A DNA stretch of 49,470 nt, from assembly GCA_001007665.1 (NCBI GenBank), contig JXQG01000006.1:1-49470 (forward strand), written 5' to 3'. The translations under genes and the position numbers were made by a program. Source of the stretch: Candidatus Synechococcus spongiarum SP3. GTDB lineage: Bacteria > Cyanobacteriota > Cyanobacteriia > PCC-6307 > Cyanobiaceae. The notes beneath the pieces are model-generated. The model searched no databases, was not told the origin of the DNA, and was given only the letters and a program-made list of their open reading frames with translations. Below, piece after piece: positions 1 to 49,470 of the stretch; position 1 is the first letter of the stretch, and each line of letters starts with the position of its first letter.

Positions 1-99
1 AGTGGGTGGCCAGAGGGCAGTTTGCAGCCCCCACCCCGGCCATTCCCGATCCCCTGGCCAGCCTCCAGGCCACCTCTGGCGACATTTGATGGTTGTCGG

Positions 100-816
100 T
101 TACGCCATAAACTGTTCGAGGCGCTGCTTGCGCTGCTCCCGGTCAGGCATCACGCGCTCCAGCAGCTTGAAGAAAGCAGCACCGTGGTGGGGCTCAGCCA
201 TGTGACACAGTTCATGGGTGATCACGTAGTCAATGGCCACCACTGGCGCCTCGATCAAGCGACGGTTGAGGAACAGCCGGCCCCCGGGGGACATGGATCC
301 CCACCATCGCCAGCTCTGGCGAATGGTGAGACCACGGGGGCGGAAGGCATCGGGCTCCGGGAAGCGCTGGCGGCAAGCCGCAATGCGCTGGGCGAACTTG
401 ACATGGGCGCAACGGCCGTACCACGCTTCCATCAGATCCTTTGCGATGCCGGGTTGGTGGGGTTGCCGAGCCTGCACAAGGATGAACCCCCGCAGCAGCT
501 TCACGCAGTCCTGATGGTGCGGGACAATTTTCAGCCTGTAGTACCGTCCCAGATATCGGTGTGTCTCCCCGGCTACGAAGCGCCGCTGGGGTGTTCGCGG
601 CAGAAACTGGGCAAAGTACCGCTGTTGCTTGACGACCCACGCCGCCCGCTGATGGAGCTTGGCCGCAACAGCCTCCGGACTGGCCTCCACGGGGGCGGCG
701 ATCACAACCGATGCATCCGGCTCCACAGCGATCTCCATGGTCTTGCGGGGCCGTCGAACCACCTGGTACGGGATGACCTGCTCTCCGTATCGCAGGTGGC
801 CATGCTCCCCTGTCAT
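100..816 (-). CDS. SprT-like / YgjP-type zinc metalloprotease (DUF45)
   Basis: Predicted cytosolic zinc metalloprotease of 238 aa. The C-terminal third carries HELCHM (residues about 201-206), the HExxH zinc and catalytic motif, in the context ITHELCHMAEPHHG with a following H that fits the third ligand seen in the YgjP/WLM (DUF45) family. The N-terminal part is the basic beta-rich region usual for this family. Its ATG overlaps the last codon of hsdR by 4 bp (ATGA), so it is co-transcribed with and translationally coupled to hsdR. DUF45 proteases are repeatedly found next to type I restriction R subunits; a role in processing or turnover of the restriction complex is an inference. Family call is firm, substrate unknown. 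Confidence 0.85.
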   Translation of the reverse strand: MTGEHGHLRYGEQVIPYQVVRRPRKTMEIAVEPDASVVIAAPVEASPEAVAAKLHQRAAWVVKQQRYFAQFLPRTPQRRFVAGETHRYLGRYYRLKIVPHHQDCVKLLRGFILVQARQPHQPGIAKDLMEAWYGRCAHVKFAQRIAACRQRFPEPDAFRPRGLTIRQSWRWWGSMSPGGRLFLNRRLIEAPVVAIDYVITHELCHMAEPHHGAAFFKLLERVMPDREQRKQRLEQFMA

Positions 817-3800
817 CGGACAAACCGGGCACGGGCCAGGTCCATGATGTTGCGCTGAAGCTCGTCAAGAATCTCTTCGGGCACAGCAATGCCCTGCTGG
901 TCACGCACCACGTCAAAAAAGAAGTCATCCATTGCGTTGCGCAGGGTGTTCTGCGCCTCTTCATTGGACCAGATGCCCACCATCAGGTGGGTTTGGATGA
1001 TCTCCATGACGGCCAAGGCCATAGAGGCAACCTCCCTATGATCTACCTGGACTCCATGGTTCCCACAGAGGCGTTCTTTGAGGATGCCGAAAACGGCTTG
1101 CGCATGGTCGTTGCCCTGGAGCACCTGGGGCACAGCCTCGCCGCGATCCCTGCGGGCAACTTGGCCGGCCAGATCCGCCACCGCGCTCAGGTAATCCCGC
1201 TCGGAAAGGCGCCGGTCCCGGTAGGCGCGGATGGTCTCTTCGAGCAGATCGGAGAACTGTCTGTACAGGGCGGGATCCTGGTCCATCTTTTCGGTGATTG
1301 CCCGGCGGGTGGCGCTGGCAATGCGATCTGCCCGTGAAGCCTGGGAAACGCCGGTTTCCGCCACCACTGCCTTCAGTGCATCCGGGTCGTTAATGTTCAC
1401 CGGATCAACGACGGTCTCGGCGGGCATGGCCACCACGTGGTCGTCCAGGAGCTGCTGGATCTTGGGCTCAAACTCGTGGAGATTGACGGTCTCCTGATAG
1501 CGTCGTTGCACGGAGCGTTTCAGGTGCGAGAACTGCTGCCAGTCCTCTTTCATTCCGTCAACTTGTTTCTCGCTGAAGACATCCAGAAATTTGTCCGAAG
1601 ACAAGCAGATGTGCAGACACCGGCTGAAGGACCGCAGCCGTTCATAGAACTCTTCACGGATGGAATCATCCCCCAGGTGTTGTTCCAACTGTTCCATGTC
1701 CTTCTTGTTGCGCACCGGCTTGAACAGATCCCACAGTTGTTCATGGAGCTGGGACAACTTGCGGATCTCCTCCCGAATGTCATGGACGGTTCCCTGGAGA
1801 TCTGCCGGGTCATACTCCGCAAAAGCGCTATAGGTGGTCAAGGCGCGATCCAGTTCACCCAGAAGACCCTCGTAGTCAAGAATAAAGCCAAACTGTTTCT
1901 CCTGCTTTGTATTGTCGTTTTCATAGAGACGATTCACACGGGCAATGGCCTGCAAAAGATTGTGTTCCTTCAGGGGTTTACAGATGTAGAGCACCGTATT
2001 CCGTGGCGCATCAAAGCCTGTCAGCAGCTTGGAGACGACAATGAGAATCTCAGGATCACCTGATCCCTGAAAAGCTACAATAATCTGGCGATTGTATTCT
2101 TTTTCATGTTTGTATTGCTTCATCATCTCCGCCCAGAAACCACGAACAAGATCCTTGGAATCCTGATCCACCTCCTCGTTGCCCTCGCGGTCATTTGGCG
2201 GTGAAATGATGATGGCGCTGGACACATGGCCAATCTCATCAAGCACCTCTTTGAAGCGCACGGCGGCGGCCTTTGAAGGCGCCGCCAACTGAGCCTTGCA
2301 TCCAGTGTCCTGCCAGTGCTGGCGGTAATGCTCCGAGATGTCGAAGGCCTTGGCGCGGATCGCTTGATCCGTCTTCGCCAAGGCATCCATGCGGGAGAAC
2401 TTGCGCTTGAGATCAGCCTTCTGGTTGTCCGTCAAGCCAACGCTGAGCTTGTCGAACCAGCGATCAATGCCTTCACCGGTCACCTGCTGCTGGACAAGCC
2501 TGCCCTCATATAAGAGGGGCACAACGGCTTGATCGGCAACGGCTTCGTTGATGGTGTAGTGATGAATCAAGCGGCCAAAACTGGCGAGGGTTTTTCTCTC
2601 CTTCCTCAGCAGCGGGGTGCCGGTGAAGCCCAGGTAGCAGGCATTGGGCAACATGCGGCGCATCTTGCCGGCCATCCGGCTATGGCCGCCGTAGCGCCCC
2701 GTCTGGCTCCGGTGGCTCTCGTCCACCAAGACAAAGAGATTCCGGTCATCGTCAATCACCTGGCTCTTCTGCAAGGCCGTGTCGAATTTGTTGATGATGG
2801 TGGTGACGAGAGGGGCGTTATCACGGATCAATTTCAGGAGATGTGCGCCACTGGTGGCCCGGATGGGTTCCAGGTCGCAAGACTTGAACGTGGCCTTGAT
2901 TTGCTGGTCCAGATTGTCCCGATCCGTGACAATGATGATGCGTGGATTCTCAATGCCGGTCGCCAGCGCCAGGGAACGCCCCAACATGACCATGGTGAGG
3001 GACTTGCCGGAGCCCTGGGTGTGCCAGATGACGCCGCCCTGCCGCCCACCGCCGTTCATGTCCTCCTGCCTGATGGTGTCCGTGGCCCGGCGAACGGCGA
3101 ACACCTGCTGGTGACGCGCCACTTTCCGTATCCCGCCGTCAAACACCGTGAACCGCCGCATCATGTCCAGCAGGCGCTCGGGCCGGCAGAGACCGTAGAG
3201 CGTGCGATCCTGTTGGGTGACGACACGATCCCCCGCCGCAGCCATGGCGTCAAAACCGGGGCGAGCGGAGGCCATGTCGCCGGAAAAGACGGCCTCCTTT
3301 TCCCCCGCCGAGAGGCCGCGGTGAATCAGGGGTGCAATGGCTGCGTCGGTATCCTCCTGGTCCCGCCATGGGTGCCAGAACTGCCGCGGTGCGCCCACCG
3401 TGGCATAGCGGGCCTCCCTCCGGTTCATGATGACGAGAAGCTGGGCGAAGTGGAAAAGCTGGGGAATGTTGTCTGCCTGTTGATAACCAATCAGTTGGCT
3501 GTCCGCCTTCTCCAGGGGCTCCGAAGGCCGCTTGCTTTCCATCACCAGCACCGGAATGCCGTTCACGAATCCCACCACGTCGCAGCGCCGCTCCTGGCCG
3601 GAGGCCATCCTCTCCACCGCAAACTCCGCCGTGACGTGGAACACGTTGTTGGCGGGATTCTCCCAGTCAATGAAGCGCAGTGTGTAGCTCTTGGTATCGC
3701 CGTCGATGGTTTTGGTGATGGTTGTGCCCAGAGCAAGGGTGTCGTAAATGTCCTGGTTGGTGCCCTGCAGCCCCCGCAGTCGGTCCGGGGTGGGCTTGAG

Positions 3801-4037
3801 GCGCCCCATGGCCTCGTGGGCGTCTTCCAGATCAAAGCCGTAGCCCTGGCCACGGTGGGTAAAGCGGTTCATGCCCATGAGTTGCTCCGCCAAGATGCCG
3901 TCCAGCACCACGTTCCGCCGCCGTCCATCCCGCCGCCGCAGCGCCTCAGCCTGGGAGAGCGGCTTGAAGCCGATGGCCACCAGCAGTTGAAGGGCCGGAA
4001 TCTGGGATTGGTGTTTTTCGGTGGGGTAAAAGGTCAT
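813..4037 (-). CDS. hsdR: Type I restriction endonuclease R subunit (HsdR)
   Basis: Motor and nuclease subunit of a type I restriction-modification system, 1074 aa, a full-length size for the family. The N-terminal nuclease domain shows a PD-(D/E)xK arrangement (D153, then E167-S-K169 in VLVMESKRP). The SF2 translocase follows: Walker A HTQGSGKS at about 339-346, DEAH-box variant DESH at about 439-442, and FTGTPL further on. The C-terminal third is the helical region that docks on HsdM/HsdS. The start ATG at 4037 gives a normal N-terminus. Its partners hsdS and hsdM lie 7-11 kb upstream on the same strand, separated by accessory and toxin-like genes, so hsdR probably has its own promoter. No frameshift or missing motif is visible. 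Confidence 0.95.
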   Translation of the reverse strand: MTFYPTEKHQSQIPALQLLVAIGFKPLSQAEALRRRDGRRRNVVLDGILAEQLMGMNRFTHRGQGYGFDLEDAHEAMGRLKPTPDRLRGLQGTNQDIYDTLALGTTITKTIDGDTKSYTLRFIDWENPANNVFHVTAEFAVERMASGQERRCDVVGFVNGIPVLVMESKRPSEPLEKADSQLIGYQQADNIPQLFHFAQLLVIMNRREARYATVGAPRQFWHPWRDQEDTDAAIAPLIHRGLSAGEKEAVFSGDMASARPGFDAMAAAGDRVVTQQDRTLYGLCRPERLLDMMRRFTVFDGGIRKVARHQQVFAVRRATDTIRQEDMNGGGRQGGVIWHTQGSGKSLTMVMLGRSLALATGIENPRIIIVTDRDNLDQQIKATFKSCDLEPIRATSGAHLLKLIRDNAPLVTTIINKFDTALQKSQVIDDDRNLFVLVDESHRSQTGRYGGHSRMAGKMRRMLPNACYLGFTGTPLLRKERKTLASFGRLIHHYTINEAVADQAVVPLLYEGRLVQQQVTGEGIDRWFDKLSVGLTDNQKADLKRKFSRMDALAKTDQAIRAKAFDISEHYRQHWQDTGCKAQLAAPSKAAAVRFKEVLDEIGHVSSAIIISPPNDREGNEEVDQDSKDLVRGFWAEMMKQYKHEKEYNRQIIVAFQGSGDPEILIVVSKLLTGFDAPRNTVLYICKPLKEHNLLQAIARVNRLYENDNTKQEKQFGFILDYEGLLGELDRALTTYSAFAEYDPADLQGTVHDIREEIRKLSQLHEQLWDLFKPVRNKKDMEQLEQHLGDDSIREEFYERLRSFSRCLHICLSSDKFLDVFSEKQVDGMKEDWQQFSHLKRSVQRRYQETVNLHEFEPKIQQLLDDHVVAMPAETVVDPVNINDPDALKAVVAETGVSQASRADRIASATRRAITEKMDQDPALYRQFSDLLEETIRAYRDRRLSERDYLSAVADLAGQVARRDRGEAVPQVLQGNDHAQAVFGILKERLCGNHGVQVDHREVASMALAVMEIIQTHLMVGIWSNEEAQNTLRNAMDDFFFDVVRDQQGIAVPEEILDELQRNIMDLARARFVR

Positions 4038-4156
4038 GGGTGGCGCTCACGGGCCTGATTGACTGTGGTCAAGAGGCGTCCTGCTACGCTACGCGGCCAT
4101 GGATTGGGGCGGTTGCTGTCCGCTGAACGGCTTCACGGCTTTGCTGCCCTGGGAGC

Positions 4157-4622
4157 CTAAAATATCCAGTGCTCTCTTTCCATGAACCCTTCCAGGTTCA
4201 GGCAGGGAACGCCGAAGCGCCCGCAAATGTTGGGAATCCTTGCCCCATCAGGGCGCCCCTCTTCAAGGGTGACGACGATGCCGCCACTGACATGGGCTTT
4301 CGCAACAACGAAGGGATCGGCGTTCAGCCCCCCCTGCCTGGATCTTCTTCTGTTCCACGTTGTGCTGAAAGTGCCGCACAGCGTAGATTTCACGGATGAT
4401 CCGGCCTTCTGCCGCTGTGGGTGTGGTAAAAATGTACCAGTGATCGTCTATCCACTGTTCATGGCCATGGGAATAGCGATCCAACTCGCGGCGCACTTCC
4501 CGAGTTGAGGTCACTCTGCCATCAGCAACGAGAGCATCAAATTGCATCCACAACGTTGGGAACCTGCTCCGGTAGAAGTTCCGAAACAAACTCGATAAAG
4601 GTGAGGTGTCAAAGACGTACAT
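4157..4622 (-). pseudogene. DUF4411 PIN-like protein, frameshifted in a G7 tract
   Basis: DUF4411 proteins are PIN-like presumptive RNases paired with XRE/ImmA proteins. The first frame starts at 4622 (MYVFDTSPL, the first acidic residue of a PIN fold) and runs to about 4335. The second frame, closed at 4157, carries the conserved second half (LNADPFVVAKA ... RFGVPCLNLEGF). They meet at a run of seven C on the plus strand (4328-4334, G7 in the coding strand). Removing one G would join QAGG to LNADPF and give one protein of about 155 aa. The gene begins directly after the TGA of the XRE/ImmA gene. It could be a pseudogene, a phase-variable toxin or a sequencing error; the sequence alone cannot decide. 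Confidence 0.75.
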
Positions 4623-5759
4623 TCAAGAGACTTTCCTTGAAAGGTAGCTTTCCAGCTTTGGCAGACTTCTAACTTTCGTATCCAGATAGTCGGCAAGCTC
4701 GGTCTCCGAGATTCGGTTTTGAGCGTAACGGGAAAAAGCAAGGTTGATGTAATTTATCCCGAGGTAGACAATTTTCGTCCAGTAGTGGTTGCCGCCGCTT
4801 CCCTCTTGGCGTTGCTCCGCCCACTGGGCTGCCGCACGCCGGTAGTCCTCTTGGGTGATGTCACCACGATCCAGGAAACGACGGAAGACCAATTCTCGGG
4901 AAACATGATAATGCTTTGCCAACTGTGTAGCAGTGCCCATGGTGGGCGGCAATCCCCTCATGTCCGTTTCAAATTGGGCCGTGGGCAGCAGGAACTCGGC
5001 CGCGAAGCGGTTGCACATGGCTTCAACATGCCGAGCGGCAGGCGTCAGGCCTTCTCCAGGATCACCGCTGAGGGTGTCGATCCCGCTTGTGTGGAACAGC
5101 AGATGGGCCAATTCATGGAAGAGGGTGAAACTCTGCCGCGTCTTCACGGAGGAGTTGTTGACGTAGACAAGGGGGAAGACCTCATGATACAGGCAGAAGC
5201 CCGACGTGTCCTCATCCCCGAAGGCATCCTTGAACACGGCCACGCCATGGTCTGCGAGCACGCCCCGCCAAGCCTCAAAGGCAGCTTCGCTATTCGTCCA
5301 GCTTCTCTGCCGCTCCAGCGTCACCCCCAGATAGGCGCGCACCTGGGCCGCCATGGCGGGGATGTCCATCTCCGGCGTCAAGCGCACATCCCGCAGGATG
5401 AAACGCTCAGCCGGGTTTTGCCCCCCATTCAACTCCTCAAGATTGATGCGCAGCGCCGTTGCCTTCCGCAGCAGGAAACGCACCCGGTGCGGCAAGGCAT
5501 CAAACCGGGCAACGCTCAGGGTGCGGAACGATTCATGGGCCGGCGCCACATATGGCGGCTCAGGGAAGAAAAACACAGCCACCGGCACCTTGAAGCGATC
5601 CGCCAGCTTCTCTAACTGGGGATAGGTGGGGAACGATTCCCCCCGTTCCCAGGCCTCCAACTGGCGAAAATCCCGCCGCAGATCGTCAATCGAGAACCCT
5701 GCCCGCTCCCGTGCCCATTGCAGCACATCTGCCGTGATGGGGATTTGCTCCCTGGCCAT
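4623..5759 (-). CDS. XRE-family regulator with ImmA/IrrE metallopeptidase domain
   Basis: Two-domain protein of 378 aa. Residues about 1-65 form an XRE-type helix-turn-helix (LQWARERAGFSIDDL...), and the rest is an ImmA/IrrE (DUF955) domain with the zinc motif HELAH at 215-219. Proteins of this type repress their own operon or cleave a repressor, and pair with DUF4411 PIN-like proteins in toxin-antitoxin-like modules; here the partner follows with no gap. I chose ATG 5759 because a GAGG sequence lies a few bases upstream and the HTH begins normally from it; in-frame starts up to 5822 are possible. It is divergent from the fic gene and shares an intergenic region of about 210 bp with it. Confidence 0.85.
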   Translation of the reverse strand: MAREQIPITADVLQWARERAGFSIDDLRRDFRQLEAWERGESFPTYPQLEKLADRFKVPVAVFFFPEPPYVAPAHESFRTLSVARFDALPHRVRFLLRKATALRINLEELNGGQNPAERFILRDVRLTPEMDIPAMAAQVRAYLGVTLERQRSWTNSEAAFEAWRGVLADHGVAVFKDAFGDEDTSGFCLYHEVFPLVYVNNSSVKTRQSFTLFHELAHLLFHTSGIDTLSGDPGEGLTPAARHVEAMCNRFAAEFLLPTAQFETDMRGLPPTMGTATQLAKHYHVSRELVFRRFLDRGDITQEDYRRAAAQWAEQRQEGSGGNHYWTKIVYLGINYINLAFSRYAQNRISETELADYLDTKVRSLPKLESYLSRKVS

Positions 5760-5899
5760 GGCTCGCCTCGAATGCTCCTCGTGCTGCTGGGGAGAGTCCA
5801 TGCAGGGTAGCAGGTGCAGCAATCATGGGTTCTTTGCAGACTGGTCAAGCCCCCAGGGCAGGCTGGGCCCAGCCCATCCCAGCCAAGGCTGCCTGGCAT

Positions 5900-5931
5900 C
5901 TATTCAAGGATATGTTCTTATCCTTGAATAG
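5900..5931. promoter_or_regulatory. Perfect 13-bp inverted repeat, candidate operator upstream of fic
   Basis: The arms are CTATTCAAGGATA (5900-5912) and its exact reverse complement TATCCTTGAATAG (5919-5931), separated by a 6-base spacer. A partial half-site TTATTCAAAG follows at 5941-5950. The element is 37 bp upstream of the chosen fic ATG and 140 bp upstream of the divergent XRE/ImmA gene. Symmetry and position fit a dimeric repressor site, either for the winged-helix tail of the Fic protein or for the XRE protein. A transcript hairpin is a less likely alternative because no T run follows. Confidence 0.6.
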
Positions 5932-5968
5932 GCTCGTCGCTTATTCAAAGCTCTTTTCCAGCAGTCCC

Positions 5969-7177
5969 ATGGGCAGAGGCGCCACCGGCCATGCGGTCGC
6001 CACAACCACGGCAGGGGAGGCGGTTCAAGCCTTTGTGCCCAACCCTCTGCCACCTGTCCCACCCTTGGCCTGGAGCCCTTCGCTGCGGGCATTGCACGAT
6101 GCAGCGCTCCTTGCCTGTGGGCGGCTGGATGGGGTCTCGATGCAAGTTCCAACTCTCGATCTTTTCCTGTATGCCTATGTGCGACGGGAGGCCCTGCTGT
6201 CGTCACAGATCGAGGGAACCCAGTCTTCCCTGTCCGACCTTCTGGTGTTTGAGCTTAACGAGGCCCCTGGTGTGCCGTGGGCTGACGTGGTTGAGGTCTC
6301 CAGCGCCGTGGCTGCGCTTGAGTACGGGCTGCGTCGCCTGGCAGGTGGCTTCCCCTTGTCATCTCGGCTCCTGCGGGAGGTGCATGGGGTGCTGCTGGCC
6401 CGTGGTCGGGGTTCAAACCAGGTTGCAGGAGAGTTCCGGCGCAGTCAGAACTGGATTGGCGGGACGCGCCCCGGAAACGCCCATTTTGTTCCCCCACCGC
6501 CGGAGTGCGTGGCGCATTGCATCGCCGATCTTGAGCGGTTCATCCATGCCGAAGACGACGTGCCAGCTCTGGTCAAGGCGGCCTTGGCCCATGTCCAGTT
6601 CGAGACCATCCACCCGTTTCTGGACGGCAACGGTCGCCTCGGCCGCGTGTTGATTACGATGATGCTGGTGGATTTCCGAGTGCTGCGGCAGCCGTTGCTC
6701 TACCTCAGCCTGTTTTTCAAGCAACACCGCAGCCAATACTACGCGTTGCTCGATCAGGTGCGCCAGGAGGGGGATTGGGAGGCCTGGCTTGCGTTCTTTC
6801 TAGAAGGCGTTCAACAGACCGCCGCGGCTGCTGTTGCCATGGTGCGCCGTCTGCAGGAACTCTTCGAACGTGACGAGGCCCGTCTTGCCCAAGCCGACCT
6901 GGGCCGCTCGGGCCTCAGTGTCCGCCAAGTCTTCCAAGCCCTCTGCCAACGGCCACTGACCAGCATCAACGCGCTGAAGGAGCAGGCAGGCGTCAGCTTC
7001 CCCACGGCTGCCAAGGCGATGGATCACTTGGTGGCGCTGGGCATCGCTCGCGAGACGACCGGAGGACGAAGGAACCGGCTGTTTGCCTACGATGCCTACC
7101 TGGCCATTCTCAGTGAGGACGGTGAGCCTCTCGGGCGAGTCCCAAGCTGGCAACAACGGCGTGACGTTCAAGGGTGA
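5969..7177 (+). CDS. Fic family protein (putative AMPylase) with winged-helix tail
   Basis: Fic proteins transfer AMP, or another nucleotide phosphate group, to target proteins. The active-site loop HPFLDGNGRLGR (about 215-226) matches HxFx(D/E)GNGRxxR. An N-terminal inhibitory motif, SSQIEG (about 78-83), fits the [S/T]xxxE[G/N] pattern of class II Fic proteins, which self-inhibit. The last 110 residues look like a winged helix (LTSINALKEQAGVSFPTAAKAMDHL), a common arrangement in autoregulated fic genes. I chose ATG 5969 because MGRGATGHA resembles usual family starts; the frame is open upstream through the inverted repeat to 5825, which would put the operator inside the gene. The protein is then 402 aa. 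All catalytic residues are present. Confidence 0.9.
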   Translation: MGRGATGHAVATTTAGEAVQAFVPNPLPPVPPLAWSPSLRALHDAALLACGRLDGVSMQVPTLDLFLYAYVRREALLSSQIEGTQSSLSDLLVFELNEAPGVPWADVVEVSSAVAALEYGLRRLAGGFPLSSRLLREVHGVLLARGRGSNQVAGEFRRSQNWIGGTRPGNAHFVPPPPECVAHCIADLERFIHAEDDVPALVKAALAHVQFETIHPFLDGNGRLGRVLITMMLVDFRVLRQPLLYLSLFFKQHRSQYYALLDQVRQEGDWEAWLAFFLEGVQQTAAAAVAMVRRLQELFERDEARLAQADLGRSGLSVRQVFQALCQRPLTSINALKEQAGVSFPTAAKAMDHLVALGIARETTGGRRNRLFAYDAYLAILSEDGEPLGRVPSWQQRRDVQG

Positions 7178-7278
7178 CCAGGGCTGGAGGCGGTGGGACT
7201 GGTGCTTTTGTGGGGAGTGGAGTCTTGGCTTTTGCCAGGACCTCCAGGATTAGGATCACCCAACACCGCTGCTGAACC

Positions 7279-8553
7279 ATGCCTTTACCCAACGTTTGGG
7301 AGATCTTTCATTTGAAATCATCTCCTTACTTCCAGACCACGCTCCAGAAGGACTCAAACACGAAGCCGCTGAGCCTGTTCGTGGGGCGGCAGCGAGAGTT
7401 GCAGCGGCTGCTTGCCACCATCGGCAGCAATCTCGGTTCCAGACAGGCTGTTGCCGGTCGTCCCGGCCTCGGCAAAACCACGTTGGTTCAGGTGGTCAAA
7501 GATAGGGCCAGGACAGCGAGCTACTGGACAGCGGATGACTTCATTTCCATTACAACGGAAAGCAGTGGCGTGCTGCTGGGACAGTTGCTTGCTGGTGTCT
7601 ACGATGCCGTTGTGGCCTGCAACCCCGATGCCGACGACGATCCGGCAGTGGAAGAAGCCCAGCAACTGGTGTGCAGCGTGAGACTGCGGAGCGGAAGCAT
7701 GAGCGTGTCAGTGGCGGGGTTCGGCGTTGGCGGCGGCGGTTCAGAAGCGGTTTCCACGCCCCCCAGTGCATTGATTCTGGATGGTCCCCGGATACTGCGT
7801 AACCTGCTGAATTACGCCTTGCGGAAGGGAGCCAAGGGTGTACTGCTGCACCTGAATAACCTGGAAAACCTCAGCAAAGCAGATACACGGAATGCAGCAG
7901 ATGTGCTGCGGGATATTCGAGACTCGGCGTTGATGTTGGACGGCCTGCACGTGATTGTCGTGGGCGCCACAGATGCGGTACGCACTGTCGTGAACCGCCA
8001 TCCCCAAATCAGATCAGTCTTCAGTAACCCTATTATCCTGAAAGAATTAACGCTATCAAATGTGTATGAGCTGTTGAACAACCGCTATCAAGCACTCCAA
8101 ATTGATGCGAACAAGCCGTTCCGGAATCCCGTTGAAGATTCTGTTGTGGAAAAGCTGTATGACATCTTTCGTGGAGATCTGCGGGGGATGTTCAAAAGCT
8201 TGGAGGATGGAATGCAAACCCTTCTACTCGACATGATAGATGATGCAGCCTTGCCCACTGGTCTCAATGATCTCCTGTCGGTACTCAAGAAACAGAACCA
8301 GGAGGAATTGAAAGAAGAATTAGGCCCGACACGCTGGAGGCTTGTCTTACAGTGGGCTGGGGCAGATCCAGGCTCAATACAAACCCAGACCACGTTATCG
8401 AATATCTGGGATCTTGACATTGAAGAAGTCTCGGACATCATGGAAAAACTCGCCAATTCCGGTGCTGTAGAAGCGCTGCCAAAGCGGCCTGAACGCGAGA
8501 TCGACTATCTGCTGACAGGAAAAGTGAGACTTGCAACTTTGGATCACAGCTAA
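7279..8553 (+). CDS. Stand-alone AAA / STAND-like ATPase, function unknown
   Basis: 424-aa P-loop ATPase. The N-terminus resembles stand-alone AAA ATPases that begin with a FVGRQREL box (about 34-41). Walker A is AGRPGLGKTT (about 59-68). The expected Walker B reads GVLLHLNNLEN (about 187-197), where Asn replaces the usual acidic residue, as in some Cdc6/ORC-like and AAA_16-type proteins. A Gly/Ser-rich segment (about 147-155) separates the two motifs. The C-terminal 100 residues look like a winged helix (TLSNIWDLDIEEVSDIMEKLANSGAVEAL). It lies 102 bp after fic on the same strand and may be co-expressed with it. ATP binding is likely, but no partner can be named. It converges on the PIN-GNAT gene. 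Confidence 0.7.
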   Translation: MPLPNVWEIFHLKSSPYFQTTLQKDSNTKPLSLFVGRQRELQRLLATIGSNLGSRQAVAGRPGLGKTTLVQVVKDRARTASYWTADDFISITTESSGVLLGQLLAGVYDAVVACNPDADDDPAVEEAQQLVCSVRLRSGSMSVSVAGFGVGGGGSEAVSTPPSALILDGPRILRNLLNYALRKGAKGVLLHLNNLENLSKADTRNAADVLRDIRDSALMLDGLHVIVVGATDAVRTVVNRHPQIRSVFSNPIILKELTLSNVYELLNNRYQALQIDANKPFRNPVEDSVVEKLYDIFRGDLRGMFKSLEDGMQTLLLDMIDDAALPTGLNDLLSVLKKQNQEELKEELGPTRWRLVLQWAGADPGSIQTQTTLSNIWDLDIEEVSDIMEKLANSGAVEALPKRPEREIDYLLTGKVRLATLDHS

Positions 8554-8787
8554 AGGGAGCAGGATGGGTCCACCCCCTCCCCTTGGGTTTGACGTTGTGC
8601 AGTGGAAGTCCCCTTCTCTGTCCATGGGCTGGGAGGTCCCCATTTGTGGCCGCCCCGCATAGAATCTCAGCAAGTTCACTGCTTATCGGCTTTGAATCTG
8701 TCGAGGTTTGAGCCGCTGAACCAGCATGGCGAATCAGCGGCCATATCAATTTTCTAGGCAGTGAACTGGCTAAGGTTTTGTTCGGAT

Positions 8788-10329
8788 CTAAATCTCAAAT
8801 CCTAGGTTTACACGATTTAAGATTTTATATAGTAAATAATTGCTAACTATACAGATTGATTGAGGATAGACTTTGATTACATTCATCTGATGCAGTTCTG
8901 AAAATTTTATCGGCAACTCAATATAATTGACAAGAAGATAGTTGATCACTTTGACTGGCTCGGTAGGGCTTGCTTCCCAGCTTATCAACTCCGTTTCACT
9001 ATAAACTGACCGCCCACCTGTTAGTCGCATAAGTTCTTTAAGCGATGTTGCAGGAGTCATATTCTCTAAGATGCCAATGGCTGTAATTGCCTGCGATGGT
9101 GGAGTTTCTGATTTGCTCTTATAGAAAAATAAAATTGAACCTGGATCACTCAGATTAGAGCGAGCACGACAAAGATAGACTTTACGTATTGTATTTCCTG
9201 GCTTTTTAGATGAGAAAAGATCAAGTTGGGAAAATTGACATTGATGAAGATCTGGATATAACTTGTCATGATATTTTTCTTCTATTGGAATGATAAAACC
9301 ACAAGTTTCTTTAGTTAGAATAAATCTAGGATAATTCTTCCGATCTATTTCAAAACAATTTTCTTCTGGCTTTCTAAATAACTTTTCTGACGCAAAATCT
9401 CGCTCGTAGATTAATTCTCCTTGTTGATTTTCTTTAGCATTACGAAAACCATAAAACTCTACAAGATTTCTGAGGGAGTCTTGATCTGGGTAAGTTGTGA
9501 AATATACTAAGTTGTATTTATTTTTCTGCGCATACCATAACACTTGCTTGAGAAGTAACTCACCGAGCTTCATTCCACGCTTGTCTTCACTAACCTTAAA
9601 AGTACATATCTTTAGAATATGCTCGGCTTGTGTCACAGCGTCAGTGTCGTCGCCAGTTTCTTCTTTCCAGACAACAAGTCCTGCAAGCTCATCATTATCA
9701 GAAACAATCCAACATGACCTATGTTGTTTGATACATTTGGTTCTCCACCATTCATCAAATCCTGCATAGCTAGCCCGAAGGCTATCAAAAAATGGCTGTT
9801 TGTGATCAATTACATGTGCCTTGACTTCCTCTACATCACGAATAGGTACTGATTGAGGCTCGTAAGTTTGCTTCAACAGTTCTGTAACGTCAGCGATAAA
9901 TAAAACTCTTTGCCCAAGTTCTAGAGAAAATCTCTGAGCACGATCATGTAAGCCCTTGTCTTCTGTAACCAGAAAATCAACCACATTTCTCTTTAGCGCA
10001 TGTAGAAGGATAGCATCAGTCACATCGTTGTCTTTTTTCAGTGGTCCAAAATCAGCTTCCAACTCTGAACGCTGTAAGCCTCGAAATTTATCAAGTGTCT
10101 GATATTTATCGATTTTGCTAAGAGAAATTTTGCGTCTCTGAGTGTTATTATCTCGTGCAATATCATCTTTGGCAACTTCGTGAACAAACACGTTAATGTT
10201 GTAAGACGCTGCAAGCCTGGCAAAGTTTGCATAAGCTTCCTGAATTACGTGATGGTCTTCAAGATCAATCAGAATGTTCGTATCAATAAGATACGAGTGT
10301 CGATTATTTTGACTAGGAGTATAGTTCAT
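8788..10329 (-). CDS. PIN domain - GNAT acetyltransferase fusion with PUA/EVE-like tail
   Basis: 513-aa multidomain protein in strikingly AT-rich DNA. Residues about 10-160 form a PIN-like nuclease domain: YLIDTNILIDLED at the start, a central DNDVTDAILLHAL, and FLVTEDKGL near the end supply the acidic cluster. Residues about 190-310 are a GNAT domain with the acetyl-CoA signature VSEDKRGMKLGELLL and an aromatic-rich strand after it. The last 170 residues (GFIIPIEEKYHDKLYPD ... VYLCRARSN) look like a PUA/EVE/ASCH-fold nucleic-acid-binding domain; this part is least certain. ATG 10329 overlaps the ASCH gene by 17 bp, so the two are co-expressed. A toxin or phage-defence role is an inference from domain content and location. 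Confidence 0.75.
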   Translation of the reverse strand: MNYTPSQNNRHSYLIDTNILIDLEDHHVIQEAYANFARLAASYNINVFVHEVAKDDIARDNNTQRRKISLSKIDKYQTLDKFRGLQRSELEADFGPLKKDNDVTDAILLHALKRNVVDFLVTEDKGLHDRAQRFSLELGQRVLFIADVTELLKQTYEPQSVPIRDVEEVKAHVIDHKQPFFDSLRASYAGFDEWWRTKCIKQHRSCWIVSDNDELAGLVVWKEETGDDTDAVTQAEHILKICTFKVSEDKRGMKLGELLLKQVLWYAQKNKYNLVYFTTYPDQDSLRNLVEFYGFRNAKENQQGELIYERDFASEKLFRKPEENCFEIDRKNYPRFILTKETCGFIIPIEEKYHDKLYPDLHQCQFSQLDLFSSKKPGNTIRKVYLCRARSNLSDPGSILFFYKSKSETPPSQAITAIGILENMTPATSLKELMRLTGGRSVYSETELISWEASPTEPVKVINYLLVNYIELPIKFSELHQMNVIKVYPQSICIVSNYLLYKILNRVNLGFEI

Positions 10330-10891
10330 CTTGCAATGCCTTGCGGAGATCGTTCTTGATATATAGAAAAGACTGAGGGGGCTCAAACCCAAACTCTTCT
10401 CGAAGTCTCCTCAGTGGTATCTGCCGAGGAAATGGCTTAATATCATAAAGAATAAGTACAAAACCAGATTTCAATCCTCGAAAGTATTTTGTGAAGTCTT
10501 TATGATTAATTAATGCATTTTCCTGAAACTCTGTCCAAATTTGCTGGACAGGAAGCTCCTGAACCTCTTTGATTCTTGCCACTCCAACCATGGCTTGCAC
10601 AGGTGATGTGGAGTAGATGTATAGAGTGATGGCAGTTGGCTCTGGCACCGGAAAGCGACGCCGGAGTTCAACTGTTTTTTGTTCCTCCAGGATTTTTTCA
10701 GAGTATTTTGGGTGGATCGACAACACCACACCCCTCGAAGCAGGGCAGGTCTCGTCACCAAACAGCCGGGGTGTCACCAGTTGATCCTTGTGACTGCATT
10801 TTGTAGCTAGGGCATCCTGGGTGCGCAAGGCAAGCTGTGCAACAGATATCAGCATAGCAGTGGCACTGTGCTCCTCCTTCAAAAGTGTCAC
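10313..10891 (-). CDS. ASCH-domain protein
   Basis: 192-aa protein. Residues about 53-190 form an ASCH/PUA-like domain recognised by VVLSIHPKYSEKILEEQKT followed by VELRRRFPV, the usual conserved front of the fold, then a strand with IYSTSPVQAMVG. ASCH domains bind RNA or modified nucleotides and are often adjacent to or fused with GNAT and PIN domains. The front 50 residues are poorly conserved, and a later start (M13) is possible. Its 3' end overlaps the PIN-GNAT gene. Both genes are far poorer in GC than the flanking restriction genes, which points to joint acquisition from another source. Exact function is unknown. Confidence 0.7.
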   Translation of the reverse strand: MTLLKEEHSATAMLISVAQLALRTQDALATKCSHKDQLVTPRLFGDETCPASRGVVLSIHPKYSEKILEEQKTVELRRRFPVPEPTAITLYIYSTSPVQAMVGVARIKEVQELPVQQIWTEFQENALINHKDFTKYFRGLKSGFVLILYDIKPFPRQIPLRRLREEFGFEPPQSFLYIKNDLRKALQDELYS

Positions 10892-10977
10892 ACTACCGTA
10901 ACATGCCGATGGATAGCAGGCTTGGCAATTCTCTTTGATCAGTGAATTTGCCGACTGTCGAACAACTGAAAGATGAC

Positions 10978-11208
10978 TTACCCATCAGGTGGATAAGGAT
11001 CGTTGCCGTAGCTGTTACGCTCACGGATTTTCCCATCGCGACCTTTTAGGAACGCTTCACCTCCTTTCTCCCTGGCTCTCGGCCTGGAGTCCTCCCACGC
11101 CTCTGCCTGTGTGTCAGTGACCTTGGTGGCACGGCGAGCACCTTCGCGTATAGACTCCCACTGCCCATCTGGTCGTGGCTGGGTCCAGTAGTTGTTGTTG
11201 TTGGGCAT
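10978..11208 (-). CDS. Small DUF2188-type hydrophilic protein
   Basis: 76-aa protein rich in charged residues. The pattern W-x-V/E-x-x-x-G-A-x-R-A-x-K ... D-T-Q-A-E-A ... E-x-x-x-G-R-D-G-K-I-R-E-R-N-S-Y-G-N-D-P matches the DUF2188 family: small proteins with a repeated beta-hairpin and a terminal RDGKI..RNSYGNDP-type motif. I chose ATG 11208 because an AGGAGG sequence sits about 7 bp upstream; a TTG at 11214 would overlap hsdS by 4 bp. It is the last gene of the hsdS-hsdM operon segment. The family is often near restriction or toxin genes, but no function is established. Confidence 0.7.
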   Translation of the reverse strand: MPNNNNYWTQPRPDGQWESIREGARRATKVTDTQAEAWEDSRPRAREKGGEAFLKGRDGKIRERNSYGNDPYPPDG

Positions 11209-11210
11209 GG

Positions 11211-12473
11211 TCAACCTCCTGCGCGCATGGGCGTATGTATGGAGATGCTAGCAGAGTCAAGCGGAACACGCAACTCCCCCGTCAGCAGCTTCTGCATGAG
11301 GCTCCGTTTCTGGATGTGGAGGGCTTTAATCTGAGTAACGAGTCGGAGCGTTTCTGCATCACAGCTATCTAACAGATTGCCAATTTTGATTTGCTCTGCT
11401 ACCGATGGTAGGCACACTTTAAATCTTTTCACGTCAGATGAATTGATTACCGGATAATTTGAACCTACCACTAGAGAGTGAAACTGGCTTTCCATATGGT
11501 GGCTAAAGAGATAGTGAAGTAGGTACGAACCATTTGCTTTAGCTTTAGGGGTAACAACAGCGAAGCCAGTTGAAGCAATACAACCTTGCTGTTGCTCCGT
11601 GACCCGTGCAAAGCCCTGTAGGTTGGGTCGCACGGTTGAAACCAAAAGATCACCAGGTTTAACAATGCGCCTGGCTCGTGATGGTGCCTTCTCAAAAGTG
11701 AATCGTTGCAAATTCTCTACAATCTTGCCAGACTCCACATCTGACAACGAGATATAATCAAAAATGAAATCTGGTGCTGTACTGGACCGCAAACTCTGCT
11801 GATCTACAGAGACCACCTCCCCCAACTGCACCTCCCGCCACGCCTGCCCCTCAAACTCTGGAAAGCGACATTTCCCAGTGAGAAGAATCTGCATAAGCCC
11901 ACGTTTCCGAGTACGGGCAGCAGCCAACAGCGCCGAAGTCAACTCAATAGCTCGGTCCCACGTCCCCAAGATCTCAGCAATCTTGCGCTGTTCGGGGAGC
12001 GGGGGGAGGCGGACAGGAAATTTGGCGATTGTTTGGAGGTTTAGACCAGCCTTTGCCCCTGCATCATTCAAGCGATTGAATAGAGTCTGCTGCGGCTCAG
12101 CAGAAAGTAGGTATGCTAAAAACCGTGTCTCGACGGCTCCACGCTTGGTTCGCACAAGACAAATATGCTGGTTAATGTAAGTCTCACTGTATGGCTCAAA
12201 ATCAACGTAACCAATCTTACCAAGTTCGGCTGTGATAGAAACTAGGATATCTCCGAGTTTAACTTGAGTCCGGTTGCTTTCAGAATTGTTTTTGGGAAGA
12301 CTAACGAATTTTAACTCACTTAAATCTAAGCAGATTCTCTCACGACGCAGGTTAGTCATTCGCAAGAACGGATTTCCATTTTTCGAGTAAAAGGATGCCC
12401 ATCCACGGGAACCGCTCGTAATCAACTCGGAAATATGCCCGAGATCTGTCGTTGTCCATCCCTCACCCATCAT
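11211..12473 (-). CDS. hsdS: Type I restriction-modification specificity subunit (HsdS), two-TRD
   Basis: Sequence-recognition subunit, 420 aa, the normal size. Two target-recognition domains are separated and followed by the conserved helical spacers: after TRD1, LPPLPEQRKIAEILGTWDRA and RKRGLMQILLTGK; after TRD2, LPSVAEQIKIGNLLDSCD and QKRSLMQKLLTGEL. The matching internal repeats are diagnostic of HsdS. It combines with HsdM for methylation and with HsdR for restriction. The ATG overlaps the rhuM stop codon (ATGA). The tail after LLTGELRVP is short and unremarkable. The target sequence cannot be inferred. Confidence 0.93.
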   Translation of the reverse strand: MMGEGWTTTDLGHISELITSGSRGWASFYSKNGNPFLRMTNLRRERICLDLSELKFVSLPKNNSESNRTQVKLGDILVSITAELGKIGYVDFEPYSETYINQHICLVRTKRGAVETRFLAYLLSAEPQQTLFNRLNDAGAKAGLNLQTIAKFPVRLPPLPEQRKIAEILGTWDRAIELTSALLAAARTRKRGLMQILLTGKCRFPEFEGQAWREVQLGEVVSVDQQSLRSSTAPDFIFDYISLSDVESGKIVENLQRFTFEKAPSRARRIVKPGDLLVSTVRPNLQGFARVTEQQQGCIASTGFAVVTPKAKANGSYLLHYLFSHHMESQFHSLVVGSNYPVINSSDVKRFKVCLPSVAEQIKIGNLLDSCDAETLRLVTQIKALHIQKRSLMQKLLTGELRVPLDSASISIHTPMRAGG

Positions 12474-13489
12474 CTCTGCCCCTCCTGCCGCCTCTTGGCA
12501 GCCTTCTCCATCGCTTCCAACTCGGCAACATCTGCCTCATCCGCCGCCAGCGCTTCAGCGGCCCGACGGCTGGCGTCAAACGCTTGGAAGCGCTCAGCGG
12601 GCAGTTGCTTGGCCACAGTCATTTGCAGATGCCCGGCATGGGTGAGCACCTCCCGGTCGTTGAAGGAGAGGAAGGCGTCCAGCTTATCAACCCACTCCGC
12701 CATGGTGATGGGACGACGGCGCCGGGCCTGGTCCTCGGCATAGTCCAGATACATCACCACGAAGCGGTTGAGTTCTTCCACTTCCTCAGCCTTGAGGTAG
12801 TTTTTGGCGGTGCCCACATCCCCTTTGCGCACAATGGATCCTTTCCAACTGGTCAGCCCCATGTTGGGGGCAGCAGGATCACTGCGGCTTTCAATCAGTT
12901 CGGCGGCGGTTTTGCCAGTGACGGCCCACAGCATTTTGTTCTGCACCTTTTTGAAAAAGTCCTGGGCCTGGGGTGATGTTTTGTCGTAATCAACAGCGGT
13001 TGCGTAGAGGTCCCGCACTTTCTGGTAGAAGCGTTTTTCCGAAGCGCGGATGTCCCGAATCCGGGCCAACCACTCATCAAAGTAATCCCACCGCTCCGCT
13101 TGTTTCAGGCGGGCATCATCCATGGCAAAGCCTTTCACCAGGTAGTCCCGCAGCACCGTGGTGGCCCAGCGGCGAAACTGGGCGCCCCTGGGAGAGCGGA
13201 CCCGGTAGCCCACTGACAGAATGACGTCAAGATTATAGGTATCCAGATCTCGTTCCACCTGCCGATTGCCTTCGGTTTGAACTATCCGGTATTTCCGGAT
13301 AGTTGCCTGGGAGTCACATTCGCCTTCGGCAAAAATGTTGTGGATGTGTTCGTTCACTGTGCGCACATCCTTGTTGAATAACTCTGCGACTTCCCGCTGG
13401 CTCAGCCACACGGTGCCGTCCACAGCCCGCAGGCCGATGGTGGCGGCGCCGTCCTCGGTGTTGTAGAGGATGAGTTCGCCTTCAGCCAT
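12470..13489 (-). CDS. rhuM: RhuM family protein
   Basis: 339-aa protein of the RhuM family (named after a Salmonella pathogenicity island gene). The conserved front GELILYNTEDGAATIGLRA, then WLSQREVAELFNKDVRTVNEHI (a putative helix-turn-helix, about 29-50) and LDVILSVGYRVRSPRGAQFRRWA, is the family hallmark. The C-terminal part is helical and charged. RhuM genes are frequent passengers inside type I restriction operons between hsdM and hsdS, exactly as here, but their biochemical role has not been settled; a regulatory or antirestriction-coupled role is possible. The gene overlaps hsdM by 8 bp and hsdS by 4 bp, so expression is coupled. Confidence 0.9.
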   Translation of the reverse strand: MAEGELILYNTEDGAATIGLRAVDGTVWLSQREVAELFNKDVRTVNEHIHNIFAEGECDSQATIRKYRIVQTEGNRQVERDLDTYNLDVILSVGYRVRSPRGAQFRRWATTVLRDYLVKGFAMDDARLKQAERWDYFDEWLARIRDIRASEKRFYQKVRDLYATAVDYDKTSPQAQDFFKKVQNKMLWAVTGKTAAELIESRSDPAAPNMGLTSWKGSIVRKGDVGTAKNYLKAEEVEELNRFVVMYLDYAEDQARRRRPITMAEWVDKLDAFLSFNDREVLTHAGHLQMTVAKQLPAERFQAFDASRRAAEALAADEADVAELEAMEKAAKRRQEGQR

Positions 13490-15002
13490 GGATCCCCAGC
13501 TCCTTCATGTAGCCCGCCATCTTGGTCCGCACCTCCGCCAATTCGGCTTCAATGTGCAGGATGTCCTGTTGCACGGCGGCAAGGTCAACGTCCTCCTCCG
13601 GCTCGAAGGTGTCCACGTAGCGGGGGATGTTGAGGTTGTAGCTGTTGTCGATGATCTCCTCCGGGCTGGCCAGGTGGGCGTAGTGGTCCACCGCGGTCCG
13701 TGCCCCCATGGCGTCCAGCACCTTGTTGATGTGGGTCTCGTCCATGGTGTTCTGGTTTTTGCCGGGGGTGAAGTCCTTGCTGGCGTCGATGAACAACACG
13801 TCCCGCCGGTTGGCGTGGGCGCCGCCTGGTTCGCGAGAGCGATCAAAGATGAGGACAGCCACGGGGATGCCGGTGGTGGTGAACAGATTGGCGGGCAGCC
13901 CCACCACGGCATCCAGCAGGTTCTCCTCAATAAGCCGCTGGCGGATGCGCCCCTCCGCCCCGCCGCGAAACAACACCCCATGGGGCACGATCACGGCCAC
14001 GCGACCGGATTGGCGCCTGGCGATTTCCACCATGTGGGTGATAAAGGCATAGTCCCCCTTGGATTTGGGGGGAATGCCGCGCCAGAAGCGACGGTATTGA
14101 TCTGAGCCAGCATGTTCGGCGCCCCATTTTTCCAGGGAGAAGGGGGGATTGGCCACCACCACGTCAAAGCGCATCAGGTGATCCCCCTCCACCAGCCTGG
14201 GGCTGTTGATGGTGTCGCACCACTCGATGCGGGCCGCGTCGCGGGCATGGAGGAACATGTTCATGCGGGCCAAGGCCCAGGTGGCGCCGTTCACCTCCTG
14301 GCCGTAGAGGGCGAAGTTGGGGGAGCCCACCGCCTGGGATGCCTGAATCAGCAACGAGCCCGAACCACAGGCCGGGTCGCAGATGGTGTCCCCAGGCTTG
14401 GGGGCCGCCAGCCTGGCCAGGAGGCGGGAGACCGGGGTGGGGGTATAGAACTCCCCTGCCTTCTTGCCGGCATCGGACGCAAAGCGGGAAATCAGGTAGA
14501 TGTAACACTCGCCGATGATGTCCTCCGTCACCCGGGAAGGGCGCAGGTCCAGGGCAGGCTTGGCGAAGTCCTCCAGCAGGTTTTTGAGGCGGCGGTTGCG
14601 GTCTTTCGGGCGGCCGAGATTGGCCTCGGAGTTGAAGTCGATGTTGCGGAAGACGCCCTCCAGCTTGGCGCGGTTTGCGTCTTCGATGGCCTCAAGGGCG
14701 ATATTGATCAACTCGCCGATGTTGGGGGCGTTGCGCCGGGCGTAGAGGTCATCGAAGCTGGCATGGACGGGCAGGATGAACCGCTCCCGCTCCAGGCGCC
14801 GGCGGATGCGCGTCTCGTCGGTGCCATACTGCTGGCGGTAGGTGGCCTGGTGGTCTTTCCAGAGGTCGGAGATGGTCTTCAGGAACAACATCACCAGGAT
14901 GTAGTCCTTGTATTGCCCCGCATCAACGGCGCCCCGAAAGGTATCGCAGGCGGCCAAGGCGGTCTGGTTGATCTGCTGTTGGGTGATCTTCTGGTCAGTC
15001 AT
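13482..15002 (-). CDS. hsdM: Type I DNA methyltransferase subunit M (HsdM)
   Basis: N6-adenine methyltransferase subunit, 506 aa, complete. An N-terminal helical domain (about 1-165) precedes the SAM-binding motif DPACGSGSLL (209-218) and the catalytic motif NPPF (285-288). These residues give adenine specificity. I prefer ATG 15002, which overlaps the stop of the preceding half-size hsdS by 4 bp (ATGA), over an upstream in-frame start at 15032. It is followed by rhuM and the full-length hsdS in an overlapping chain. The methylase protects host sites and is required for restriction with HsdR at 0.8-4.0 kb. Confidence 0.95.
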   Translation of the reverse strand: MTDQKITQQQINQTALAACDTFRGAVDAGQYKDYILVMLFLKTISDLWKDHQATYRQQYGTDETRIRRRLERERFILPVHASFDDLYARRNAPNIGELINIALEAIEDANRAKLEGVFRNIDFNSEANLGRPKDRNRRLKNLLEDFAKPALDLRPSRVTEDIIGECYIYLISRFASDAGKKAGEFYTPTPVSRLLARLAAPKPGDTICDPACGSGSLLIQASQAVGSPNFALYGQEVNGATWALARMNMFLHARDAARIEWCDTINSPRLVEGDHLMRFDVVVANPPFSLEKWGAEHAGSDQYRRFWRGIPPKSKGDYAFITHMVEIARRQSGRVAVIVPHGVLFRGGAEGRIRQRLIEENLLDAVVGLPANLFTTTGIPVAVLIFDRSREPGGAHANRRDVLFIDASKDFTPGKNQNTMDETHINKVLDAMGARTAVDHYAHLASPEEIIDNSYNLNIPRYVDTFEPEEDVDLAAVQQDILHIEAELAEVRTKMAGYMKELGIHG

Positions 15003-15589
15003 TGGGGGTGGTGCTGGGTAAGCTTGGCCCATTCGTTGAGCATGAAGCCGGTGCGCTGTTGGCGCCGGTGGGCAAGCTGGCGGAGCAGGTGGTCCTCCCG
15101 CTGGGCCAGGGCATGGATGGTGGTGATGCGGCGCTGGACGTCCAGGTCAGGAAGCGGGATATCAAGCCGCTCCAGAACGGTCTTGGGAATCATGCGCAGG
15201 CTGGTGCCCTGGGCTTCCCGCTGGAGGCGATGTTGGGCATCTGGTTGATTGATGGCCCAAGCCAGGTAATCTCCTCGAATCAATCCCTGATCAGGGCGGA
15301 GAATGAGCAGCGGCAGGATGGCTACTGCAGGCTCCCCCAGGTCAGTGCTGACCACCGCGGCGGTGCTGGAATCCCCCCGGGATTTGAAGAGCACCTCCCC
15401 ACCCTGCACCAGGCAATGGCCTGGGGGATGGTCTGCAAACCGGTACCGGTGCAAGGTCTTGGCGCTGATGGGGTTGTCGCCATGGACGTCCCCCAACTGA
15501 ACGGCCAGCAGTCCGTCTGAAGGTGCAGGCTCCAGGCGGCTACGGGTGGTGTGGCCTGAACAGATGTGGCAGAGTTGCTTGAGTTGCAC
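14999..15589 (-). CDS. Half-size HsdS-like protein with a single recognition domain
   Basis: 196-aa protein, first gene of the hsd operon and coupled to hsdM by a 4-bp overlap. It starts with a GTG and has one TRD-like region (LCHICSGHTTRSRLE ... VQLGDVHG ... VQGGEVLFKSRGDSS) followed by one conserved-region helix (LDIPLPDLDVQRRITTIHAL...). This is half of a normal HsdS. Single-TRD HsdS proteins can act as dimers, so this may be an alternative specificity subunit for the same HsdM rather than a truncated relic; the frame is intact. Which of the two S proteins pairs with HsdR cannot be told from sequence. Confidence 0.75.
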   Translation of the reverse strand: MQLKQLCHICSGHTTRSRLEPAPSDGLLAVQLGDVHGDNPISAKTLHRYRFADHPPGHCLVQGGEVLFKSRGDSSTAAVVSTDLGEPAVAILPLLILRPDQGLIRGDYLAWAINQPDAQHRLQREAQGTSLRMIPKTVLERLDIPLPDLDVQRRITTIHALAQREDHLLRQLAHRRQQRTGFMLNEWAKLTQHHPQ

Positions 15590-15684
15590 GTTTCAGATTC
15601 TATAGGCGGGTTACAGAAATTTCAGTCTGGGAATCGGTCAAATTTTGGCATCCCTCGAATACAGTAGCTGCTTTACAGAAAAAA

Positions 15685-15711
15685 CTTTACCTTTCTGGCT
15701 TTACCTTTCTG
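15685..15711. repeat. Short direct repeat in the wecB-hsd intergenic region
   Basis: CTTTACCTTTCTG occurs at 15685-15697 and again at 15699-15711, one base apart, in the 225-bp gap between wecB and the hsd operon. The rest of the gap shows no gene. It lies upstream of the hsd operon and could be part of its control region or simple slippage; no function is claimed. Confidence 0.45.
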
Positions 15712-15814
15712 ACTGCGCCGCTGGGCCGCAAGGCATATGGCTCCGGGGGCTGAGCCAACGTCCATTTCCGACTCCGCTTGCCTGTGCAGGCGTACCCCTT
15801 GGGCTTTGGGCAGC

Positions 15815-16960
15815 TCATCCAGAAGCCTGGCCCCAAGACTGCGACCCCCTCCGGTGCTGGTGGAGAAACTGTCGGCAGGAAGCCACAATGCGCTGGCTGG
15901 CATGGCCGTCACCGAAAGGATTCACGGCACGGGCCATGGCGTTGTAGGCCGCTGCGTCTGTGAGCAGGCGTGAGGTTTCACGGAGGATGGCGCTGGCGGA
16001 GGCGCCGATCAAACGGGCGGTGCCGGCGTCCACCGCCTCGGGCCGTTCCGTCGTCTGCCGCAGCACCAGAACGGGTTTCCCCAGGGTCGGGGCCTCCTCC
16101 TGAAGACCACCGGAATCGGTGAGCACCAGGGTGCAGCCGGCCATGGCGCCCACCAGGGCCTTGTAGTCCAGAGGCTCCACCAGAAAGGCCCGTGGATGAT
16201 CCGCCAGCATCTGCCCCAGGGGCTCACGCACCGTGGGGTTGGGATGGAGGGGGAGCAGCAGGGCGGCCTTGGGATGACGGTCCAGCACATGGCGCAGGCC
16301 GCGACCGATCTCCTGCAGCGGTTCCCCCCAGTTTTCCCGTCGGTGAACCGTCACCAGAATCACCGGTTGAGCGTCCCACACCAGTCCGGGTACAGGGCAG
16401 ATGGGCTGCTGCCGGGCCACGGTTAACAGGGCGTCAATCACCGTATTGCCTGTGAGGGCAACGGTGCCCAGGACACCAGCGGTCTTGAGGTTGTGGCGTG
16501 CCCGGGGCGTGGGGGCGAAGTGGAGTTGCGCCACTTGGCCAATCAGACGGCGATTGGCTTCCTCCGGGTAGGGATTCCACAGGTCGTCGGTGCGCAGGCC
16601 CGCCTCCACGTGGGCCAGGGGGATGCGCTGGTAGAACGCCGCCAAGGCGGCGGCAAAGGCGGTGGTGGTGTCCCCCTGAACCAGCACCAAGTGGGGGGGA
16701 TGACGGAGAAAATCCTCCTGAAGACCCGTCAGGGCCGTGCAGGTGATGTGAGCCAGGCTTTGGCGTGGCGTCATGAGCGCCAGGTCCTGGTCCGTGGCCA
16801 GGCCAAACAGGTCCATCACGGGCTTGACCAGATGCTGATGCTGTCCGGTCTGGATCACACGAGTGGAAAAGTCGCTGGCTGCCTGCAATGCCAGGATGAC
16901 AGGCGCCAGCTTGATGGCTTCCGGGCGGGTTCCCAGAACGAGGCTGACCTGATGGTTCAC
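15815..16960 (-). CDS. wecB: UDP-N-acetylglucosamine 2-epimerase (non-hydrolysing)
   Basis: Interconverts UDP-GlcNAc and UDP-ManNAc for surface polysaccharide precursors. Family motifs are in order: GTRPEAIKLAPV at the N-terminus, VQGDTTT, HVEAGLRT, NPYPEEANRRL, TVHRREN, LTDSGGLQEEAP, and GKPVLVLRQTTERPEA. Length with the chosen GTG start at 16960 (MNHQVSLVLGTRPEA) is 381 aa, typical of WecB. The frame stays open to a TTG at 17044, but that would overlap the hli gene by 23 bp and add residues not seen in the family. No Shine-Dalgarno sequence is obvious. It is downstream of hli on the same strand. Confidence 0.93.
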   Translation of the reverse strand: MNHQVSLVLGTRPEAIKLAPVILALQAASDFSTRVIQTGQHQHLVKPVMDLFGLATDQDLALMTPRQSLAHITCTALTGLQEDFLRHPPHLVLVQGDTTTAFAAALAAFYQRIPLAHVEAGLRTDDLWNPYPEEANRRLIGQVAQLHFAPTPRARHNLKTAGVLGTVALTGNTVIDALLTVARQQPICPVPGLVWDAQPVILVTVHRRENWGEPLQEIGRGLRHVLDRHPKAALLLPLHPNPTVREPLGQMLADHPRAFLVEPLDYKALVGAMAGCTLVLTDSGGLQEEAPTLGKPVLVLRQTTERPEAVDAGTARLIGASASAILRETSRLLTDAAAYNAMARAVNPFGDGHASQRIVASCRQFLHQHRRGSQSWGQASG

Positions 16961-17021
16961 ACTGGCAGTGGGGAACTGATCCAAGGATGAGGCACGATGC
17001 AGGTCCCCGGCCAGTGCTGGT

Positions 17022-17204
17022 TCAGGCCAGGCGCAACAGCACAATCACCAGAATGGCCACGGAGAGGCCAATCATGGCCAAACGACCGTTCCAGATTTCT
17101 GCTTGCGGGGTGAAGCCACGCTTCCAGCGGTTGAGTTCTTCACGGCTGACGGGTTCAGCAACAGGGCGACCCAGAGCAGCCGCCGGGGCATCCGGCTGAT
17201 TCAT
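17022..17204 (-). CDS. hli: High-light-inducible protein (HLIP/Scp)
   Basis: 60-aa one-helix chlorophyll-binding protein of the thylakoid membrane, related to the LHC superfamily; HLIPs protect photosystems and help deliver or store chlorophyll under stress. The signature AEIWNGRLAMIGL (about 35-47) contains the E-x-x-N-G-R chlorophyll ligands and leads into a single membrane helix with IGLSVAILVIVLLRLA. The N-terminal 30 residues are the usual Pro/Ala-rich stromal tail and RWKRGFTPQ. The gene sits between tsaD and wecB on the minus strand. It is clear evidence that the host is a cyanobacterium. Confidence 0.93.
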   Translation of the reverse strand: MNQPDAPAAALGRPVAEPVSREELNRWKRGFTPQAEIWNGRLAMIGLSVAILVIVLLRLA

Positions 17205-17242
17205 GGCGTGCAGGACAGAGAGTTGAAGAAAATGTTAGGACT

Positions 17243-18301
17243 TCAGAAGGGAGGGTGTGGACCGTAGAGACAATCGGCCTCGCGCAGTGGCAGTCGCGGG
17301 CTGACGCCAATGGTCCAGGGGCTTTGGCAGCCCGAGGCCAGCCGCTGAACGGCGGCTGCGCCAATCATGGCGGCATTATCCCCACAAAAAGCCAGCGGGG
17401 CCATGGCAAGGGTGAGCCCTGCCTCCCGGCAGCGTTGCCCCAGGGCTTGGCGCAAGCGTCGGTTGGCGGCCACACCACCCACCACAACCAGTTGGGGCAA
17501 TCCCTGATCCAGGGCACAGCGCACACTGCGACTGCTGAGCACCGTGGCCACGGTAGACTCGAAGCTGGCGGCCAGATCAGCCACCGGCAGTGGCTCTCCC
17601 TGGCGCTGCAACGCTTCGATACGGCGCAGCACGGCTGTCTTCAAGCCACTGAAGCTGAAGGCATAGGGTTCATAGCCGCCTCCCGTTCGACCGACCCGCC
17701 CCTGGGGGAAGGCAAAGCGCTGGGGATCACCATCGCCGGCCACAGCCTCAATAGCGGGTCCCCCCGGATAACCCAACCCCAGAAGACGGGCCACCTTGTC
17801 AAAGGCTTCGCCCGCTGCATCGTCCACGGTGGCGCCACAGAGCTTGTAGACACCAGGGCCGTCCACCCGCACCAGCTGGGTATGGCCACCGGAGACCAGC
17901 AGCACCAGAAACGGTGGTTCCGGCGGTGGGCCACCCGTCAACTGTGCCGAGCAGAGGTGACCCTCCAGATGGTGAACGGCCAGGAAGGGCTTGCCATGGA
18001 GCAGGGCCATGGTCTTGCCGGCGGTGAGACCCACCAGCAGGGCCCCCACCAGGCCAGGGGTAGCGGTGGCAGCGATGGCGTTCACCTCGCCCCAGCCGAT
18101 GCCGGCCTCCGCAAAGGCCTGGTCCACCAGGTGGGGCAGGAGTTCCACGTGCCGCCGCGCCGCCAGCTCCGGCACAACCCCGCCATAGGGGGCATGGCTG
18201 GCCACCTGGCTGGCCACCACGTTGGCCAGAACACGCCGACCGTCTATCAGGGCCACCGCTGTCTCATCACAACTTGTTTCGAGGGCCAGAACGATGGTCA
18301 A
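17243..18301 (-). CDS. tsaD: tRNA N6-threonylcarbamoyladenosine transferase (TsaD)
   Basis: Forms t6A37 in ANN-decoding tRNAs together with TsaB, TsaC and TsaE. The ASKHA-fold signatures are intact: [14 protein letters not shown] at the N-terminus, the metal site [15 protein letters not shown], a [10 protein letters not shown] segment and FCGDNAAMI near the end. I place the start at the TTG at 18301, giving the normal N-terminus and about 352 aa, with an AGGAGG sequence upstream; the frame is open to 18484, but those codons would run over the divergent psaF start. Gene order tsaD-psaF-psaJ-gmk is known from marine Synechococcus and Prochlorococcus. Confidence 0.93.
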
Positions 18302-18418
18302 TGGTTGTTTCCACCTCCTCTTAAGGTTGTCATCAACGTGCGGCCAGCAAGTCGTCATTCTGCCCCTTCCGGTGAATGGCAGCTTTTGTCCTTCCGCCGT
18401 TTGCCTTCCCCGGATCCC

Positions 18419-18895
18419 ATGAAACGTCTCTTTGCAGCGCTTCTTTCCGCAGTTCTGCTGTTCGGATTTGCGCCTGCTGCCCATGCCGATGTGGCAGGAC
18501 TCACACTTTGCGCCGACTCACCCCGCTTCCAGGAACGGGCTGCCGCTGCCGCCACGGAGCAGGCCAAGGCCCGTTTCAATCTGTATAGCCAGGCTTCCTG
18601 TGGAGAAGACGGCCTGCCCCGTCTCATTGTTGATGGCCGCTTCAGCCACGCTGGTGATTTTCTGATTCCCAGTTTGCTCTTCCTTTACATGGCCGGCTGG
18701 ATCGGCTGGGCTGGCCGCAGCTACATGATGGCCATCCGCGGCAAAGGTTCCCAAATGAAGGAAATTCAGATTGATACCACCTTGGCCCTCGCCTGCGCAG
18801 TGCGTGCCGTCAAATGGCCGGTGGACGCCATTGGCGACATGCGCAGCGGCGCCATGTTTGCAGACGACTCCCAAATCACCGTTTCTCCCCGCTGA
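18419..18895 (+). CDS. psaF: Photosystem I subunit III (PsaF)
   Basis: 158-aa precursor of the photosystem I subunit that lies partly in the lumen and faces the electron-donor docking side. It starts [23 protein letters not shown], a signal peptide, with the mature protein beginning [14 protein letters not shown] and containing two cysteines (CADS and SCGED). [17 protein letters not shown] is the transmembrane segment. The C-terminal [19 protein letters not shown] is typical of PsaF. ATG 18419 is chosen because the signal peptide begins there although the frame stays open far upstream. psaJ follows after 5 bp. Confidence 0.96.
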
Positions 18896-18900
18896 TTTCC

Positions 18901-19017
18901 ATGAAAAAGTTCCTCACCACCGCCCCTGTCCTGGCCACTCTTTGGCTCACCTTCCATGCGGGCGTCGCCATTGAGTTCAACCGCTTCTTCCCTGACCTGC
19001 TCTTCCATCCCCTTTGA
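18901..19017 (+). CDS. psaJ: Photosystem I subunit IX (PsaJ)
   Basis: 38-aa hydrophobic protein, one membrane helix: [18 protein letters not shown], then [18 protein letters not shown]. Length, the single helix and the C-terminal [10 protein letters not shown] pattern are typical of PsaJ, which packs next to PsaF on the edge of photosystem I. It starts 5 bp after the psaF stop and is certainly co-transcribed with it. Confidence 0.95.
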
Positions 19018-19033
19018 CCTTCTGATCAGCTTG

Positions 19034-19699
19034 TCAGCTTGAGGCAGGTCTCACCATGGTTTGAAGGATGGCATCCACGTCAGCAATGGCCTGATTCAAG
19101 TCTCCGTTGAGGATCACATGGTCAAACTCCCCAGCCCGCGCCAGTTCTTCCCTGGCGCGGGCAATCCTTTTGGCGATCGAATCCTCGGAATCACTTCCCC
19201 GGGCGCGAATGCGCTCCTCCAGGGTGGCCATGGAGGGGGGGCGCAAAAATACCTGCACAGCAGCGGGGAGGCGACGCCGCACTTGGCGGGCGCCCTCCAC
19301 CTCGATTTCCAGCACCACCGTCTGGCCGGAACGGAGCCGAGACTGGATGGGGCCGGCAGGTGTGCCATAGGCGTGACCGGCAAACTCGGCCCACTCCAGA
19401 AACTCCCCCCGGGCCACCTGACCCATGAAGGTCTGGCGATCCAGGAAGAAATAGTTCTCTCCGTGACGCTCACCGGGCCGTGGTGGTCGGGTGGTGGCGG
19501 ATACGGACAGCCACACCTGGGGATAGCGGGCCAGGAGGGCCTGCAGGATGGTGCCCTTGCCCGCCCCGCTGGGGCCGGTTAACACCAGCAGACGACTGTT
19601 GGGTTCGGCAGACTTCACGGCAGCATCAGCCGCGGATTGGCGTGACGCAGCACCATTGGCTTGATGGCCCAGTTCCATTGGGAGGAGAGGGGGTAACAT
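19034..19699 (-). CDS. gmk: Guanylate kinase (Gmk)
   Basis: Phosphorylates GMP to GDP. P-loop GPSGAGKGT (about 42-50), then SATTRPPRPGE for GMP binding, followed by GENYFFL, and LEIEVEGARQV in the middle. The protein is 221 aa from ATG 19699; a second in-frame ATG (MELGHQ) is at 19678 and the frame is open to 19885, so the exact N-terminus is uncertain. The 30 residues before the P-loop (ASRQSAADAAVKSAEPNSR) are a lineage-specific extension, and that piece is the one repeated at 23385-23461. The gene is convergent with psaFJ, 16 bp from psaJ. Confidence 0.94.
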   Translation of the reverse strand: MLPPLLPMELGHQANGAASRQSAADAAVKSAEPNSRLLVLTGPSGAGKGTILQALLARYPQVWLSVSATTRPPRPGERHGENYFFLDRQTFMGQVARGEFLEWAEFAGHAYGTPAGPIQSRLRSGQTVVLEIEVEGARQVRRRLPAAVQVFLRPPSMATLEERIRARGSDSEDSIAKRIARAREELARAGEFDHVILNGDLNQAIADVDAILQTMVRPASS

Positions 19700-19874
19700 G
19701 ACAGAACTCGGGTCAGAACACAAGGCAGACAACAGAGCACGCAATGAAAAGCTTGATCGCCTTGTTGAAAGCCTTTTCGCCGCCAGGCAGTCCTGACTTC
19801 TGCTTGCGTCCCTGTCTACTGCGCAGTGAACCCATCCTCCACCCCCCATCAACACTGAACCTCGTCCCCGCCGT

Positions 19875-19932
19875 CTGCCCTGCACGGGACCGCCAAGTGG
19901 TGGTGCCCAGACATTTTGTCAAGGCTCGGCAG
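19875..19932 (+). pseudogene. Fragment of the NFACT/RqcH gene 5' end (duplicated)
   Basis: A stretch of about 45-58 bp here matches the 5' end of the NFACT gene at 23521-23578: GTGGTGCCCAGNNNTTTTGTC then AAGGCTC-GCAG are shared with a few differences, encoding RQVVVPRHFVKARQ versus DHLVVPSRFVKAQQ. It ends abruptly at about 19932. The antisense of this piece supplies the last codons and the TGA stop (19919-19921) of the DprA-like gene. It marks the left edge of the inserted helicase/DprA module. Confidence 0.65.
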
Positions 19933-21295
19933 GTCGTCCATTCCCCCTGCCAAAGAGAGGACCGATCAAGTCAAGGGAGCGGTATCTGATGCGCCTGGAC
20001 TGCTTGTCCTTGACTTTGTCCACCAAGCCCTCTTTGACCAAGCGTTGCAGGTAAGGGGGAACCTGACCCTTCGTAATGTGCAGTTCCTTGGCAACTTCGG
20101 GAACTGTCCTGGATGTGCCGGAACTCTTGAACAGCGCTCTGAGCTTCCTGTCAACAAAGCGTTTCAGCCAGGTGCCCGCCAGTGACTTGGGGATCTGCAG
20201 CTCCTTGGCAACACGGTCAATGGTTTTCAGGCCATCCATTTGATCCAGCAGATCCGTGACCTTGGCAAACAGTTCATCGGCTGGTGAGCGATGAATCGCG
20301 AGGAGAGGCTCCTGGAGCACGGCCGGCTTCGGTGCAGGGGGCGCCGCAACGCTGGCCGCAGTGAGGATGTCTTGCAGTTCTTGCACGGTCTTGGGATTGG
20401 GCCAGGGCTTTGCACCCAGCTTTTTCAACTCTGTAAGGCCCTTGGACTCATCTCCACTGGTGCGCACATGGACCGGAACCAGATTCAATCTTGTGAGCTG
20501 CTCACTCGCTCCGGCCCAGGTGCCGCCCCTTCTGTCGTCTGCGTTCACCACCAGCGCGGCGTCCGCCAATGCGTAAATCAGCTTGTTGCGCTGCATCGCG
20601 TGACCGACATTGAAGCGAGCCGCGGGATCGTATGGGCAGATCAGAGCCAATCGCCCACCCATCAGCGCCTCCCGGTGCTCCCTGCGCACAGCGGCCTTTT
20701 CCAGGCCATCCGCCACGATGCCCACCACGCTTCCGCCTGCTTCCAGCGCCCCACCCATGGCGGCCTGATCCACGCCCCGGGCGCCCCCAGAGATTACGGC
20801 GCGATGGGATGCCGCGGTGAGTTGTCCTACATCTTTGGCGTACTGAACCAGCGTTTCGTCGACATGTCGGGAACCGACAACAGCAAGGCCGCCCGCGTTC
20901 AGGATTGAAACCTCACCACAGCCGTAGAGAATCGGCGGAGCACCGTCCTTGAGCCGTTTCTTCAACCGCTGGGGATAGGTGGCATCGGCCCGGCTCACGA
21001 CCCAGATCGCCCGCGAGCGCCAGCGCTCCACTGCCTGAGCGAGAAGAAAGCCGCGGCCGAGCAGACCTTGGAGTTGTCTGGGATCCAAGGTGGTCCGGCA
21101 CTCCTCCAAAAGGGAGTCCGCACCAGGCTCAAGCAGATGGGCAGGTTTCCGGTGCAGTTCCCGGAGCCGATGCGCCAGACGGCAGTACTCTCCGGCAGTG
21201 AGAGGATTGACGGATGGCTTGCTGCGCCCGATGATCAGCGGGGCCGTCAACAACAGGATCGCCTGGGTGTTGCGAGAGAGCCCTGCCTTCATCAT
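19919..21295 (-). CDS. DprA/Smf-like protein with C-terminal winged-helix repeats
   Basis: 458-aa protein. The centre is a DprA (Smf) Rossmann fold: YGCGEVSIL then AVVGSRHVDE (about 139-148), SGGARGVDQAAM (about 169-180), and NVGHAMQRNKLIYALADAALVV with GGTWAGASEQL. In competence DprA loads RecA on incoming ssDNA. This one differs: it lacks the usual short DprA C-domain and instead ends with two winged-helix-like repeats (IDRVAKELQIPKSLAGTWLK and VPEVAKELHITKGQVPPYLQ). It is coupled to the upstream RecQ-PRTase gene by a 4-bp overlap at the chosen ATG 21295. The stop codon lies inside the duplicated host NFACT fragment. DprA homologues serve as antitoxins in ShosTA-type modules; that role here is an inference. 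Confidence 0.8.
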   Translation of the reverse strand: MMKAGLSRNTQAILLLTAPLIIGRSKPSVNPLTAGEYCRLAHRLRELHRKPAHLLEPGADSLLEECRTTLDPRQLQGLLGRGFLLAQAVERWRSRAIWVVSRADATYPQRLKKRLKDGAPPILYGCGEVSILNAGGLAVVGSRHVDETLVQYAKDVGQLTAASHRAVISGGARGVDQAAMGGALEAGGSVVGIVADGLEKAAVRREHREALMGGRLALICPYDPAARFNVGHAMQRNKLIYALADAALVVNADDRRGGTWAGASEQLTRLNLVPVHVRTSGDESKGLTELKKLGAKPWPNPKTVQELQDILTAASVAAPPAPKPAVLQEPLLAIHRSPADELFAKVTDLLDQMDGLKTIDRVAKELQIPKSLAGTWLKRFVDRKLRALFKSSGTSRTVPEVAKELHITKGQVPPYLQRLVKEGLVDKVKDKQSRRIRYRSLDLIGPLFGRGNGRPAEP

Positions 21296-23367
21296 CTGTG
21301 ATTCGTCAAGGCGAGGGCGAGCGGCCACACCTTTCCGCTTCCATGGGAGCGCAGCAACCATGCAGCCACCGTCAAGGTCCAGCGCGAATCCGCCATATCG
21401 TCCACAAGCAACACCGGGCTATGGAGCAAGGATTCCCCGGATACCACAAGGGAGCCGTCGACGTTACGCACCTGTTGCGTGCTGTTCGCCATCCTCTTCT
21501 GCTCGGGGCGATCCTCGGTCTTGTGCAACACCCGATGGAAGGGCAAGCCCAGTTGAATCGCCAAGCGTTCCGCGAAGTCAGGGACAAGATCGGGGTGACG
21601 TCGCGAAGGAATGCAGGTGACCCACAGCGGCGCTGGGCGGGGCCTCCAGCGTGCTAACAGGTTGACACAAGCCCTGACAAGCTCGTCGGCGAACTGGTGA
21701 TCCTGGTACTTGCCACGCTTGACGATCTCCCCCCAGCCGGCATCACCCCAGGTGCAGAGCGCCTTTCCAGGCTCCGCCCGGTGCTTCGCCGGAATGTTGA
21801 TGTTGCCCCGCACATCGTATTGCGGCATCCCGCCGGCGGGCCATCTCTTGCGCGGTTCCATCCGAAGGCTGGTACGCTGAAGGAACGCCACTGCGTCCTT
21901 CACCAGATTCGGCGCTGGCTGCGTTGGCAAAAGTGGCAGGTTCGGGAGACGAACCGCTCTTGGATCCCCGTCCAACGCCCGAATCAGGAATTCCATATGC
22001 TCGGACTCCAGCTTCACGTACTCCTGCATCTGCCGTTGCTCGTCACGCCTCAGCCGGGTGAGGCGCTCTGCCCGCTCCCAGAAATCGGTGCTCAGGTTCA
22101 CGGCGGTCAACTGCCACTTCCCCCCTTCCTTGACGATTGGCGCCGGGGACTCCAGCGAAAGTAGCGATATTGTCTTTTCGATGCGGCCCTTGCTGATATT
22201 CACCGTTCCGAGCAGTTCCGAAACGGACAACCCATCGGGAGCGCCCTCAAGCGCGTCGATGACTTGTCGAACTTCATCGGGTGTCGGAAAGGCGCTGCGG
22301 ATGAAGTAGTCAGCGATCCTGGCCTCTTCCTCGCCGCTGAGCAGCACCCCGTACGCGGCATCCAGCGCCCGTCCGGCACGGCCCACCTGCTGGTAGTAGT
22401 GAACCACCGAGGCAGGGCTCTGGTAGTGAATCACGAATCCCAGGTCCGGCTTGTCGAAGCCCATACCGAGAGCGGTGGTTGCCACCAGCGCCTTGACCTG
22501 GTTGTCCAGCAACGCTTGCTCCAATTCCCCACGGCGGTCTGTCTGTCCCGTGTAGGCCTCGGCCTGGATCCCCCTGAACTGCAGCCATGCCGCCACCTCG
22601 TGGGCATGGCGGACGGTGAGCGTATAGATAATGCCGTTGCCAGCCAACTTGGGAATCTGCTCCGCCAGCCATGCCAACCGCTCCAACTGCCGCGGCAGCC
22701 GTATGGTCTGCAGCAGGAGTGATGGACGGGCAAGATCCCCGCGTTGCACCTGCAGGTTGGGACCGAGCACGTCACGCAGGTCCTCCATCACCCGGCTGTT
22801 GGCGGTGGCGGTGGTTGCCAGCAATCTGAGGTTTGGCGGCAGAGTCCGGACGATGCGCTCGATCAGTCGGTAGTGGGGCCGGAAATCATGCCCCCAATCT
22901 GAAATACAGTGGGCTTCGTCGATGACAAGGAAGGCGACGTGCTCCGCCAGCTTGGCCAACACCACGTCACGAAAGTGTTCGTTTCCAAACCTTTCCGGCG
23001 AAACGAGCAGAATGTCCACCTCGTCTCGTCGCAACTGCTCTTCCACCGCCTCCCAATGCTCTCGATTGTCTGACGCGATGCGGACCGTGTTGACCCCCAT
23101 GCGCTCTGCGGCAGCAATCTGGTTCCGCATCAGCGCCAGCAACGGGGAAATCAGCAGCGCAGGTCCGGTCCCGGACTCCCGCAGCAGCTTGGTGGCAATG
23201 AAGTAGACGAAGCTTTTTCCCCACCCTGTCTTCTGCACCAGCAGCAACCGGGCGCCGCCTTCCACCATGTGGCGGATGGCATCTTCCTGCCCTTCACGGA
23301 ACTCGGCATCCGTTGATCCTGTCCCCTCACGCAGCAACGCCAGAGCACGCCGGGATTGGTACATCAT
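21292..23367 (-). CDS. RecQ-like helicase fused to a phosphoribosyltransferase domain
   Basis: 691-aa protein. The N-terminal half is a RecQ-type SF2 helicase: Walker A QKTGWGKS (about 45-52), DEAHCISDWGHDFRP (about 150-164), LATTATAN, and a Gly-rich QVGRAGR motif VI. The cysteines of the RecQ zinc domain are missing (LESEHMEFLIRALDG stands where the cysteine cluster is expected). The C-terminal 150 residues form a ComF-like type I phosphoribosyltransferase domain ending VLLVDDMADSRWTL (about 652-665), the PRPP loop. ATG 23367 starts the helicase normally. This is not the housekeeping RecQ layout. It is the first gene of a two-gene unit with the DprA-like gene, inserted between gmk and NFACT. 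A phage-defence role is inferred. Confidence 0.85.
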   Translation of the reverse strand: MMYQSRRALALLREGTGSTDAEFREGQEDAIRHMVEGGARLLLVQKTGWGKSFVYFIATKLLRESGTGPALLISPLLALMRNQIAAAERMGVNTVRIASDNREHWEAVEEQLRRDEVDILLVSPERFGNEHFRDVVLAKLAEHVAFLVIDEAHCISDWGHDFRPHYRLIERIVRTLPPNLRLLATTATANSRVMEDLRDVLGPNLQVQRGDLARPSLLLQTIRLPRQLERLAWLAEQIPKLAGNGIIYTLTVRHAHEVAAWLQFRGIQAEAYTGQTDRRGELEQALLDNQVKALVATTALGMGFDKPDLGFVIHYQSPASVVHYYQQVGRAGRALDAAYGVLLSGEEEARIADYFIRSAFPTPDEVRQVIDALEGAPDGLSVSELLGTVNISKGRIEKTISLLSLESPAPIVKEGGKWQLTAVNLSTDFWERAERLTRLRRDEQRQMQEYVKLESEHMEFLIRALDGDPRAVRLPNLPLLPTQPAPNLVKDAVAFLQRTSLRMEPRKRWPAGGMPQYDVRGNINIPAKHRAEPGKALCTWGDAGWGEIVKRGKYQDHQFADELVRACVNLLARWRPRPAPLWVTCIPSRRHPDLVPDFAERLAIQLGLPFHRVLHKTEDRPEQKRMANSTQQVRNVDGSLVVSGESLLHSPVLLVDDMADSRWTLTVAAWLLRSHGSGKVWPLALALTNHR

Positions 23368-23384
23368 GAACTGATTCTGCCGCC

Positions 23385-23461
23385 CTCCCCACCGGGGCCG
23401 GGAACACCAGCAGGCGGCTGGTGGGTTCGGCAGACTTCACGGCAGCATCAGCCGCGGATTG
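23385..23461 (-). pseudogene. Duplicated 5' fragment of gmk
   Basis: About 77 bp match the N-terminal coding part of gmk at 19558-19639 with a handful of differences (shared run GGTTCGGCAGACTTCACGGC, then AGCATCAGCCGCGGATTG). In translation it reads SAADAAVKSAEPTSRLLVF against SAADAAVKSAEPNSRLLVL of the intact gene. It stops just before the P-loop and lies immediately upstream of the NFACT start. It is the right-hand flank of the RecQ-PRTase/DprA insert. Confidence 0.8.
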
Positions 23462-25282
23462 ATGCTCGGATCTGGCGTTGGCATTCCCGTGCAACAGCAG
23501 GACTTCACCACACTCTGTGCAGTTTGCCGTGAACTGGACCACCTGGTGGTGCCCAGTCGTTTTGTCAAGGCTCAGCAGACCAACGGCGCCACCATCCACA
23601 TGGGTCTGCGCACCGTCACCAGCCACAGATGGCTGGAGTTGAGCTGGTCCGGGGAGGCGCCGCGCTTCCACCCCTGCTTGCCCCCACCCCGCCAGGGCGC
23701 TGGCAGCACCCTGGCTCAACAACTGCACCATGGTTTGCGGGGACTGGCGCTGACGGCCCTGCGGCAGCCCCCATGGGAGCGCATTGTGCAACTGGAGTTC
23801 AGCAAACGACCGGGCGCCGTGGTGGAGCGCCAAGTGGTGTTGGAGTTGATGGGTCGCCACAGCAACCTGTTTCTCATGGATGCCGGGGACCGGATCATGG
23901 CCATGGGGCGACAGGTGAAGCCCCGGCAGTCCCGTGTGCGCCCCCTGGGCTGTGGTGACCACTACAGCCCTCCACCGCCTGCGCCTGGCCGTTGGCCGGA
24001 TCGACAGGAGTCCTGCGCCGACTGGCAGAGACACCTGCAACTGGCGCCCCTCCCCCTGGCCCAAGCCCTCTGGCAGCGCTATGGCGGGATCAGCCCCAGC
24101 CTGGCCCGCCAACTCTGTAGTGCGGCCGGGATTGACGCCACAATCTGTGTCACGGTGCTGACCAAGCCCCAGTGGCAGGCTCTCCATCAGCAATGGCAAC
24201 GCTGGCTGGCCGCCCTGGAGACCCGGCGGTTCCAGTTTCAGTTGGCGGGGGATCAGGGCTATCGCGTGTGGCCAGCGCCGCCGGCTGCCCAGGGCAGTGC
24301 CGATCCCACGGATGGGTCGGACCATGGTCTGGGTCTTGCGCTGGCGGCCTTCCATGGCCGCCACCTCCGCCATGCCCGGTTGCAGCGGGATCAGCAGCGC
24401 CTGGTGCAGGCTCTGCGCAAGGCCATGGCGGGGGAACAGCGGCTGCGAGACGATCTCCATCAGCGTTTGTCTGCTGTGGCGGACCACGCCACCCTGCAGC
24501 GCCGGGCAGATGGATTGATGTGCCGCCCGGATCTCCAGCGCAGCGGGCTCACCACCCTGGTGGTAGCTGATCCTATGGGAGGCCCCGAGGCGTCCGTTCC
24601 CCTGGACCCGGAGACCACCATTCTGGCCAATGCGCAGCGGCTCTATCAAAAAGCGCGCAAGCTGCGCCGGTCCCGCCAAGTTCTGGAGCCACGCCTGGCC
24701 GGCCACAGCCAGCGGTTGGCGCGGCTGGAATCTGCCCATGAACAATTCTTGCTCCACTGGAGCAGTGCCCCTCCGGATCAGCAACAGGCTCTCCTGGAGG
24801 AGCTGGAGGACGAGCTCCGTGAGCTGGACCTGATGCGCTCCCGCACTGTGGTCTCCCCAGCAAGAACAACCACGTCCCAGCCCCTTCAACTGCACAGTCC
24901 CGGAGGACTCCGGCTGCTGGTGGGGCGCAACAGCCGACAGAACGACCGCATCAGCATCCAGGAGGCGCGCCGCGGTGACCTCTGGTTTCACGCGCAGGAG
25001 CTGCCCGGCAGTCATGTGGTGCTCAAAGTCAGTGAAGCCACCGGCGCCGAGGAGGAGGATGTGCAAGTCGCCGCCGACCTGGCGGCCTACTTCAGCCGGG
25101 CGCGGGGCAACAGCGCCGTTGCCGTGGTGAGCACCGAGACTCGCCATCTCCAACGGATTCCTGGCGCCGGCGCAGGGGTGCTGCGCTTTCGGGAAAGCCA
25201 TGTGCTTTGGGGCCACCCGGATGCGGTGGCGCCCCTGCTCCGGAGCAAGGATCCCCAGGGTCAGGACCCATCAACTGTGTGA
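23462..25282 (+). CDS. NFACT-family protein (RqcH/FbpA homologue)
   Basis: 606-aa NFACT protein. In bacteria RqcH recognises stalled 50S subunits and recruits Ala-tRNA for alanine tailing; older annotation calls it fibronectin-binding protein. The N-terminal NFACT-N domain has the expected DFTTLCAVCRELDHLVVPSR and, later, the WERIVQLEFSKRPG segment, a central coiled coil follows, and the C-terminal NFACT-R domain shows LLVGRNSRQNDRIS then DLWFHAQELPGSHVVLK, the conserved core. The start is set at ATG 23462; a GTG near 23486 (VQQQDFTTL) is equally good, since family members begin there. The sequence just before the start is a gmk fragment, so the native promoter has been replaced or moved. Confidence 0.9.
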   Translation: MLGSGVGIPVQQQDFTTLCAVCRELDHLVVPSRFVKAQQTNGATIHMGLRTVTSHRWLELSWSGEAPRFHPCLPPPRQGAGSTLAQQLHHGLRGLALTALRQPPWERIVQLEFSKRPGAVVERQVVLELMGRHSNLFLMDAGDRIMAMGRQVKPRQSRVRPLGCGDHYSPPPPAPGRWPDRQESCADWQRHLQLAPLPLAQALWQRYGGISPSLARQLCSAAGIDATICVTVLTKPQWQALHQQWQRWLAALETRRFQFQLAGDQGYRVWPAPPAAQGSADPTDGSDHGLGLALAAFHGRHLRHARLQRDQQRLVQALRKAMAGEQRLRDDLHQRLSAVADHATLQRRADGLMCRPDLQRSGLTTLVVADPMGGPEASVPLDPETTILANAQRLYQKARKLRRSRQVLEPRLAGHSQRLARLESAHEQFLLHWSSAPPDQQQALLEELEDELRELDLMRSRTVVSPARTTTSQPLQLHSPGGLRLLVGRNSRQNDRISIQEARRGDLWFHAQELPGSHVVLKVSEATGAEEEDVQVAADLAAYFSRARGNSAVAVVSTETRHLQRIPGAGAGVLRFRESHVLWGHPDAVAPLLRSKDPQGQDPSTV

Positions 25283-25351
25283 CGGCGTGATCTCCCTCGC
25301 GGTTGCAGCCGCCAGTCAGGTGGTTTGCGTGAACCGGAGATGACGCCCCCT

Positions 25352-26164
25352 TCAATTCCTTCCATCTTCGCGACGCGACCGGAACCCCTGGGAACCATCT
25401 GCACAAGGCTCAACGGATTCCATGGCCTGGGCCAGGCTTTGGCGTTGCTGCAGAAAAGAAGGACTGAACCGTAGCTTGTCGAGATCCTGACGGTTAAAGC
25501 CGGTCGCAAGGGTATGGCTGATACGGCCAGGGTTGGGAGCCAGAACATGAATCTGCTGAGCCAGGAGGAGGGCTTCCTCCAGGTCATGGGTAATCAGGAT
25601 GGCCGTGAGACGGGTGCGCTCCCACAGGCGATACAGAAAGTTCTGCATGGCGGCACGGATGTGAAGATCCAGGGCGCCGAAGGGCTCATCCAACAGCAAC
25701 ACCTTGGGACCCGCTGCCAGGGCGCGGGCAATAGCCACCCGTTGCTGCATTCCACCCGAGCATTCCCTCGGCAGCAGCTTGCGCCGATCCCCCAAGCCCA
25801 CCACGTCAAGGAAATAGGCCGTGCGCTCTTGAATCTCCCGCCGTGAGAAGCGGCCTTGCAGATCCATCCCGAAGGCCACGTTCTGCGCCAGGTTCAGCCA
25901 GGGATAGAGGCTGTAGTTTTGAAACACCGGACCACGATCCGGACCCGGACCGGTCACGGGCTGGCCGTTCATGGAGATCAACCCACGGCTGGGGCGCTCC
26001 AGCCCGGCAAGCAGGCGAAGGAGGGTAGACTTCCCGGACCCGGAGCGTCCCACAATCGCGGTAAATTCCCCTGAGCAGACCCTGAGGCTGATATCCTTGA
26101 GCACAAGCCGAGCATGCCGCCCTTCTCCGAAAGTTTTGGATACGGATTGAACGCTAAAGTTCAT
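25352..26164 (-). CDS. ABC transporter ATP-binding protein (nitrate/sulfonate/taurine type)
   Basis: 270-aa ATPase of the SsuB/TauB/NrtD group, which energises uptake of small organic or nitrogenous solutes. Walker A GRSGSGKSTLLR, Q-loop VFQNYSLYPWLN, ABC signature ECSGGMQQR, Walker B VLLLDEPFGALD and the switch THDLEEA are all present. ATG 26164 (or 26170, MSMNFSV) starts the domain; the frame extends further upstream but only as a shadow of the permease. It follows a broken permease, a solute-binding protein fragment and a truncated guanidine hydrolase under a guanidine riboswitch, so it was probably the ATPase of a guanidine importer like Synechocystis sll1080-1082. Intact but likely non-functional without its permease. 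Confidence 0.9.
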   Translation of the reverse strand: MNFSVQSVSKTFGEGRHARLVLKDISLRVCSGEFTAIVGRSGSGKSTLLRLLAGLERPSRGLISMNGQPVTGPGPDRGPVFQNYSLYPWLNLAQNVAFGMDLQGRFSRREIQERTAYFLDVVGLGDRRKLLPRECSGGMQQRVAIARALAAGPKVLLLDEPFGALDLHIRAAMQNFLYRLWERTRLTAILITHDLEEALLLAQQIHVLAPNPGRISHTLATGFNRQDLDKLRFSPSFLQQRQSLAQAMESVEPCADGSQGFRSRREDGRN

Positions 26165-26181
26165 GGACATTCTCTTCCTGT

Positions 26182-26852
26182 TTAGACGGCCCAGCGGCAG
26201 GTGAGTCGCAACAACAATCGAAAAGCCAGGTCGATGGCAAAGCCGATCAGACCCAGGACCAGCAAGTCCGCAAAGATCTGCTCCGTGTGAAAAAAACGTT
26301 GCGCCAACTGAATCCGCTTGCCCAGGCCCACCTCTGCCGCCAGCAATTCTGCCACCACCAGCAGGTTCCAGGAGGTGGCCATGTTGATTCGCAAGGTGTC
26401 GATGATGCTGGGACCGTGCCGATTGCAATTAGTGCAATTTTTGGCGCTTCGTCAATACCTAAATAGATAATCAAAAGAGGCGTAAAAGCCGCTGCTGGCA
26501 GATAGCGCAAGAAACCGGAGAGAGGTTCCAGGAGGGCTCGGATGGTGGCGAAAGAACCCATCAGGATTCCCCAAGGCACCCCCACCACAGCCGCCAGAAG
26601 GAAACCCAGCATCACGCGACGAATACTGGCAGTGGCATCCGCCATGAGGATCCCGCTGCGGGCCATGGACCGGAGGGAGTCGAGGACCCGTGCGGGGGAA
26701 GGCAAAAAAGCCGGATCCACCACTTGCGCATGACTCACCACCAGCCAAAGCAACAGCGGCAACAGCAGTGACATCCCGTGAAGCCCCAACCACCAGGCGG
26801 AGGAACGGAGGACTTCTGAAGAGAACCGGCACTGGACGGCGTGGGTGATCAT
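26182..26852 (-). pseudogene. ABC transporter permease with internal deletion and frameshift
   Basis: Inner-membrane permease of the SsuC/TauC/NrtB type in two frames. The first frame (from ATG 26852) holds the first membrane segments and the typical LPAAAFTPLLIIYLGIDEAPK; it continues to IALIAIGTV. The expected 30-40 residues that follow in this family, including the EAA loop, are absent; the sequence resumes in another frame at PSIIDTLRINMATSWNLLVV then AELLAAEVGLG, ending at 26182. A deletion of a non-multiple of three around 26405-26425 explains both. Without the EAA loop it cannot couple to the ATPase. Its ATG still overlaps the solute-binding protein remnant by 4 bp, showing the ancestral operon. 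Confidence 0.85.
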
Positions 26853-27020
26853 TGCGCAGAAGCCTTGATGAAGCGATCCTCAAACAGATTGCTCATGTCC
26901 GGCTTTTCCGGGATAAAGCCGGTCTTCACCATGAAATCCGCCATGACCTCGGCCGCATGGGGCATGGATTTCATCGTGGCACCTTCACTGAAGGCCTCGA
27001 GGTTGTCCTCAAGGCTAATC
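26849..27020 (-). pseudogene. C-terminal remnant of an ABC solute-binding protein
   Basis: Only the last 57 codons or so of an SsuA/NrtA-like periplasmic binding protein remain: FMVKTGFIPEKPDMSNLFED then RFIKASAQ, a typical C-terminus with the ADFM-x-x-T-G and N-L-F-E-x-x-F pattern. It joins, in a different frame, the truncated guanidine hydrolase at about 27015. The stop codon overlaps the permease start (ATGA). One deletion apparently removed the 3' part of the hydrolase, anything that lay between, and most of the binding protein. Confidence 0.75.
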
Positions 27021-27602
27021 GTCGAGGTCGGTTTCCTGGGTGTCCACATGGCGGTCAAAGTGGATGATGCCTGCTTTGTGGCGGCCCAGGTGGCGGCAGA
27101 TCCCCCGCAACGTGGGGAAACCAATGGAATGGTCTCCCCCGAGGATGATGGGAAACGCCCCGGAGGCAAACACGTGGGCCACCCCCTTCGAGATTTGATC
27201 GAAGGACTTTTCATTGCTGCCGGGAATGGTGAAAATATCCCCAACGTCGCAGAGGGTGATCTGCTCCCGCAGGTCCACGCCCATTTCGTAGTTGTAGGGG
27301 GTGTAGAGGGCAGACATTTGGCGAATGCCCTGGGGGCCGAAGCGTGTTCCCGGGCGATAGGTGGCGCCACTGTCATGGGGGACCCCCACCACAGCAACGT
27401 CATGGCGTCCCACCTGATGCACGTCCTCCAGGTAGAGCGCCTTCAAAAAGGTGTTGATCCTTGCGAAGTGGGGCAGCTCCCCCCGGGAGAAGGTGGAGAT
27501 GCTGCGATCCCTGATGCTGTCGGCAGCGTCCAGGCCGAAGGCATGGCCCCGTTGCACCTCCCGTTGCCAGCCCGCCTGGGGAAGCTGTTGCTCTTTGGCC
27601 AA
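27015..27602 (-). pseudogene. gdmH: Truncated guanidine hydrolase (agmatinase/ureohydrolase family)
   Basis: Ureohydrolase of the cyanobacterial guanidine-hydrolase type (Synechocystis Sll1077), usually near 390 aa; only about 195 aa remain. Present: STFSRGELPHFARINTFLKA, then GVPHDSGATYRPGTRFGPQG, GGDHSIGFPT and the metal motif HFDRHVDT. The frame ends at ETDLDD, so the later metal ligands (the DxDxxDP-type motif) are lost and activity is not expected. The N-terminus is also unsure: the visible frame starts with TTG 27602, while an ATG at 27683 (MASASDNKRS) lies in another frame. The guanidine-I riboswitch about 100-200 bp upstream supports guanidine over agmatine as the original substrate. 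Confidence 0.85.
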
Positions 27603-27618
27603 GGCCGCCAGGCCTTCC

Positions 27619-27673
27619 TGACAACAAGAGCCCTTTTCGAGGGCTCTTGTTGTCAGACCTCTTGTTGTCAGAC
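27619..27673. repeat. 16-bp perfect hairpin and 15-bp tandem repeat in the gdmH leader
   Basis: TGACAACAAGAGCCCT (27619-27634) and its exact complement (27640-27655) flank a 5-base loop. The right part is repeated directly: CTCTTGTTGTCAGAC occurs at 27644-27658 and 27659-27673. It lies between the riboswitch and the gdmH coding region. On the minus strand no T run follows, so it is not a clear rho-independent terminator; it may be an expression-platform hairpin or a small insertion that disrupted the reading frame. Confidence 0.6.
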
Positions 27674-27702
27674 GCTGAAGCCATGTCGATGAGGGTGACG
27701 GT

Positions 27703-27806
27703 GCAGGCGGCCTCCCGGGCTTTTGTCCCTCCGTGCACCTGGGTCACCCCAGTGGATTTCTCTTGGACCAGACACCCCTGGAAAAATTGGGGCCGGAACC
27801 CTGGAA
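27703..27806 (-). promoter_or_regulatory. Guanidine-I (ykkC) riboswitch
   Basis: On the minus strand the sequence reads CCAGGGTTCCGGCCCC (from about 27804), then TGTCTGGTCCAAGAGAAATC, then GCACGGAGGGACAAAAGCCC followed by GGGAGG (to about 27710). This order (AGGGTTCCG; CTGGTCC-AGAG; ACGGAGGGA-AAAAGCCCGGGAG) is the conserved core of the guanidine-I riboswitch, a ykkC class that turns on guanidine export or degradation genes when guanidinium binds. It precedes the guanidine hydrolase remnant, as in Synechocystis. Boundaries are approximate; the core is intact by eye. Confidence 0.9.
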
Positions 27807-27873
27807 ATCACTTCCGCAACCCAAGTGTTGCGATCCCTTGACCAGGGAAGCTGTTTGATCGACTACAGAACCG

Positions 27874-28482
27874 TCAAGACGCCCTGGCGCGCCTCAACAG
27901 TCGGCCAATTCTCAAGTTGGCCAATTCCCGCTTCCAGACGCCTGCGGCTGCAGGATCGAAACGTTGCCGAGATTGGGCATGGGTCCTCCGCTGTTGCGCC
28001 AAGTGGTGCGCCGCCTGGAGGGCGAGAAGAGTCAGGACGCCAACGACGGAGAGCAGGAGCACCATCGTGTCTTCCCCAACAGCGGTTTCTGTCGTCCCAC
28101 CTTGATGGGCTGGCGTTGGCAAGCGCTCCACCCGGCGTGGCCGTGCCGTTTCCTCTGCTGGAGAGGCCGGGGCAGAAGAGGGGAGTTCGGTAACGCCTGG
28201 AGACTCGGCAGCGCATCGACGCTCGGACTCGGATGGAGCAATTGGCGGAGGGTCGGGATCAGGGTGAGGGCGCGGCGGTGGATCACCCATGGGCGGGCAG
28301 CGGGTGACGGAGAGGATGGTGTCACCGGCCAGGAGAAGGCGGCGATGGATCGACTGCAGACGATGCAGGGGAGCCATGATGCGATGCTGGACAACAAACC
28401 GCCCAGGGGAGCCGCCAGAGCCTTGAACAGTGATGGTGAACAGCGTTGTGGACTCGGGGCCAGATGTGAGCAAGACGTTCAT
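27874..28482 (-). CDS. Small protein with CpcD-like domain, Pro-rich linker and one membrane helix
   Basis: 202 aa. Residues about 13-60 (LFTITVQGSGG, SPGRFVVQHRIMAPLHRLQS, IHRRLLLAGDTILSVT) follow the pattern of the CpcD/phycobilisome-linker terminal domain, in which a strand, a loop, a P-x-x-x-L-x-x-x-x-Q/x-I-H-R helix and a G-x-x-I-x-S-V/I-T strand are conserved. A proline-rich stretch (about 66-125) leads to one hydrophobic helix (MVLLLSVVGVLTLLALQAA, about 138-156) and a basic tail. The domain call is by eye. If right, it is a membrane-anchored relative of linkers, possibly holding an antenna complex near the thylakoid. It is followed by tRNA-Glu on the upstream side. Confidence 0.6.
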   Translation of the reverse strand: MNVLLTSGPESTTLFTITVQGSGGSPGRFVVQHRIMAPLHRLQSIHRRLLLAGDTILSVTRCPPMGDPPPRPHPDPDPPPIAPSESERRCAAESPGVTELPSSAPASPAEETARPRRVERLPTPAHQGGTTETAVGEDTMVLLLSVVGVLTLLALQAAHHLAQQRRTHAQSRQRFDPAAAGVWKRELANLRIGRLLRRARAS

Positions 28483-28616
28483 GGGAACTACTGGAAACCT
28501 GGATTCTCCAGAGGCTAGGGGGTATTGCGTAACAACTTGCCCAAGCTCTCCGCACCATTGCCGTCGCTACGGCAGCGGCCGTTTGTGACCTTGCCGAGGA
28601 TCCCGTTACCACAAAG

Positions 28617-28689
28617 TACCCCCAAGGGGATTCGAACCCCTGCCGCCTCCGTGAAAGGGAGGTGTCCTAGGCCTCTAGACGATGGGGGC
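28617..28689 (-). tRNA. trnE: tRNA-Glu (TTC)
   Basis: On the minus strand GCCCCCATCGTCTAGAGGCC begins the tRNA; the D arm follows. The anticodon arm CCTCCCTTTCACGGAGG gives anticodon TTC, and the T arm is GGGGTTCGAATCCCC. The acceptor stem pairs GCCCCCA with TGGGGGT. 73 nt, no CCA encoded. In cyanobacteria tRNA-Glu also feeds 5-aminolevulinate synthesis for chlorophyll and bilins. Confidence 0.97.
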
Positions 28690-28781
28690 TAGAGCTTTGG
28701 TAAGGCTCAATCATAGGCTGGGGAGGGACAAGGGTCAACCTTTTCCCTCGTTGGCGGCCGGGTCAGCCGATTCCGGGCAAG

Positions 28782-29912
28782 CTAGCAGCCGGGCAGTTTT
28801 TGGTTTCGCCACACCGGAACGGTGAAGTAGAAACAGGATCCTTCGCCAGGTTCCGACACCACCCAGATCTTGCCGGTGTGGACTTCCACAACCCGGCGAC
28901 AGACCGAAAGACCCACGCCAAACCCCGTAGTTTTCCAGGAGGTTTGTGACAGGCGCACCTGATCCTGAAAGATGCGTTCCTGCTCGTCCACCGGGATCCC
29001 AGGGCCGTTGTCACAGATACTCACTTGCAGCCATTGGCTGGTGCGATGCATCAGCCTCAACTTTACGCGCCCCCCGTCCGGGGTGAATTTAAAAGCATTT
29101 TCCAACAGGTTGAGCAGCACTTGGCGCATGCGTCGCGAGTCGGCAAACACGTCGGGGAGGTCGCTGGGAATATCCGTTTGCACGGCCAGGTTGCGGCCAG
29201 ACCACATTTTCTCCAATTCCAGCAGAACATCGGCACAGACCTGGGAGAGGCTGAGGCGCTGTGGATTGAACAGGGCTTCCCAGCGGGTGCTGCCCACCTC
29301 CAGCAGGTCGTTGGACAACTGCTCCATCTCGTAGAGGCGGCGCCCGAGGATATCCAGAAGCTCCTCGTTGCTAATCTGACCCCTTTTGAAGCTCTGCAGG
29401 GCCAAGCTGGTGGTGGTCATGGGCGTACGCAGGTCATGGGCCACCATGCGCAGTTGGCGCTCTTGAAATTGCAAACGGGCAATCAGGGCTTCGTTCTCCT
29501 GGCGCAGCACCAGAAGCTGATCCTCCAACTCCAGCGCTCTGGGACTATCGCGGCCATCCTCCACAGGCGAGGGAATAATCGGCATGGCCAAGCTGTTCAA
29601 TCGCTCCATCTGGCCCCAGCGCGGCAACCAGGACCGCACCTGGTTCAGCATGGTGATGCCCGTAAACACCTGACGTGGCGTAGGGGAAAGCTTAACCAGC
29701 GCTGGAGTGGCCACCAGCTTGTGCAACTCCAGCAACTCCGGGTTTTGCCTGGGATCAATGATCTGGAGGTGGATGTCCATCTCGCGGTGGTCATCCTGCA
29801 AAAAAGCCATCAACCGACATACGTCACGGGTGGCCAAGTGACGCTGACTGGCCACCAGCAGGAGGGATAAGCCAACGCTGGCCTTCTGATTGGCTGCAGT
29901 GGGACCACCCAC
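28782..29912 (-). CDS. sasA: Circadian output histidine kinase SasA
   Basis: 376 aa. An N-terminal KaiB-like thioredoxin-fold sensor (about 14-85: LSLLLVASQRHLATRDVCRL, then IDPRQNPELLELHKLVATPA) binds KaiC; a coiled-coil HisKA domain follows with MVAHDLRTP (phospho-acceptor His159); the HATPase domain shows the N box (LLENAFKFT), DNGPGIP and GFGVGLSVCRRVV. SasA reads the KaiABC clock and phosphorylates the response regulator RpaA. Length and domain order are normal. The neighbouring genes are tRNA-Glu on one side and the CpeS-like lyase, divergently, on the other. The first 12 residues are the only uncertain part of the start. Confidence 0.95.
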   Translation of the reverse strand: MGGPTAANQKASVGLSLLLVASQRHLATRDVCRLMAFLQDDHREMDIHLQIIDPRQNPELLELHKLVATPALVKLSPTPRQVFTGITMLNQVRSWLPRWGQMERLNSLAMPIIPSPVEDGRDSPRALELEDQLLVLRQENEALIARLQFQERQLRMVAHDLRTPMTTTSLALQSFKRGQISNEELLDILGRRLYEMEQLSNDLLEVGSTRWEALFNPQRLSLSQVCADVLLELEKMWSGRNLAVQTDIPSDLPDVFADSRRMRQVLLNLLENAFKFTPDGGRVKLRLMHRTSQWLQVSICDNGPGIPVDEQERIFQDQVRLSQTSWKTTGFGVGLSVCRRVVEVHTGKIWVVSEPGEGSCFYFTVPVWRNQKLPGC

Positions 29913-30125
29913 CTGTCCATGTTGCGGAGGTGTATCAAGCCTAATTGATTCTTGAAGGAAATATGAAGACGTGGACGCTGACTGTGTTGATGCCGTGATG
30001 TTGGGAGACGGGGTGAGAAGCTCCTGATGAGCGCAAGCTTTTGCCGTGGCCCACGGGCGCAGTTCTCGCTAAATAGGATTCAAGGGGTTGTCTGCGCTGA
30101 CCTCGTCCACCGTTGAGTCGTTCTT

Positions 30126-30704
30126 GTGGTTCATCCCAATGAGTTGATTACCCGTGTACCCCTCACCAAAGGCGGCGGCCCCTTTGGCAGCGGGGTGGAT
30201 CAGGTTGTTCGCCGCTGGTTCAATCGCAATGTTGGCCTCTGGCGCAGCCACCGGCGTTTTGATTTCTGCGACGGCAGTACTGTAACCATGGATACCATGC
30301 TGCGGATTGAATCCTTTGAGGATCCCTTGAAGGGGGATTCCTGCTACCGCTTCCGCTGGTGGCCGGCCCAGGAAGACACACCATTTGGCCCAAATTCCCC
30401 CTATCCCCCCACGGGGACCATAGAAGCCTATCTCATTGGTCATCAGCTTTACCGTAGCCGTGGCTACTTTTGCGGATCGCCCATCCGTTCCCATATCCGC
30501 CAAGTGGATGAGCAGGAGGTGGTGTTTGAGTCCCATTACATGGATTGGGATATCCTGGAGCACATTCGCCTGGTGGATGACGCCCGCTACCGGGCACGGT
30601 CCATCTACTCATGGCAAAATAGCGCTCTGGCCCTCGTGGAAGTCCACCATGAGGTGCGCGAGGATTTACCGACCGACGAGGCAGCACAGGCGATGGCCAA
30701 GTGA
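30126..30704 (+). CDS. CpeS/CpcS-type phycobiliprotein lyase
   Basis: Lipocalin-fold lyase that attaches bilins to cysteines of phycobiliproteins. The family front is visible: FNRNVGLWRSHRRFDFCDGS (about 32-51), then an internal IESFEDP, the strand CYRFRWWPAQED, and the W-D-I-L-E-H-I-R-L-V-D-D segment and RARSIYSWQNSAL near the end. 192 aa from GTG 30126, but GTG 30195 (VDQVVRRWFNRN) gives a start closer to the family. CpeS and CpcS subgroups differ in target; this cannot be assigned from sequence alone. No phycobiliprotein gene is nearby. It diverges from sasA. Confidence 0.8.
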   Translation: MVHPNELITRVPLTKGGGPFGSGVDQVVRRWFNRNVGLWRSHRRFDFCDGSTVTMDTMLRIESFEDPLKGDSCYRFRWWPAQEDTPFGPNSPYPPTGTIEAYLIGHQLYRSRGYFCGSPIRSHIRQVDEQEVVFESHYMDWDILEHIRLVDDARYRARSIYSWQNSALALVEVHHEVREDLPTDEAAQAMAK

Positions 30705-31214
30705 AACAGGGGCGCTGCCTGACCGTCACCCCCAGGCATCCACGGTAAAGGCGACAGGGGCCTGCGGGACGGTACAGGGAATGGTCATGGGTCAACAATG
30801 TAGCGTATTCTCATTGTTATTGACCTGAAGAACGATTGATAGAAATAGCCATAAGGAAAGACCAGGAAATCCGTTCAGATCTGTCCCGATCTGCTGGAAA
30901 GGCAGGGCATTCCATATGGTTGACAACTACACAGTCACGGGAAAATTCTTAGGACTTGTCCTTTGCATCTGCGAGTGGAGGGTGGTGAACAGCGAGGTGA
31001 CGTGGCTGGACAAAGGAAACCCTGGGCCTACGCAGCACAGTTCAGTTGCCAGTCTTGTGTGCGGCCCCTGGCTGCCGCCGGTCTTGATCGCCATGCCGCG
31101 CAAGTCCCGCGGACATGGTGAACGGGATTTTGCTACCCCCTGCATCGTGACCATGGATGTGGACAAATCCGTGCAGGAGGCAGCATGAAGGACTTGGATG
31201 GGTCGTGCTCAAAA
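30705..31214. other. 510-bp gap between the CpeS-like gene and tRNA-Ser
   Basis: No supported gene. Short frames exist on both strands but have no recognisable domain, no conserved start and no matching neighbour. The first 100 bp are richer in A/T and may hold promoters. A frame ending at 31188 just before tRNA-Ser was examined and not accepted. Confidence 0.5.
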
Positions 31215-31301
31215 CGGAGAGGGTGGGATTCGAACCCACGAGGGTTTTAGCCCTACACGATTTCGAGTCGTGCGCAATCAACCGGACTCTGCCACCTCTC
31301 C
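31215..31301 (-). tRNA. trnS: tRNA-Ser (CGA)
   Basis: 87 nt, type II tRNA with a long variable arm. The minus strand begins GGAGAGGTGGCAGAGTCCGG; the anticodon arm is CACGACTCGAAATCGTG with anticodon CGA; a variable arm (AGGGCTAAAACCCT) and T arm GTGGGTTCGAATCCCAC follow. The acceptor stem pairs GGAGAGG with CCTCTCC and the discriminator is G, as in serine tRNAs. Confidence 0.96.
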
Positions 31302-31319
31302 AGAAGAAACAACTCCAGC

Positions 31320-33014
31320 TTACGGGACCGAGGACAGCGGTGGCCAGGTGTCGAGTATGGCGGCGCCATCGCCACTGGCCCATCGTTGCGCAGCAGGCCC
31401 GATCAACACCCGGGCACGGCGCTCACCAGCTACCAACCCATAGGCATGGGCCTCGTAGCTGAGGGGGACCAACACCAACCCGGGACTCTCCAGGCGCACC
31501 CCAGGCACGAGGCGACCATCGTGACCCCGCACGAGTTGGTGGCTGAGAAGGTCCCAACAGCGGCGCTGCTCCTCGCTCATGCGGTAGGTGACCAGGATCC
31601 AGTCAAAGCCATCCAGACCCAGGCGGTGGAGTTCCTTGCGGGCCCGGCGACAAAACGGCAGTCTCGCAGAGGAGGAGACCAAGGCGGCGCGGCCCCGGTG
31701 ACGGGCCACCAGAAAGGGGACGGGCTTTTTGCTGCGTTCCGCAGTGGCACCGCGCCGCTGGGACCAACCGAGTTGGCGGATCTCGTCGGAGAAGCGCATC
31801 TGCAGTTGCAGGAGCAGGGCCAGCAGCAGCAGTGTGGGGGCCAGCCATGGCCGCCGCCAGGGGCGACTGACCGCACCAGCGGGCCGGGGCACCAGCCACC
31901 AGAGACAGGCCACCACCAGCAGGACCCCCGCAAGGGGCACGGGCTGGCCCAGGGGCACCTCCGCCAGGGGCAGGCTGGCCGCGCCATGGACCATGAACAG
32001 GAAACACCGCACCACCAGCACCACCACAGGCCGCACCACCGCCAGCAGCCAGCCCGTGAACACCGGCGGCAGCAGCAACACCGGCGCCATGACCATGGCC
32101 GCCAGGGTAAGGGGCGCCAAGACAGGGGTGAGCAGCAGATTGACGGGGATGCCATAGAGGGGCAGCCGGCCGAAGTGGAGCAGTTGGAGGGGGATGGTCC
32201 AACAGGTGGCTGCCAGGGGGACGGCCATGGCCATGGCCAGGCGCTGGGGCAACCAGCGGCTTAATCCCTCCCCCATGGGGCCTGCCGAGACCACCAACCC
32301 CATGGTGGCCACCACACTGAACTGGAAGCCCAGGGATTGCACCCAGACCGGCGCAATCAGCAGCATGGCGATAACCGCCACCAGCAGCACCCCCACGGGC
32401 CGTTGGCGGGTCTTCAAGCTGAGGAGCAGCAGTCCCAGCCCGGCCATGAGTGCTGCCCGCACCACGGAGGGCTGGGGGCCGGCCAAGGCGATAAAACCCA
32501 GGATCACCAGGGTCCCCAGCCCCAACCGCAGCAACCGCCGCTGCCCGGCCATGAGCAGCACGCTACTGAGCAACACCGAGAGGTGAAACCCCGATGCCGC
32601 CAGGGCATGGGAGAGCCCGGCCCGGCGAAAGTCTTCCCGGATGACATCCGGCACCTGGGCCATCTTCTGACCCATGACCAGGGCTGCCAGCAGGGGGCCG
32701 GAGGGTGAGGACAAGGCCTCGGTGTAGGCCTGCACCAGATGGCTGCGCACCTGGGCCACCACCGCCCCGGTCTGCTGTTCATCCGCAGGCGTGAAGACAA
32801 AGTTGGCCATGGCCAACTCTGCCCGCCACTGCCCATAGCCCGCAGAGGCCACCACCAGCAGGCAAGGCAAGCACCGCACTCCCCAGCTTTGCCCGCCAGC
32901 GAGCCGGGGCGTCAGCAGCAGCAAAGCCACCCCCACGGGCAAGGACCAGAAAAACTGCCCCAAGCCACCCAGCACCAACCCAGCCAGCACCCCGGCACAC
33001 CCCAGCCAAAGCAT
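31320..33014 (-). CDS. comEC: ComEC/Rec2 competence channel protein
   Basis: 564-aa polytopic protein; ComEC forms the inner-membrane channel that passes transforming ssDNA. The Competence-domain core is intact: REDFRRAGLSHALAASGFHL (about 125-144) is the conserved box, then GPQPSVVRAALMAGL, then LSLGFQFSVVATMGL-type sequence (VQSLGFQFSVVA) and a row of membrane helices. The N-terminal OB part is short, and the C-terminal region has only a reduced beta-lactamase-like part with no HxHxDH metal motif, which is common in cyanobacteria but implies no nuclease there. It is divergent from rarA and 18 bp from tRNA-Ser. Confidence 0.9.
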   Translation of the reverse strand: MLWLGCAGVLAGLVLGGLGQFFWSLPVGVALLLLTPRLAGGQSWGVRCLPCLLVVASAGYGQWRAELAMANFVFTPADEQQTGAVVAQVRSHLVQAYTEALSSPSGPLLAALVMGQKMAQVPDVIREDFRRAGLSHALAASGFHLSVLLSSVLLMAGQRRLLRLGLGTLVILGFIALAGPQPSVVRAALMAGLGLLLLSLKTRQRPVGVLLVAVIAMLLIAPVWVQSLGFQFSVVATMGLVVSAGPMGEGLSRWLPQRLAMAMAVPLAATCWTIPLQLLHFGRLPLYGIPVNLLLTPVLAPLTLAAMVMAPVLLLPPVFTGWLLAVVRPVVVLVVRCFLFMVHGAASLPLAEVPLGQPVPLAGVLLVVACLWWLVPRPAGAVSRPWRRPWLAPTLLLLALLLQLQMRFSDEIRQLGWSQRRGATAERSKKPVPFLVARHRGRAALVSSSARLPFCRRARKELHRLGLDGFDWILVTYRMSEEQRRCWDLLSHQLVRGHDGRLVPGVRLESPGLVLVPLSYEAHAYGLVAGERRARVLIGPAAQRWASGDGAAILDTWPPLSSVP

Positions 33015-33132
33015 GGGACTCTCCCACAGCCACCACTGCCCATGGTTCCCTCACCCTCAGCCCGTGGACCCAGGCAAGCAGCAGCAAACCGGAGGACTAA
33101 CGTCCATGGCAGCCTGCGCCCCAGCCCACACC

Positions 33133-34428
33133 ATGAAAGGCTTGTTTGAAAGCCAGGCGCCCCAGCCCCTTGCCGATCTGCTGCGTCCGGAGCACCTGGA
33201 TCAGGTTGTGGGGCAGGATCATCTGCTGGCCGAGGATGCGCCCATCGGCCGCATGTTGGCCCAACGCAGAGTGGCGTCCATGATTCTTTGGGGACCGCCC
33301 GGTGTCGGCAAAACCACCATTGCCCGCCTGCTGGCCCAACAAACCGATTACGCCTTCGAGCCGCTCTCAGCCGTTTTCTCGGGTGTGGCGGAGTTGCGCA
33401 AGGTATTTCAGCGGGCAACGGACATGCGCCAAACGGGGCGGGGGACCCTGCTGTTCATTGACGAGGTGCATCGGTTCAACCGCGCCCAGCAGGACGGATT
33501 CCTGCCGTACGTGGAAAACGGAACCGTGGTGCTGGTGGGGGCAACCACGGAGAATCCGTCATTTGAACTCAATGCGGCACTGCTGTCGCGCTGCCAGGTG
33601 TTTGTGCTGCGGCGCCTTGACGACACGGCATTGGAGACCCTGCTGGGGCGCAGCGAGTCCGCCATTGGCCGGCCGCTGCCCCTGGATGGCTCCGGCCGGG
33701 ATGCCCTCAAGGCCATGGCGGATGGCGACGGCCGCTTTTTGCTCAATCTTGCCGATGAATTGCTCCAGCTGCCCAGCGACACCCAACTGGACGGGGCGGC
33801 CCTGGCCCGCACGGTCCAGAAACGGGCGCCTGTGTACGACAAAAATCGTGAAGACCACTACAACCTGATCAGCGCCCTCCACAAATCTCTGCGGGGCTCT
33901 GACGTGGATGCCGCGTTGTATTGGCTGGCCAGAATGCTGGCGGGCGGTGAGGATCCCCGCTACATTTTGCGGCGCTTAACCCGGTTCGCCTGTGAGGACG
34001 TCGGCTTGGCCGATCCTCAGGCGCTTCCCCAGGCCCTGGCCTGCTGGAAGGCCTATGATCGCATGGGACCTCCCGAAGGTGAGTTGGCCGTTGCCCAATG
34101 CACCGTTTATCTGGCCACCGCCCCGAAATCCAACGCCGTCTACAAGGGGTTGGCCGCCGCCCAAGGTGCGGCGCGAACAACAGGATCCCTCATGCCGCCA
34201 GCCCATATTCTCAATGCACCCACCCAATTGATGAAGGACCTTGGCTATGGCGCTGGCTACGCCTATGACCATGAATCCGCAGGCGGCTTCTCGGGGCAGA
34301 ACTATTTTCCGGACGCCATGGAGCGGCAACGGTTCTATCAGCCCATCCAACGGGGCTTTGAACGGGAGGTCATCAAGCGACTGGCCTGGTGGGAGAAGCT
34401 GCGCAAGAAGCGGGGATCTTCCCCTTGA
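33133..34428 (+). CDS. rarA: Replication-associated recombination protein A (RarA/MgsA)
   Basis: AAA+ ATPase of the clamp-loader family that acts at stalled forks. Start ATG 33133 (MKGLFESQAPQPLADLLRPE) gives 431 aa, the usual size, although the frame opens earlier. Motifs: LDQVVGQDHLL, Walker A GPPGVGKTT (about 54-62), Walker B LLFIDEVHRFNRAQQD (about 106-121), sensor 1 VGATTENPSFELN, arginine finger region ALLSRCQVF. The C-terminal tetramerisation domain with ALYWLARMLAGGEDPRYILR and AYDHESAGGFSGQNYFPD is complete. The gene is a normal core gene. Confidence 0.95.
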   Translation: MKGLFESQAPQPLADLLRPEHLDQVVGQDHLLAEDAPIGRMLAQRRVASMILWGPPGVGKTTIARLLAQQTDYAFEPLSAVFSGVAELRKVFQRATDMRQTGRGTLLFIDEVHRFNRAQQDGFLPYVENGTVVLVGATTENPSFELNAALLSRCQVFVLRRLDDTALETLLGRSESAIGRPLPLDGSGRDALKAMADGDGRFLLNLADELLQLPSDTQLDGAALARTVQKRAPVYDKNREDHYNLISALHKSLRGSDVDAALYWLARMLAGGEDPRYILRRLTRFACEDVGLADPQALPQALACWKAYDRMGPPEGELAVAQCTVYLATAPKSNAVYKGLAAAQGAARTTGSLMPPAHILNAPTQLMKDLGYGAGYAYDHESAGGFSGQNYFPDAMERQRFYQPIQRGFEREVIKRLAWWEKLRKKRGSSP

Positions 34429-34449
34429 GTGTTGGGCATTTCCACCCAT

Positions 34450-35355
34450 CTAGCGAATCCCCCCTCGCCCCTTCCACCACCAACCCTTCGCCCCCCAGGC
34501 CCCTGCTGCCGCCAGGGCGTCCCCCATGGTGGAGACCACCCGGTAGCTGAGGGCAGTGGCCAGCAGGGCCGCCTCGTCCTCCACCACGTCTCCCAGCCAC
34601 AGCACCAGCACCAGCTCGAAGACCCCCAAGCCAGCGGGTGCGCCAGGGATGACCAGGCCGGCGGTCCACGCCAGGGAAAAGGCGGCCAGCAGGGATCCGG
34701 GCGACACCCCTGGGGGGAGAAACCCCTGGGCACAGAGGGCAAAGCCCAGATAACGCACCAGCACAAAGGCCAGTTCCGCCAGCAACGGGCCGCTCGGGAA
34801 CGAGCCCGGCAGCACGTGGCTGACGGGGAACTGCGCGGCGCCCTCCCCGGTCGGGGACAGCTTGACACGGCGCAGGAGACGTCTTGTCAGGGACTTTTGC
34901 CACCCTGGCAGCAGACACAACAGAGACAAGGGCCCCAGCAACCCCAACCCCTGCTGCCAGCCCCCCAGGGGCAACAGCAGCAGGGCGGCAACGGCCATCA
35001 GCAGAGGATCCAGCAACACACCCACGGCGGCTTGGCCCCAGCCATGGCCATGGCTGCGCAGCCGTTGGATCCGGCCTGCCAGATGCCAGATTCCACCGGG
35101 AACGTATTTCAGGAGATTGGTCTGGGCAAAGAGAACCACCGCCTGCCCTGTGGGCAGTGGACAGCCCAACCAGCGCAGCAGCACCGCCCAGGCCACGCCG
35201 TTGACGGCCACGGCCAGACCGCTGACCAGCGCCCCAGCCAACAACAGCCACCCATCCGAGGGGCTCGGGGTCAACGCCAGAAGCTGACGGCCCTGATCCG
35301 CCATGGTCCAGGCCAGGTAGCTGATGCACGCCAGGCTCACGGCCCACCGGACCAT
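34450..35355 (-). CDS. LPG synthase-type integral membrane protein (UPF0104)
   Basis: 301-aa protein of the lysylphosphatidylglycerol synthetase transmembrane (UPF0104/DUF2157-like flippase) family, six to eight hydrophobic segments. Typical motifs: LLKYVPGGIWHLAGR in the first half, then the AFSLAWTAGLVIPGAPAGLG followed by VFELVLVLWLG block near the end. ATG 35355 (MVRWAVSL) begins the first helix; the open frame upstream is only antisense to the larC end. It lacks the MprF synthase domain, so it is probably a lipid flippase or a glycan-related membrane protein. It is 38 bp downstream of larC and may be co-transcribed. Confidence 0.8.
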   Translation of the reverse strand: MVRWAVSLACISYLAWTMADQGRQLLALTPSPSDGWLLLAGALVSGLAVAVNGVAWAVLLRWLGCPLPTGQAVVLFAQTNLLKYVPGGIWHLAGRIQRLRSHGHGWGQAAVGVLLDPLLMAVAALLLLPLGGWQQGLGLLGPLSLLCLLPGWQKSLTRRLLRRVKLSPTGEGAAQFPVSHVLPGSFPSGPLLAELAFVLVRYLGFALCAQGFLPPGVSPGSLLAAFSLAWTAGLVIPGAPAGLGVFELVLVLWLGDVVEDEAALLATALSYRVVSTMGDALAAAGAWGAKGWWWKGRGGIR

Positions 35356-35393
35356 CAGGCCGTTCCTCTTCTTCACAAACGACGTTGGAATCC

Positions 35394-36605
35394 TCAAGGC
35401 TCCAGGAACGGCTGCATCTGCCGTCGCACCTCCTGGAGGGGCAGCTGGTGGTGGTGGGCCAGGGACACCAGGTCCTCGTGTTCTGCTTTCCCCCGTCTGC
35501 TGCCGTCCGGCAAGGTGGCCCACTTGATCCGCACCGGACCCAACGGTGTCTGCCGCTGCTCCTGGCGCCGGGGCAGGACCCAACGGTGGTGCCACTGCTC
35601 CCGCAATCCCAAGGTGCTGGAGTGGTTCCACAGCACCTGCCGCAGTTCCTTCCGTCGACCCGGCCGCACCAGAACCTGCACCAGGTGGCCGGGGCGTTGT
35701 TTCTTCATGTGAACGGGCTGCAACCAGGCATCCAGCGCGCCAGCCTCCAGCGCCATCTGCTGCAGGGTGGCCAGGGCTTCCCCGTCCATGTCGTCAATCT
35801 GGCAGCTCATCAGCACCACCCACTCCTGGAACGGCTCCAGCGCCGCGGGATGTCCATGGCTGGGCAGTGGTGGCTCCGCCAGAAGCAACCGCAACTGGTT
35901 GGGGCGATCCAATCGGCGTTGTCCAAGGCCGATGCCCACTTGGCGCGGCACCAGCGCCGGCGCCGCACCGAAGTTCCGGGTCCAGGTGATGGCCAGCGCC
36001 AATCCCGTGGGTGTCACCAGCTCCCCCTGGGGCCAGCCTTCACAGCTCAGCAAAGGGACACGGTGGGCACTGGCCAATTCCAGCACCGCTGGAGCGGGGA
36101 TGGGCAACAGGCCATGGGCTGTGGTCACCGAGCCATGGCCCGCGGGCAGGGGCGAGCAACTGATGGTTTTCACGTCGAGATGACAAAGGCCGGCACAGGT
36201 GCCCAGCACATCGGCGATGGCATCCAGGGCGCCAACCTCATGGAAATGAACCTCATCCACCGGGCAGCCATGAACCCGCGCCTCTACCTCCGCCAACAGT
36301 CCAAAGCAGTGCAGCGCTGGCCGCCGCACCTGATCCTCCAGGGGGGCAGCCAGCAGGAGTTGGCGCAAGTGGCGCCAATGGCGGTGCGTCGCCTGGGGCG
36401 TCAGCACGTCCACATGGGCCTTGATTCCCCGCAATCCGCCGTTGCTGCCCGGCCGGGTCACAATGCGGCATTGATCCGCCAGGCCCAGTTGTTGCAGGGG
36501 ATGATTGAGGACAGCCTCCGGGACATCCAGATCCGCCAGGGCCGCCAGCAACATGTCCCCTGCAATGCCGGTGGGGCAGTCCCAGTGGAGAAGTGTTGTG
36601 GTCAT
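35394..36605 (-). CDS. larC: LarC, nickel-pincer cofactor biosynthesis nickel insertase
   Basis: 403-aa LarC: CTP-dependent cyclometallase that inserts nickel in the nickel-pincer nucleotide cofactor of lactate racemase-type enzymes. The front CPTGIAGDMLLAALADL, then VHGCPVDEVHFHEVGALDAI (about 115-134) and CEGWPQGELVTPTGLAL are family signatures; the C-terminal half has the CQIDDMDGEAL and VLVRPGRRKELRQVLW ferredoxin-like part. Often encoded in cyanobacteria without larA, larB or larE nearby, so the physiological client is unknown. It begins 18 bp after the upstream gene ends and is probably in one operon with it. Confidence 0.92.
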   Translation of the reverse strand: MTTTLLHWDCPTGIAGDMLLAALADLDVPEAVLNHPLQQLGLADQCRIVTRPGSNGGLRGIKAHVDVLTPQATHRHWRHLRQLLLAAPLEDQVRRPALHCFGLLAEVEARVHGCPVDEVHFHEVGALDAIADVLGTCAGLCHLDVKTISCSPLPAGHGSVTTAHGLLPIPAPAVLELASAHRVPLLSCEGWPQGELVTPTGLALAITWTRNFGAAPALVPRQVGIGLGQRRLDRPNQLRLLLAEPPLPSHGHPAALEPFQEWVVLMSCQIDDMDGEALATLQQMALEAGALDAWLQPVHMKKQRPGHLVQVLVRPGRRKELRQVLWNHSSTLGLREQWHHRWVLPRRQEQRQTPLGPVRIKWATLPDGSRRGKAEHEDLVSLAHHHQLPLQEVRRQMQPFLEP

Positions 36606-36623
36606 GGGTGGGGGTGCCCCTCG

Positions 36624-37448
36624 TCAAGGCGAGGGGGAAGCATCATCGCCACGGGTGACCGCAAGGGCGTTCAGTTGCTGGTTGAACTGCATCAACTGCT
36701 GGTCACTCAGAGGTTGACGACTGGTATAGCCAAAGTGGCGCTTCAAGAAGGCTCGGCCCTGGTCCGTGGTCCAGCCCAACTGGCGCAAGAGGGTATTGCC
36801 GTTGTGGACCAGCAGCTCTCGCGACGGCAGGGGCGGCTCATGGGGCCCAGGCAACGGCGCCGTACAGGGATCCGCTGGGGGAGACAGTGTCTGCAAGGCG
36901 TCAATGTAGATCCGTAGATCCTGGTAGCGGGTGATGCTGCTGCGCTCCATATAGCCAAAAGACCGCTCCAGGTAAACACTCTCCTGGTTCCGATCCCAGC
37001 CCAGTCTCTGCAGTTGCACCTCCACCACGGCCAGATCGTCACTCCAATCCGCAGGTTCGGAGACACCAGGGCTGGGGGATTCTTGTGGCGCCGGTGGGGT
37101 GGGCAGCCCATGGGACTCTTGCGGCTCCAGGGGATCTGCTGGCGACACTGGTGCGGCCCCGGTGGCCAGTGGGGAGGGGTGCTGGGCCGGCGCCCCGGGC
37201 TGGTGGGCTTCGCCAGACGACAGTGGCGCTGGAGCACGATGCGCCTCAAGAAGCATGTGCGCGGCCCGGCGGCGGGCGCGATCTTCAGCCACTTCGGCGG
37301 TGGTGGCTTCGCCAAACGCCATGGCCAGCAACTGCCCCCCCTCCTCGCAACTGGCTTCCACCACCCGTGCCCCCAGCTCGGCATGAACAAGCCGCACCCG
37401 CCAAATTGTGGTGGTTGTGGTGGAGGTCGCGGGATGGTTCGGATCCAC
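36624..37448 (-). CDS. Uncharacterised protein with duplicated C-terminal domain
   Basis: 274 aa, not recognised as a named family. The front 75 residues have an EAE/AEDRARRRAAHMLLEAHRAP helix, then a Pro/Ser/Gly-rich linker (about 78-135). Two copies of a motif follow: LGWDRNQESVYLERSFGYME (about 153-172) and LGWTTDQGRAFLKRHFGYTS (about 224-243), each followed by R-x-x-x-(T/S)-x-x-Q-x-x-x-(Y/F)-x-x-x-L-x-A/T-L. Each copy looks like a short helical domain. Such LGW...RxFGY repeats look lineage-typical, but I know no function. It lies between gloB and larC on the same strand with gaps of about 10-18 bp, so an operon is likely. Confidence 0.7.
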   Translation of the reverse strand: MDPNHPATSTTTTTIWRVRLVHAELGARVVEASCEEGGQLLAMAFGEATTAEVAEDRARRRAAHMLLEAHRAPAPLSSGEAHQPGAPAQHPSPLATGAAPVSPADPLEPQESHGLPTPPAPQESPSPGVSEPADWSDDLAVVEVQLQRLGWDRNQESVYLERSFGYMERSSITRYQDLRIYIDALQTLSPPADPCTAPLPGPHEPPLPSRELLVHNGNTLLRQLGWTTDQGRAFLKRHFGYTSRQPLSDQQLMQFNQQLNALAVTRGDDASPSP

Positions 37449-37458
37449 AGGATGTCTC

Positions 37459-38250
37459 CTAGATCTGATTGCGCCGTCGGCGCAGCTCCGCCAGCACCTC
37501 CACGGGATCCACCTTGCCCGTGGCAGCCTGCAAAGCGGCGGTATGGCAGCGCAGGAAAGGGTTCACCCGCAACTCCACGTCCAGGCGTGACGGGATGGTG
37601 GGCAGTCGGGCCTGACGCAGTTGCTCCACATGCCGGGCGAAGGCTTGCAGGGCCGGGTTGTGGGGATCCTGATCAAGGGCGAAGGCCACGTTTTTGCGAG
37701 TGTACTCATGGGCACACCAGATACGCGTGTCGGGAGGCAGAGCAGCCAGGCGCTGCAACGATCCCAGCATTTGATCTGGTGTTCCCTCGAATAGACGGCC
37801 ACAGCCACAGGAGAAGAGGGTGTCTCCACAGAACAACTCAGGCGGTTGCCGTTGACCATTGATGATGCAGGCCGGCAAGACATAGGCCACGTGGCCAACG
37901 GTATGACCCGGCAGGGCCAGCACCTCTACGGAGCGACCCAGCAGCAGGAAGTTGTCCCCGTCCGCCACTGGATGGGAGAGGGGCGGCAGGCGATGCCGAT
38001 CCTTGTGGTTGCCCACCACCATGGCCTGGGGCCAGCGGTGCAGCAGCTCCGTAGTTCCGCCAACGTGGTCCCAGTGATGATGGGTGTGCAGCACCGCCGC
38101 CAGCTCCATCTCCCCGTGCTCCAAAGCCGTAAGTACCGGCTCGGCATCTGCTGGATCCACCACAGCCGCTTGTCGTTGTCGGGGGTGCTCCAACAGGGGA
38201 ATGAGATTGTCCTGCAGGGCAGGAAGACGACGAATGCGCAAACAGGTCAC
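37459..38250 (-). CDS. gloB: Hydroxyacylglutathione hydrolase (glyoxalase II)
   Basis: Metallo-beta-lactamase-fold enzyme that hydrolyses S-lactoylglutathione to lactate and glutathione. The zinc site THHHWDH (after AAVLHTH) is intact, with LPGHTVGHVAYV, a LFCGDTLFSCGCGRLFEG motif and WCAHEYTRKNVAFA. The protein starts RIRRLPALQDN, the family N-terminus; I place the start at GTG 38250 (263 aa) rather than the upstream 38295. It is separated by 10 bp from the duplicated-domain gene downstream. Confidence 0.93.
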   Translation of the reverse strand: MTCLRIRRLPALQDNLIPLLEHPRQRQAAVVDPADAEPVLTALEHGEMELAAVLHTHHHWDHVGGTTELLHRWPQAMVVGNHKDRHRLPPLSHPVADGDNFLLLGRSVEVLALPGHTVGHVAYVLPACIINGQRQPPELFCGDTLFSCGCGRLFEGTPDQMLGSLQRLAALPPDTRIWCAHEYTRKNVAFALDQDPHNPALQAFARHVEQLRQARLPTIPSRLDVELRVNPFLRCHTAALQAATGKVDPVEVLAELRRRRNQI

Positions 38251-38439
38251 CTTATGTATAACAATGAGAATGAGAGTGTAACGCCTTGGGACCAACGGTC
38301 GGAATCGATTACGGTCGAAGTGTTGCAGGAGTTTTCTTCTGGCTACCGTGCAGCGGCGCTGGCGCCGGTATTGGCTGCATAGGCCGTTCCCGATAGCTCT
38401 TCCCAGGATAACCGTTGGCAGGCGACATATTCCGGTAAT

Positions 38440-39129
38440 CTAGGAAATTTCATGTGTATAATGTTCATTGCCTCCAACGTCAAGCTGATTAAAGAGAAGA
38501 AGTCTATAACCAAAGTCAGTGCAGGCTGCCTTCAAATCCGTTACAGAGTTTACGGATACAGAGTCGATGCCGGAGGGATTGAGAGCAAGGATTTGCACAG
38601 TATTGTTATCATCATCCAGTTGATATTCAATATGAAATTGCCTATATTTATGTCCACATAGTAGATAATTTCCCGAGTCATTGTATGAATTATCTTGAGA
38701 ATAAGCATAATAATAATAATGTTTCAGATTCAGATCACGATCGGTCTCTGTAACAATGCATTCATTGTGCGGAATCTCCCACCACCCCCTGACGGTCCAC
38801 CTGGGATTCACGGTGATGGTCAAGCCAGTTGAGCCATCCCTGCGAAACCTTTTATGAGTCGTGCCGAAATTATAATGCGCAAGAGCCAAAGAGAGTGTCG
38901 ATTGATCTGCGGTGCGGTTACAAAACTCCAGGTTGGCAAAGGCTGGCTCTGGGGCTGTGACGGGAAGGGCGGTGGCGAGAAGGCCGAGGGACAGCATCGT
39001 CAGCCTTGCTGTAAGGGATTCCAATGTTCGGTGGGGCGGGTGGGAAGAGTGATGAGCCGTGCCGCTGGGCAAGTATTGGCCGATGGCGTCAAGACATGAC
39101 GCGCTGCCTGGCGGAGTGTGCCGCTTCAT
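38440..39129 (-). CDS. DUF1036 secreted protein
   Basis: 229 aa. An Ala-rich hydrophobic region (ARLTMLSLGLLATALPVTAP, about 41-60) with a likely cleavage after AFA acts as a signal or anchor; the stretch before it is unusually long. The mature part begins LEFCNRTADQSTLSLALAHY and later TVRGWWEIPHNECIV, the Cys-N-x-T and G-W-W-x-I-x-x-x-x-C pattern of DUF1036, found in envelope proteins of Gram-negative bacteria. The rest is AT-rich and Tyr-rich (KHYYYYAYSQDN). ATG 39129 overlaps the Slam stop by 4 bp, so it is translated with the Slam gene. Role unknown; coupling suggests it works at the envelope with Slam. Confidence 0.75.
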   Translation of the reverse strand: MKRHTPPGSASCLDAIGQYLPSGTAHHSSHPPHRTLESLTARLTMLSLGLLATALPVTAPEPAFANLEFCNRTADQSTLSLALAHYNFGTTHKRFRRDGSTGLTITVNPRWTVRGWWEIPHNECIVTETDRDLNLKHYYYYAYSQDNSYNDSGNYLLCGHKYRQFHIEYQLDDDNNTVQILALNPSGIDSVSVNSVTDLKAACTDFGYRLLLFNQLDVGGNEHYTHEIS

Positions 39130-40517
39130 AACACCCTGACGAACTGCAGCTCTGCCCGCGTTCTTTCGTAATTGCGCAACTGCCGGGTGTTGGATTCACG
39201 AGTCTCGTGGGTCAGCACCAGCTTGGGGCTGAAGCCTTGCAGTGTAAAGGCACGGTTGAACACGGAGAGATTGAGCATCCGGGTGCGATCATTCCGCAGC
39301 TCTCCGGGGGGCGTGAACAACCCCCAGTTCCCCTGCCCCTCATAGTTTGTCCAGCGGTATTCTCCGTCGAGACCCACGGTGAAGCCGTGCGGCAGATCCA
39401 CGGAGGTCCCCAGACCCACAGACTGACTACTGTTCCGCCAGCGGGGTTCCGTCTGTTCTCGGTTGAGCCCGACGGTGGCTTCCAGGCTCATGATCGGTGT
39501 TGCCTTCCAGAGGGCAGTCAACGAAAAGTTGCTGCGCGGACCGTCCAGGTGAAGATCTTCGTCATAGTTGTACTGGTGGTAGGATACTTGGGTGCGGAGC
39601 AACACGCGCCTGCTCAGGAGATGGGACACGTCAAAACGGGCGCCGAGGTCATGGGATTCAGGCTCACCGCCACTCCAGGAGCGGCGGGCGCTGCCCCGCA
39701 GACTGATCTCCGTTCTGTTCCCGGGCAACCAGACTGGTCCCGCATAGGCGTGCAGGGAAGTCCCGTCAAAATGCCGTTCTTCGTATTCCGTTCGGGAGAC
39801 ACCGCCACCGACGCGAAGGCGGACGTCACGGCTCAGCGGATACTCGTAGTCTCCGCCCCCCCACAGAACAACTCCCAAGCCGGACTGGGGGCGTGCGTCG
39901 TCGCTGAGTTCGAACGGCAGACCTTCGAGCGGACCGTAGGTTGGATAGATCACCTCCGCATCGGTGGCCGCATTGATGTTGGTATCGGGAGCCAGGGTCA
40001 TGCCGAAAGAACCGCTCCAACGGCGCCGCTGCCGCATGGCCGCAAGAAACCTCCTGATTTTGGCAGCCACTGGCGGCGGCGGATTCTCCGCCAGCACCCG
40101 TTCGAACTCCTTGCGGGACAAACCGTCGCTGCGTTTGAGATAGAACGCCCGCGCCAGCTCCAGTCGCACCCGCACCAACTCCGGCTGGGCCACCAGAATT
40201 CTGTGGAACGCGCCAACGGCCTCGTCCAGATAGTCCTTTCGCTCCGACTCCGGCGTTTCAGGAAGCTGGGCTGCGCCCAGTGCCGCCAGACCCACCAGAA
40301 AGAGAACATCCACTTGCTCCGGGCTGTCCGGATGATCCGGAGCAAGGGGGCGCAAGATCGACAGCGCTTCGGTAAAGTTTCCTCCCTCGGTCAGGGTTCT
40401 CGCATTGTTGATCCGGGAGCCGGGCGACGGACGTGGTCCGGCCTGCTGGGCATTCACTGGCGCAGCAACGGACAGGAGGAGAAAGGCCAGCGTGCAGGCG
40501 ATCTTGAGGGAGCGCAT
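39126..40517 (-). CDS. Surface lipoprotein assembly modifier (Slam/DUF560) outer-membrane protein
   Basis: 463 aa from ATG 40517, with signal peptide MRSLKIACTLAFLLLSVAAP ending at VNA. The first half is a TPR domain (about 30-160, e.g. NNARTLTEGGNFTEALSILR then AFHRILVAQPELVRVRLELA, FYLKRSDGLSRKEFERVL). From about residue 165 (RRWSGSFGMTLAPDTNINAA) the sequence is a 14-strand beta-barrel, with alternating hydrophobic residues and DFxxRxE-type strands to the C-terminus. This TPR + barrel layout is SlipAM (DUF560). Slam proteins move lipoproteins or secreted proteins over the outer membrane. The best client candidate is the lipoprotein 1.5 kb upstream, on the same strand. A cyanobacterial Slam is unexpected and probably acquired. 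Confidence 0.85.
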   Translation of the reverse strand: MRSLKIACTLAFLLLSVAAPVNAQQAGPRPSPGSRINNARTLTEGGNFTEALSILRPLAPDHPDSPEQVDVLFLVGLAALGAAQLPETPESERKDYLDEAVGAFHRILVAQPELVRVRLELARAFYLKRSDGLSRKEFERVLAENPPPPVAAKIRRFLAAMRQRRRWSGSFGMTLAPDTNINAATDAEVIYPTYGPLEGLPFELSDDARPQSGLGVVLWGGGDYEYPLSRDVRLRVGGGVSRTEYEERHFDGTSLHAYAGPVWLPGNRTEISLRGSARRSWSGGEPESHDLGARFDVSHLLSRRVLLRTQVSYHQYNYDEDLHLDGPRSNFSLTALWKATPIMSLEATVGLNREQTEPRWRNSSQSVGLGTSVDLPHGFTVGLDGEYRWTNYEGQGNWGLFTPPGELRNDRTRMLNLSVFNRAFTLQGFSPKLVLTHETRESNTRQLRNYERTRAELQFVRVL

Positions 40518-40745
40518 CCGATAGGGACCACTGCAAAGGAAGAGCAGCAATCATAACGGTCGTTGTCGGCTGACGGCAGTTGGTTCACCGGCCCATGGGA
40601 GAGGACGCGACCCGTCCTGAGACCTTTTCACCAGCAACCTCGGAATGCTCCAAGATCTTCTACGTACAACTTCCCTCCCCCCTGGGCCAAAAGCTTCCTC
40701 ATGATCTCGGAGTAGACAACAATGCTGTTGGAGATCAGCACAGAG

Positions 40746-40785
40746 GGAGTTTCTCCAAGGCTTAGGGAGTTTCTCCAAGGCTTTT
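40746..40785. repeat. 20-bp tandem duplication
   Basis: AGGGAGTTTCTCCAAGGCTT is present twice in a row (40746-40765 and 40766-40785). It covers the 3' end of a weak small frame (40762-40911) and lies downstream of nothing well supported. Slippage is the simplest explanation. Confidence 0.8.
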
Positions 40786-40911
40786 CGCCAGGTCACTCAT
40801 GTCCTTGGCAGCCTCAGGACTGGCCTTGAGGTCGTAGTAGACTTCTTCATGCACGGTTTCCTTACGAGCAAACACGTTCTTCACAAGTGCTGAGATTGGC
40901 GTGGCTTTCAT
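40762..40911 (-). CDS. Small uncharacterised protein, doubtful
   Basis: A 49-aa frame starting ATG 40911 (MKATPISALVKNVFARKETV, then HEEVYYDLKASPEAAKDMSD). Composition is protein-like with a charged helix, and it is in a gap between Slam and the IS5 remnant. There is no Shine-Dalgarno sequence, no domain and the end is inside a tandem duplication. It may be the remains of an interrupted gene. Low confidence. Confidence 0.3.
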   Translation of the reverse strand: MKATPISALVKNVFARKETVHEEVYYDLKASPEAAKDMSDLAKSLGETP

Positions 40912-41396
40912 GGTAACAAAGGTGAGGAAGATAACAGAAGAGAAGGAATCAGTGAAGCTGCTCAATATCGAAGACGTTTGGTCATAGCCGAGAAGCAACT
41001 TGGTTGGAGCTGTTCAAGGGTCTTATCGATACGGCCGGTTCCCGTGTCAATTCTGCCGTTCACAGCCCTGCGGCTGGACATACTCCCCTTCTTCCAGAGA
41101 GCAGGCAACACAATGTCTGGAACGGCAGCGACAAAGCAGCCATGGCTGTCAGCATGGAGGATCATGGCCATCACGACGGCTGGTCCATGTGAGGGCTGTG
41201 AGGGGAGAAGAGAAAAGGGAAGCGTCATGGACGTTTACCTTTAAGAGACGAGATCCTTGTGCTGGAGTCGTTTTTCCTCGACGCGCCTGATCACCCACGC
41301 CATCTGGTCAATGGCGTCTGTCGCCCCGGCGGGAAACCCGTCGCACGGCAACCATGACCATTTTACCAACCGCCACCAGGGATCGGGCAGCGCCAC
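40912..41396. other. Unassigned region between Slam and the IS5 remnant
   Basis: No supported gene. Overlapping frames on both strands (for example 40962-41228 on the minus strand) have no recognised domain. It probably holds decayed sequence moved by the neighbouring insertion element. Confidence 0.4.
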
Positions 41397-41898
41397 AGAT
41401 GTTGGCCGAGGAGGGCGGGCACCGTGGGGTGGACCGCAAGGTATGGAGCGGCATCATCTACGTGCAGCGCCAGAAGAGGTGCTGATGTTGGATGCCGCCA
41501 ATGTCAAAGCACGTCGCACCGCCTGCAGTCTCAACAAGGGGGCGCTGACCCTCGATGGATGGGGGCCGCACGAAGAGGCGGACTGACCAGCCAACTCCAT
41601 GGAGTGTGGGACGGGAAGGGACGGCCTGTCCGCCTTCGCCTGAGGAAGGGCAATGCAGGGACTTCACCGGTGCTGACGTGCTGCTGAGGGACTTCCAGAG
41701 GCGAGCGTAAGGTCCCTTTCTGGTGATGGGCCTGACCCTGACCGCTCCCGGGGCGGGCTGGGCGACGAAGATCATGGCACTGCTCCTACGGCAGGGAAGC
41801 CGGCGCCATCGGATCGAGAATTTCCTTGCCAGAATCAAGGAGCACCGGTGCATTGCCATCCGTTACGTACGACAAAACCGCCAGCAGCGATAGCCGCT
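41397..41898 (+). mobile_element. Degenerate IS5-family transposase remnant
   Basis: Pieces of one transposase occur in order but in different frames. VDRKVWSGIIYVQRQ fits the front; VMLDAANVKARRTACSLNKG the DDE-domain D-x-T-x-x-K-A-H-R-T-A region; LHGVWDGKGRPVRLRLRKGN the L-H-A-V-x-D-x-x-G-R-P motif; and RHRIENFLARIKE near 41805-41845 the C-terminal H-R-I-E-N-x-F-x-R-L-K box. The catalytic middle is shortened and several shifts break the frame, so it is inactive. No clear terminal repeats. It separates the lipoprotein gene from the Slam gene. Confidence 0.8.
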
Positions 41899-41943
41899 CG
41901 CTGGAGCCTCGTGGCAACCTTCTCGCGGCAAGGTAAATCCCAT

Positions 41944-41970
41944 AAAAAAGCCTCCCGCAAGGGAGGCTTT
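41944..41970 (-). terminator. Rho-independent terminator of the lipoprotein gene
   Basis: On the minus strand AAAGCCTCCC and GGGAGGCTTT form a 10-bp stem with a 4-base TTGC loop, followed at once by a T run (GCTTTTTTATG). It begins about 49 bp after the lipoprotein stop codon. It closes that transcript before the IS5 remnant and Slam. Confidence 0.9.
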
Positions 41971-42018
41971 GCAGAAATCATGACCAGGCGAAGGGACGCC
42001 ACCACCACAAACAGTTCC

Positions 42019-44181
42019 TCAGAAATCGTCTTCAGACAGATCCTTAGAAAGGTCGCTATCCAGGTTAGCGCCGAACGCACCCACCATCCGGCCGTCTTCG
42101 CCGTACTGGGAGGAGAACGTGCCGGTCACCATCGTCGGAGTCCCGGAATTGTCGTTTTTCCAGAGCTGTCCAGACCACTCGCCGGCGGGGTCGGCGGCTT
42201 CGCCATTGACTTCCCACGTTGTCATGGCGTCCGTGCGGGTCGAAATTCTCCCCGTGGTCCGATCGACCACCAGTTGCTCCCGGGTTGAGGTTATGCTATC
42301 AATACGGTTGTTCATCAACTGGACAGACCAACTACGAGGCTCACCGTCTGCGCCTACGAAGTTGTCGATAATGCCATTGATGAGCTTGCTGTTGGGGGCG
42401 GGGGAGCTGCCGAAATTGGCTCTGATCGTTGCCTTCGCGGTGAAGTGGCCGGAGTCGGGGCTGCCAGATTCGCTGTAGAGAACGTACTTGCCGGCAGCAC
42501 CGCCCACATACGCTGCGTATCCTCCCGTGGGAATTTCTGTAGGCATTATCCAACCCTGATCACCGTGGGCTGCGTGGAATGCACTTACGACGGCATGCTC
42601 ACTGTCATCGTCATCAGGATCAGGGCCGTTGTAGATCCACCAACCATAGGAGGTGTAGGTGGTGGGAGTATTCACAAGATATTCTTCTTCTCCTTCGCTT
42701 GGTGTATTAGCGATGAAATACCAGTTTACGCCGGTAGGCGACCCTAATGCGAGACTGAAAACGGGATCGGAACCATAATAACCTAAATCAAATCCACTGT
42801 TTGTGATTGCAATTGCGCAACCGACAGCCACACTTGTTTGCGCAGTGGTTTTTTCGCAACGGTAAGTGCCGGGCACTCCGTCAAAGAAGCCAGGAAATAA
42901 TAGGGCATTTGTATCGTCTGGGAATGGGAATAATGCCGAACCAGAAGTTATATCGGCTAATTCTTCATCATTGAGGATTGAGTCGGGTAATGTTTCAGCG
43001 CTAAAATCAAACCTGAACATAGCAGTTATGTCGCTGGCAGTGCCATCTTCAATTAGAGACAGCTTATTTTCCTCTCCAATATCGCCACCGTACCTTTGGG
43101 CATACGTTATCTTTTCGTTTTCTTCGGGACTCGAGTAGACATAGGCTTCGTACATGCCAGTTACGTCATTTCCGGAGGCCATGTACTTCTTGCCTTCCCA
43201 GCCATAGAGAGGGGTAACCATCATCATTTCCTGGTTTTCCATATCTTCCATGTTTTCCATATCTTCCATGTTTTCCATAACTTCCATAAGAACTTGTTTA
43301 TCAGCCTCAAGAGCCGTATCATCATCAGGACCATCGAAGCTTACCGTGAATTTATCCCCATCATACATGGCCATTCTCCTTCCTTCGCCCGTGTCGTTCA
43401 AGGGATCTTCACCGATGCCTTCATACAGTGTAGCGGCCATCTCCTCAGCCTCCCTCGCAGCCTCCCTCGCCATCTCCTCAGCCTCCCTCGCAGCCTCCCT
43501 CGCAGCCTCCTCAGCCTCCTTCACAGCGCGTTCGTTTCTGTTTGTTTCGACGGCTGCCTGGGCAGCATCGAGCCGATTGTTGAAGGTCTGAAGCTCCTCC
43601 TCGGTCAGGGCGGTTGCGCTAGTGACCTGAGTTCGAGCAGTAGTGATCAGGACATCGACGGCGGCCTCGTCTTCAGCGGTGGAGTCGCTGTTCAGTGCCA
43701 AGGCCGCAGCTTCAGCAGCCTGGACCGCCATTTCGACGGCTGTCAAGGCTGCATTCTTCGTGTTCTGAGCATCAACCTCACCCTTGAGGTTCAAGTAGTC
43801 CATGGCCGCCTGGGTCAGCGCAGCCGTGACCGTGCCGCCGGTTGACTGCACATTTCCATTCGCCATAACCGTTACCTCGCAGTCATCCCCGCCGCTGGCG
43901 CACGAGAACATGACACCACCCATGGCGAGAGACCCGCCCGCCGGGATTGTCACGGGTGCCGCAGTAGAAGCGGGTGCATAATTGGACGGCAAGTTAGCAG
44001 GCAGCGCTACTTGCACTGGTTCCACTATTTCCGTCGGTGGCGTCTCTTCCATGCCCGATGTAGAGTGGGCAGAAGTGGTGTCCGAGCTACCACCGCAGCC
44101 AGCCAGAAGGGCGCCACAGCAAGCCGCCAACGCAACGGCACGAAGACTGAAATTCGTTTTGGTCATGGTTGTTTTGGTCAT
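42019..44181 (-). CDS. Large surface lipoprotein, coiled coil and TbpB-like C-terminal barrel
   Basis: About 720 aa. The signal peptide and lipobox are MTKTNFSLRAVALAACCGAL then LAGC, with +1 Cys followed by GGSSD (sorting to the outer membrane is favoured). Start choice: ATG 44181 (MTKTTMTK) or 44166 (MTKTNF); both keep the signal. Residues about 130-250 are Ala/Glu-rich and coiled coil (EEAAREAAREAEEMAREAAR), followed by a Met/Glu repeat. The C-terminal half is beta-rich and ends with GEWSGQLWKN and GTFSSQYGEDGRMVGAFGAN, the pattern of TbpB-type handle/barrel domains (G-x-F-x-x-x-x-x-x-x-x-x-G-x-F-G-A) of Slam-exported lipoproteins. It is likely the client of the Slam at 39126-40517. Ligand unknown. 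Confidence 0.75.
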   Translation of the reverse strand: MTKTTMTKTNFSLRAVALAACCGALLAGCGGSSDTTSAHSTSGMEETPPTEIVEPVQVALPANLPSNYAPASTAAPVTIPAGGSLAMGGVMFSCASGGDDCEVTVMANGNVQSTGGTVTAALTQAAMDYLNLKGEVDAQNTKNAALTAVEMAVQAAEAAALALNSDSTAEDEAAVDVLITTARTQVTSATALTEEELQTFNNRLDAAQAAVETNRNERAVKEAEEAAREAAREAEEMAREAAREAEEMAATLYEGIGEDPLNDTGEGRRMAMYDGDKFTVSFDGPDDDTALEADKQVLMEVMENMEDMENMEDMENQEMMMVTPLYGWEGKKYMASGNDVTGMYEAYVYSSPEENEKITYAQRYGGDIGEENKLSLIEDGTASDITAMFRFDFSAETLPDSILNDEELADITSGSALFPFPDDTNALLFPGFFDGVPGTYRCEKTTAQTSVAVGCAIAITNSGFDLGYYGSDPVFSLALGSPTGVNWYFIANTPSEGEEEYLVNTPTTYTSYGWWIYNGPDPDDDDSEHAVVSAFHAAHGDQGWIMPTEIPTGGYAAYVGGAAGKYVLYSESGSPDSGHFTAKATIRANFGSSPAPNSKLINGIIDNFVGADGEPRSWSVQLMNNRIDSITSTREQLVVDRTTGRISTRTDAMTTWEVNGEAADPAGEWSGQLWKNDNSGTPTMVTGTFSSQYGEDGRMVGAFGANLDSDLSKDLSEDDF
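43235..43287. repeat. 18-bp tandem repeat in the lipoprotein gene
   Basis: The unit TTTTCCATATCTTCCATG occurs at 43235-43252 and 43253-43270, with a third, imperfect copy at 43271-43287. It encodes (M)ENMED-type six-residue repeats. As the unit is a multiple of three, copy-number change would alter length without shifting the frame. Confidence 0.85.
43441..43506. repeat. 33-bp tandem repeat encoding an 11-residue coiled-coil unit
   Basis: Two 33-bp units (43441-43473 and 43474-43506), nearly identical except at the 3' bases, code for AREAAREAEEM-type 11-residue units. The hendecad spacing is typical of coiled coils. A smaller repeat of CCTCCCTCGCAG lies inside each. Confidence 0.8.
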
Positions 44182-44471
44182 GAGGGGCAAAAACACTCCT
44201 CCGAGGAGCTTAAAGGACTCACCTAAGATTGTAGCCTACCGGAATCCCTTTTGCAACCACGGAAAGTCCTCTGAGAAGAGACGTCAGTCGTGAAGCAGGT
44301 TTTGCATCAGTCAGCAGGCTTTTTCCGGTGGGGAAACGGCGCTGGGCCATGTCAGTTTTCAACGGGCTGGAGGGTCCGGAACAAGGCAACAATCCAGGAA
44401 CTGATGGGCGCTCAACCATGATTCCGTCTGTGCGGGACGATGCCTGATGCCGATTCCTGACCCTGGCGTGC

Positions 44472-45080
44472 CTACACCTTCCGGGAATAGTACTCTACCA
44501 CCAGCAGTTCGTTGATCTCCAGGGCCACCCACTCCCGTTCACAGCCGCCCACCACCTTGGCGGTCAGCTTGTTCTTGTCCAACTCCAGGTGGGGGGGCAC
44601 GTTGGCCAGACCGGGGAACTCCAGGTTGTCCGTGGTCAGGCGCCTGCTGCCCTTCCGTTCCCGAATGGCCAAGGCGTCTCCGGCCTTGCACTGGTAGCTG
44701 GCAATGTCCACCCTGCGGTCGTTGACGGTGACGTGGCCATGGTTCACCAACTGGCGGGCGCCGGGAATGGTGGGGGCAAATCCCAGGCGGAAACAAACGT
44801 TGTCCAGGCGATTTTCCAGCAGCTTGAGCAGGTTGGTGCCGGTGGAGCCGTCCTGGGCACGGGCTTTCTTGATGTAGCGCACCAACTGCCGTTCGGAAAT
44901 TCCGTAGTTGAAACGCAGCTTCTGCTTCTCTTCCAGACGAATGGCGTACTCGGAGCGCTTGCGACGGGCTTGGCCGTGCTGACCGGGGGGATAAGACCGC
45001 TTGGCGGACTTGCGGGTGAGACCGGGAAGGTCTCCCAAGCGCCGCGTGATCCTCAGGCGAGGGCCGCGGTATCGAGACAT
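44472..45080 (-). CDS. rpsD: 30S ribosomal protein S4
   Basis: 202 aa, complete. It binds 16S rRNA early in 30S assembly and is a translational repressor in some bacteria. [20 protein letters not shown] is the cyanobacterial/plastid N-terminus, then [13 protein letters not shown]; the S4 RNA-binding domain ([20 protein letters not shown], then [16 protein letters not shown]) follows. ATG 45080. It is divergent from yidD. It is a reliable phylogenetic marker. Confidence 0.98.
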
Positions 45081-45148
45081 GGGTGGTTCTTGGTGAAGTG
45101 GTGGATCGGAAAATCTGGCACCATGGGTTCAGCCATCGCGCCAAACCA

Positions 45149-45406
45149 TTGAGTTTACCCCCCCGGAAGGGCGCCGTCGCCGCTTGGCGCGCCGTGGCGC
45201 CGCTCATTGGCCTCATCAGCCTCTATCGGCGGTTCATTTCGCCCCTGCTGGGTCCCCGCTGCCGCTTCAGCCCCAGTTGCAGCGCCTACGCCATGGAGGC
45301 CCTGGACCGCCATGGCCTCTGGCGGGGCGGCTGGTTGAGTCTCTGGCGGCTGCTGCGTTGCCATCCCTTCACGGCAGGGGGCCATGACCCTGTTCCCGAG
45401 CCATGA
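45149..45406 (+). CDS. yidD: Membrane protein insertion efficiency factor YidD
   Basis: Small membrane-associated factor that assists YidC/Oxa1 insertion. The invariant core [20 protein letters not shown], then [12 protein letters not shown] and [14 protein letters not shown], is intact. No ATG fits the frame; I favour TTG 45149, which gives about 85 aa, over GTG 45083 or GTG 45194. The gene ends 4 bp into the next gene (ATGA overlap), so they are translationally coupled. Confidence 0.93.
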
Positions 45407-45699
45407 GCCACCCCCGGCCACCTCTCATCCTGCTGACCCGCTCCGGGTGCTGCCTCTGTCACGGCTTGGCGGAGCGCCTGGGGCCCCTGGTTCCCCACGG
45501 GGCTCTCCAGCTCGTGGACGTGGACGGAGATCCGGTCCTGCAGCAGCGCTTCGGGCTCCTGGTGCCCCTGCTGGTGGCAGGGGCGGATCCCCTGCACAGT
45601 CCCGTCCTGCCCCGGGTGCCGCCCCGCCTCAAGGGGTTGGCGCTGCAGCGCTGGCTGGAGAAGCATCTCAACCGATTGCCCCCTTCAGACCCTGGCTGA
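45403..45699 (+). CDS. Glutaredoxin-like protein (thioredoxin fold)
   Basis: 98 aa. [18 protein letters not shown] carries a CxxC (C-C-L-C) at the first helix, followed by [20 protein letters not shown] (the second and third strands with a cis-Pro region VPLLVAG), the glutaredoxin/DUF836 pattern. It may reduce or shuttle thiols, with no partner evident. It overlaps the yidD stop by 4 bp; murE follows after 53 bp. Confidence 0.85.
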
Positions 45700-45752
45700 C
45701 GGCTCCCGCAACCCGCAAGCTGGGGGCCACGTCCATCGCCGGAGTTGAACCC

Positions 45753-47261
45753 ATGGCCACATCCATGCGCCTCCATCCCCTCCTGAAGGCCGCCGCCATC
45801 CCCGTTCCCAGCCGGATGGCGGATCTGGAGATTCGGGCGGTATCAGGGGATTCCAGGCAGTTGCCGCCTGCTGCACTGTTCGTGGGCGTGCCGGGCGCCC
45901 ACGTGGACGGCGGAGACTACTGGGCATCCAGCCTGGCGGGCGGCGCCGCAGTGGCAGTGATCGGCCCCCGGGCGGCACGGAAACATCCACCGGGACCGGG
46001 GGATCCCGTGGTGGTGGTGGACAACCCTGCCGCCTGCCTGGGGCGGTTGGCCTCCGCCTTCTGGGGACATCCCAGCCGGCGGCTACAACTCATCGGCGTG
46101 ACAGGCACCAACGGCAAAACCACCACCACCCACTGGATTGAGCACTTGAGCACCACCCTGGGGACACCCACCGCCCTGCTGGGCACCCTGCACAATCGCT
46201 GGCCGGGGACCGTGCTGAGCGCCACCCACACCACAGCGCCGGCGGACGTGACGCATGGACACCTGGCACAGGCGGCGGCGGACGGCGTGCAGCGGGCCGC
46301 CATGGAAGTGAGCTCCCATGCCCTGGCACAGCAGCGGGTGGCGGGGCTGGTGTTCTCCGGCGCCGTGTTCACCAACCTGAGCCAGGACCACCTGGATTTC
46401 CACGGGGACATGGAGGCCTATTTCCAGGCCAAGGCCCGGCTGTTTGCGGCAGACACACTCCACGGACAGGCCGTGGTCAATTGCGAAGACAGCCATGGGC
46501 GCCGCCTGCGCCGGCAGTTGGGCAGCAAAGCCTGGGGCTGCCGCCTGCTGGATCCCCGGCAACAGGATCGGCATCCGTTGGGGCCGCCGGATGCCGAATT
46601 GGTGATGTGTGACCTGGCCATGGGCGCCAAGGGGGCGGAGGGACGGCTCGTCAGCCCCATGGGTGAAGGCCGTTTTCGTTCCCCCCTGCTGGGGCGCTTC
46701 AACCTGATGAACCTGCTCCAGGCGGTGGGTGTGCTGTTGAGTTGCGGGGCTCCCTTGGGGCCGCTGCTGGAGCACGTGCCCCACTTCGGGGGCGTGCCCG
46801 GCCGGATGGAGTCCATTCCGGCGCCGGATATCACGGTGGTGGTGGACTATGCCCACACCCCTGACGGCCTGGCCAGCGCGTTGCAGGCCCTGCGCCCCTT
46901 CGTGGTGGGCCGGCTGATCTGTGTGTTCGGCTGCGGCGGAGATCGGGACCGGGGCAAGAGACCCCTCATGGCGGCGGCGGCAGCAGAACTGGCTGACGAG
47001 CTGGTGATCACCTCCGATAATCCCCGTACGGAAGATCCCGAGGGCATCCTGGAGGAGATTTGCGCAGGCCTGAGCGCGGGAACGCCCCATCACCGGGAAC
47101 TAGACCGGGGCCGGGCGATTCACAGGGCGGTGGCTCAGGCCGGGGCGGGGGACACGGTGCTCATCGCAGGCAAGGGCCACGAAACGGTCCAGATCGTTGA
47201 CCATGACAACCTGCCCTTTGACGATCGCCGTGTCGCAGCCGCTGCCGTCGCAGAGCGATGA
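45753..47261 (+). CDS. murE: UDP-MurNAc-tripeptide synthetase (MurE, meso-DAP type)
   Basis: 502 aa. It adds the third residue to UDP-MurNAc-L-Ala-D-Glu in peptidoglycan synthesis. The P-loop GVTGTNGKTTT (about 115-125), the TTAPADVTHGHLAQAAADGV region, EVSSHALAQQRV and FTNLSQDHLDFH motifs, and TSDNPRTEDP (about 420-429) are intact. DNPR selects meso-diaminopimelate. ATG 45753 fits the family; an ATG 12 bp on is possible, and the open frame upstream overlaps the glutaredoxin gene and is a shadow. Confidence 0.95.
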   Translation: MATSMRLHPLLKAAAIPVPSRMADLEIRAVSGDSRQLPPAALFVGVPGAHVDGGDYWASSLAGGAAVAVIGPRAARKHPPGPGDPVVVVDNPAACLGRLASAFWGHPSRRLQLIGVTGTNGKTTTTHWIEHLSTTLGTPTALLGTLHNRWPGTVLSATHTTAPADVTHGHLAQAAADGVQRAAMEVSSHALAQQRVAGLVFSGAVFTNLSQDHLDFHGDMEAYFQAKARLFAADTLHGQAVVNCEDSHGRRLRRQLGSKAWGCRLLDPRQQDRHPLGPPDAELVMCDLAMGAKGAEGRLVSPMGEGRFRSPLLGRFNLMNLLQAVGVLLSCGAPLGPLLEHVPHFGGVPGRMESIPAPDITVVVDYAHTPDGLASALQALRPFVVGRLICVFGCGGDRDRGKRPLMAAAAAELADELVITSDNPRTEDPEGILEEICAGLSAGTPHHRELDRGRAIHRAVAQAGAGDTVLIAGKGHETVQIVDHDNLPFDDRRVAAAAVAER

Positions 47262-47278
47262 TGGGCAGCAGCCATGGC

Positions 47279-47578
47279 TCAGGTGGCGGCCCTGGGGATC
47301 TGATCGTCGTCGGCGTCCTCCAGGTTCCTGGCCTCCAAACCCTCTTCCTCCACGAGGGCGTCGGCCGTGAACTCGATCATCCGCAAGTGGGCGTGGTGGT
47401 TGCCTTGGCGGGCATCCTCGAACATGGACTGGATATGGGGCCGGGCAAATCCGGTTTCCCGTAAAATTCTCACCACTTTCAAGCCGGGGAGCAGCGCACC
47501 GGTCAAGGCCATGTTCACCCTGTGCTCCGCCACGGCAAAGGCGTTGGCAAAACATTGGCCATCGCTGCGGGTCTCCAT
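47279..47578 (-). CDS. Conserved small hypothetical protein
   Basis: 99 aa from ATG 47578 (METRSDGQCFANAFAVAEHR); the frame is open to 47629. It is a helical, soluble protein with the segment LLPGLKVVRILRETGFARPH and a C-terminal acidic tail (EEEGLEARNLEDADDDQ). No family name is recognised, but position between murE and the class-V aminotransferase, convergent with murE, fits a picocyanobacterial core gene. Function unknown. Confidence 0.6.
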   Translation of the reverse strand: METRSDGQCFANAFAVAEHRVNMALTGALLPGLKVVRILRETGFARPHIQSMFEDARQGNHHAHLRMIEFTADALVEEEGLEARNLEDADDDQIPRAAT

Positions 47579-47657
47579 TGCAGCCAGGGGATGGAAGAAG
47601 CGAGGACAACTCTTAGGGGACACAATCACACTCCAAATGTGATTGAAATCTTAAGCC

Positions 47658-48872
47658 TCAGGCGGACCCTGGATTTGTGCCAAAGGAAGCAATTTCGGCA
47701 ATCAGGCGTTCCGACTCCGTGGGCACTGTGGTCACGTGGCAGCAGGCCCGCACACAGTCCGGGGCCTCAAAGCTTCGTAACACCAGGCCCCGCTCCGCCA
47801 AGGCATCGACCACCTGCCGAGGCGTGTGGCCCCGAACACGAAAACTCACCAAACCAGCAGGGGGCGCCTCCGGCAACATGGTCTCCACTCCTTCCAACTG
47901 CCGCAAGCCGCGCCAAAGACCACCACTGTTGGACCGGATCAGGGCGAGCCGCTGACGGAGATCGCCCACCGCCGTCAGGCTGTGGAGAGACTGAAGCAGA
48001 CCCGCCATCAAGGGGGTGCAACCGGTGGCAATTTCATAACGGCGGGCATCCCCATGGAGGCGAAGGGGGCGCTCCGGATCCTTGGCCAGGCCCCGCCAGC
48101 CAATCATGGTGGGGGCGCCCACCTCGAGCAGTCGCCGGGAGAGCGCCACGGCCCCCAGGCCTTCCGGTCCACAGAGCCATTTGTGGCCAGTGAAGGCGTA
48201 AAGATCCGCCGCCGCCACCGCGTCTTCCAAGGGTACGACGCCGACGGACTGGGCCCCATCCACCAGCAGCCATGGGTGATTGGCGTGCTCCTCGAGGCGT
48301 TGCCCCACGGCAGGAATGGGCATGGCGGCTCCCGTGGTCCACAGCAGATGGCTGAGCGCCACCAGCCGTGTGCGGGGCTGCAAGGCCTCGTCCAGGCGCT
48401 CCAGCACCTGCTCCGCTCCCCAGCAGTCCTGAACCGGGAGGGTCTTCACGCAGAGTTGTTCCCTGCGGGCCATCTCATGGCACGTGGCCACGACGCCGGG
48501 ATGTTCCCCGTCACTGATCAGCAGTTGATCCCCAGCGCGCCAAGGCAGGCCCCAGAGGGGCAACACACAGCCGGAGGTGACGTTCTCCGTGAACGCCAGA
48601 CGCTGGGGCGGAACGCCGCAGAGGGCAGCCAATGCCTGGCGAAGCGCGGTGATCCGTTCCCCCACATAGGAAAAGGCAGGCGGGGCGAAGGGTCCCAACT
48701 CCTGGATGCGGCGCCAGCTTTCCGCCATGGCATGGAGGGACGCCGTCGGCAACGGTCCCTGGCCGCCGTAGTTGAAGTAGATCTTGTTGGCCAGGGCGGG
48801 CATGTCCTGCCGCAACGCGATAATGGCCTGCTCCTGCTGAAGAGGAACGTCAGATCCACTGGCCAATGGCAA
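47658..48872 (-). CDS. Class-V aminotransferase (cysteine desulfurase-like)
   Basis: 404-aa PLP enzyme of fold type I. The LVDGAQSVGVVPL segment holds the PLP-pyridine aspartate (D205), and TGHKWLCGPEG the Schiff-base lysine (K231). The front ALANKIYFNYGGQGPLP is typical of a cyanobacterial NifS/SufS-like group that lacks a clear catalytic Cys loop, so desulfurase activity is not certain. The start at 48872 is a TTG overlapping the next gene by 23 bp; ATG 48803 would drop 23 residues. Isopenicillin-N-epimerase-like activity is another name used for such proteins. Confidence 0.85.
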   Translation of the reverse strand: MPLASGSDVPLQQEQAIIALRQDMPALANKIYFNYGGQGPLPTASLHAMAESWRRIQELGPFAPPAFSYVGERITALRQALAALCGVPPQRLAFTENVTSGCVLPLWGLPWRAGDQLLISDGEHPGVVATCHEMARREQLCVKTLPVQDCWGAEQVLERLDEALQPRTRLVALSHLLWTTGAAMPIPAVGQRLEEHANHPWLLVDGAQSVGVVPLEDAVAAADLYAFTGHKWLCGPEGLGAVALSRRLLEVGAPTMIGWRGLAKDPERPLRLHGDARRYEIATGCTPLMAGLLQSLHSLTAVGDLRQRLALIRSNSGGLWRGLRQLEGVETMLPEAPPAGLVSFRVRGHTPRQVVDALAERGLVLRSFEAPDCVRACCHVTTVPTESERLIAEIASFGTNPGSA

Positions 48873-49020
48873 CCGCGGCGACAGCAGAGAAAATGGTAAT
48901 CCCCAACGCTATGAGAGGGTTCTGGCCCTGGGAGACCGCATAGGAGGTGACCACGCCGGCCGCCAGGGCGGCAATGGCCAGTTGAGACGTGACGGTCTGT
49001 CCATCAAACCCTGGTTTCAC
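48850..49020 (-). CDS. Small membrane protein, hypothetical
   Basis: 56 aa from GTG 49020 (VKPGFDGQTVTSQLAIAALA); the frame is open to TTG 49101. Two hydrophobic segments (AIAALAAGVVTSYAV and ALGITIFSAVAAVAI) make a small membrane protein. A similar short protein precedes the class-V aminotransferase in marine picocyanobacteria by my recollection, but the function is unknown. The 3' end overlaps the aminotransferase start. Confidence 0.6.
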   Translation of the reverse strand: MKPGFDGQTVTSQLAIAALAAGVVTSYAVSQGQNPLIALGITIFSAVAAVAIGQWI

Positions 49021-49186
49021 GGTGGACGAAAGCAAGAGCAGCGAGACGCTACACGGACCCACATCCCCGGAAACGGGCGCCAGCGGCGGTTGATTACGCA
49101 ACTTCAGATCTCTTGCGATTTCTTGATCTGCCGGACGGCTATGGTGGGAAGAGGAAAAGTGTGGATCTTACCTCCGGGAGCAGCCT

Positions 49187-49470
49187 GTGACCACCACCTC
49201 CAGCCCCCTCCCCGATCCCGCGCAAGGGGAGAATCCCAAGGGCCCCGGCCAAGCTCCTGACCAGTCCATGGATCCCCCAGCGGCTTCTGCCGTGATGCCA
49301 CAGAAGATGCCACAGAAGCAGAAGCGGGATTACCTGGTCATTGGGCTCATCATTGCTTTGATGGCCATGATCGTGGCTGGTTTCTTTGCCCTGGACGGCA
49401 AGATCGACGCCCTGGAAACAGCCATGAACGGTCGGATTGACGGCCTGAGCGCCAGGATCGATGCCCTGAG
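49187..49470 (+). CDS. Membrane-anchored coiled-coil protein, 3' end outside window
   Basis: Starts GTG 49187 after GGGAG with a 6-base gap and stays open to the window end, 94 codons so far. The front (TTTSSPLPDPAQGENPKGPG) is a Pro/Gly-rich tail, then QKQKRDYLVIGLIIALMAMI followed by VAGFFAL is one membrane helix. After it, regular GKIDALETAMNGRIDGLSAR followed by IDAL repeats begin, a coiled coil of apolipoprotein-like repeats. It resembles the small hydrophobic-helix + repeat proteins found in multiple copies in sponge-symbiont cyanobacteria, an impression from memory. Confidence 0.6.
   Translation, partial: MTTTSSPLPDPAQGENPKGPGQAPDQSMDPPAASAVMPQKMPQKQKRDYLVIGLIIALMAMIVAGFFALDGKIDALETAMNGRIDGLSARIDAL

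Follow-up and report, generated by a model that had tools for sequence, protein, structure and literature searches.

Does a sponge-dwelling cyanobacterium carry a T11SS, a kind of system that has been described as proteobacterial (PMC5449769, PMC12282271), and if it does, what would the system place on the cell surface? The question was raised by a 49,470-nucleotide stretch of DNA (the window), a single contig from a 2.13 Mb genome, in which the original prediction had located a Slam-type translocator, a coupled DUF1036 gene and a lipoprotein with a TbpB-like C-terminus. All three genes were found between positions 38440 and 44181 on the minus strand, as had been predicted, in the transcriptional order lipoprotein, 1.5 kb spacer, Slam and DUF1036 (Table 1). 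The cyanobacterial host was borne out as well: the genus relatives are Candidatus Synechococcus spongiarum and its kin, which are known sponge symbionts. Mis-binning of the contig is unlikely, because it also encodes ribosomal protein S4 and the order S4-Slam-DUF1036 recurs in an independent genome (G004), where S4 is 96% identical to that of the window. The explanation that best joins the evidence below, and one we hold to be highly probable, is a T11SS locus in a sponge cyanobacterium, with a surface lipoprotein as cargo, a Slam received horizontally and cargos acquired repeatedly.

Table 1. Coordinates of the features of the Slam locus in the window.
Feature	Coordinates	Strand	Basis or remark
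Cargo surface lipoprotein, 720 aa	42019..44181	-	Lipobox, homologous cargos, model, fold matches
Cargo Ala/Glu-rich helical coiled-coil stalk, residues ~120-255	43417..43824	-	Modelled helices
Cargo C-terminal barrel domain, residues ~509-707, putative Slam targeting domain	42061..42657	-	Model; motif VTGTF...GRMVGAFGA, shared by cargos adjacent to Slam
Spacer, cargo to Slam	40551..42018	-	No recognised gene; probably decayed inserted DNA
Slam/T11SS outer-membrane translocator, 463 aa	39126..40517	-	Signal peptide, TPR domain, SlipAM barrel
DUF1036 protein	38440..39129	-	PF06282; Sec-type signal; overlaps Slam stop by 4 nt

Judged from its sequence, the gene between the spacer and DUF1036 is a full-length Slam/T11SS translocator. 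Its open reading frame reaches position 40550, with an ATG at 40517, and the product matches the SlipAM profile (PF04575, DUF560) with an E-value of 3.3e-25 (89.7 bits, cut-off 22) over profile positions 1–286 of 288. At the N-terminus a signal peptide could be read off the sequence, and TPR_19 scored above its cut-off, while TPR_Slam (E=0.0017) remained below its own. With a full barrel and a TPR domain, the protein meets the expectation of a Slam-type translocator, which would have failed had the barrel been closer to another porin family; the next porin-like family, PF10082, stayed below its cut-off. A PDB sequence search with the Slam profile gave no match. A phylogeny, which the original prediction had proposed as a check, groups the window protein with other Slams that have an adjacent cargo.

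The lipoprotein has a lipobox, LAGC, at residues 26–29 (Cys29), followed by GGSS, so that the mature protein has a Gly/Ser-rich start; CGGG or CSSS occurs in many related cargos. An AlphaFold model of the window cargo, made from 32 cargos, has an overall pLDDT of 71.2, with most blocks of the stalk and barrel above 80. Signal peptide and lipobox are followed by a disordered linker, a small Cys-containing β module (residues ~75–113), a stalk, a handle and a barrel. The stalk is modelled with high confidence as alanine/glutamate-rich helices at residues 120–161, 169–188 and 194–255 (pLDDT mostly above 90), in keeping with the alanine-rich coiled coil that had been predicted. The handle, or pedestal, and an eight-stranded TbpB-like barrel are modelled at residues 268–470 and 509–707, respectively, and this combination is what characterises the known cargos of Slam (PMC5449769, PMC12282271). 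The best Foldseek match of the model is the TbpB C-lobe (E=4e-4), and all 50 matches listed by a second structural aligner are to solved hemophilin/HphA, fHbp, TbpB or HpuA structures, with Z scores of 12–15 (hemophilin 7rea, 15.3; fHbp, ~14; TbpB C-lobe 5kkx, 13.7; HpuA, 12.4). The predicted structure, then, upholds the TbpB-like C-terminus, which would have been refuted by anything other than a lipocalin-like or TbpB barrel: what was modelled is a handle and barrel of the TbpB/fHbp/hemophilin type. Sequence similarity to characterised cargos is near background, and the link to them rests on a predicted structure. The Pfam profile TbpB_B_D had no match in the window cargo and reached another cargo of the genus (P0005) with an E-value of 3.5e-5, just under the curated cut-off; in a PDB sequence search P0005 hit nothing but a single protease family, at a level that looks like chance, and BLASTP of the window cargo against a Novosphingobium cargo gave a weak stretch only. 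The model has one handle-barrel lobe, not the two that, along with transferrin binding and a TbpA receptor partner, mark transferrin-binding protein B proper; we do not file the window cargo as TbpB.

The small Cys-containing module (window 43790–43960, residues ~75–130) is ~60% identical to stretches at three other loci (L069, L072 and L057), with weaker copies at L036 and L038. Some copies of the module lie away from Slam.

Is this lipoprotein tied to the translocator? The motif quoted in the original prediction, GTFSSQYGEDGRMVGAFGA, is present in the protein; it is not the C-terminal end it had been taken for and stops ~15 residues short. Its occurrence is beyond chance: of 80 related Slam loci, ~47 encode a homologous lipoprotein, in most cases immediately upstream of Slam, and many of these proteins share the ending. 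Counting that of the window, seven of the ten genomes of the genus have Slam, and no Slam was found in the 50 further genomes covered by the genus search; a cargo profile search of the genus found cargo in exactly the seven Slam genomes and in none of the other three. Were the two sets independent, such agreement would be expected 1 time in 120, ignoring kinship. A homologous cargo gene lies directly upstream of Slam in G005, G009 and dozens of related loci; none was found beside Slam in G004, G006, G007 and G008, and the contigs of G006 and G008 start close upstream of Slam. Several genus genomes carry several cargos, and in G004 two copies in tandem are almost identical. Near a ferredoxin-dependent sulfite reductase gene, two species have different cargos (L124 2594–11078 and L125 223–10448), in what looks like the same locus. 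In a sample of 386 genomes from across the cyanobacterial phylum, Slam was detected only in the window genome; a single further hit (G417), marginal (E=8e-5) and partial, was not counted.

These observations bear on whether the locus has been misread. If the barrel protein were some other porin-like outer membrane protein, and the nearby lipoprotein unrelated and periplasmic, its weak sub-threshold matches to BBP2_2 and TIGR03016 and the distance between the two genes in the window would be easily accommodated. That reading is already contradicted by the PF04575 score, by the adjacency of cargo and Slam in dozens of related loci, by their co-occurrence in the genus and by a modelled cargo fold of the Slam-cargo type, and we give it next to no credence. 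In many related loci the gap is much shorter, at ~90–540 nt; in the window it is 1.5 kb, which makes co-transcription of cargo and Slam doubtful. Four open reading frames of the spacer lack a convincing Pfam match, and a 94-nt piece of it is 81% identical to a segment elsewhere in the genus (L012 17849–17940). Such apparently decayed DNA could be taken as a sign that the symbiont has no further use for the system and that the whole locus is a decaying relic, all the more as other members of the genus show damage. G002, which lacks Slam, still has fragments of Slam (43 aa) and DUF1036 (44 aa, containing a stop) next to an intact S4, arranged as they are in the window (L128 108–1032, G002:C152), and from these the system appears to have been lost there; in G009 the Slam gene is split by a frameshift (L015 5825–7407, G009:C43), either an assembly error or a pseudogene. 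In the window, however, Slam, DUF1036 and cargo are all intact open frames, Slam and DUF1036 are under purifying selection across the genus (dN/dS 0.20–0.42 and 0.22–0.42, respectively) and several genomes keep several cargos, so that decay seems an improbable account.

We next consider the DUF1036 gene, which had been predicted to be coupled to Slam. Its product matches PF06282 (E=5.5e-12, 46.8 bits, cut-off 23) and has a Sec-type signal (AFA/N). The coupling stands in the window, where the DUF1036 ATG overlaps the Slam stop (39126–39129), and in the genus, where DUF1036 adjoins Slam in all seven genomes that have Slam, with an ATGA overlap in five. It does not extend further: tblastn found DUF1036 at none of the 75 non-cyanobacterial related Slam loci, and a genus member without Slam or cargo (G003) has a Slam-type DUF1036 that is 53% identical (L126 8368–8997, G003:C8). 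Since it is adjacent to Slam in this genus only and persists without it, DUF1036 was rejected as a universal Slam partner. As an addition to the best explanation, it might still be a dedicated working part of this particular system, such as a chaperone, an adaptor or a soluble cargo. The adjacency, the overlap, the purifying selection and the Sec-type signal are compatible with such a part, but the 75 loci without it, G003, its occurrence in Synechococcus elongatus, the absence of a C-terminal barrel and a model too poor to interpret (pLDDT 54.5, with no clear match in a fold search) are not what would be expected, and we entertain the idea only tentatively. DUF1036 is best described as a lineage-specific neighbour of Slam, possibly accessory; it is probably a periplasmic or secreted protein recruited in this genus, with no role assigned. 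A second, divergent DUF1036 gene lies near a contig end (L016 67–1158, G000:C83); the short lipoprotein frame that comes next has a poly-Gly stretch behind its lipobox.

Where did the cyanobacterial Slam come from? A search among 84,980 prokaryotic species gave 273 matches, of which the best 80 were examined. All 80 are uncultured records, spread over many phyla (Nitrospinota, Nitrospirota, Alpha- and Gammaproteobacteria, Binatota, Myxococcota, Acidobacteriota and Gemmatimonadota among them): 32 are jk18x/p16x bins, 31 RHO/COS/CAR/IRC/APA/CO bins, eight SB06 bins, three come from bins 56, 75 and 107, three are OY assemblies, two are Ca. S. spongiarum and one is a MEX2 bin. The codes RHO, COS, CAR, IRC, APA and CO are in line with the sponge species in an earlier study (PMC8163846), and genomes of the S. 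spongiarum genus occur within the jk18x and SB06 series. Nearly all of the 80 apparently come from sponge projects; many of these assignments are inferred from bin names, and the OY and MEX2 records are left open. A strong match was present in 7 of 18 Nitrospinota and 8 of 296 Nitrospirota genomes, with almost none between strong matches and noise. Among cultured organisms, for which only a plasmid collection was searched, the closest Slam was 34% identical. Slam genes were also seen in bins labelled Chloroflexota (L045, L049, L051 and L072). As Chloroflexota are a monoderm phylum and these Slams are interleaved with proteobacterial ones in the tree, they are probably mis-binned contigs.

In the Slam tree, the cyanobacterial proteins form one clade (support 100/94) inside a superclade (100/99), and the cultured Slams that were tried fall outside it. 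The cargo tree places the genus cargos in several supported positions among cargos of other phyla. Some are 54% identical to an alphaproteobacterial cargo versus 31% within the genus, others 48% to an acidobacterial cargo versus 35% within the genus, and those closer to other phyla lie on contigs of 49–63 kb. Both trees are consistent with a translocator that was kept while cargo was acquired repeatedly: horizontal transfer inside the sponge microbiome would most likely have brought Slam into the genus, which would have taken different cargo genes, time and again, from co-symbionts of other phyla. The direction of Slam transfer is inferred, and the scatter of the cargos could partly reflect old paralogy with losses, which is not fully excluded. 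The closest relatives occur in unrelated bacteria, apparently mostly from sponges, which suggests that symbionts share a means of meeting the host and that it has spread horizontally. A broader claim, for which we see the chances as even, is that sponge symbionts of at least six diderm phyla commonly display surface proteins by means of this superclade, which would have spread horizontally in the microbiome; each lineage would conserve its translocator, and cargo adhesins or receptors would be exchanged freely. If true, symbionts that are not related would face the host with proteins of one kind.

In the mechanism that we propose for the window, the lipoprotein would be synthesised with a Sec/lipobox signal and, once lipidated, transported to the outer membrane. 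Slam, with a periplasmic TPR domain and a membrane barrel, would recognise the C-terminal TbpB-like barrel of the cargo and move it to the outer face, where the N-terminal lipid would keep it anchored and would leave the handle, the barrel and the long helical stalk with its small cysteine module exposed. Beyond the observed gene identities, predicted cargo fold, co-occurrence, tree positions and purifying selection on Slam and DUF1036, the Slam-dependent export of this cargo is inferred from family and fold, with strong support from homology. A part in contacts with other symbionts or with the sponge host, the latter favoured by the original prediction, is a hypothesis, and no ligand has been identified. 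The exported lipoprotein could instead be mainly a nutrient scavenger, a co-receptor for heme, metal or protein-bound iron in the manner of TbpB or hemophilin. These are its closest folds, and known cluster 1 T11SS loci co-occur with heme and metal pathways (PMC12282271). Yet a non-systematic look at the identified neighbours (hydroxyacylglutathione hydrolase and S4) revealed no obvious TonB receptor or heme oxygenase, and the long helical stalk resembles Pls-like and not TbpB-like cargo; we consider scavenging as the main function rather unlikely.

Among the papers searched, none connected T11SS with cyanobacteria or with sponge symbionts. We regard the locus as a genuine T11SS with a predicted surface lipoprotein: the machine is of a known kind, the phylum is new and the clade is apparently common to sponge symbionts. 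A copy under selection in a sponge cyanobacterium extends T11SS to a photosynthetic phylum. Sponge symbionts reportedly have few classical secretion systems, and their Cyanobacteriota reportedly lack cadherin adhesins (PMC8163846), so how these bacteria touch their host is open; a shared translocator with diverse, exchangeable surface lipoproteins offers concrete candidates for host-contact molecules.

How does the locus compare with known systems? Like proteobacterial Slam/T11SS, it combines a translocator of TPR domain and SlipAM barrel with a lipoprotein cargo predicted to end in a TbpB/fHbp/hemophilin handle and barrel, and in loci related to that of the window the cargo gene is directly upstream of Slam. 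It differs in belonging to a cyanobacterium and to a superclade of many phyla, apparently mostly sponge symbionts, in its distance from cultured Slams and in the DUF1036 gene that overlaps Slam in the genus. The Slam of Novosphingobium pentaromativorans plasmid pLA3, the 34% identical protein mentioned above, shares the order of cargo then Slam, with a TbpB-like solute-binding protein as cargo, but falls outside the superclade and has no DUF1036 annotated nearby. With the TbpB C-lobe, fHbp, hemophilin and HpuA, the modelled cargo shares the handle-barrel fold over mostly 165–220 residues, at only ~11–19% identity and with a different N-terminal part. In layout the cargo is also like Pls of Haemophilus parahaemolyticus, which is paired with TepS (PMC12282271): both have a long charged helical region before the handle and a C-terminal barrel. 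The likeness is one of layout; the helical part of the window cargo is not the EEARKA repeat described for Pls. The Pls-like helical cargo was displayed in E. coli only together with its T11SS (PMC12282271).
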